Source of the DNA: an uncultured Clostridia bacterium | Lineage (GTDB): Bacteria; Bacillota; Clostridia; Christensenellales; Borkfalkiaceae | DNA length: 33,098 nt | NCBI GenBank assembly: GCA_944336975.1 | Contig: CALVLH010000017.1 | Coordinates: 1 to 33,098 of the forward strand | Direction: 5' to 3' | Shown: piece after piece, positions 1 to 33,098 of the stretch | Numbering within the stretch: position 1 is the first letter of the stretch | Layout: each line of letters starts with the position of its first letter | The notes under the pieces: model-generated | What the model was told of the DNA's origin: nothing | Seen by the model: only the letters and a program-made list of their open reading frames with translations | Database searches by the model: none | Position numbers and translations under genes: made by a program

Positions 1-564
1 CCGAAGTTGCAGGAGCAGTTGAAACAAAAGGAAAAAGAGATAGAAAATATCGTCAATGCCGTGCAGAAGGGCTACGCTACGGAAACATTATTGAAACGAC
101 TTGACGGGCTGGAAAAGGAGAAGATTGAGATAAGCGAAGCGATTGCCAAAGAACAGCTTAAAGCTCCGATCTTCTCACAAGACCATTTTAAAATGGCTCT
201 CTCCAACTTTCGCAAGATAGACATAACCACACAGGAAGGCAAACGCAAGATAATAGATACATTTATCAACGCAATTTACCTTTATGACGACCACTTAAAA
301 ATTATATACAATGCCAACGGTAAAGAGGAAACCATAAGCCTTGCAGAACTCGAAAGTTCAACTTTGTTTTCACGCGGGGCACCAAAAAAAACGGCAAAGG
401 ATTTTTCCTTTTGCTGTTTTTTTGTTAACGAATCTATGACAGGATTTGAGGGTGGAGACGTTTGCGGGAGCAAACGGGCGAAGGGCGTCACGGTTCGCAG
501 TCGTCCATTCCCCTTCCGCAGCCCGATCGCTTCCCCAAAGCGATCGGCGGGGCGCGCCGCCTAA
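1..564 (+). CDS. Large serine recombinase, C-terminal part (5' end outside window)
   Basis: The frame is open from base 1, so the start and the catalytic domain lie left of the window. What remains is a Lys/Glu-rich coiled-coil stretch (about residues 3-55 of the visible part), then a segment ending in IDTFINAIYLYDD and a short beta-rich piece. This is the usual C-terminus of clostridial large serine recombinases, which integrate and excise mobile elements. The normal family end is probably near the SRGAPKK segment (about 375-390). After that the frame runs on through a T-tailed hairpin (384-423) and into a structured repeat (435-577) before reaching a stop, so the last 50-60 residues look like run-on translation, not a domain. 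The gene probably marks one end of an integrated or decayed element. Confidence 0.75.
   Translation, partial: PKLQEQLKQKEKEIENIVNAVQKGYATETLLKRLDGLEKEKIEISEAIAKEQLKAPIFSQDHFKMALSNFRKIDITTQEGKRKIIDTFINAIYLYDDHLKIIYNANGKEETISLAELESSTLFSRGAPKKTAKDFSFCCFFVNESMTGFEGGDVCGSKRAKGVTVRSRPFPFRSPIASPKRSAGRAA
384..427 (+). terminator. Intrinsic terminator inside the recombinase tail
   Basis: The stem GCAAAGGA / TCCTTTTGC (one bulged T) has an A-run before it and seven T's after it, so it could work in both directions. It lies inside the open reading frame. This supports the view that the recombinase originally ended close to this point. Confidence 0.6.
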
Positions 565-577
565 AATCCTCTTTTCT
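435..577 (+). repeat. Structured repeat, copy A
   Basis: This is a hairpin-rich element of about 140 bases that shares its conserved blocks with copy B at 29792-29947. The left block TATGAcaGGATTTGAGGG is followed by GGAGaCGTTTGC. Hairpin 1 is CGTTTGC-GGGA-GCAAACG (459-476). Arm 2 pairs GGGC/GCCC (476-479 with 521-524) and GAAGGG/CCCTTC (480-485 with 511-516). Hairpin 3 is CGATCGCTT/AAGCGATCG (524-532 with 538-546). The right block is GCGCGCCGC and then AAATCC (564-569), which can close the whole unit by pairing with GGATTT (442-447). I see no convincing reading frame of its own. It is probably a non-autonomous mobile repeat or a structured RNA. Confidence 0.65.
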
Positions 578-740
578 GTTCCGCACGCGATCGCCCGAAC
601 CGCTTTTCCGCAAAATGCGCTTCGCGCCAGTTTATTTTTTGCGAGCCCTTCTTTTCATAACGCAATCAGAACAGACGAAAGCAATTTTTATTCTGTATTT
701 AGCTTGACTTTTACCGTTTGGATATGCTGTTTTATATTTG

Positions 741-886
741 GTCTTGAAGCCATACGGCCAATCCGTTATGTCAAGAACACCACTACCCTCAGGGCAGAAT
801 GCAGTTGAGGTTGAAATACCTCATTCCCGCCGTTGATAATTTCCGGCAGTGCCCCGAACGGATTAGTTTCGGGGACTTTTTTATAG
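741..886 (+). ncRNA. Possible structured RNA ending in an intrinsic terminator
   Basis: This stretch carries three successive hairpins: TGAGGT/ACCTCA (806-823), GCCG/CGGC (829-847), and CCCCGAA/TTCGGGG (852-874) followed by six T's (877-882). The loop of the last hairpin contains CGGATT (859-864). This is complementary to AATCCG at 760-765, so a pseudoknot or a competing antiterminator pairing is possible. A TTGACT box lies at about 704, but I could not find a well-spaced -10. A 22-codon frame (768-836) overlaps it and has no recognisable product. It could equally be a leftover leader of the mobile element. Confidence 0.35.
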
Positions 887-1077
887 CAAATTCATTGGTT
901 CCCCTTCGGTTTTTATGAGACGAGGGCGATCCGCACGATGCTTACTTAACGCGAGCGGCTATACCGATATTACGCCCAATCGGGCTTGCGCGTTTGTTTG
1001 GCAGTGCTAGGCGCATATCCCCCCCATAAAAATAAAGCGCGGAATTCGACCGCGATCTGGTTTTTTTCAAAATCCGC

Positions 1078-1106
1078 TTGACTTTTGTCTTACGAAAGAC
1101 TATAAT
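1078..1106 (+). promoter_or_regulatory. Promoter of small RNA candidate 1
   Basis: TTGACT (1078-1083), 17-base spacer, TATAAT (1101-1106). The spacer holds an inverted repeat, GTCTT-ACGA-AAGAC (1087-1100), that directly abuts the -10 box. It could be an operator. The predicted transcript start is about 1113. Confidence 0.75.
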
Positions 1107-1112
1107 CAATAT

Positions 1113-1180
1113 TGTAGTGACAGTTCTCTCGGGAACAGTGCTAATGCTCACGGAGTGTTTGGCAGTTACTACTTTTTTTT
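1113..1180 (+). ncRNA. Small RNA candidate 1 (three-way junction closed by its own terminator stem)
   Basis: The predicted start lies 7 bases after a perfect -10 box. The first bases GTAGTGAC (1114-1121) pair with GTTACTAC (1165-1172, one G-T pair), and eight T's follow (1173-1180). The helix that closes the RNA is therefore also its terminator. Inside are GTTCT-CTCG-GGAAC and a second arm, TGCTAA/TTGGCA, with CTC-ACG-GAG at its tip. The transcript would be about 60-68 nt. No protein frame explains the pairing. I do not recognise the family; an antisense or copy-control RNA from the neighbouring mobile element is possible. Confidence 0.6.
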
Positions 1181-1360
1181 AGCCTTTTTCTGTATCAGCC
1201 TTGGCAATTTGCCTATTCACCCCTTTCCGTTCTCTCTCCCAATCTCGCGACTGTCGCAACCGCGATCTCCCCCCCTCTTTGCATGAGTTTCCCGATCGGA
1301 AAAGATGCCATCCCGTTTTCCGTGTATAATATCGTTTTTTCGTTGATTCTGAATAAACGG

Positions 1361-1389
1361 TTGACTTTCCCCATTTTTTTCATTATAAT
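1361..1389 (+). promoter_or_regulatory. Promoter of small RNA candidate 2
   Basis: TTGACT (1361-1366), 17-base spacer, TATAAT (1384-1389). The predicted start is A1396. The -35 and -10 boxes are the same as those of the promoter 283 bases upstream. Confidence 0.75.
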
Positions 1390-1395
1390 ATAAGC

Positions 1396-1492
1396 ACTGA
1401 GTCGCATTGGCCCCGCAAGGGGTATGCTCCCTTGCGGAGCGGACGCATTCGTGTCGTCAGTCGAAAGGACGTAATTGCGGCTCATTTTTGTT
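1396..1492 (+). ncRNA. Small RNA candidate 2
   Basis: The transcript would start at A1396. Its 5' segment TGAGTCGCA (1398-1406) pairs with TGCGGCTCA (1476-1484, one G-T pair), followed by TTTTTG and more T's, so again the closing helix doubles as the terminator. Inside is a 9-bp hairpin, CCGCAAGGG/CCCTTGCGG (1413-1421 with 1429-1437). The design matches candidate 1 but the sequence is different. The overlapping minus-strand frame (1213-1485) has no recognisable product. Confidence 0.55.
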
Positions 1493-1706
1493 TATTTTTT
1501 AGCCTCCCGCCCGCTCGAAGACCATTCATTTTTGCGAATTATTTTTGAGCGCATTGATGTTTTCTTGCGGCAGAGATATTCGCGCGGAAAACGACATTTT
1601 GATAAGAAACGCGTTCCGAAAGACCGTGTTCGCATCCCTCACTTGTTATTCCTTTCTCCGGCACGGCGCAAAGACAGAAGCGCCCTTACCGGTCATGGGC
1701 GCAAAA

Positions 1707-1765
1707 AGGAACCCGTCGTTTTCGACAACACGCTTCTCTTGTTCACTTGAGACGGGTTCCTGTCT
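1707..1765 (-). terminator. Terminator of tRNA-Val
   Basis: On the minus strand, AGGAACCCGTC and GACGGGTTCCT (1707-1717 with 1751-1761) form an 11-bp stem followed by five T's. The 33-base loop contains a smaller GTCG-TTTT-CGAC hairpin. Confidence 0.6.
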
Positions 1766-1825
1766 TACAAAAAGAAATGCCCCGTATACCATACGTCTTA
1801 AACGGCGCACAATATACAGAGCTTC

Positions 1826-1902
<77 letters not shown>

Positions 1903-1923
1903 ATTTTGGCGATCAGCTTTAAT

Positions 1924-1952
1924 ATCATACCCAAAAGAAAATGAAATGTCAA
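1924..1952 (-). promoter_or_regulatory. Promoter of tRNA-Val
   Basis: On the minus strand, TTGACA (1952-1947), 17 bases, TATGAT (1929-1924), about 20 bases before the tRNA 5' end. Confidence 0.85.
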
Positions 1953-2044
1953 GTAATAAAAGGCGGAAATTTGAAAAAATACAAAAAAGTTGTAAAATCG
2001 TTTCTTCAATTTTTTGACTTTTCCGTCTCTTTTGAGTCAACTTG

Positions 2045-2073
2045 TTGACAGAACGACCAAGATATAGTACAAT
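2045..2073 (+). promoter_or_regulatory. Promoter of the glycolipid glycosyltransferase gene
   Basis: TTGACA (2045-2050), 17 bases, TACAAT (2068-2073). The ribosome binding site GGAGA is at 2109-2113. Confidence 0.8.
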
Positions 2074-2122
2074 GTTTATAAACGACAACAAATTATCGAA
2101 TTCTCTACGGAGATAATATTAT

Positions 2123-3649
2123 ATGGTTTCATACAGAAAGCCCAGAGTCCTCATCACATACCTGGAAGCAGGAATGGGACATATCGTCAGCGCACAGGCG
2201 ATCGCCGATTCTCTCAAACGCAAATACGGCGACAAAATGGAGATCATCGAAAGCTATTTCCTGCGCGACAGCGAAAATCCCATTCTCCCGAAATTTGAGC
2301 GCTACCTCGTCAACGAAGTGCAGCGTTATTCCAAATATCCCGCTTACGGAGACGTGCAGGTGCTCTCCATGCACCTCATCGGGGCGCAGAATTCACTCAA
2401 ATTCGTTCACCGATCCGTCTTCCGCAAGCAGACGCTTGCCGCGATCGAGGAATATGCCAAATATAATGCCGACGTCATCGTCTGCACTCATTATTTCCTG
2501 CTCCATGCGGCGGTAGAATATAAGCGGAAGTATAATCACGATGCGATCGTCGTTTCCTATTGTCCCGACAACAACGTCCACGGCTGGTGGGACAACCGCG
2601 CGGACTGCATTTATACCAACAATCCGCTCGCGACCAAGCAGGCATACGATCTCAAATTCAAAAACGGACACGTGCGCGAGGCGTTTTATCCTACCCGCAG
2701 CGACGTCTCCGAATCCAACGAAAGCAAGGAGTTTTACCGCAAGAAATTCGGCATTCCTCTCGACAAATTTGCGGTGGTCATCGCGGACGGCGTCTATGCC
2801 AAGGCGAAAGTGGAAAAGGTGTGCCTCGAACTGCTGAAAACGGACGTTCCCCTCACCATCTGCGTGCTTGCAGGCAAAAACGAAGCGCTGAAAAAGAAAT
2901 TCGACGCGCTCATCCCCACGACAAAGCCCAACATCACCCTTCTGACGTTCGGTTTCCTCAAAGAAGCGCCCCAGCTTTACGGCGCTTGCGACCTTTTCAT
3001 CACCAAAGCCGGTCCCAATGCGGTGCTCGACAGCGTGATGATGGGAACGCCCATCCTCATCGATTATTGCGCTTCCCCCATCGAACGCACGACCAAAAAA
3101 CTGTTCGTGGAACATATGTTCTGCGGCTATCATATCGTTTCGCCCGTCAAGATCCGCAAACAGGTGGAAACGCTCGTCACCCGCCCCGAACTGCTCAACG
3201 AGATCAAAGAAGCGCTCAGCTTCTTCGATAAATCCAAGAACGGCGCAGACGAGATCGCGGAAGACATCGCGCAGATCCTTTGGAACCGACGCGAACGCCT
3301 GAAAAAGATTTTACAAGAGGAAGAATCCGCGATCACCGAATTTATTTCGGAAAAAGCGGACAAAAAGATCGCAAAAGCGGAGGAAAAAATCGAAACCCTG
3401 AACGCCAAGACGGCGAAAAAGACGGAAAAGATCGCCGCAAGGGCGCAGGAAAAGGCGCAGAAGATCAACGAAAAAGCGGAAAAAGCAGGCAGGACCGTTT
3501 ATGAACAGAAGGCCAATCCCCTCTCCGCGGAAGCCGCGTCCAAAAAGTCGAAGCGCGTGATCGCCGAACAGGGGCAGATCTTCGCGGAAGAAGCCGAAAG
3601 CGTCGCCGAAGAGGCAGAAACAAAGACGCCCGAACCTGCCGATATATAA
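2123..3649 (+). CDS. MGDG synthase-family diacylglycerol glycosyltransferase (GT28) with a charged coiled-coil tail
   Basis: The enzyme transfers a sugar from a UDP-sugar to diacylglycerol on the inner face of the membrane, making glycolipids that also anchor lipoteichoic-type polymers. The N-terminus has the MGDG-synthase pattern ITYLEAGMGH (about residues 9-18). The GT-B C-terminal half has the donor-site stretch FITKAGPNAVLDSVMMGTP (about 292-310), typical of GT28. Residues of about 395-508 form a Lys/Glu/Ala-rich extension of heptad character, which UgtP-like enzymes usually lack; it may be a membrane or partner contact. The start is supported by GGAGA 9 bases upstream and a clear promoter. 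The gene stands alone. Whether it adds glucose or galactose cannot be read from the sequence. Confidence 0.85.
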   Translation: MVSYRKPRVLITYLEAGMGHIVSAQAIADSLKRKYGDKMEIIESYFLRDSENPILPKFERYLVNEVQRYSKYPAYGDVQVLSMHLIGAQNSLKFVHRSVFRKQTLAAIEEYAKYNADVIVCTHYFLLHAAVEYKRKYNHDAIVVSYCPDNNVHGWWDNRADCIYTNNPLATKQAYDLKFKNGHVREAFYPTRSDVSESNESKEFYRKKFGIPLDKFAVVIADGVYAKAKVEKVCLELLKTDVPLTICVLAGKNEALKKKFDALIPTTKPNITLLTFGFLKEAPQLYGACDLFITKAGPNAVLDSVMMGTPILIDYCASPIERTTKKLFVEHMFCGYHIVSPVKIRKQVETLVTRPELLNEIKEALSFFDKSKNGADEIAEDIAQILWNRRERLKKILQEEESAITEFISEKADKKIAKAEEKIETLNAKTAKKTEKIAARAQEKAQKINEKAEKAGRTVYEQKANPLSAEAASKKSKRVIAEQGQIFAEEAESVAEEAETKTPEPADI

Positions 3650-3655
3650 CACACA

Positions 3656-3679
3656 ATGCGCCGCGCCGCCGCGGCGCAT
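3656..3679 (+). terminator. GC-rich hairpin after the glycosyltransferase
   Basis: ATGCGCCGCG/CGCGGCGCAT, a 10-bp stem with a 4-base loop, begins 7 bases after the stop codon. The T-run behind it is broken, so it is a weak terminator or an mRNA end stabiliser. Confidence 0.45.
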
Positions 3680-3749
3680 ATTTACGCTCTTTTGCGGCCG
3701 CGCGATCATAACGTCGGAAGAACTCTTTCCCCTCTTTGGGTTGTATATA

Positions 3750-3778
3750 TTGACAAAGCCGTCCGCTTGTGATATAAT
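3750..3778 (+). promoter_or_regulatory. Promoter of the small membrane protein gene
   Basis: TTGACA (3750-3755), 17 bases, TATAAT (3773-3778), a full consensus. The leader to the ATG at 3822 is about 37 bases and contains AGGAAACG. Confidence 0.85.
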
Positions 3779-3821
3779 CTGTTTAGCAGGGTAAATCATT
3801 TCCCTCGCACAGGAAACGACC

Positions 3822-4211
3822 ATGAGATTTTCCAATTTATTCCGCTTTATCCAGCATATCGGCAATATGGGTGCCGCATCCGGCAAAAAACGTGTGGCAT
3901 ACGCGTTTGCGAATATCCTGATCATGGCCCTCGGGGTACTGTGCGCGGTCGGCGTAAAAGTACTCGCCGGTCACATGGACGAGAGTTTCGGTATGCTGAT
4001 CGCCTGCGTCGTGGGGATCATTATATGCGGTTTGCTCGCGTTACTATGCTTTTTACAGGGTTTCGTTGCCCAGATCGCGCTCGTGATCATCGCGGGAATC
4101 GGGATGTTCCACCGCGAAGAACGAGGAGGCAACATCATAGCCTTTCTCATCGCGCTTCTGACGACAGTAGGACTGATCGTAGCGCTCGTCATATTTCTCC
4201 AAATGACTTGA
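3822..4211 (+). CDS. Small integral membrane protein, unknown function
   Basis: The 129-residue protein has about four hydrophobic helices (about 26-48, 58-75, 75-93 and 102-126) and a short basic N-terminus, MRFSNLFRF. The short polar stretch HREERGG (about 97-103) separates the last two helices. There is no catalytic motif and I recognise no family. It has its own consensus promoter and an AGGAAACG binding site. It ends just before a strong palindromic terminator, so it is probably transcribed alone. Confidence 0.75.
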   Translation: MRFSNLFRFIQHIGNMGAASGKKRVAYAFANILIMALGVLCAVGVKVLAGHMDESFGMLIACVVGIIICGLLALLCFLQGFVAQIALVIIAGIGMFHREERGGNIIAFLIALLTTVGLIVALVIFLQMT

Positions 4212-4223
4212 CCTATTTCCTTT

Positions 4224-4260
4224 CGTCGGGGCGCGATCGCGCCCCGACGAATTTGTTTTT
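4224..4260 (+). terminator. 26-bp perfect palindrome terminator
   Basis: Bases 4224-4249 read the same on both strands (CGTCGGGGCGCGA and its complement) and are followed by a T-rich run up to 4260. It closes the 3822 gene and lies 23 bases before the lipoprotein start. Confidence 0.7.
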
Positions 4261-4272
4261 TGGGAGGTTGAT

Positions 4273-7200
4273 ATGAAAAAATGCATTCCGATCGTATTCG
4301 CGCTTGTCTTTGCGGCCGCCATCCTTTTTCTGACGAGCTGTTCCATCTTCACGGGAAACGGCGAAAAGCCCGACGTCCGCTATTCCCTTTCCGACGAACT
4401 CATCGGCTATCGGCTCACCTCCGATCCCGATCCCGTATACGACGGGACGCCGAAAACACGTTCGTTCGTCATCACCTATAACGGGGAACGCATCGATACG
4501 GTGATCTCGGGCGAAGAGCATCCCGATCTCAACGTGGAGTATCGGGACAATGTCAATGCGGGAACGGCTTCGATCCTGGTCGCGGCGAAGAGCGCGTCCG
4601 AAAAATATACGGGCTCCATGACGGTGAATTTCCCCATCCTTCCCGATCCCGCGCCGATCTCCGCGGGCGACGCCGCTTCTCTGAACGACATTCTCTCTTC
4701 GGGAAACTATCTCGCCGTGCAGTTTTCCGCCGACATCGCCGTCGCCGCGGGACAAAGCGTGACGATCCCCGCGGACGTCAATGTGCAGACGAACGGATTT
4801 TCGCTGTACAACCTCGGCGAAGTGAGAAACGAAGGCACGCTCCGCTTTACGTCGGAGCAAGACGAAAGAGCCGTTTCGGAAAACGGAGGTTCGTTCGTCA
4901 ATCTCGGTTCGGTATATTTTGCGGACGACGCGGCGCTCCTCAACGACGGTACGTTTGAAAACGAGGGAAAGGTCTTTGTCGACGAATGGGACGCGGGCGT
5001 TTATTCTTCGACCGACCTTATCGGCTCCCCCTTCGAAGGCTTTTACCGCAGATATGCGCTGGAAGAGTGCGACGTTTCTCTCTCCAGCGCCTCCGCGGTC
5101 TATGAAGGCATTCCCGTCACGCCGTCCGTCGTCGTCCGCATGGGAGAAACGACGTTTTCGGCGAACGACTGCAACATCGTTTATGAGAACAACATCGACG
5201 TAGGTACCGCTACCGTGACAGTCACCGCGCTCCCCTTCTCCAAGTCGCTCATAGGAGAACGGATCCTCACGTTTACGATCGAGCAGGCCGAGTGTGTCGT
5301 TCGCGACGAAAGAGCGTTGCTCGACGCGGTCGGTAACTTGAATTACGGTAAAATATTCTGCTATGCCACGATGTTGTCGGCGGACCTGCTCCTTCCCGAC
5401 GGGCAGGAACTTGTCCTGTGCGGATCGACCGTGAAATCGAGCGGGGATTGGACGATCGACGGAACGCTCTCCGTCGAGGAAGATACGACCTGGACGCATT
5501 CGGGCGATCTGAAGATTGGCGGTTCGGTGTCGACGGCGGGCACGACTTACTTTACGGGCACTGTGACAAATTCGGGCACGCTTTTCAGCGGCGCGCAGAT
5601 ATATAATCGGGCTTACATGAAAAATCGTGGCACGCTGGAAACCGCGGGCGCATTTTATAACGAAGGTACGCTCGTCAATCAAGGAACGGCGGTCAACGGC
5701 GGAAAATTCTACCAATTCCCGCAAGGCTCTCTTTCTTCCGATACCCCTTTCGACAACGCGGGCACCGCATACCTGGACGAGGAAAATTCCGCTTTTGCGG
5801 ACGGATATGTCATCCGCGAGCGCATCGGCGCGGACAATACCTCGCTCGATCGTTATGAATTTACCTACGACGGAAGCGAGCAGAAGCCCCGCGTCGTTTT
5901 CGGAGACGGAAGCGTACGCGTCCCCCATTCCGTCCTTTACAGCTATTCCCCCGACGGGATCCGCGAAGAAGCGCCCGTCCGCGCAGGAACGGTCTATCTG
6001 ACCGTATCCGTTTCCGGCAAGTCCGAGCAATATTGCGGCACATATACCCTTACCTACCGCATCCTCCGCGCGAGCGCGACGTTTACCGACAGAGAAGAGC
6101 TTGAAGCTATCCTTTACAGCGTAAATCATGACACCGCGATCGCTTCGGGCGAGATCGTCCTGGACGAGGACGTGACGGTGGAAACGGGCAAGTCGCTCAT
6201 CGTCCCCGAAGGCGCCGACCTGATCAACGCCGCCTCGCTGACCGTGCTCGGGAACGCCGAGATAAGCGGACGTTATTGCGAACGCGAGGGCGCGAAGACG
6301 AACGTCGCGGACGGCGCGTCCTTCCGCGTCGACGGGGAGACGTATTTCAACGGCGCGTCTCCCGCGGGCGTTTCGGGCGAAGGAAAGATCTTTGTCCGCA
6401 TCCCGCTTTCCGAAGCAGCGACCGTCGGCTTTCCCGAGTCCGTAATCTACTCTGCCGACGGCACGCCCCGACCGAAGGTCGACCTCCGCACGGAAGAGAT
6501 CGAACTCATCTCGCACGACGAATACCGCACCTCTTACGTCAACGCCGACGACGCGACGCTTACGGACGCGCCCGCCGTCGCGGTATCGACCGCATACGAT
6601 TTTTCGCCGCACTGCTACGGCTCGCGACGGGACAATTATCAAATCCTGCCCGCAGAGATCTCCGTTTCCACCTTTGAACAGCTCCTCGACGCGGTCAACT
6701 CTCATCGGGAAGACGCGGATTTCGGGAATTACTCCCTCATCACGCTGACGCAACACATTACACACTACAATCAAACGCTCGATCACATCACCCTGCGCGT
6801 CGCCGAAAACACCACGCTCATGCTCGGAAATTATTCGTTGAACCTGTACGACGGCGGCGCCCCCTACAACAAAACGCATTATATCGTCAACAACGGGACG
6901 ATGGTGTTTGGCTATAAGACCACTCTCCTGATCGACTTAAGATACAGCGGCACGGGCCTCATCGAATGCGAAACGGACAACGCACAAGTAGCCGAAGATA
7001 TGGCAAGCCTTGCGCACGTCATCCGCCTGACAGGCGACATCGAAGAAGAGCTCGTCGTCATTCCCTACCGCTCGAAGAATTTTACTCTGGACCTCAACGG
7101 TTATTCCGTCAGAAAATTGAGCGTTGCGTTGGGCGACGATCTAAATCTTCCTTCTCCCGACCTTTTCAAGATCATCTCATCCCGAGCGGGCGGGACGCTC

Positions 7201-7359
7201 GGAGCGGAAGGCTCCGCCGAAGAGGGACTGTATGTCGCCGTGATCGACGAAGGAAAACAAGTTCTCGTCTCCGGCATCGAGATATTCGGAATCGAATATT
7301 ACAAGAACACCGATCCGACTCGCATCACCATAGTAAATTGCGAGGTGCATTCCCTCTGA
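4273..7359 (+). CDS. Large modular surface lipoprotein with four MBG-like/solenoid modules
   Basis: This 1028-residue exported lipoprotein has a lipoprotein signal peptide with lipobox LTSC, giving Cys23 as the lipid-anchored residue. The body is a four-times repeated pattern. An Ig-like MBG-type domain carries the signature YDGTP...VNAGTA; copies start near residues 43, 265, 525 and 717. Each is followed by a stretch that begins with a D-x-x-x-L-x-x-x-L helix (for example SLNDIL, ALLDAVG, ELEAIL, QLLDAV) and continues as short strands of the type N-x-G-T-x-x-x, as in a parallel beta-helix. The start follows GGGAGG at 4261-4266. No enzyme motif is visible. A role in surface binding or wall structure is inference. 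Confidence 0.8.
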   Translation: MKKCIPIVFALVFAAAILFLTSCSIFTGNGEKPDVRYSLSDELIGYRLTSDPDPVYDGTPKTRSFVITYNGERIDTVISGEEHPDLNVEYRDNVNAGTASILVAAKSASEKYTGSMTVNFPILPDPAPISAGDAASLNDILSSGNYLAVQFSADIAVAAGQSVTIPADVNVQTNGFSLYNLGEVRNEGTLRFTSEQDERAVSENGGSFVNLGSVYFADDAALLNDGTFENEGKVFVDEWDAGVYSSTDLIGSPFEGFYRRYALEECDVSLSSASAVYEGIPVTPSVVVRMGETTFSANDCNIVYENNIDVGTATVTVTALPFSKSLIGERILTFTIEQAECVVRDERALLDAVGNLNYGKIFCYATMLSADLLLPDGQELVLCGSTVKSSGDWTIDGTLSVEEDTTWTHSGDLKIGGSVSTAGTTYFTGTVTNSGTLFSGAQIYNRAYMKNRGTLETAGAFYNEGTLVNQGTAVNGGKFYQFPQGSLSSDTPFDNAGTAYLDEENSAFADGYVIRERIGADNTSLDRYEFTYDGSEQKPRVVFGDGSVRVPHSVLYSYSPDGIREEAPVRAGTVYLTVSVSGKSEQYCGTYTLTYRILRASATFTDREELEAILYSVNHDTAIASGEIVLDEDVTVETGKSLIVPEGADLINAASLTVLGNAEISGRYCEREGAKTNVADGASFRVDGETYFNGASPAGVSGEGKIFVRIPLSEAATVGFPESVIYSADGTPRPKVDLRTEEIELISHDEYRTSYVNADDATLTDAPAVAVSTAYDFSPHCYGSRRDNYQILPAEISVSTFEQLLDAVNSHREDADFGNYSLITLTQHITHYNQTLDHITLRVAENTTLMLGNYSLNLYDGGAPYNKTHYIVNNGTMVFGYKTTLLIDLRYSGTGLIECETDNAQVAEDMASLAHVIRLTGDIEEELVVIPYRSKNFTLDLNGYSVRKLSVALGDDLNLPSPDLFKIISSRAGGTLGAEGSAEEGLYVAVIDEGKQVLVSGIEIFGIEYYKNTDPTRITIVNCEVHSL

Positions 7360-7452
7360 GCGCCCGAGGAGGCGTATGATATGCCTTTTTCGCGAGAACG
7401 GACGAAGTCTTACTGCCATACCCGATCTGCAATAAGGCACGTCAGAACGATT

Positions 7453-7478
7453 AAAAGCGCGGCATACGCCGCGCTTTT
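7453..7478 (+). terminator. Terminator of the lipoprotein gene
   Basis: AAAAGCGCGGC-ATAC-GCCGCGCTTTT, an 11-bp perfect stem with a T tail, lies about 95 bases after the stop codon. It can work in both directions. Confidence 0.75.
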
Positions 7479-7581
7479 CCTTTCTCTGTTTGTTTGCCTC
7501 GACGAGCCGCAATCGTCTTGAAAGCGGCGCTTTAGCGCCCCGATGCCCTTTTCGCTTTACCCGCAGTGGGCCGCGGTCGGA

Positions 7582-7618
7582 TAAAAAATACCCGACGGCG
7601 TTTTCCGCTCGTCGGGTA
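7582..7618 (-). terminator. Terminator of the membrane protein at 7658-8185
   Basis: On the minus strand, TACCCGACG...CGTCGGGTA forms a 9-bp stem followed by TTTTTTAT. Together with 7453-7478 it separates two convergent genes. The rest of 7360-7657 shows nothing else. Confidence 0.75.
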
Positions 7619-7657
7619 TCGCCGCGCTGTCGCGCGATCAGAGGCTTATACTGCGCC

Positions 7658-8185
7658 TTACTTCTCCGAAGGCTCGGTTTTTCCCGCAGTTTCCGCAACC
7701 GCCGCAAATGCCTTTTTGCTCTTTTTCTTGCCGATGATCCCCATGACGATGACGGCGATAAACAGCACAAAAAGAAAGCATATACTGAACATCGAAACGA
7801 AATCCAGAAACGCACCAATATAAAACAACGCGCCCATGGCAAGGAAATTGAAGATCAAAGCGCATACGACCACGGAATACGCGAACGCCTTTTTCATTTT
7901 GACGGGTTTTGCACATTCGGGCTTTTTCAGGCACCGCACCGCATAAAAGACATTGATGATCACGGTCACGAGCTCGAAAATCCAAAGGCACAGGAAAGCG
8001 ACGTCAAAAATCGCCCAAATCGAAAGTTCGCCGTCCATCAGAGTCCCAAGCAGGACTTCGTGGCATACTAAAATGCTTCCGCCGTCCTTCGTTGGCCAAG
8101 GCATGAACAGGATCCAAAGAAGAAAAAACAAAACCAATGCATTTTTCGCGATGGATACCGTACACACTTTTTTCATTTGATCCAT
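7658..8185 (-). CDS. Four-helix membrane protein, unknown function
   Basis: The 175-residue protein has four hydrophobic segments (about 12-28, 54-82, 100-120 and 124-150) and a Lys/Ala-rich cytoplasmic tail ending KTEPSEK. Cysteine appears in several helices. I recognise no family. The start is set by AAGGAG 11 bases upstream of the ATG. The -10 box TATAAT (8229-8224, minus strand) lies just upstream, and a long inverted repeat covers its -35 region, which suggests control by a dimeric repressor. It stands alone between two terminators. Confidence 0.7.
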   Translation of the reverse strand: MDQMKKVCTVSIAKNALVLFFLLWILFMPWPTKDGGSILVCHEVLLGTLMDGELSIWAIFDVAFLCLWIFELVTVIINVFYAVRCLKKPECAKPVKMKKAFAYSVVVCALIFNFLAMGALFYIGAFLDFVSMFSICFLFVLFIAVIVMGIIGKKKSKKAFAAVAETAGKTEPSEK

Positions 8186-8239
8186 TTTTTAATTTCTCCT
8201 TAAATATAATATTCTTTCATATTATTATAACACCAAACT

Positions 8240-8314
8240 GCTAAAAAAGCGCTAAAAATAATTGTTATGAAAAAATATTTTTTAATAAATACTGAAATCA
8301 AGCGCTTTTTTAGC
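8240..8314. promoter_or_regulatory. 14-bp inverted repeat at the promoter of the 7658-8185 gene
   Basis: The arms GCTAAAAAAGCGCT (8240-8253) and AGCGCTTTTTTAGC (8301-8314) are perfect complements separated by 47 bases, and each contains the palindrome AGCGCT. The first arm covers where the -35 box of the minus-strand promoter (TATAAT at 8229-8224) should be. A two-site operator that could loop is a natural reading. A hairpin-forming mobile remnant is the alternative. Confidence 0.5.
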
Positions 8315-8707
8315 GGTTCGACTCTTAAAATGTTGATTGTAATATATTTTGTCTGTCCTGAAAACGCAACGGGCACGGCGAAAAGAAAAAAGGGCGCAGT
8401 TCGCATTCCGCGCGCCGTCACATTTTTCCGATCCGCCAATCCCTGCCTTGCAATCGCGCCGCCGTCGTAAAAATACCCTTGCGGGCGCTTCTGTTATAAA
8501 GAACTAGCGCTTTCGGAAAATTGACCGCCCCTTGACTGAAAAGGGCGAACGGACGGCTCCGCCAGTGCTGACGGGGAAATTGGTCGTGCGCCTTTCCGTG
8601 CTCCCCTTTCCGACCGTCGGAAGCGACAAATCCTCATCGGCAAACTTCTTTCCCTCCCACGCGTGCCTCGTAGGTGTGATTTTTTATATTTTATTGAATT
8701 TGTTTAA
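8315..8707. other. Intergenic stretch without a recognisable gene
   Basis: Short open frames here (for example 8267-8470 plus) lack a ribosome binding site and look like chance. A few GC-rich complementary segments near 8530-8630 do not make a terminator. The AT-rich end (8680-8707) leads into the next promoter. Confidence 0.5.
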
Positions 8708-8736
8708 TTGACATTTGATAATAATAATGCTAAACT
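8708..8736 (+). promoter_or_regulatory. Promoter of the two-component system, placing +1 on the start codon
   Basis: TTGACA (8708-8713), 17 bases, TAAACT (8731-8736). The next six bases lead directly to the ATG at 8743, so the predicted transcript starts at the A of the start codon. No ribosome binding site precedes it. Confidence 0.6.
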
Positions 8737-8742
8737 TATAGA

Positions 8743-10143
8743 ATGCAAATGAAACAAAAAAGAGTGAGAAGAATATTGTCTGCCATCGCAAATGCGCTGC
8801 TCCTTTTCGGGGGCAGTGCTGTTTTGCTTGTCCTGACTCTTTTTCGGACCTCCCCCGCGCACGGCTGTCCTCTCGGCATCGGCATTTTTTCTCTGGTCAC
8901 CTTCCTGTTCCTTGCGGTCATTTCCGTCATTGAAGTCGTCTCGGCACTGCGTATAGCCGGCTCCACGTTCTACCCCGCGGTGATCGCGGTGTTCCTATTG
9001 GCGATCGTCGCTTTTTGCCCCGACACGATCGCCTTTTACAAGCTCATCGGCTTGCCGCGCACTTCGGAGACGGAAGATATTGCGGGAGAGGTTTGCTTTG
9101 TCGCCATCGAGATCGCCGTTCTCGCCTTTTTCCGCAACAGATACCGCGCGGAAGTCAAAATACTTCCCTTTTATCCATTGTTTGCCGCGGTGGCAATCGA
9201 CATCGTCGTCTACGTTTCCCTGTTGCCCTTCCGGATGAATATCATCGCACATTTCTTTTTTCTCATCGTCATTCTCGTCTATTTTATCATTTTTCAGATA
9301 CGCATATATGGCGCGGATGCCGACACGACAGCCTTTGTCCTTATATCGGCGATCTTTTTTTTCATGCGCAGGGATGCATACCGCCAACGTACTCTATTAC
9401 GACGGGCTTGCCCCCTATGTCGCGGGACTCTCGTCCGCCTACCTCTGGGTTTGCATCCTCTGCTATCTTTGCTTTTATCTCATGTTCCTTCTGCAAACGG
9501 CAAAAAAAGCGTCTCGAGCCGAAGCTTATAAATTGCAGAACGAACGTCTGAAGATGCGAGTACTCACGGAACAGATCAAGCCGCACTTCATATTCAACGC
9601 CCTGACGACCATCAAATCGAGCTATCACGGCAATTTGACGCGGGAGACAATGCCTTAGAACTTTTTTCCGAGTATATCCGCAAAAGCCTTTCGCTCATCG
9701 ACAACGAGGTCATACCCTTTGAACAGGAACTGAAAAATATTTCGCACTATATCGATTTTATCAACGCCTGCAAGCCCCGCCCTTTCTGCGCCATCTACAA
9801 CATCGACGTGACCGATTTCAAGGTTCCCGCCTTTTCGCTGCAACCGTTTGTCGAAAACGCGCTCAAATACAGCAAGGTCAACGAAAAAGGCGGCGGCTAT
9901 ATCATGATCTCCACATCAAGCGAAGGTGAATTTGCCAAGATCAGTATAGCAGACAACGGCGTGGGATTTGACGTTTCTCAATTGAAAGAGGGCGCGCACG
10001 GGATCAATAACTGCAAAGAGCGCTTTCGCCTGCTCTTCAACACGGAACCCGTTATCAGCAGTATCGTTTCCGTCGGCACGGAAATCACCATCACCGTAAG
10101 GCGCACAGCAGAGGTAAGCCAAGTTGAAGATCATTGTCGTTGA
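8743..10143 (+). pseudogene. LytS-type sensor histidine kinase, broken by two frameshifts
   Basis: The product would be a membrane sensor kinase with about six N-terminal helices, a His-kinase box with EQIKPHFIFNAL, and an ATPase domain with LQPFVENALKY and GVGFD. The frame changes twice. The first break is at about 9356-9363, in a run of eight T's. The helix region continues one frame over (LYYDGLAPYVAGL, then the H box). The second is at about 9625-9640, just after KSSYH, where the original frame resumes as FDAGDNALELFSEY. One extra T and one lost base would explain both. The rest is well preserved, so decay is recent or the breaks are assembly errors in homopolymer sequence. The 3' end overlaps the regulator gene. 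Confidence 0.8.
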
Positions 10144-10903
10144 CGACGAAATGAACGCCTTGCACGCGTTTCTGAACGAGATCATCGAAGCGCAGAGCGT
10201 AGAGTATAAATTTTATCGCGACGACGTCGACGCTATTTGCAAATATATGTCGCAAAATACGGTCGACGCCGCCTTCTTAGACATCAATATGCCTCGGATC
10301 AACGGGATCGAGCTCGCCAAAATGCTGTTGCGCATTAACCCCGATCTCAAACTCGTATTCATCACGGGGCTTTCCGACTCTGAAAGCGATCTGCCCGAAT
10401 TAGTGCGGGAACACACCGTGGGGTTTATGTATAAGCCATATAACAAGAGTAAACTTTCGATGTTGGTTTCTTTGATCAAGGACAAAAAGCGCGTGCTCAA
10501 AGCGGAGATGTTCGACACGTTCGATTGTTTCATAGACGGCAGGAAGATCAAATTTTCCTCTTCCAAGTCATAAGAGCTTTTCGCGCTCTTGCTCGCCTAT
10601 AACGGCAAGACGCTGACCATGGGCGACGCGATCGCGCACCTCTGGCCGGACGGCGACGCCGATAAGAGCAAGATCCTGTACCGCGACGCCGTGTGGCGGC
10701 TGAGAAAGACGCTGGAAGAAGCCGACGTACATTGCGTGGAATGGCGACGCGCGGCACTTTCCGTAAACAAATCGCTCATCTCGTGCGACTATTGGGATTA
10801 CCTCCTTACGGGCAAGGGAAATTACTGCGGCGAATTTTGCAAATTATACGACTGGTCCGTCGACTATCTTGCGCAATTAGACCGTGTGCGAAAAAAAAGT
10901 TAA
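10124..10903 (+). pseudogene. Response regulator with winged-helix output domain, interrupted by an in-frame stop
   Basis: The receiver domain starts MKIIVVDDE at a TTG codon (10124), 20 bases inside the kinase gene and preceded by AGAGGTAAG. The phospho-acceptor region is AAFLDINMP, with the conserved Lys in YKPYN. After about 149 residues a TAA (10571-10573) interrupts the frame. The same frame continues without further stops as ELFALLLAYNGKTLTMGDAI and a winged-helix/SARP-like DNA-binding domain to 10903. Homologues read through this spot with a sense codon, usually Lys, so one base change (AAA or CAA to TAA) explains it. The truncated product would be a receiver domain without DNA binding. 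The broken partner kinase supports loss of the whole system. Confidence 0.8.
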
Positions 10904-11014
10904 CTTTCCTTCCGAACCTCCGCTTGGGAAGCGGCATTCAGCGAAGGCACGCGCGACGAAAACATCTCTCCCCCCTCCCGTTCGACGAGCTTTCCGTCCG
11001 TGACTGAAAATCAA

Positions 11015-11043
11015 AAAATCCTCTGCGATTGCCAGAGGATTTT
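11015..11043. terminator. Bidirectional terminator between the regulator and rfbD
   Basis: AAAATCCTCTG-cgattgc-CAGAGGATTTT, an 11-bp stem between two convergent units. It serves the two-component system on the plus strand and the rfb operon on the minus strand. Confidence 0.8.
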
Positions 11044-11135
11044 ATATTGCTGACGACGCCAAACGGCAAACTTTCCGATACGTACCCTTAAACGCGGCGT
11101 TCCGATCCCGAGCAACGCTGGGAAAATCGTATTCT

Positions 11136-12029
11136 TTATAGCAATCCTTCCCGCTGACAGCGCTCCGCATAAGCAGACAGCGCCTCCCGCCAATCACGAA
11201 ACTCATCGCCGACCGTGCATTCAAGCATGAGATTGCGCAGGGAGGAATACGCCGGCCGTTTCGCGGGCGTGGGATATTCTTCCGTCGTACAGGGGGACAC
11301 CTTTGCCGATATGCCGAAACGAGCGACGATCTCGCACGCAAATTCATACCAGGAACATTCCCCGCTTCCCGTCGCATGATACACACCGTATTCTTCGGAT
11401 GCGCACAGTTTGATGACATGATGGGCAAGATCAGCGGCGTTCGTGGGATTGCCCCGCTGATCGTCGACGACGCGCAATCCGCCGCGCTCGCGGGCGGCGC
11501 GCACGATCGTTTTGACAAAATTCTTTCCGTGATACCCGTACAACCATGCGGTCCTGACGATAAAACTGCGCGGACAGAGCGCACGGACATATTCCTCGCC
11601 GAACAGCTTGCTCTTTCCGTATACGCTCTTCGGATCGCAACGATCAAATTCGAGATAAGGAACGTTTCCGTCGCCCGAAAAGACGTAATCGGTGGAAACG
11701 TGGACGAGCTTTGCGCCCGTCTCGACACACGCGAGCGCAAGATTGCGCGGCCCGAGCGCGTTTGCTTTCAAGGCGATGTCGGGATGACTTTCACAGCCGT
11801 TCACGTCGGTGTACGCGGCGCAATTGACCACGCAGTCGTATTGCGCTCCGTCGAAAAAGCGCCTCACCGCTTGAAGATCGGAAATGTCGAGTTCATCCAG
11901 ATCCGCGCCGCGCACTTCATTCTTTGCACGCAGAAGCGCGGGGATCCCGAGTTCCGTGTTTCCCCGCGCGAAGCATTGCGTCAGCTCGGTCCCGAGCTGA
12001 CCTTTACTGCCGATGATGAGTATCTTCAT
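11136..12029 (-). CDS. rfbD: dTDP-4-dehydrorhamnose reductase
   Basis: This is the last step of dTDP-L-rhamnose synthesis: NAD(P)H reduces dTDP-4-keto-L-rhamnose. The 297-residue protein is of normal family length. The Rossmann motif GSKGQLG is at about residues 7-13. The catalytic Tyr and Lys appear in VYGKSK, and HVSTDYVF and TAWLYG are family signatures. The start is ATG 12029 with GGAAGGG just upstream; a longer frame to 12221 only overlaps rfbB. It is the last gene of rfbACBD, with 19 bases between rfbB and rfbD. Confidence 0.95.
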   Translation of the reverse strand: MKILIIGSKGQLGTELTQCFARGNTELGIPALLRAKNEVRGADLDELDISDLQAVRRFFDGAQYDCVVNCAAYTDVNGCESHPDIALKANALGPRNLALACVETGAKLVHVSTDYVFSGDGNVPYLEFDRCDPKSVYGKSKLFGEEYVRALCPRSFIVRTAWLYGYHGKNFVKTIVRAARERGGLRVVDDQRGNPTNAADLAHHVIKLCASEEYGVYHATGSGECSWYEFACEIVARFGISAKVSPCTTEEYPTPAKRPAYSSLRNLMLECTVGDEFRDWREALSAYAERCQREGLL

Positions 12030-12048
12030 AGTCCCTTCCGTCCACCGC

Positions 12049-13074
12049 TCAGCGGTTGGAATACATTTTTTCGTAATAATTGCGATATTCGCCCGAAACG
12101 ATCTCTTCCCACCAGTCGCGATGTTCGAGATACCATTCGATCGTCCTTTCGATGCCGTCCGCAAAACGCGTTTCGGGCAACCAGCCCAATTCGCGGTGGA
12201 TCTTGGCAGGATCGATGGCATAACGCTGATCGTGCCCTTTGCGGTCGGTCACATAGGTGATGAGATCTTCGCTCTTCCCCAACTTTTTACAGATGAGTCT
12301 GACGATGTCGATGTTGCGCATCTCGTTATGTCCGCCGATGTTATACACCTCCCCCGTCTTTCCCTTGCGCATGATGAGGTCGATCGCCTTGCAGTGATCC
12401 TCCACATACAGCCAATCGCGCACGTTTTCCCCCTTTCCGTATACGGGAAGCGGCTTGTCAGCCAATGCGTTGGCGATCATGAGCGGGATGAGCTTTTCGG
12501 GAAACTGATAAGGTCCGTAATTGTTGGAACAACGGGAAATGCTCACGGGAAGCCCGTAAGTGCGGTGATAGGCAAGCACGAGAAGATCCGCGCTCGCCTT
12601 GCTCGCGGAATAGGGACTGGACGTGTGCAGCGGCGTCTGTTCGGTAAAGAATAAGTCGGGACGGTCAAGCGGAAGATCCCCGTAAACCTCGTCCGTCGAG
12701 ACCTGATGAAAGCGGCGCACGCCGTACTTTCGGCAGGCGTCCATCAGCACCTGTGTGCCGAGAATGTTGGTCTGCAAAAATACCGACGGATTTTCGATGC
12801 TTCGATCGACATGGCTCTCCGCCGCAAAATTGACGACAATATCCGGCTTCTCCTCTTCGAACAGTTTTTCCACCGCCTCACGGTCGGTAATGCTCGCCTT
12901 GACGAAACGGAAAGACGGGCGATCCATAACCGAACGGAGCGTGGACAAATTGCCCGCATACGTCAGGCAATCCAGACATACGATGCGATCCTGCGGATAG
13001 CGATCCGCAAGATAAAAGATAAAATTACTGCCGATAAATCCCGCGCCGCCCGTGACGACGATCGTCTGATCCAT
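12049..13074 (-). CDS. rfbB: dTDP-glucose 4,6-dehydratase
   Basis: The enzyme converts dTDP-glucose to dTDP-4-keto-6-deoxyglucose using bound NAD+. The 341-residue extended SDR has TGGAGFIGSNF at about residues 8-18, the catalytic YSASKASADLL (Tyr and Lys), and STDEVYGDL with the Asp-Glu pair of the dehydratases. It is of full length with no breaks. It sits 16 bases after rfbC in the operon. A short leader separates it from rfbC. Confidence 0.96.
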   Translation of the reverse strand: MDQTIVVTGGAGFIGSNFIFYLADRYPQDRIVCLDCLTYAGNLSTLRSVMDRPSFRFVKASITDREAVEKLFEEEKPDIVVNFAAESHVDRSIENPSVFLQTNILGTQVLMDACRKYGVRRFHQVSTDEVYGDLPLDRPDLFFTEQTPLHTSSPYSASKASADLLVLAYHRTYGLPVSISRCSNNYGPYQFPEKLIPLMIANALADKPLPVYGKGENVRDWLYVEDHCKAIDLIMRKGKTGEVYNIGGHNEMRNIDIVRLICKKLGKSEDLITYVTDRKGHDQRYAIDPAKIHRELGWLPETRFADGIERTIEWYLEHRDWWEEIVSGEYRNYYEKMYSNR

Positions 13075-13090
13075 AATTTAACGCTCCCTC

Positions 13091-13642
13091 TCAAAGTCTG
13101 ATCTTACATTCGCAAAGACGAGGATGTTTCTTGTCCTTTTCGCTCAGAATTGGTTCGTCCCCGATCGGCCAGTCGATGCCGATGTCGGGATCGTTCCAAA
13201 GCAGCCCGCCTTCGTCTTCGGGATGATAAAAATCGTCGCATTTGTAACAGAATTCCGCCCGATCGGACAACACGGCAAAGCCGTGCGCGAAGCCGCGCGG
13301 AATGAGAAACTGGCGCTTGTTTTCGGCGGAAAGGAGTACGCCTTCCCACTTTCCGTATGTAGGACTGCCGTCGCGAAGATCGACCGCCACGTCGAACACC
13401 TCGCCGCTCACCACGCGGACGAGTTTTGCCTGCTGATGCGTCTTCTGAAAATGAAGTCCGCGGAGCACGCCCCTGCCCGAACAGGACTGATTGTCCTGAA
13501 CGAAGCGGTTTTCGATCCCAGCTTCCGCAAATTCACGCTCGTTATACGTTTCCATGAAATATCCGCGCCGATCGCCGAACACGGCGGGCTCGACGATGAC
13601 GACGCCCTCGATGGACGTCTTGATCACCTTGATCTTTGCCAT
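13091..13642 (-). CDS. rfbC: dTDP-4-dehydrorhamnose 3,5-epimerase
   Basis: The cupin enzyme epimerises C3 and C5 of the keto sugar. At 183 residues it is of normal length. GVLRGLHFQ carries the catalytic His, and FLIPRGFAHGF and CDDFYHPEDE are family signatures. The start ATG lies one base after the rfbA stop codon, so the two are probably coupled in translation. The longer frame to 13984 only reads rfbA in another frame. Confidence 0.95.
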   Translation of the reverse strand: MAKIKVIKTSIEGVVIVEPAVFGDRRGYFMETYNEREFAEAGIENRFVQDNQSCSGRGVLRGLHFQKTHQQAKLVRVVSGEVFDVAVDLRDGSPTYGKWEGVLLSAENKRQFLIPRGFAHGFAVLSDRAEFCYKCDDFYHPEDEGGLLWNDPDIGIDWPIGDEPILSEKDKKHPRLCECKIRL

Positions 13643-13643
13643 A

Positions 13644-14528
13644 TCAGTAAATGAACTTCCCCTCCGCAACGTTTTTGAGATGTTTGCCGTAATTGGACTT
13701 GCCGTATCTTTCCGCCGCTTCCAGAAGCTGCTCCTTGGAAATCCAACCGTTGACGAAGGCGATCTCTTCGGGCGCGGAAACGGTGATGCTCTGACGTTTG
13801 GACATCGTGCGGATGTAATCCCCCGCTTCGAGAAGGCTGTCCATCGTCCCCGTATCCAGCCAGGCAAAGCCCCGCCCGAGCAGACGCGCGTCAAGAATGC
13901 CGAGTTCCAGATACAGGCGATTGAGATCGGTGATCTCCAATTCCCCGCGCGGGGAAGGGCGCACCTTCGCCGCCATATCCGCAACGCCCGCGGGGTAAAA
14001 ATACAATCCCGTCACGCAATAATTGGATTTGGGATTTTCCGGTTTCTCCTCGATAGATAATACGGTGCCGTTCGCGTCAAATTCCACAATGCCGAACCGC
14101 TTGGGATCTTCCACTCCGTATCCGAATATGCACGCCCTTCCGCTTTCCGCGCACCTGACGGCGTCTTTTAAGATCTTGGAAAATCCGTGTCCGTAAAAGA
14201 TGTTGTCCCCGAGGATCATCGCACAGGGCTCGTCCGCGATAAAGCGTTCCCCGATGAGGAACGCCTGCGCCAATCCGTCGGGCGAGGGCTGTTCTTCGTA
14301 ACACAGCCTGATTCCCAACGAACTCCCGTCGCCGAGCAAGCGGCGGAAATTGGGAAGATCCTGCGGCGTGCTGATGATGAGAATGTCGCGGATCCCCGCA
14401 AGCATCAGCGTCGAAAGCGGATAAAAAATCATCGGCTTGTCGTATACCGGCAACAACTGTTTAGATGTGATCATGGTGAGCGGATACAACCGCGTTCCGC
14501 TCCCACCTGCCAGAATGATTCCTTTCAT
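13644..14528 (-). CDS. rfbA: Glucose-1-phosphate thymidylyltransferase
   Basis: The first enzyme of the pathway joins dTTP and glucose-1-phosphate. The 294-residue protein has the nucleotide-binding [11 protein letters not shown] at about residues 8-18 and the Asp of LGDNIFYG. The start is ATG 14528 with GGGAGGAAAC upstream; the longer frame lacks a binding site. It is the first gene of rfbACBD, transcribed from the promoter at 14604-14631. dTDP-rhamnose probably feeds a cell wall polysaccharide, with the GT2 enzyme at 27064 a possible user. Confidence 0.95.
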
Positions 14529-14603
14529 CGTTTCCTCCCGACCGTCCAAAGCGCATGATGAGGAATGAATTTGCCGAACAGACAAAATTTCCTTCCTTAT
14601 TAT

Positions 14604-14631
14604 ATTATATCATTCGCGACAAAATTGTCAA
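14604..14631 (-). promoter_or_regulatory. Promoter of the rfb operon
   Basis: On the minus strand, TTGACA (14631-14626), 16 bases, TATAAT (14609-14604), about 75 bases before rfbA. It overlaps the end of a small frame coupled to glmS. Confidence 0.75.
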
Positions 14632-14793
14632 GAGGTAATTTGCGCGCAAACGCCGCTCTTCGAACGGCGAAAAAGAACTTTCCTCGCTGAAAAACTCATC
14701 CCGCACGGGAGAAGTGCTCACATCTTCACAAAACGCCGTTACTGCACGAACGTATAGGCTCAAAGCATAATTTTCGACACGTCGATCCGTCAC
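14605..14793 (-). CDS. Possible 62-residue protein coupled to glmS
   Basis: The frame starts with GTG in a 4-base GTGA overlap with the glmS stop codon, a typical coupling arrangement. It encodes an acidic, helix-like peptide beginning [14 protein letters not shown] and ending LTILSRMI. I recognise no family and see no strong binding site inside glmS. Its last codons contain the rfb promoter. It may be a chance frame. Confidence 0.3.
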
Positions 14794-16625
14794 TCAACCG
14801 TCACGCTTTTAGCAAGATTGCGCGGCTTGTCGGGATCGTTTCCGCAGGCGAGCGCCGTTTCGTATGCGAGCAACTGGAGCGGGATCACGGAAACCGCGGG
14901 AGAAAAGAGCCTCTCGCATGCAGGCACGAGTATGCTGGCGGCAAATTCCTTGCGCTCCGCATATTCGGACAACGAGGTGACGAGATACGCGTCCGCCCCG
15001 CGCGAGATCGCCTCATGCACGGAATTCATCGTCTTTTCCGCCAACGCGCGGTCGGTCATCACGGCGACCACGGGCGTATCTCGCCCGATCAGCGCGAGCG
15101 TGCCGTGTTTCAGTTCGCCCGCGGGATACCCCTCGCTCGGAAGATAAGAGATCTCTTTGAGTTTCAGACTCCCCTCGACCGCCGCGGCATGATCGCAACC
15201 GCGACCGATAAAGTAGATGCTCTTCGCCGAACAAAACCGCCGTGCCCATTCCTTCGTCTTTCGGGAAGCGGCGATCGCTTCGCCGCAAAGCGCGGGCAAC
15301 GCGCGAAGCGTTTCGAGCAGCCGCGCGTCCTCTCCGTCCCGCTCGCACTGCGAAGCGAGCCCGCTCGAAGAAACGTCCCGCGCGCCGCTCTTTGCGGCGC
15401 GCAGAGAAAGCGCCAGAAGGTAGAGCGCGATCAGCTGTGCGTTATAACTCTTCGTGGCGGCGACGCCGATCTCCGTCCCTGCCGCCGTCGGGATGACGTG
15501 ATCGGCAAGCGCAGTCAGCGACGAATGAGGAACGTTGGCGACGGCGATGAGATATGCGCCCCGCTCCTTTGCGAGCCTGGCGGCGGCGAGAGTGTCCGCC
15601 GTCTCCCCGCTCTGACTGACCGCGACGACGAGCGTACTCTTGCTCACGACGGGATCGCGGTACCGATATTCGCTCGCGATACACGCCTCCGCGGGAATGC
15701 GAGCAAGCGCCTCGATCGCGCATTTTGCGGCGAGTCCGCTGTGATATGCGGTCCCGCAAGCAACGATTTGCACATACTCTGTGTGACATAGTACTTCGCA
15801 CAGACTCTGATTTGCGGGTTTTTTGAGAAATTCCGCCGCAGTTTGCGCGATCGAAGCGGGAATTTCATCGATCTCCTTGCGCATAAAGTGCGGATAACCG
15901 CAAAGCTGGGGCGCCGAAGTTTCAGTGTCATATTCCGCCCATTCCTTTTCGATCCTCTTTCCTTCGATGTCAAAAAACGCCGCCCCGCCCCTTTTGAGCA
16001 CCGCGATCTCCCCGTCGGAAAGCGGGCAGAGTTTCATCCCCTTGCCCGCGAGCGCAGGAATGTCGCTCGCGACGTACCATTCGCCGTCGCGCTCTCCCAC
16101 GATGAGCGGGCTTCCCTTCCGCGCCGCGATCAGCTCGTCCGGACGACCTTCGCACAAGATCGCAAGCGCATACGAGCCGCGCAATCCCGCAACGGCGTGC
16201 CGCACGGAGTCGAGAAAATCCCCCTCGTCATATTTCGCCAGCAAATGCGCGATCACCTCCGAATCGGTATCGGAAGCAAACGTCTCTCCCGACTCTTCGC
16301 ATTCCTTTTTCAATGCGCGATAATTCTCGATGATCCCGTTATGTACGACGGCGAACTTTCCGTAAATATGCGGGTGCGCGTTGCGTTCGGAAGGCGCGCC
16401 GTGCGTCGCCCAGCGCGTATGTCCGATCCCGACCTTTCCCGCTTTCCCCCGCGCCGCGTCTTCCAAGGCGGCCACGCGCCCCTTCCGTCTTACCAGCGTA
16501 AACGCGCCGCCGTCGAGCAGGGCAAGCCCCGCGGAATCATATCCGCGGTATTCCAACCGCCTGAGACCTTCCAGAAGAACGGGCGCTGCATTTCTCCTGC
16601 CGACAAACCCCACGATTCCGCACAT
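14790..16625 (-). CDS. glmS: Glutamine-fructose-6-phosphate aminotransferase (isomerising)
   Basis: GlmS makes glucosamine-6-phosphate from fructose-6-phosphate and glutamine, the entry to amino sugar and wall precursor synthesis. The protein is 611 residues, the usual length. Cys2 (MCGIVGFVG) is the N-terminal nucleophile of the glutaminase domain. Two SIS domains follow (for example VSQSGETADT), and the C-terminus ends KSVTVE, as in the family. The start is ATG 16625 with GGAGGGA upstream; the ATG shares a base with the glmM stop (TAATG). No glmS ribozyme is seen, and there is no room for one between the two genes. Confidence 0.96.
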   Translation of the reverse strand: MCGIVGFVGRRNAAPVLLEGLRRLEYRGYDSAGLALLDGGAFTLVRRKGRVAALEDAARGKAGKVGIGHTRWATHGAPSERNAHPHIYGKFAVVHNGIIENYRALKKECEESGETFASDTDSEVIAHLLAKYDEGDFLDSVRHAVAGLRGSYALAILCEGRPDELIAARKGSPLIVGERDGEWYVASDIPALAGKGMKLCPLSDGEIAVLKRGGAAFFDIEGKRIEKEWAEYDTETSAPQLCGYPHFMRKEIDEIPASIAQTAAEFLKKPANQSLCEVLCHTEYVQIVACGTAYHSGLAAKCAIEALARIPAEACIASEYRYRDPVVSKSTLVVAVSQSGETADTLAAARLAKERGAYLIAVANVPHSSLTALADHVIPTAAGTEIGVAATKSYNAQLIALYLLALSLRAAKSGARDVSSSGLASQCERDGEDARLLETLRALPALCGEAIAASRKTKEWARRFCSAKSIYFIGRGCDHAAAVEGSLKLKEISYLPSEGYPAGELKHGTLALIGRDTPVVAVMTDRALAEKTMNSVHEAISRGADAYLVTSLSEYAERKEFAASILVPACERLFSPAVSVIPLQLLAYETALACGNDPDKPRNLAKSVTVE

Positions 16626-17971
16626 TATAATCCCTCCTCCGCCGCACCGACGGCGCGCGCGAGCCGCTCCGCCGCTTCGCGGCAAGCGCTTTCCGTTTCC
16701 GCTTCCGTTAAGATGCGGATCTTCTCTTCCGTCCCCGACGCGCGTACGAGCACGCGACCGTTTTTCCCGAGCCGCTCCTCTTCCGCCGCGATCGCCGCGA
16801 CGATCTGCGGAAGGCGCATGATCGCCTCTTTTTTCTTTACTGAGACATTGCGTATTGCCTGAGGAAAGCGCTTCAGCCCCGCGCTGAGCGCAGAAAGCGG
16901 CATTTTTTGCTCGATCATCGCCTCCATGACCTTCAAAGAGGTAAGAATTCCGTCCCCTGTCGTCGCATATTTGCGGAATATGACGTGTCCCGAGGACTCG
17001 CCGCCCAGCATACTGCCCGAAGCGAGCATTTCCGCGTACACGAAGCGGTCTCCCACGGGCGCACAGCGGCATCCGATGCCGCGTTCGGCGAGAGAACGCA
17101 AAAGCCCGCGGTTGCTCATGACGGTCGCGACGACGTCTCCCCCCTCCAACTCCCCGCGCGAAGCGAGGTAGCTCGCGCAGACATAAAGCACGGCGTCCCC
17201 GTCCGCGACCTCTCCCCGTTCGTCCACGCAGATACAGCGATCACCGTCGCCGTCGAACGCAAATCCTATATCCAACCTGTTTTCCCGCACGAATTCCTGC
17301 AAAGCGGAGATGTGCGTCGAGCCGCAGGCGCGATTGATGTTCGTCCCGTCGGGCTGCGCGCCGATGACGAACGTCTGCGCGCCCAGCGCGTCGAACACCG
17401 CCTTGGCAAGCGCCCATGCGCTTCCGTTCGCACAGTCCAGTCCCACCCGCCAATGTCGATACGAACACGCCGAGAGGGAGATGAGATAACCGAGGTATCG
17501 GTTGCGCCCCGAAACGTAATCCACCGTCCTGCCGACCTCCGCTCCCGTCGCATGAGGGAGCACGTCGCCGCCGTCGAGATAGTTTTCCAACCGCTCGATG
17601 AGCGCCTCGTCCGCCTTTTCGCCCTCCGAATTGACCAACTTGATACCGTTGTCCTCGAACGGGTTGTGGCTCGCGGAGATCATTACGCCGCAATCGAACC
17701 CCTCCGTGCGCGCGAGATGAGAGACCGACGGCGTCGTCGTGACGTGCAGAAGATAGACGTCGCCGCCCGACGCGGTGATCCCCGCCGAAAGAGCATATTC
17801 GAGCATATAGGAAGATCGGCGCGTGTCCTTTCCCACGACGATACGCGCCCGCTCGCCGCTGCGGTCGGTAAAATACCGCCCCAGAAATCTCCCGACGCGG
17901 AACGCCTGTTCCGCCGTCAGGACTTCGTTGGCGCGTCCCCGAAAACCGTCGGTACCGAAATATTTTCCCAT
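16625..17971 (-). CDS. glmM: Phosphoglucosamine mutase
   Basis: GlmM converts glucosamine-6-phosphate to glucosamine-1-phosphate. The 448-residue protein has the N-terminal signature FGTDGFRG. The phosphoserine loop ISASHNP gives Ser101 as the catalytic residue. The metal loop is DGDGDR, and the phosphate-binding loop RASGTEEKIRI lies near the C-terminus. The start ATG 17971 is preceded by GGGGGTG. The longer frame to 18181 has no family match. It forms an operon with glmS, with overlapping stop and start codons. Confidence 0.96.
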   Translation of the reverse strand: MGKYFGTDGFRGRANEVLTAEQAFRVGRFLGRYFTDRSGERARIVVGKDTRRSSYMLEYALSAGITASGGDVYLLHVTTTPSVSHLARTEGFDCGVMISASHNPFEDNGIKLVNSEGEKADEALIERLENYLDGGDVLPHATGAEVGRTVDYVSGRNRYLGYLISLSACSYRHWRVGLDCANGSAWALAKAVFDALGAQTFVIGAQPDGTNINRACGSTHISALQEFVRENRLDIGFAFDGDGDRCICVDERGEVADGDAVLYVCASYLASRGELEGGDVVATVMSNRGLLRSLAERGIGCRCAPVGDRFVYAEMLASGSMLGGESSGHVIFRKYATTGDGILTSLKVMEAMIEQKMPLSALSAGLKRFPQAIRNVSVKKKEAIMRLPQIVAAIAAEEERLGKNGRVLVRASGTEEKIRILTEAETESACREAAERLARAVGAAEEGL

Positions 17972-18261
17972 GCACACCCCCGTAGAATATTCCATCCTAT
18001 GCGGAAACGTCCGCCGCGCGCGACTTGTCCGCGCTTTTTCCGCAAAAAAAACGCCGATCCCGTAGTCGGGCGCATGAGATTTTGCTGCGGCGGCGTTATG
18101 CTCTCGGGCACGATCGCGGCAAGTGCGCCGCGCGTTTTGCGCGAATGCAAAAATCCGCTCGCAAATCGGAACAGCGTTCACCCGCTTGCGGAAATCGTAA
18201 ACAACTCCGCAAAAGATCGGAACAGCAGCGTTCTCCTTTGGAGCGCTCTTCCCTATAAAGA
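17972..18261 (-). promoter_or_regulatory. Leader region of glmM-glmS with direct and inverted repeats
   Basis: The 290 bases upstream of glmM contain two copies of ATCGGAACAGC (18165-18175 and 18216-18226, plus-strand reading), each followed by a GTTC-type block. Between them is a 7-bp inverted repeat, TTGCGGA/TCCGCAA (18186-18192 with 18206-18212). I could not place a strong -35/-10 pair with confidence. The repeats may be operator sites or parts of a folded leader. I see nothing that matches the glmS ribozyme. Confidence 0.35.
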
Positions 18262-18299
18262 AACCGCGGTTCGCTTTTTGAAAAAAGCGAACCGCGGTT
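18262..18299 (-). terminator. Terminator of glmU (18-bp perfect stem)
   Basis: AACCGCGGTTCGCTTTTT and its exact complement are separated by two bases. On the minus strand TTTCTTT follows, so it ends the glmU transcript before the glmM promoter region. Its outer AACCGCGG arm is shared with the glpK terminator at 19533-19560. Confidence 0.75.
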
Positions 18300-18410
18300 A
18301 TTATTGTTTCGAATTTTTACGCAATCGCGAAGCAGAAAACTTTATCAACCCGCTTTTTCGCACCGCTTGCACGGGCACAACGGCACGAAACCCGTCAACG
18401 GCGCAAAGAA

Positions 18411-19430
18411 TTAGGTTCGTTTGAGGTAATCGCGTCCCTTTTTGACCGTTTCCCGACAGCGACCGATACAGAAATCCCCCTCGCCGAGATCGCGCGTCAG
18501 CGTCGTCCCCGCGGCGACATACGCTCCGTCCGCCACTTCGACGGGAGCGACGAGGTTGCAGTTACTGCCGATGAAACAGCCGTTGCCCACGCGCGAACGG
18601 CATTTTCTCCTGCCGTCGTAATTGACGAACACGGCTCCGCACCCGATATTGACGCCCTCCCCGAGATCGGCGTCCCCGACATAGGCGAGATGAGAGATCT
18701 TGCACCCCTTTCCGATATTCGCATTCTTGATCTCAACAAAATCCCCGATCCTGCACCCGTCCGAAATCTCGCTGAACGGGCGAAGATAGGCGTTCGGTCC
18801 GACCGTACAGTCGGCGCCGACGCGAGCTTCTTTCAGGACGCTGGACAGAACCGTCGTCCGCGCGCCGATCTCGCTGTCTTCGATCAGGGTATTCCCCGTA
18901 ACGACCGCGCCTTCCCCGATCTTGGACTCCCCTGTAATGCGTACGTCGCGCCCGATCCGCGCGCCCTGCCCGATCTCAACGCGAAAACCGATCTCCGCGC
19001 CTTCCTCCGCCAGAACACCGCGGGACAGCCAAACTCTGGCGCTCTCCCGCGCCGCACGGGTAAGCACGGCGGGCAGATCTTCCAGGCGAAACAGCCCCGT
19101 CCCGAACGCATTCCCCACGGGGATGACAGGGAGCGCGGCGACCTCCTCTTTGTCCAGATCGTCCCGAAGGACATATCCGCCCTCGAAGGCAAAACTCCCG
19201 CTTCGGCTCGAACAGAAATCGCGGAGCGCACGAGCCGTGATAAAGGGATAAACGGGAAATAGAACGACGAGCTCGCGCGACTCTCCGTGCACTTCGGGCG
19301 GACTGTCCGAAAGCTCCGCACCCAGGCGTTCCGCCATCAGTTCGATGGGAGTTTTCCCTAAAATGTCAATAGAATAACTCTCTTCTCCTCCGAAGGTAAA
19401 ATAACTTTTTTTCATCAGAAATATCTGCAT
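18411..19430 (-). CDS. glmU: GlmU-like acetyltransferase with a shortened N-terminal domain
   Basis: The C-terminal part (about residues 135-339) is a left-handed beta-helix acetyltransferase of GlmU type. It has RIGDFVEIKNANIGKG, the catalytic His in ISHLAYVGDADLG, NYDGRRK and GCFIGSNCNLVAPV. It would acetylate glucosamine-1-phosphate. GlmU normally has about 230 residues of uridylyltransferase before this, beginning LAAGKGTRM. Here only about 130 are present, without that motif. A stretch such as VVLFPVYPFITARALRDF resembles a compressed remnant of the nucleotidyltransferase fold. The first ATG (19430) follows GGGAGAAG; ATG 19415 is the alternative. The protein is 339 residues instead of about 450. 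UTP transfer must come from elsewhere, if it occurs. Confidence 0.85.
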   Translation of the reverse strand: MQIFLMKKSYFTFGGEESYSIDILGKTPIELMAERLGAELSDSPPEVHGESRELVVLFPVYPFITARALRDFCSSRSGSFAFEGGYVLRDDLDKEEVAALPVIPVGNAFGTGLFRLEDLPAVLTRAARESARVWLSRGVLAEEGAEIGFRVEIGQGARIGRDVRITGESKIGEGAVVTGNTLIEDSEIGARTTVLSSVLKEARVGADCTVGPNAYLRPFSEISDGCRIGDFVEIKNANIGKGCKISHLAYVGDADLGEGVNIGCGAVFVNYDGRRKCRSRVGNGCFIGSNCNLVAPVEVADGAYVAAGTTLTRDLGEGDFCIGRCRETVKKGRDYLKRT

Positions 19431-19532
19431 GACAATCCGACTTCTCCCGATCTTTGCCGTATTCGCTTGATTGGAACGCGGGCGAAACGCCCGTTTCCGA
19501 CGGCAGATCGCTCCTCAACTATCAAATGAAGA

Positions 19533-19566
19533 AACCGCGGCCGTTAGAACGACCGCGGTTAAATTT
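19533..19566 (-). terminator. Terminator of glpK
   Basis: AACCGCGG (19533-19540) and CCGCGGTT (19553-19560) form the stem. On the minus strand it is followed by TTTCTTC. On the plus strand AAATTTTT follows, so it may stop transcription from both sides. Confidence 0.6.
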
Positions 19567-19658
19567 TTCACTTTTCTTCTCGATTTTATGCAATTTGCGG
19601 CAAATTAAGCCATATTATGTCACGCATAGTACTGCGAAAATATCGCAAAAGTCCGTTT

Positions 19659-21125
19659 CTACGTCAACAAAGTCCTTTTGACGGCGGTCCGATACTGCCG
19701 ATACAATCCGTCGAAGCGCTCCCGTTCGGGCGAAGGCGAGAAGATCTTCTCGCTCTTTCGGAAGGCGGAAAGCGACTTCTCGTCCGTCAGTCCGAGCGAC
19801 AACAGGCACAGCAAGACCGCACCCAATGCGGTGCTTTCCCGTTCGACGGGGCGGTCGATCTTCACGCCGAGAACGTCTGCCTGAAACTGCATCAGGAACG
19901 CATTGGCGGACGCGCCGCCGTCGCAACGGATGCCATTGAGATCGATGCCGCTGTCTTTTTGCATACTCTCGGCGAGATCGCGCGCGCTGTAAGCGATGCT
20001 TTCCAACACGGCGCGGACGATGTGCGCGCGCCCCGTTCCCCGCGTGATCCCGCACAGCATCCCGCGCGCGTCGCCCCGCCAATAGGGAGCGCCCAGCCCC
20101 GTAAACGCAGGCACAAAAAACACGCCTCCGGTATCGGGAACCGACGTAGCGAGCAGTTCGCTGTCCGCGCTCGTTTTGAGAAAACCGAGTTCGTCGCGCA
20201 GCCATTGCACGCTGCTCCCCGCGTTGAATACGCTCCCCTCCAGGGCATAACTCACGCGCTCGCCGACCGAGTAGCCGATCGTCGCGAGCATTCCGCTTCC
20301 GGAACGGATACACCGCTCGCCCGTATTGAAGAGCATGAACAATCCCGTGCCGTAAGTGATCTTTCCGTCGCCGCGCGAAAGACACGCCTGCCCGACGAGA
20401 GCCGCCTGCTGATCTCCCGCGACGCCCGCAATAGGGATCTTCCTCCCGCCCGCGTTCATCTCCCCCATGCGGGCGGTGCACGGGCGGACTTCGGGAAGGA
20501 TCTCCTCCGGCACTCCGAAATAGCCGAGCAGTTCCTCGTCCCATTTCAGCGTATGGATGTTGAACAGCATCGTACGCGATGCGTTGGTATAATCGGTGGC
20601 AAACGTCCTGCCTTCCGTCAGTTTGAAGAGAAGATAGGAATCGACGGTCCCCACGCACAGCCTGCCTTGACGCCGCAATTCCTGCACGCGGGGCACATTT
20701 TCAAGCCCCCAACGGATCTTGCTCGCGGAAAAATAAGCGTCCGTCTGCAAGCCCGTCTTTTCGCGGATCTTTTCCCGCATCCCCTGAGGGATCCGCTCGC
20801 AGAACTCGCTCGTTCTGCGGCATTGCCAGATGATGGCGTTGCAGGCAGGTTCTCCCGTCTCCCTGTCCCAGAAGATCACGCTCTCGCGCTGATTGGCGAT
20901 TCCGATCCCCGCGACGCGCTCCGCGCCCGCCCTCGTCACGCAACTGTTGAGAACGTACGCGATCTTAAAATAGATCTCGTTCGCATCCTGCTCTACCCAA
21001 CCGGGATGAGGATAGATCTGGCCCACCTCCTGTTGCGCCGAAGCGACGAATTTCTTCATCTCCGTGTCGTAAAGCATGGCGCGGACGCTCGTGGTGCCCG
21101 CATCGAGCGCGATGATGTAACTCAT
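19659..21125 (-). CDS. glpK: Glycerol kinase
   Basis: GlpK phosphorylates glycerol to glycerol-3-phosphate with ATP. The 488-residue FGGY-family protein has the N-terminal phosphate loop LDAGTTSVR, IAGVAGDQQAAL and the C-terminal GGASANAFLMQFQADVLG signature. The start is ATG 21125 with GGAGGAG six bases before it. In Firmicutes the HPr-phosphorylated His lies about 8-10 residues before the PIAG-AGDQQ motif; by my alignment from memory this protein has Asn there (EMNAGGRKIPIAG), so it may escape PTS control. No glpF or glpD is next to it. It is 19 bases after the DUF2207 gene, in one operon with it and lemA. Confidence 0.93.
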   Translation of the reverse strand: MSYIIALDAGTTSVRAMLYDTEMKKFVASAQQEVGQIYPHPGWVEQDANEIYFKIAYVLNSCVTRAGAERVAGIGIANQRESVIFWDRETGEPACNAIIWQCRRTSEFCERIPQGMREKIREKTGLQTDAYFSASKIRWGLENVPRVQELRRQGRLCVGTVDSYLLFKLTEGRTFATDYTNASRTMLFNIHTLKWDEELLGYFGVPEEILPEVRPCTARMGEMNAGGRKIPIAGVAGDQQAALVGQACLSRGDGKITYGTGLFMLFNTGERCIRSGSGMLATIGYSVGERVSYALEGSVFNAGSSVQWLRDELGFLKTSADSELLATSVPDTGGVFFVPAFTGLGAPYWRGDARGMLCGITRGTGRAHIVRAVLESIAYSARDLAESMQKDSGIDLNGIRCDGGASANAFLMQFQADVLGVKIDRPVERESTALGAVLLCLLSLGLTDEKSLSAFRKSEKIFSPSPERERFDGLYRQYRTAVKRTLLT

Positions 21126-21144
21126 GATCTCCTCCTGCACCTTT

Positions 21145-23019
21145 TCAGCAACCTCTGCCGCCTCCCCCGCCGAAGCCTCCTCCTCCGAAGCCCCCGCCGA
21201 AGCCGCCGCTCATCCTTCCTCCGCCCGAGGACGAAGGTCGGGAGACCATAGCGCTCGACATCGAGGAATTGAGAGAACGGTAGAACGAATGCCATAAAAC
21301 GGCATTGAACGCGATATTGGCGCCGCAGGCGACGTATTCGGGCGAGCCGACATCCAGCCCGTCAAATTTATCCGTCCACTCGTCCGTCACGCCGAGCACC
21401 TGCGCATACGGCAGGATATGATAATATAATTCGGGATTTTCTTCGAGCATGACCGCGATCTTATCCTTTTCCGTATAGAGAATGAAATTGCGGAAGCCGA
21501 GGATGTGTCCGAGCAACTCGGAATATTTCTTGGAACGGCAACGGCAACAACCCGAGATCCAGCCCGCCCCGCAGGAGGCCAAAGCCACGACAACGGACAT
21601 GAGGATCCCGTACGCCGCGCAGGGGAAGCCCCACGCGATCCCCGCCGCAGCCGCCGCGCACAGCCCGAACGAGCCGACCGCACACAGCGCTTTTTTCAGC
21701 TTGGAAAGGCGGTAAGTACGCATCATCGCATACGCCGCGACGCAGTATCCGACCGCAACGGGCGCGACGGAAAAGATGAATGCGATAAAATAGTTATATC
21801 CCGCAAACGCTATTTTGGCGTACAGGAAAGCAAACAGCCCCATGACGACGGCGGAAAGGAGCGCGAGAACGGCGCTGATGCTCTGTTTCTTTCGATCGAC
21901 AAAACCTCCCCAGATGTCGGGGATCGCCACCTTGACCGCATCCACCGTGCGATAAAACTTGTTTTTCAGAGAGGATACCCGGACCGCATCGCCGTACTCG
22001 AACAACCCGTCATACATCAGCGCAAGGTGCGGCGGAAGCGCAGACGTATCCCGTTTCTCCGTCCTGACGAGCACGGGATCGGACTCGTCTCTCATGTCGA
22101 TGGTGAGATAGCCCTGATCGGCAAGATAAAACACGGCGGCGCCGATGTCTTCGGCGTCCACCGAACCGTCGATGAGTTTACCCATCTGCAACGGATCCAT
22201 TTCGTCGGGCGCGGTCAGATTGACCGTGATCGTCATGAGCGGCTGGCGGCAGGCAAAGAGTTTGACAAGCGCCACGGCGGCAATGAGCGCCGCACCCGCG
22301 AGGAACGCATAGAGAACGGAAAAATCGAACGCCGTCGTCAGCGTACCTTCAGGAAAGACAAGGTCGAATGTGATGCCGTTGTTATAGCCGAGCCGCCTTG
22401 TCGTCAGGAGAAACGACTGCGGACTCAGTTCCTCCGTCTGCACGTTACATCCGTTCGTCGTGGCGCCGTAACTGCCCGAATAGACCTTATATCGTTCGGG
22501 AACGGCAGGCAGATTCACCGTCACGCTGACGTCCTGCAACGTCGCCTGCCAGCCGTATCCGACGACGTCGAGCGGGAGATACCCCTCTTCGGCGAGCGCG
22601 GGAACGATCATCGTATAGGTGAGCGTATAGGTGCGCGTCTGCCCCGTGATCACCGAGTCGCCGCGCAAATAGACGGAGAGGAAGGACATATCGTCGTTTT
22701 TGGAATAATACCGAAAATCGGGATCGTCGCACTCCGCCTTTATATCGCGATATTTCACGCCGTTGTCGAGCGTAAAATCGCGGATGATGCCGTGAGAATC
22801 GTAACCCGAAAAATAAGCGGTGATCTTCTCGGTGACTCGGATGGTGCGGTCCGCGGAGATGTCCATGACGACGTCGAACTTTCTCACTTCATAGCTGTAC
22901 GCGTCTGCGTGCGCCGTAACGGAAACGGGCGGGGAAAACCCCGCCCACACCGCGAGCGCAAGGACAGCCGCCGCAAGCGCGGAGACGATCGCCGTTACAC
23001 TCTTTCTGATTTTGTTCAT
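21145..23019 (-). CDS. DUF2207-family membrane protein with Gly-rich C-terminus
   Basis: The 624-residue protein has a signal peptide (about residues 1-38, ending TAHA). It continues with the extracellular DUF2207 beta domain, with KFDVVMDISADRTIRVTEKI near its start. A helix lies at about 240, a cytoplasmic segment follows, and then a cluster of three or four helices at about 385-480. The C-terminus is a low-complexity GGGFGGGG tail. DUF2207 proteins commonly pair with LemA; their biochemical role is unknown. It lies 14 bases after lemA. The binding site is a GGGGAAAGG stretch just before the ATG. Confidence 0.85.
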   Translation of the reverse strand: MNKIRKSVTAIVSALAAAVLALAVWAGFSPPVSVTAHADAYSYEVRKFDVVMDISADRTIRVTEKITAYFSGYDSHGIIRDFTLDNGVKYRDIKAECDDPDFRYYSKNDDMSFLSVYLRGDSVITGQTRTYTLTYTMIVPALAEEGYLPLDVVGYGWQATLQDVSVTVNLPAVPERYKVYSGSYGATTNGCNVQTEELSPQSFLLTTRRLGYNNGITFDLVFPEGTLTTAFDFSVLYAFLAGAALIAAVALVKLFACRQPLMTITVNLTAPDEMDPLQMGKLIDGSVDAEDIGAAVFYLADQGYLTIDMRDESDPVLVRTEKRDTSALPPHLALMYDGLFEYGDAVRVSSLKNKFYRTVDAVKVAIPDIWGGFVDRKKQSISAVLALLSAVVMGLFAFLYAKIAFAGYNYFIAFIFSVAPVAVGYCVAAYAMMRTYRLSKLKKALCAVGSFGLCAAAAAGIAWGFPCAAYGILMSVVVALASCGAGWISGCCRCRSKKYSELLGHILGFRNFILYTEKDKIAVMLEENPELYYHILPYAQVLGVTDEWTDKFDGLDVGSPEYVACGANIAFNAVLWHSFYRSLNSSMSSAMVSRPSSSGGGRMSGGFGGGFGGGGFGGGGGRGC

Positions 23020-23033
23020 AACCTTTCCCCGGT

Positions 23034-23630
23034 TCAGAATTTGACGGAGACCGCCTTGCGCTCCTCTTCGCTGTCCAGCTCGAAATACGGGCGCTTGGTG
23101 AGCTTCATCATATTTGCGATGAGATTGGACGGAAACGCCTCAATCTTGGTGTTGAACGTCTTGACGGTGCCGTTATAATACCTTCTCGCCGAAGCGATCT
23201 CGTTCTCGATCACCTTCAATTGATTCTGAAGATCCATGAAATTGGTGTTGGCTTTCAGGTCGGGATAGCGCTCCTGCAATGCGAACAGCGATTTGAGCGT
23301 TCCCGTCAGCGCATTCTCCGCCGCCATCTTCGCGTCCCCGCTCGAAGTCATGGCGAGGTTCCGCGCCGCGATGACCTTTTCCAAGGTCTCCCCTTCGTGC
23401 TTTGCATAGCCCTTGACCGTTTCGACCAGGTTGGGGATCAGATCGTAGCGCTTTTTCAGTTGCACGTCGATCGTAGACCACGCCTCTTCCACGGTGTTGC
23501 GCAACCTGACCAGCGTATTATACATCCCGATGATCGCCGCGACCAGGATCACGATCAGAAGTACGACGACCACGGCGACCACGATCCCGATGATGGCGCC
23601 CGTCGTGATCAGAAGTGTATTTGTGTTCAT
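23034..23630 (-). CDS. lemA: LemA family protein
   Basis: The 198-residue protein has a long N-terminal membrane helix (about 4-38) and then a coiled, mostly helical domain with the family hallmark VEEAWSTIDVQLKKRYDLIPNL and ARRYYNGTVKTFNTKIE. The start is the ATG at 23630 with CGGAGGA upstream; a longer frame to 23669 starts before that site. It is the first gene of lemA-DUF2207-glpK. The family is found in many bacterial envelopes; its function is unsettled. Confidence 0.92.
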   Translation of the reverse strand: MNTNTLLITTGAIIGIVVAVVVVLLIVILVAAIIGMYNTLVRLRNTVEEAWSTIDVQLKKRYDLIPNLVETVKGYAKHEGETLEKVIAARNLAMTSSGDAKMAAENALTGTLKSLFALQERYPDLKANTNFMDLQNQLKVIENEIASARRYYNGTVKTFNTKIEAFPSNLIANMMKLTKRPYFELDSEEERKAVSVKF

Positions 23631-23680
23631 AATTATCCTCCGAATGAGATTAGCGGCGCGAAGGCGCAACGCTTGTCTTT

Positions 23681-23709
23681 ATTATACAATACCGCGACAA
23701 AAATTTCAA
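23681..23709 (-). promoter_or_regulatory. Promoter of the lemA operon
   Basis: On the minus strand, TTGAAA (23709-23704), 17 bases, TATAAT (23686-23681), about 50 bases before the lemA start. Confidence 0.75.
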
Positions 23710-23817
23710 CCGATAACGCAAAAATTGTGCATATTTCCGCAACATCGTCGCCGAAATCCCGCTTCCCGACGTATTTTGCGGCGCTCTCCCTTTATATTCC
23801 TCTGTCGCCGTATCCGC

Positions 23818-23846
23818 AAAAAAGCGCCCCGCGGCAAACAGGGCGT
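23818..23846 (-). terminator. Terminator of the hydratase/macro-domain operon
   Basis: On the minus strand, CGCCC...GGGCG (23845-23841 with 23829-23825) is followed by C and six T's, directly after the macro-domain stop codon. Confidence 0.6.
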
Positions 23847-23864
23847 TCCTCCCGTACGGGAAAT

Positions 23865-24719
23865 TCAGATCATTTTCAGGATATGCTCGTACACGCGGGT
23901 ATCTTCGGGAAGATAGGTGTCGAAGATCACCTTCAGGTCGCTTTCGGGATGACGGAGTTTCCAGTTCAGCACCGTCCCCGTCGCGATCTCCGCCGCCTCT
24001 TCGCGAGGAAAATTGAACACCCCCGTCGAAAGACAGCAGAACGCCACGCTGTTGAGCTTCATCTCTTCCGCAAGATTGAGGACGGCGAGATAACAGGAAC
24101 GAAGCTGTGTGCGCTGTTCCTTGTCCACGTCGCGCAGGATCATCGGCCCGACCGTGTGAAAGACGTAGCGCGAAGGGAGATTGTAAGCGCGGGTGACCTT
24201 CGTGCCGCCGCTCTCTTCCGACTTGCCCTGTTGCGCCATGATCTTCGCGCAATCGCTCCTGAGCTGCATCCCCGCGCGGGAATGAATGATATTGTCGATA
24301 CAGTTATGCCCGGGCAGGAAACAGCCGAGCAACGTCTTGTTCGCCGCGTTGACGATCGCGTCCGCGTTCAGCCGCGTGATGTCTCCCTCCCAAAGCGAGA
24401 TCCCGTGAGGATATTGCGTGCACTCGGAAAGGTCCGCCACGCCGCGACGCAACGTTTCCGTCCAGAACAGCCTGTCCTGCACCGCGAGAATATCCTGCGG
24501 GACAGGCACGGCGGCGCGTTCGTTCATGTACCTGCGCACGTTCTCACGCTTGTTCTCGTAACTCGCGCTGAACGCCGCGATGATCCCGCGCTCATAGAGC
24601 AGGAAATGCAGCAGTTCGTCGCACGCGGAGCTCAACTCCGCCTCGCTCCCGAACGGCTCCGGTCTGGGATAGGGCGTCAGATCGATGATCTTTCTGTATT
24701 CGGAAAAAGAGATCCCCAT
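23865..24719 (-). CDS. Zinc-type macro domain protein, probable ADP-ribosyl hydrolase
   Basis: Macro domains bind ADP-ribose, and the zinc-dependent group removes it from proteins. The 284-residue protein has a helical N-terminal part (about 1-105) and a macro domain with WEGDITRLNADAIVNAAN. The zinc-group signature GCFLPGHNCIDNIIHSRAG supplies the Cys and His ligands, and the loop STGVFNFPREEAA is the phosphate-binding loop. Relatives act in a lipoyl-linked ADP-ribosylation system with SirTM and GcvH-L, but none of those partners is visible here. Instead it starts one base after the stop of the hydratase gene, so the two are co-transcribed. Removal of ADP-ribose from the hydratase or its partners is only a guess. 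Confidence 0.88.
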   Translation of the reverse strand: MGISFSEYRKIIDLTPYPRPEPFGSEAELSSACDELLHFLLYERGIIAAFSASYENKRENVRRYMNERAAVPVPQDILAVQDRLFWTETLRRGVADLSECTQYPHGISLWEGDITRLNADAIVNAANKTLLGCFLPGHNCIDNIIHSRAGMQLRSDCAKIMAQQGKSEESGGTKVTRAYNLPSRYVFHTVGPMILRDVDKEQRTQLRSCYLAVLNLAEEMKLNSVAFCCLSTGVFNFPREEAAEIATGTVLNWKLRHPESDLKVIFDTYLPEDTRVYEHILKMI

Positions 24720-24720
24720 G

Positions 24721-26952
24721 TCAGTCGTTTTTCGCCTTGTTGAAATTGATGAGACAGCCCGCGAGGATGATCTTGCGCTCGTCCTCGGTCAGAGAGCCGA
24801 GCGTGAGCACGATGTCGCGCATCTTGCCGCCCGAGATCAGCTTAGCGATCACGCGCTCTTCCCCGCTCTTTACCGCTTCGGCAACATCGGGGATATAGAT
24901 ATAATCGCCCACGGAGAAGCTGACCTTCTCGCAAAGGAAGGGAAGCATCCCCCAGTTGATGAGGTTGGAACGATAACGCTTGGTCGCATATTCGCTCGCG
25001 ATGTTGGCAACGCCGCCCAGGACGCGCTGGCAGGACGCCGCCTGTTCGCGCGCGGAACCGTCACCCGGCTTGACCGCGACGACCACGCTTCCGTAGATCG
25101 TCCCTTCCGCAGGGACAAAGCCGCCCAGCTCGGAGAGCACGCTTTCGGGAAGCGCACCCGTTTCGCGGCGCGTCTTTTCTTCCGCCATGACCGCTTTCGC
25201 CCTGCCCACATACGCGGGATCCTTTCTCGAAAGCGCAAACTCCGCGAGTTTCATGGGATTGGAACGATAGCTCGACGTCTCGCCCGAAGGGATGAGTTCG
25301 TCCGTCGTCGTCACGGGATCGGTGAGCACGGAGACCGCCTTCATGAGCAGGTTCTTTCCCAGCGCGATCTGTTCGGGCCAGTCAGCGATATTGGGACCGT
25401 AGCGAAGCGGTTCTTCCGCCTTGGGCGCACCCGCGCCGAAATATACGCGGTTGCGATAGATCTTGTCGTCGAATTTGTATTTTTTCAGGCGCTTCGGATA
25501 TTCGAGGTCGAGCGCGGAAGTGAGCACGCCGCCGTTCGCCGCCGTCGCCGCGATCGAGCGCGCGTCCATGAGCGCGACCGCCGCGAGCTGTCCGTTTCCG
25601 GGCTTGCTCCCCTCTCTGTTCTCGAAGTTCCTCGTCGTGTGACGAACGGACAGCCCGTTGTTGGCGGGCACGTCGCCCGCGCCGAAGCAGGGACCGCAGA
25701 ACGCCGTCTTGACGATCGCGCCCGTCTCCATGAGGGTGCCGATATAGCCGTTTTCCACGAGCGATTTATAGACGGGCTGAGAAGAAGGATATACGCTCAG
25801 CGTGAACGCGTCCGAGCCGATCGTCTTGTCGCGCAGGATCTCCGCAGCTTCCGCGATGTTTTCGTACATCCCGCCCGCACAGCCTGCGATGACGCCCTGA
25901 TCGACATAGATCTTCCCGTCGCGGATCTTATCCGTGAGCGTGAAGGAATCGTCCCCTTTGAGTTTGCGCCCCTTCTCTTCCGCCTCCTTTAAGATCTCGT
26001 AGGGATTTTCCAGGAGTTCGCGGATGGTATAAGCGTTGGAAGGATGGAACGGGAGCGCGATCATGGGCTCCACCTTGCTCAGGTCGATGACGACCGCCCC
26101 GTCGTAATAAGCGGGCTGTTGAGGCGACATCGGGCGGTAATCCTCCTCCCTGCCGTGCGTCGCGTAATATTCGCGCGTCTTCTCGTCCGTCTCCCAGACG
26201 GAAGAAAGGCAGGTCGTCTCCGTCGTCATGACGTCGATGCCGTTGCGGTAGTCCATGGAAAGCCCCGCGATGCCGGGCCCGACAAATTCGAGGATCTTAT
26301 TTTTGACAAACCCGCTCGGGAAGGTCGCCTTGACGAGCGCGAGCGCGACGTCCTGCGGGCCTACGCCCTTGCGGAGCTTGCCTTTGAGATAGACCGCGAT
26401 CACCTGCGGGCGCTTGACGTCGTACGTCTGGCGCAGGATCTGCTTGACGAGTTCGGGACCGCCTTCGCCCACCGCAAGGGTGCCGAGCGCGCCGTAACGG
26501 GTATGCGAGTCGGAACCGAGGATCATCGCCCCGCATTTCGCCTGCATTTCGCGCATATACTGATGGATGACGGCGAGATGCGCGGGGACATAATTCGCGC
26601 CGTATTTTTTCGCCGCGGAAAGCCCGAAGACGTGGTCATCCTCGTTGATCGTGCCCCCCACCGCGCAGAGCGAGTTATGGCAGTTGGTCAGCGTATAGGG
26701 AATGGGGAATTGTTTGAGACCGCTCGCCTTAGCAGTCTGGATGATCCCGACGTATGTAATGTCGTGCGAGGTGATCGCGTCGAAGCGGATCTTCAGGTTT
26801 TCCGCATCCCCCACGTTATGCGCTTCGAGAATGGGATAGGTCATCGTGCCGCGGATCGCCTTCTCCTTTTTGTCCGAAGTCATGAACGCGCGGGATTCTC
26901 TGACGATCTTCCCCTCCATATAGTAGACGCCCTGTTTGATGAGCTTGATCAT
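24721..26952 (-). CDS. Aconitase-family hydratase (YbhJ-like)
   Basis: The 743-residue protein belongs to the aconitase superfamily, which uses a [4Fe-4S] cluster to isomerise or hydrate acids. The cluster Cys residues are visible in VIAGCAGGMYEN and FCGPCFGAGD, and GSDSHTRYGALGTLAVGEGG is the family substrate-site signature. The C-terminal swivel domain follows (about 560-743). The sequence is closer to the YbhJ-type hydratases than to AcnA/AcnB or 3-isopropylmalate dehydratase, so the substrate is not certain. The start ATG follows GAGGAGG. Neither citrate synthase nor isocitrate dehydrogenase is in the window. It shares an operon with the macro-domain gene. Confidence 0.88.
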   Translation of the reverse strand: MIKLIKQGVYYMEGKIVRESRAFMTSDKKEKAIRGTMTYPILEAHNVGDAENLKIRFDAITSHDITYVGIIQTAKASGLKQFPIPYTLTNCHNSLCAVGGTINEDDHVFGLSAAKKYGANYVPAHLAVIHQYMREMQAKCGAMILGSDSHTRYGALGTLAVGEGGPELVKQILRQTYDVKRPQVIAVYLKGKLRKGVGPQDVALALVKATFPSGFVKNKILEFVGPGIAGLSMDYRNGIDVMTTETTCLSSVWETDEKTREYYATHGREEDYRPMSPQQPAYYDGAVVIDLSKVEPMIALPFHPSNAYTIRELLENPYEILKEAEEKGRKLKGDDSFTLTDKIRDGKIYVDQGVIAGCAGGMYENIAEAAEILRDKTIGSDAFTLSVYPSSQPVYKSLVENGYIGTLMETGAIVKTAFCGPCFGAGDVPANNGLSVRHTTRNFENREGSKPGNGQLAAVALMDARSIAATAANGGVLTSALDLEYPKRLKKYKFDDKIYRNRVYFGAGAPKAEEPLRYGPNIADWPEQIALGKNLLMKAVSVLTDPVTTTDELIPSGETSSYRSNPMKLAEFALSRKDPAYVGRAKAVMAEEKTRRETGALPESVLSELGGFVPAEGTIYGSVVVAVKPGDGSAREQAASCQRVLGGVANIASEYATKRYRSNLINWGMLPFLCEKVSFSVGDYIYIPDVAEAVKSGEERVIAKLISGGKMRDIVLTLGSLTEDERKIILAGCLINFNKAKND

Positions 26953-26986
26953 ATAAACTTCCTCCTCGGAATGGTTTCGTTATATT

Positions 26987-27015
26987 ATTATAGCGGTTAT
27001 CGCGCAATTTTACAA
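26987..27015 (-). promoter_or_regulatory. Promoter of the hydratase operon
   Basis: On the minus strand, TTGTAA (27015-27010), 17 bases, TATAAT (26992-26987), about 35 bases before the start codon. Confidence 0.7.
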
Positions 27016-27035
27016 GCAAAGTCGCGCCCTTCGGC

Positions 27036-27058
27036 AAAATTCGCGCAAAGATCGCGAA
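27036..27058 (-). terminator. Weak terminator of the GT2 gene
   Basis: On the minus strand, TTCGCG...CGCGAA (27058-27053 with 27045-27040) is followed by four T's, directly after the stop codon. It is short, so some read-through into the hydratase operon is possible. Confidence 0.4.
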
Positions 27059-27063
27059 AAGAA

Positions 27064-27999
27064 TCAGAGCTTCCCCTTTCGGATCTGATAACGATTGAGA
27101 ATGCTGAGCCAGCCCTTTTTCCCTTTGTGAAAATATCTCTTGCTGCTAAGCAGCTTCTTTTTCAGCGCGGGATCTTCGCGATACCCGCAGATCATGTCGA
27201 CGAATTCCCGTCTTTCATCCGTCAGTTCCCCGTAAAAATGCTTTTTGAACAACAGCATCTCTTTCAGGCGGGTATTGTTCATCTCGTAATTTTTCCAATA
27301 ATTTCTAAACCGACGGAGAGCTTTTTTGCTCAGGCTGATCGGCCCGAAACAGTTGCTCTCGTGCAGACGGTAACTCATATGCGGCTGAGGATCGAAATAT
27401 ACGCTCCCGAGTCCCGTGCAGATGACGTTAATCGTCCAATCGTGAAAGCGGATCTCCCCGATCTCATACCGCAGGTAATATTCCCGCGCCTTCGCGTTGA
27501 ACACGCAGGTGCATCCGTAGGTAAAGTTCATGGAAAACAGCTCTTCAAAGGCGTATTCGGGGAAGAAACGATAAAATTTAAGTCCTTTCTTCTGCTTGAC
27601 TTTGCCGTTCCTGTCGATCACGCGGTATCTGCCGAAACACAGGGCGGGACGGCTCGCGTCGGCACCGTCCAGCACCGAACAGGCGGCGGCGAGTTTGTCG
27701 GGATCCCATTCGTCGTCCTGATCGCAAAACGCATAATAATCGCAATCGGGGTCCGCTTCGCGCACGAGCGTATAAAAGCTGTCGGCAAACCCGAGGTTCC
27801 CCTTCCCGTCCTCGATGATCTTGTCGATCACGCCGCGGTCCCGATATTCCTTGAGGATACGCGAAGTCGAATCCTTGCTGCCGTCGTCGCGCACATACAG
27901 GCGCATATCGACACCCGTCTGCGCCGCAAGAGTATCCAACTGACGGGGCAGATATTTTTCTCCGTTGTAGGCAGAGAGCATCACGCATACTTTTTTCAT
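27064..27999 (-). CDS. GT2 glycosyltransferase, rhamnosyltransferase type
   Basis: The 311-residue protein has the GT2 GT-A fold: VMLSAYNGEKYLPRQLDTL at the start, YVRDDGSKDST as the nucleotide-binding Asp region, and CDQDDEWDPDKL as the metal-binding motif. This CDQDD-W pattern is typical of L-rhamnosyltransferases that use dTDP-rhamnose, which the rfb genes at 11136-14528 would supply. The C-terminus is basic and has no membrane helix. The start ATG follows AAGGAG. It has its own promoter at 28061-28089. The acceptor sugar is unknown. Confidence 0.8.
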   Translation of the reverse strand: MKKVCVMLSAYNGEKYLPRQLDTLAAQTGVDMRLYVRDDGSKDSTSRILKEYRDRGVIDKIIEDGKGNLGFADSFYTLVREADPDCDYYAFCDQDDEWDPDKLAAACSVLDGADASRPALCFGRYRVIDRNGKVKQKKGLKFYRFFPEYAFEELFSMNFTYGCTCVFNAKAREYYLRYEIGEIRFHDWTINVICTGLGSVYFDPQPHMSYRLHESNCFGPISLSKKALRRFRNYWKNYEMNNTRLKEMLLFKKHFYGELTDERREFVDMICGYREDPALKKKLLSSKRYFHKGKKGWLSILNRYQIRKGKL

Positions 28000-28060
28000 C
28001 GTCGGGCACTCCTTTCGCCGCGCGGGATAACGCGGCTCTCTTTTAAGATATTGCTATTTC

Positions 28061-28089
28061 ATTATACCTTTTTCCCTGCATTTTTTCAA
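28061..28089 (-). promoter_or_regulatory. Promoter of the GT2 gene
   Basis: On the minus strand, TTGAAA (28089-28084), 17 bases, TATAAT (28066-28061). Confidence 0.75.
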
Positions 28090-28150
28090 GCGTGCAAATG
28101 CTCTTTTGCGAAATTCGGGCGAAATTTTCCCGCATTTTTGGCTCAGCCGA

Positions 28151-28179
28151 TTGCATTTTGCGGAGAAATGTTTTATACT
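28151..28179 (+). promoter_or_regulatory. Promoter placing +1 on the ATG at 28186
   Basis: TTGCAT (28151-28156), 17 bases, TATACT (28174-28179), then six bases to the start codon. The only GGAG nearby (28162-28165) lies inside this promoter, about 20 bases from the ATG. Confidence 0.6.
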
Positions 28180-28185
28180 GATGTC

Positions 28186-28656
28186 ATGAAGAAATATAAA
28201 TTCCGCTTTACCACCCTCATCTTGATCCTGCTTTGGGTGACGATCGTGCTGTGCGTCGCGGCATTCGGCTGGAACATCTACCGCTTTACCCAAACGGGCG
28301 CAAACAGCGTTTACGAATGGATCCAATACGGCATTCTCTTTTTTACGAGCGTGTTTTTCGCCGCGCTGATCGTCTCCATCCTCATCCGTTCGCAATATAT
28401 CCTGACGGAAAAACAACTGATCACGCAATTCGGATTTATTCGCAGTAAATACGAAATCGCGAATATCACCTCTGTCCACCTGTTCAAAGGTGCGGGAAAG
28501 CTCGCCGTGTATTTCAACGACAACAAATATATGGTCATCGTCGTCAAACCCGAATGGTATGAAGAGTTTATCCGCGAGATCATGCAACGCAACGACAAGA
28601 TCGGCTTCTCCTTCTCCACCGCGGAAGAGGAAGAAGAGATCAAAAAGAAAAAATAA
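28186..28656 (+). CDS. Small membrane protein with PH-like domain, unknown function
   Basis: The 156-residue protein has two membrane helices (about 10-30 and 43-65), then a soluble part with SQYILTEKQLITQFGFIRSKYEIANITSV. This looks like a bacterial PH (YdbT/DUF304-like) fold, but I call that only tentatively. It ends in an acidic and Lys-rich tail, EEEEEIKKKK. The ATG at 28186 is on the predicted +1, so the mRNA is probably leaderless; an in-frame ATG at 28168 would lie inside the promoter. The gene is convergent with the SDR gene. A longer frame from 26044 is only an antisense shadow of the hydratase. Confidence 0.7.
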   Translation: MKKYKFRFTTLILILLWVTIVLCVAAFGWNIYRFTQTGANSVYEWIQYGILFFTSVFFAALIVSILIRSQYILTEKQLITQFGFIRSKYEIANITSVHLFKGAGKLAVYFNDNKYMVIVVKPEWYEEFIREIMQRNDKIGFSFSTAEEEEEIKKKK

Positions 28657-28684
28657 CGACAGACCGACCGATATATAAAATAAG

Positions 28685-28712
28685 CAAAAACGCGCTTACG
28701 GCGCGCTTTTTG
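28685..28712. terminator. Bidirectional terminator between convergent genes
   Basis: CAAAAA-CGCGC...GCGCG-C-TTTTTG (28685-28695 with 28701-28712), a stem with one bulged C, with A's and T's on both sides. It lies between the 28186 gene and the SDR gene. Confidence 0.7.
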
Positions 28713-28718
28713 TTTGAC

Positions 28719-29549
28719 TCAGAAAGCGTCTTTCTCCGTCTTTGACCAGCGTCGGGCGATCCAACGCATCTTGACAGACAGCGGCGCGAGAGCGGTAGCA
28801 AAGCGCATGATTTTATTCCAAAATCCCACGATGACCGTCCTCCTGTTGCGGCGGACGGCGTTCAGCCCCGCCTTTGCGACTTTTTCAGGCGGAAGCGCGG
28901 CAAGCTTTCCCCATACGCCCTGCGTGCGGATATTTTCTATGACGTCGGGGCGCGTCGGGATCGCTCCGGGGAGAAGACAAGTCACTTTCGCCTTTCCCCG
29001 CCATTCCGTCCGCAACGCGGAAGAAAACTGCTCGAGCGCCTTTTTGGTCGCGCTGTACAGCGCAAAATATGGCATCGGATAAATCCCCGATACGCTTCCC
29101 ACGGTGAGAAATTCTGCCGTTCCGTCCATATCGCACCGCTCGGAAACGGCGAGCATACAGGTAACCGCTCCTTCAAAATTGACGCGCGCCTGAAATACCG
29201 CCTTAGCCTGCGTGTAAGCGGAAAACGGCTTCTGAATATCGGCGCCCGCAACATAGACGAGACGACGGAAACGGACGTGCGCCTCATCGGCACAGGCGAA
29301 CAGAGCGGCGCGCGAACGCGCGTCCGTGAGGTCGCACGCGCAGAAAAGGACGGGCAGATCGGGATACTCCTCTTTCAGGCGGCGGACAACAACTTTCAGC
29401 CGTTCGCCGCTCCGTCCCGTGAGGAACAACGGTTCGCCCTTTTGCGCAAGGAGTTGCGTAAACGCGCCGCCGAGCCCGCCGCAGGCGCCCGTCACGAGGG
29501 TATAGCGGACGTCAGGCGTGTCGGTAATTTTTAAGGTAAGATCGTTCAT
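28719..29549 (-). CDS. SDR-family oxidoreductase
   Basis: The 276-residue short-chain dehydrogenase has TLVTGACGGLGGA (TGxxxGxG cofactor loop), ACDLTD, a VYVAGAD segment in place of the NNAG loop, and the catalytic Ser, Tyr and Lys of VGSVSG and YSATKKALEQF. The C-terminus (VGFWNKIMRFATALAP) is hydrophobic, as in lipid-associated SDRs. The substrate cannot be read. The start ATG 29549 follows the -10 box TATAAT by exactly six bases (promoter 29556-29584), which suggests a leaderless mRNA. A longer frame to 29849 reads antisense through the tRNA-Ser and repeat, so I reject that start. Confidence 0.82.
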   Translation of the reverse strand: MNDLTLKITDTPDVRYTLVTGACGGLGGAFTQLLAQKGEPLFLTGRSGERLKVVVRRLKEEYPDLPVLFCACDLTDARSRAALFACADEAHVRFRRLVYVAGADIQKPFSAYTQAKAVFQARVNFEGAVTCMLAVSERCDMDGTAEFLTVGSVSGIYPMPYFALYSATKKALEQFSSALRTEWRGKAKVTCLLPGAIPTRPDVIENIRTQGVWGKLAALPPEKVAKAGLNAVRRNRRTVIVGFWNKIMRFATALAPLSVKMRWIARRWSKTEKDAF

Positions 29550-29555
29550 ACGCCC

Positions 29556-29584
29556 ATTATAACAAAAGTTACGGGATTTGGAAA
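29556..29584 (-). promoter_or_regulatory. Promoter placing +1 on the SDR start codon
   Basis: On the minus strand, TTTCCA (29584-29579), 17 bases, TATAAT (29561-29556), then GGGCGT and the ATG. It is divergent from the tRNA-Ser promoter. Confidence 0.6.
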
Positions 29585-29612
29585 GATTTTTCCGAAAACA
29601 GGTTGAAAAAAC

Positions 29613-29641
29613 TTGATTTTTTTTATAAAAACGGATACAAT
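29613..29641 (+). promoter_or_regulatory. Promoter of tRNA-Ser
   Basis: TTGATT (29613-29618), 17 bases, TACAAT (29636-29641), ending 10 bases before the tRNA. Confidence 0.75.
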
Positions 29642-29651
29642 AATACAGCTT

Positions 29652-29741
29652 GCAGAGATGGCGGAGCGGTCGAACGCGCACGATTCGAAATCGTGTGATG
29701 CAGGAATGTATCCAAGGGTTCAAATCCCTTTCTCTGCGCCA
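29652..29741 (+). tRNA. tRNA-Ser (anticodon CGA)
   Basis: A class II tRNA of 90 bases including an encoded CCA. The acceptor stem is GCAGAGA/TCTCTGC. The anticodon stem CACGA/TCGTG holds the loop TTCGAAA, giving CGA, which reads UCG. The variable arm is long, as in Ser tRNAs. The T arm is AAGGG-TTCAAAT-CCCTT. Its 3' 23 bases recur at 29925-29947. Confidence 0.93.
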
Positions 29742-29781
29742 AAAATCGACAATGAGCTTTTTGCTCATTGTCGATTTTTTT
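29741..29781 (+). terminator. Terminator after tRNA-Ser
   Basis: AAAAATCGACAATGAGC, a TTTTT loop, and the complementary arm, followed by T's. It resembles the hairpin at 30100-30137, with matching changes on both sides of the stem. Confidence 0.8.
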
Positions 29782-29791
29782 GATTCACGGT

Positions 29792-29947
29792 TATGAAAGG
29801 GATTTGAGGGAGGAGGCGTTTGCATAAGCAAACGGACGAAGGACAACAAAGTGCATGACCGCTTTGTTCTTCCGTAGTCCGAACAGTCCTGCGGACTGTT
29901 TGCCGGAGCGCGCCGCTATAGGCGCAAATCCCTTTCTCTGCGCCAAA
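29792..29947 (+). repeat. Structured repeat, copy B, ending in a duplicate of the tRNA-Ser 3' end
   Basis: This is the second copy of the element at 435-577. TATGA-GGGATTTGAGGG (29792-29810) and GGAGGCGTTTGC begin it. Hairpin 1 is CGTTTGC-ATAA-GCAAACG (29817-29834). Arm 2 pairs GGAC/GTCC, GAAG/CTTC and AACAAAG/CTTTGTT (29834-29880). Hairpin 3 is AACAGTCC/GGACTGTT (29882-29900). GCGCGCCGC follows. A 12-bp outer stem, GAAAGGGATTTG/CAAATCCCTTTC (29795-29806 with 29925-29936), closes it. The right arm is also the start of a 23-base exact copy of the tRNA-Ser 3' end (29925-29947, original at 29721-29743), 204 bases apart. There is no protein frame of its own. Confidence 0.7.
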
Positions 29948-29955
29948 CCGAAGAT

Positions 29956-29980
29956 AAGGGCGCATCTTGCGCCCTTTCTT
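29956..29980 (+). terminator. Terminator after the duplicated tRNA end
   Basis: AAGGGCGCA-tct-TGCGCCCTT followed by TCTT. It may be the original terminator of tRNA-Ser before the 204-base unit was inserted. The rest of 29981-30099 shows nothing clear. Confidence 0.55.
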
Positions 29981-30099
29981 CATCTCTCGGACTTCGGTCA
30001 TTTACGTTTTAATAAATTCCCTCGTCCTCGCATTTGAAAGTGCACAATCTGCAACCCTTCTGCTCGATTTGGAGGGTAGCATTTTTATCCAATAAACCC

Positions 30100-30137
30100 A
30101 AAAATCGGTCATGAGTTTTTACTCATGACCGATTTTT
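30100..30137. terminator. Bidirectional terminator after the chromate transporter genes
   Basis: AAAAATCGGTCATGAG, a TTTTTA loop, and CTCATGACCGATTTTT, a 16-bp stem. On the minus strand it lies 120 bases after the second transporter gene. Bases 30138-30258 hold nothing else. Confidence 0.75.
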
Positions 30138-30258
30138 TATATATTGTTTTAAAAGGTTGCCAGCGGCATTCAACAGCAATTTCGTTTCCGATAAAATATA
30201 CGACGTTTGCACCTTATCCGCCGTTACGGTCGCTCTCACCGTTCTGAAAACAGCCGCA

Positions 30259-30828
30259 TCAGAAAGAATACAGCGCCATCCCGCAGACGGCGGATATGAG
30301 AATGAGGAGGATAGGCATAGAAGGACGTTTGAGCACTTTTTTGATGAATATGCTCACCGCGGCAAGAAGCGAAAAGATCGCGAGCGCGCGCCAATCCAAA
30401 GCAAAAGACGCGTCCGTGCCCGCAAAGAAAAAGAGCTGCAATGCCGTCCAGAGCCCCGTAGCGACGATCAGCCCCACGATCACGCCGCGGATGCCGACCA
30501 GTGCGCCCTTGACGACGCGGTTTTTGAGAAAATTGCGAAAGACGGCGGCGATCAACAGGATGATGAGAAAGGACGGCAGAACCACGCCGACCGTAGCGCA
30601 GAACGCACCGAACAGCCCTCCGCGCGAAGAGCCGATGAACGTCGCGATGTTCACCGCGATCGGTCCCGGCGTAGATTCCGCCACGCCGATAAAATTGAGC
30701 AATTCCGCCGCCGTGAGCCAGCCCCTTGCGACGACTTCGTCCTCGATCATCGGGATCATCGCATAGCCGCCGCCGAACGTGAACAGTCCGATCTTGAAAA
30801 ATACGAAAAAGAGAGTCAGATATTCCAT
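30259..30828 (-). CDS. chrA: Chromate transporter family protein, second subunit
   Basis: The 189-residue membrane protein of the short CHR group has FGGGYAMIPMIEDEV near the N-terminus and ESTPGPIAVNIATFIG, the family hallmarks, with about five or six helices. The short CHR proteins occur as pairs that together make one transporter. Some export chromate; in anaerobes the natural substrate is uncertain. It overlaps the first subunit gene by 13 bases, which points to translational coupling. Confidence 0.88.
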   Translation of the reverse strand: MEYLTLFFVFFKIGLFTFGGGYAMIPMIEDEVVARGWLTAAELLNFIGVAESTPGPIAVNIATFIGSSRGGLFGAFCATVGVVLPSFLIILLIAAVFRNFLKNRVVKGALVGIRGVIVGLIVATGLWTALQLFFFAGTDASFALDWRALAIFSLLAAVSIFIKKVLKRPSMPILLILISAVCGMALYSF

Positions 30829-31565
30829 GTTCCGTCATCCCCTTTCCGCTCCCCGTCCGAATTATCGGAAATGTCCGTCGGCGTTTTTCTTTCGTCCGCG
30901 GACGGTTGCTCTTCTGCACCGTCTGTCCGCGCCTCGCTCTCCGCGTTCTCGCCGTCCGCGACCGCCGCGGGCGTACGCTTGCGCTCGGCAGCTCTCAGAC
31001 AGGCATACGCGACGAGCCCGACCGCCGCGCCCGCAAGGATCATCCAGACGGAAGAGAAGCTCACGGCAAAGATGTCCAACATCAGCAACGCCAAAAAGGT
31101 GAGCGCGGCAACCGTTACCGTGACGGGGTTTTTTTCCATTTCCAAAAACATCTTCACGCCTGCCGACAGGATCAGGAACGCGACGGCGACCTGAATGCCC
31201 TTGAATGCCGCGGCAATCAGGCGAAATTCGAGAAACGCCTGCAAAAAAAGGGATATGACGAAAATAATGACAAACGACGGCAGGACGACGCCGATCGTAG
31301 CGCAAAGAGCGCCCCAAAATCCGCCCAGTTTATATCCGACGTACGTCGCGCTGTTGATGGCGAGCGGTCCCGGGGTAGATTCCGAGATCGCGATCATGTC
31401 CGTAAACTCCTCCGACGAGATCCATTGCCTCTTTTCGACAAATTCGCCGCGGATCAGACTGATCATCGCATATCCGCCGCCGAACGTAAACAATCCGATT
31501 TTCAAAAAAAGCAGAAAAAGTTGTGCGATCCTGCCTGCTTTTTTCCTTTTGCTTTCCTGTTCCAT
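30816..31565 (-). CDS. chrA: Chromate transporter family protein, first subunit
   Basis: The 249-residue member of the same pair has FGGGYAMISLIRGEFVEK and ESTPGPLAINSATYVG, about six helices, and then an unusual hydrophilic tail of about 60 residues (from about 190; rich in Glu, Asp, Ala) that its partner lacks. The start ATG follows GGAGAGGAT. It is the first gene of the pair, read from the promoter at 31597-31625. Confidence 0.88.
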   Translation of the reverse strand: MEQESKRKKAGRIAQLFLLFLKIGLFTFGGGYAMISLIRGEFVEKRQWISSEEFTDMIAISESTPGPLAINSATYVGYKLGGFWGALCATIGVVLPSFVIIFVISLFLQAFLEFRLIAAAFKGIQVAVAFLILSAGVKMFLEMEKNPVTVTVAALTFLALLMLDIFAVSFSSVWMILAGAAVGLVAYACLRAAERKRTPAAVADGENAESEARTDGAEEQPSADERKTPTDISDNSDGERKGDDGTWNI

Positions 31566-31596
31566 ATCCTCTCCGCGACTTGCTCAAGATAACTAT

Positions 31597-31625
31597 ACTA
31601 TAACATCTCTATCCCCTCATGTCAA
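31597..31625 (-). promoter_or_regulatory. Promoter of the chromate transporter pair
   Basis: On the minus strand, TTGACA (31625-31620), 17 bases, TATAGT (31602-31597), about 30 bases before the first gene. Confidence 0.75.
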
Positions 31626-31702
31626 ACGACTGCGAGCTTTCACACATATTCGACGGGAGGAATATGATATATCACGGGTATTTCCCGCAACGGGAGAAAA
31701 AC

Positions 31703-32782
31703 ATGACGCTCGCCTTATGCATGATCGTCAAAAACGAAGAAGAAGTCCTCGCGCGCTGTCTGGAAAGCGTGAAGGGTATTTTCGATCAGATCGTCATCGT
31801 CGACACGGGATCAAACGACAAAACGGCGGAAATTGCGGCGAAATACGCCGATATATTTTCCCCTTTTGTCTGGGACGAGGATTTTTCCGCGGCGCGGAAC
31901 TATTCCTTCTCGCTCGCTTCCGCCGATTATCTCATGTGGCTTGACGCGGACGACGTACTCCTCCCCGACGACGCCGCCGCGCTCCTTCAATGGAAAAACG
32001 GCGACGATCCGCCCGCGGACCTCTATTTCCTCCCCTATCGCGCCGATTGCGACGAAAACGGGAATTCCTCCCTGGTCTATCTTCGCGAGCGCATCGTGCG
32101 CCGCGGGATGTTCGTCTGGGAAGGCGCGGTCCACGAGGCGATCTCTCCTCATGGCAACACGCGGACGCTGAATATCGCCGTCACGCATAAGAAGCCCCCT
32201 TCCCGCCCCTCGGGAGAACGCAATCTGCGTATCCTGACGGGGCAGGTCGCGCGGGGTGTTCCCCTCGACGCGCGAGGCGCGTTTTATTTTGCGCGGGAGC
32301 TCTTCGATCACGGACTATATGAAAGCGCGGCGGCGGCTTTCCGCGCCTTTCTCGAAAGAGACGGGCGCTTTCCCGATAAGATCAGCGCCTGCCGCGGTCT
32401 CGCCGCCTGCTATCGCTTTCAAGGCAAGAGCGATCACGCCGTCACGGCGTTGACCGAAAGTTTTCGCTTCGGACCGCCGCGCGCCGAGATCTGCTGCGAC
32501 CTCGGTTCGATCTTTTTGGAACGCGGAGAAACGGAAAAGGCGATCGGATGGTATTCTCTTGCCCTTGCGTTGCCTCCCGATGTCAGCGACGGAGGTTTTT
32601 CTTATCCCGATTGCAACGGTTTTTTGCCCTGCATTTGGCTCTGCGTCTGCTTTGACCGACTGGGAGATAAGAAAAAAGCCGAATATTATAACGAGCTCGC
32701 AGGTTCCTATCGGCCGCACGATCCCACTTATCTTCATAACAAACAATATTTCCAAACTATTTTCCACGAAGGAGAATCATAA
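31703..32782 (+). CDS. GT2 glycosyltransferase with TPR-like C-terminus
   Basis: The 359-residue protein has the GT2 core: [30 protein letters not shown] (Asp of the nucleotide site) and MWLDADDV as the metal motif. The second half (about 190-350) consists of helical repeats with TPR character, for example [17 protein letters not shown] and [15 protein letters not shown]. This architecture is shared by glycosyltransferases that modify proteins. The start is ATG 31703 with GGGAG upstream; ATG 31664 (GGGAGG) is an alternative. The next gene, encoding a collagen-like protein, begins one base after its stop. Glycosylation of its Thr/Ser-rich repeats is a reasonable inference. Confidence 0.85.
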
Positions 32783-32783
32783 C

Positions 32784-33098
32784 ATGGCTGAACGATACCA
32801 ACGCAATTTTATTTGTCCTCCCTGTTGTTGCGTATGCGCTTCCCGTCCAATCTTTCTTTTCCCCGCGGGACCCACAGGCCCGCGCGGTCCAGTAGGTCCC
32901 ACGGGTCCGAGCGGCGCGACGGGAGCGACAGGTCCTACGGGTGCAAGCGGTGCAACGGGTGCGACAGGTCCCACGGGTCCGAGCGGCGCGACGGGCGCGA
33001 CAGGTCCCACGGGTCCGAGCGGCGCGACGGGCGCGACAGGTCCTACGGGGCCGAGCGGCGCGACGGGCGCGCGGGGGCCTACGGGTCCGAGCTGCACG
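32784..33098 (+). CDS. Collagen-like repeat protein (3' end outside window)
   Basis: The frame is open to the right edge (105 codons). The N-terminus [21 protein letters not shown] contains a cluster of five Cys, four of them within CPPCCC, and then about 70 residues of G-x-y triplets in the 12-residue pattern [12 protein letters not shown], with Thr and Ala in the y position. Triple-helical proteins like this occur on spores or cell surfaces (BclA-like) and are often O-glycosylated. The binding site AGGAG lies within the last codons of the glycosyltransferase gene. A full length cannot be seen. Confidence 0.85.
32895..33074 (+). repeat. Five tandem 36-base units in the collagen-like gene
   Basis: The units start at 32895, 32931, 32967, 33003 and 33039. 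Each encodes 12 residues, and units three and four are identical. The array lies in a coding frame, so the repeat number may vary between strains by slippage or recombination. Confidence 0.8.

What the first reader, a model, noticed from the sequence alone, without database searches (positions are those of the whole stretch)
435..577. Structured repeat family with compensatory changes between two copies
Copies A (435-577) and B (29792-29947) share TATGA..GGATTTGAGGG, GGAGRCGTTTGC, and GCGCGCCGC in the same order. Their inner arms differ in sequence but keep pairing: GGGC/GCCC against GGAC/GTCC, CGATCGCTT against AACAGTCC with its own partner, and outer GGATTT/AAATCC against GGGATTTG/CAAATCCC. 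Changes that preserve pairing point to selection on an RNA or single-stranded DNA fold. The loops and hairpin tips vary most. Both copies lie after a T-tailed hairpin. It could be a non-autonomous IS200/IS605-like unit or an omega-RNA/HEARO-type RNA; I cannot confirm either.
Basis: partly seen in the sequence, partly recalled or inferred. Interest (0 to 1): 0.7.

Follow-up and report, generated by a model that had tools for sequence, protein, structure and literature searches.

The report
Tiny mobile cassettes inside tRNA genes
The two look-alike structures belong to a family of roughly 200-letter, gene-free DNA cassettes in uncultured gut Clostridia that sit at the end of many different tRNA genes, each carrying a direct and a reversed copy of a piece of the tRNA it sits in, and that probably move, possibly as folded single-stranded DNA.

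Summary
Copies A and B share a core of about 120 nt with five helices. 71 of 103 genomes of the genus carry it, 25 of 396 in an order sample, and in a phylum sample of 398 only the own genome. Covariation is strong (16 of 32 pairs in 18 copies), almost without G-U pairs, which favours a DNA fold over RNA. No Rfam family fits.

Of 82 copies with a tRNA gene close upstream, 81 start 58-70 nt behind it. The left outer arm is the reverse complement of that tRNA's nt 55-67 (12.4 of 13; 9.0 permuted); the right flank repeats nt 57-76 (17.9 of 20; 12.5 permuted). One orthologous tRNA locus shows the cassette absent, present, and in swapped order with a second cassette type. I read it as a non-autonomous mobile cassette inserted at the tRNA T-loop, perhaps through a folded single strand, as attC or CTXphi sites do. 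The recombinase is unknown, and how both arms come to fit each tRNA is open. IS200/IS605 and HEARO are not supported.

The parts
29652..29741 (+). tRNA-Ser(cga), the gene into which unit B is inserted; its nt 57-76 are also repeated at 29926-29945
   Evidence: ARAGORN, Rfam RF00005, sequence
29742..29781 (+). Unit B: hairpin with T-run directly behind the tRNA (terminator-like, T1)
   Evidence: sequence; comparison with other loci
29782..29794 (+). Unit B: spacer
   Evidence: sequence
29795..29807 (+). Unit B: left inverted arm, reverse complement of tRNA-Ser(cga) nt 55-67 (13 of 13; its last two bases are the first two of the core)
   Evidence: (m5=13)
29806..29925 (+). Unit B: conserved five-helix core
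   Evidence: R1 match 109.3 bits (B was in the training set)
29926..29945 (+). Unit B: tail, direct repeat of tRNA nt 57-76 including CCA
   Evidence: sequence
29946..29998 (+). Hairpin region behind unit B (T2); differs from T1
   Evidence: sequence; T1/T2 score 0.46; end approximate
384..423 (+). Hairpin with T-run before copy A, directly behind a CCA that is not part of a recognised tRNA
   Evidence: sequence; no tRNA called there
424..436 (+). Copy A: spacer
   Evidence: sequence
437..449 (+). Copy A: left inverted arm; no matching tRNA upstream (best 6 of 13)
448..560 (+). Copy A: core, decayed, last helix incomplete
   Evidence: R1 match 72.5 bits (A was in the training set)
564..585 (+). 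Copy A: probable remnant of a tRNA-tail copy; pairs with only about 7 nt of the left arm
   Evidence: sequence; tail match 2 of 11 in register

Best explanation
A and B are members of a family of non-coding, non-autonomous mobile DNA cassettes of about 200 bp that insert at the T-loop of tRNA genes, at about nt 56/57. A unit consists of a tRNA 3' end that restores the gene, its own terminator-like hairpin, a short spacer, a 13-nt inverted copy of tRNA nt 55-67 and a conserved five-helix core; after insertion the displaced tRNA 3' end lies at its right edge as a direct repeat. Shown: the family, the covariation, the position behind tRNAs, both tRNA-derived arms, and presence and order differences at one orthologous tRNA. 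Inferred: the units move; the core works as folded single-stranded DNA; inverted arm and tail pair into a stem that imitates the right half of the target; a recombinase encoded elsewhere exchanges a strand there, in the manner of attC or CTXphi sites. How the arms come to match each tRNA is not explained.
For: Family and covariation. Position behind a tRNA, 81 of 82 at 58-70 nt; left arm 12.44 of 13 against 9.01 +/- 0.15 permuted. Tail 17.91 of 20 against 12.54 +/- 0.25 permuted, 62 of 82 at 18 or more. At tRNA-Ser(gct): G001 without this unit next to the tRNA, G062 with it, G081 with it behind a second cassette type. Tandem units 198-203 nt apart in five of 17 sources with more than one match. 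G-U at 0.78% of core cells (1.4% with the loop-closing pair) against 7.8% in tRNA stems. Broken copies are common, as expected of a mobile unit without host function.
Against: No helper is identified and no excision or insertion event has been seen. Four of 82 left arms match at 10 or fewer of 13, and 20 of 82 tails are decayed or cut. The nearest core shares the tRNA type only (24 of 101) more often than the genome only (10 of 101), and neither in 55. Core identity between tRNAs within a genome could come from gene conversion. The G001 contig ends 74 nt behind its tRNA, so a unit farther on cannot be excluded. Paired changes could partly stem from template switching (PMC8794818). Copies from related genomes are not independent, so the permutation figures overstate the sample.
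Confidence: 0.55

Rival explanations
1. The units do not move by a dedicated mechanism. They are old repeats at tRNA ends that multiply by slippage and homologous recombination, exchange cores by gene conversion, and keep perfect hairpins and matching arms by template switching at replication.
For: Reciprocal-looking recombinants L159 and L155; identical or 98% identical cores at different tRNAs with different hairpins or arms; many hairpins behind the tRNAs are near-perfect palindromes; template switching is known to make paired changes (PMC8794818, passages).
Against: Does not explain how units first reached tRNAs of at least seven amino acids at one spacing, nor presence, absence and swapped order at one locus, nor the nearly invariant unpaired core segments.
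Confidence: 0.22
2. A structured RNA made by read-through from the tRNA or from its own promoter, acting on the neighbouring tRNA or as a guide RNA (regulatory RNA, omega-RNA or bridge-RNA-like).
For: Conserved structure and single-stranded segments; the left arm is complementary to the neighbouring tRNA and, where tRNA and tail differ, agrees with the tRNA at 57 of 59 sites.
Against: G-U pairs hardly more frequent than A-C, unlike tRNA stems from the same loci. The unit lies behind a terminator-like hairpin. No Rfam match. Many broken copies. An RNA-guided nuclease would keep cutting the intact tRNA target beside it (inference). Transcription was not tested.
Confidence: 0.13
3. Non-autonomous IS200/IS605- or RAYT/REP-type unit moved by a Y1 transposase.
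For: Small, hairpin-rich, and apparently acting as a single strand; Y1 genes somewhat more frequent in carriers (20 of 71 against 5 of 32).
Against: p = 0.22; no Y1 match in the own genome or in 51 of 71 carriers. A 20-nt repeat of the target and repair of a tRNA gene are not features of those groups (recalled).
Confidence: 0.04
4. Remnants (attachment sites) of larger integrative elements that use the tRNA as target, with the genes lost.
For: Tail repeats are the usual mark of tRNA-integrated elements; a large-serine-recombinase-like fragment lies just before copy A (phrog_95, E 3.5e-6).
Against: Units of the same length and order of parts at many tRNAs and genomes, often in tandem. No intact large version was seen in the loci I looked at, but I did not survey the genes around the units systematically.
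Confidence: 0.06

Closest known systems
Integron gene cassettes and attC sites
   Same: Arrays at one anchor site; a palindromic site with conserved structure that is used as a folded single strand (PMC4792948, passages)
   Different: No gene in the unit, anchor is a tRNA T-loop instead of attI, no integron integrase in the own genome; arms specific to the neighbouring tRNA
CTXphi integration by host XerCD
   Same: A stem folded from one strand that imitates a double-stranded site, with the enzyme supplied by the host (PMC4792948, passages)
   Different: No phage genes; target is a tRNA gene, not dif (recalled); use of the XerS-like enzyme is only a guess
Genomic islands and prophages integrated in tRNA genes
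   Same: Insertion within a tRNA gene, restored 3' end, direct repeat of the 3' end; T-loop sites are known (PMC2647930, passages, citing Williams 2002, which I did not read)
   Different: About 200 bp, no integrase, plus an inverted copy of tRNA nt 55-67 and a conserved multi-helix core
MITE and REP/BIME palindromic repeats
   Same: Short, non-coding, multi-copy, hairpin-forming (recalled)
   Different: Strict position at tRNA T-loops and arms specific to the neighbouring tRNA

Membership tests
tRNA-integrated element | Direct repeat of the tRNA 3' end at the far edge, gene restored | tested here: met
   62 of 82 tails at 18 or more of 20; the upstream tRNAs were called intact by ARAGORN
tRNA-integrated element | Own integrase gene | tested here: not met
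   Units of about 200 nt; adjacent units 198-203 nt apart in five sources, too short for one
Integron cassette (attC) | Integron integrase in the genome | tested here: not met
   Own genome only: its one PF00589 protein fits XerS best; integron integrase 53.5 bits against a cut-off of 265. Other genomes were not scanned for it
Integron cassette (attC) | Recombination of a folded single strand | not testable with these tools
   Only indirect: Watson-Crick covariation almost without G-U and DNA folding scores
Integron cassette (attC) | R and L boxes with the AAC/GTT crossover | not tested
   No search for these boxes was made
IS200/IS605 non-autonomous unit | Y1 transposase to act in trans | tested here: not met
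   None in the own genome; 20 of 71 carriers. A helper in another cell cannot be excluded
HEARO / omega-RNA | Match to the Rfam model | tested here: not met
   No match at gathering score; none in permissive scans of A, B and L039
HEARO / omega-RNA | IscB-like gene nearby | not tested
   Neighbouring genes were not searched for it
Retroelement (reverse-transcribed unit) | Reverse transcriptase in carriers | tested here: not met
   16 of 71 carriers against 8 of 32 others, p = 0.80; none in the own genome

The most novel reading that the evidence does not exclude
An integron-like system anchored on tRNA genes: several families of gene-free cassettes enter at the T-loop of many different tRNAs as folded single-stranded DNA, and at each insertion both ends are made from the target (a direct copy of nt 57-76 on the right, an inverted copy of nt 55-67 on the left), so that one core can colonise tRNAs of different sequence.
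Probability: 0.3. Interest if true: 0.9.

Novelty: new variant of a known kind. Interest (0 to 1): 0.74.

Why it matters
If right, tRNA genes are docking sites for minimal cassettes whose ends fit each target. That would show how little DNA a mobile unit needs, give a natural folded-strand site outside integrons and filamentous phages, and perhaps point to a retargetable insertion system. It also carries a caution for RNA discovery: strong paired covariation need not mean RNA; the near absence of G-U pairs told the two apart here.

Tried and rejected
Rfam at gathering and permissive thresholds: tRNAs, and otherwise only matches below gathering scores. Reverse transcriptase as helper: 16 of 71 carriers against 8 of 32 others, p = 0.80. 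Y1 transposase: 20 of 71 against 5 of 32, p = 0.22. Large serine recombinase: 50 of 71 against 22 of 32, p = 1.0. Number of tyrosine recombinases: mean 3.37 in carriers, 3.06 in others.

RNA-guided homing: unlikely because the intact target stays beside each copy (inference). A retro-mechanism in which a stop near tRNA nt 58 makes the tail: set aside for lack of any reverse transcriptase association. Hairpin plus tail as a target-site duplication: T1 and T2 score 0.85 or more in 21 of the 62 copies with good tails but lower in 41, so not general. T1 made by fold-back of the native terminator: not borne out, since T1 and T2 have unrelated sequences in many filled sites.

Literature: searches for such elements or their tRNA site listed no paper whose title or abstract start describes them; 26 papers name Borkfalkiaceae, 20 of them listed, none about this by its listing. 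Only an open-access library was searched, so this does not show absence from print. Passages of three papers were read, no whole paper.

Full report
Check of the observation. BLAST within the own genome links A and B (E about 2e-8) and finds further copies behind tRNA-Ser(gct) (two in tandem) and tRNA-Gly(ccc) (tandem) and one near tRNA-Arg(ccg). Model R1 gives 9 matches in the genome, one of them behind a tRNA with the leucine-type sequence seen.

Core structure. I aligned 18 cores, with the outer arms left out on purpose, and counted pairs for a five-helix structure: 93.8% of cells paired, 16 of 32 pairs with changes on both sides, 63 such cells against 16.1 +/- 3.2 in shuffles (0 of 500), and 31-45% paired when the partner is slid. 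The structure was drawn from these sequences, which favours it. Model R1, searched in 100 loci, gave 115 matches; 110 distinct rows show 96.2% paired, 25 of 32 pairs with two-sided changes, 382 cells against 102.9 +/- 8.5. That alignment is fitted to the model and leans towards it. The first hairpin has either two U-A pairs or a G-A/A-G double mismatch in its middle in most copies. Unpaired pieces such as GAGGGTGGAGGC and GGGGCGCGCC are largely invariant.

DNA or RNA. In 152 distinct cores G-U makes up 35 of 4481 cells (0.78%) without the loop-closing pair, 63 of 4626 (1.4%) with it; A-C makes up 0.45%. In the acceptor and T stems of 95 tRNAs from these loci G-U is 7.8% and A-C 0.44%. One-sided to two-sided changes are 23 to 573 in the core and 70 to 365 in the tRNAs. 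I take this as evidence for pairing at the DNA level. Template switching at replication can also make paired changes (PMC8794818, passages), so it does not prove selection on a single-strand fold. Other RNA families were not used as controls. DNA folding gives z = -4.93 (B), -3.33 (A) and -4.71 (L039).

Range. 71 of 103 genomes of the genus at E 0.01, a few of them only by weak matches; 25 of 396 in an order sample at E 0.001, 24 in the same family and one in another; in a phylum sample of 398 only the own genome at E 0.0001. Searches of over 40 genomes use strict filters and lose weak matches. NCBI places the first two in Clostridia; the name Borkfalkiaceae for the family is my inference. The same exact motif gives no match in IMG/VR, and one copy gives none in phages or plasmids by blastn.

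Link to tRNA genes. The 173 matches reduce to 157 distinct ones. 106 have a same-strand tRNA within 900 nt upstream: Ser 41, Leu 24, Pro 22, Gly 10, Thr 3, Arg 3, Val 2, Lys 1. In 83 the tRNA ends within 75 nt; 23 have it farther up; 51 have none called, 15 of these with under 110 nt of upstream sequence. Among the 23, 12 show the complement of the left arm (11 or more of 13) within the 110 nt upstream; among the 36 others, 17 do: these are tails of a preceding unit or tRNA ends that ARAGORN did not call. The rest, copy A included, show none. Of the 83, L205 lacked the anchor used for the arm. Of the other 82, 81 lie at 58-70 nt and one at 47.

The two tRNA-derived arms. The 13 nt at the left edge equal the reverse complement of tRNA nt 55-67 (counted back from CCA as 76): 12.44 of 13 for the own tRNA, 9.01 +/- 0.15 when tRNAs are permuted (2000 permutations, maximum 9.74). 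Four copies match at 10 or fewer. The right flank equals nt 57-76: 17.91 of 20 against 12.54 +/- 0.25; 62 of 82 reach 18, 20 are decayed, truncated or foreign. Where tRNA and tail differ (59 sites in nt 57-67) the left arm agrees with the tRNA 57 times, with the tail never, with neither twice. The arms thus seem to decay one by one, which suggests that the match is set at insertion and not kept up by pairing with the tail. Copies from related genomes are not independent.

Insertion. At tRNA-Ser(gct) the upstream flanks identify orthologues. In G001 the tRNA is followed at once by the hairpin of another unit type, F3; its contig ends 74 nt on. G062 has our unit (F1) between tRNA and F3-type hairpin, closed by a second nt 57-76. 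G081, 97% identical upstream, has F3 first, then a tRNA tail, then the same F1 hairpin and a decayed F1. Two unit types in opposite order at one tRNA is what one expects if newcomers enter at the tRNA itself. In tandem arrays neighbouring matches are 198-203 nt apart in five of the 17 sources with more than one match; other spacings also occur.

Spread between tRNAs. Cores of one genome at different tRNAs are on average more alike (0.785, 68 pairs) than cores at the same tRNA in different genomes (0.690, 420 pairs). By nearest neighbour the picture is weaker: of 101 cores, 12 share genome and tRNA, 10 genome only, 24 tRNA only, 55 neither. In DXAJ01 two cores differ at 2 of 120 positions but carry arms for Ser(gct) and Pro(cgg). 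In CANRNE the cores at a Pro and a Ser(cga) site are identical over 117 nt while hairpins, arms and tails differ. Either the ends are rewritten when a unit moves, or cores are exchanged by gene conversion between units already in place. L159 and L155 look like reciprocal products of homologous recombination.

Helper. Reverse transcriptases (24 of 103 genomes), Y1 transposases (25) and large serine recombinases (72) show no association with the units (p = 0.80, 0.22 and 1.0). Tyrosine recombinases occur in 101 of 103 genomes; 12 of 71 carriers, the own genome among them, have exactly one match, though these assemblies are incomplete. In the own genome it lies beside hflX and fits XerS best (195.9 bits, below the cut-off of 267). 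A host Xer acting on a folded strand has a precedent in CTXphi (PMC4792948, passages); nothing here tests it.

Conclusion. The unit works like a tRNA-targeted cassette without its own enzyme, possibly with a folded-strand site. It is not shown to be an integron cassette. The tests that I could run for IS200/IS605 and HEARO were not met. Whether the ends are made from the target at each insertion, the boldest reading, is open.

Noticed in passing
L223 (behind tRNA-Ser(gct)), L226, L227; similar hairpin behind units in L120 and L189: A second unit type (F3, about 240 nt in L223) with its own hairpin, a T-arm-like inverted piece and a conserved ACAGCCGCCGAA..TTCGGCTG segment, closed by a tRNA-tail copy.
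   Followed up: partly
L235, L241, L243, L234, L230, L238, L249, L251 behind tRNA-Ser(gct): A third type (F2): hairpin followed by an inverted copy of the tRNA 3' end (up to 14-16 nt) and a body with CACGAGTTCGCGC-like segments; a tail copy is seen in some (L235, L241, L243, L234), not in all.
   Followed up: partly
L105, L107, L192, L057, L030, L130: Behind the last hairpin there are stretches that look like degenerate reverse copies of the tRNA itself (16 nt perfect in L130); unexplained.
   Followed up: no
L159 3655 and L155 3825 (one genome, prefix CANRNE): Left arm of one tRNA and tail of another, in reciprocal combination: probable chromosome rearrangement by recombination between two units.
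   Followed up: partly
window 1-423: The window begins with the C-terminal part of a large-serine-recombinase-like protein (phrog_95, E 3.5e-6; no Pfam match) whose reading frame runs into copy A; a CCA stands directly before the hairpin of copy A.
   Followed up: partly
L025 (own genome C6), L026, L225: Another palindromic repeat (TCCCGAAAAA..TTTTTCGGGA type followed by GAGGAGC) has inserted into units of this family.
   Followed up: no
L045, L046, L048, L236 and behind several units (L034, L187): A recurrent terminator-like hairpin of the type GTGGGACGTAAGTTGAAC..GTCCCA stands directly behind tRNAs without a unit and behind the tail of some with one.
   Followed up: no
L256 (own genome C14): The only PF00589 match of the own genome is a XerS-like protein beside hflX, suggesting a single-recombinase Xer system.
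   Followed up: partly
many loci, for example L107, L132, L169, L140, L176: Units often lie within a few hundred bases of a contig end, so assemblies may break at them and copy numbers may be underestimates.
   Followed up: no
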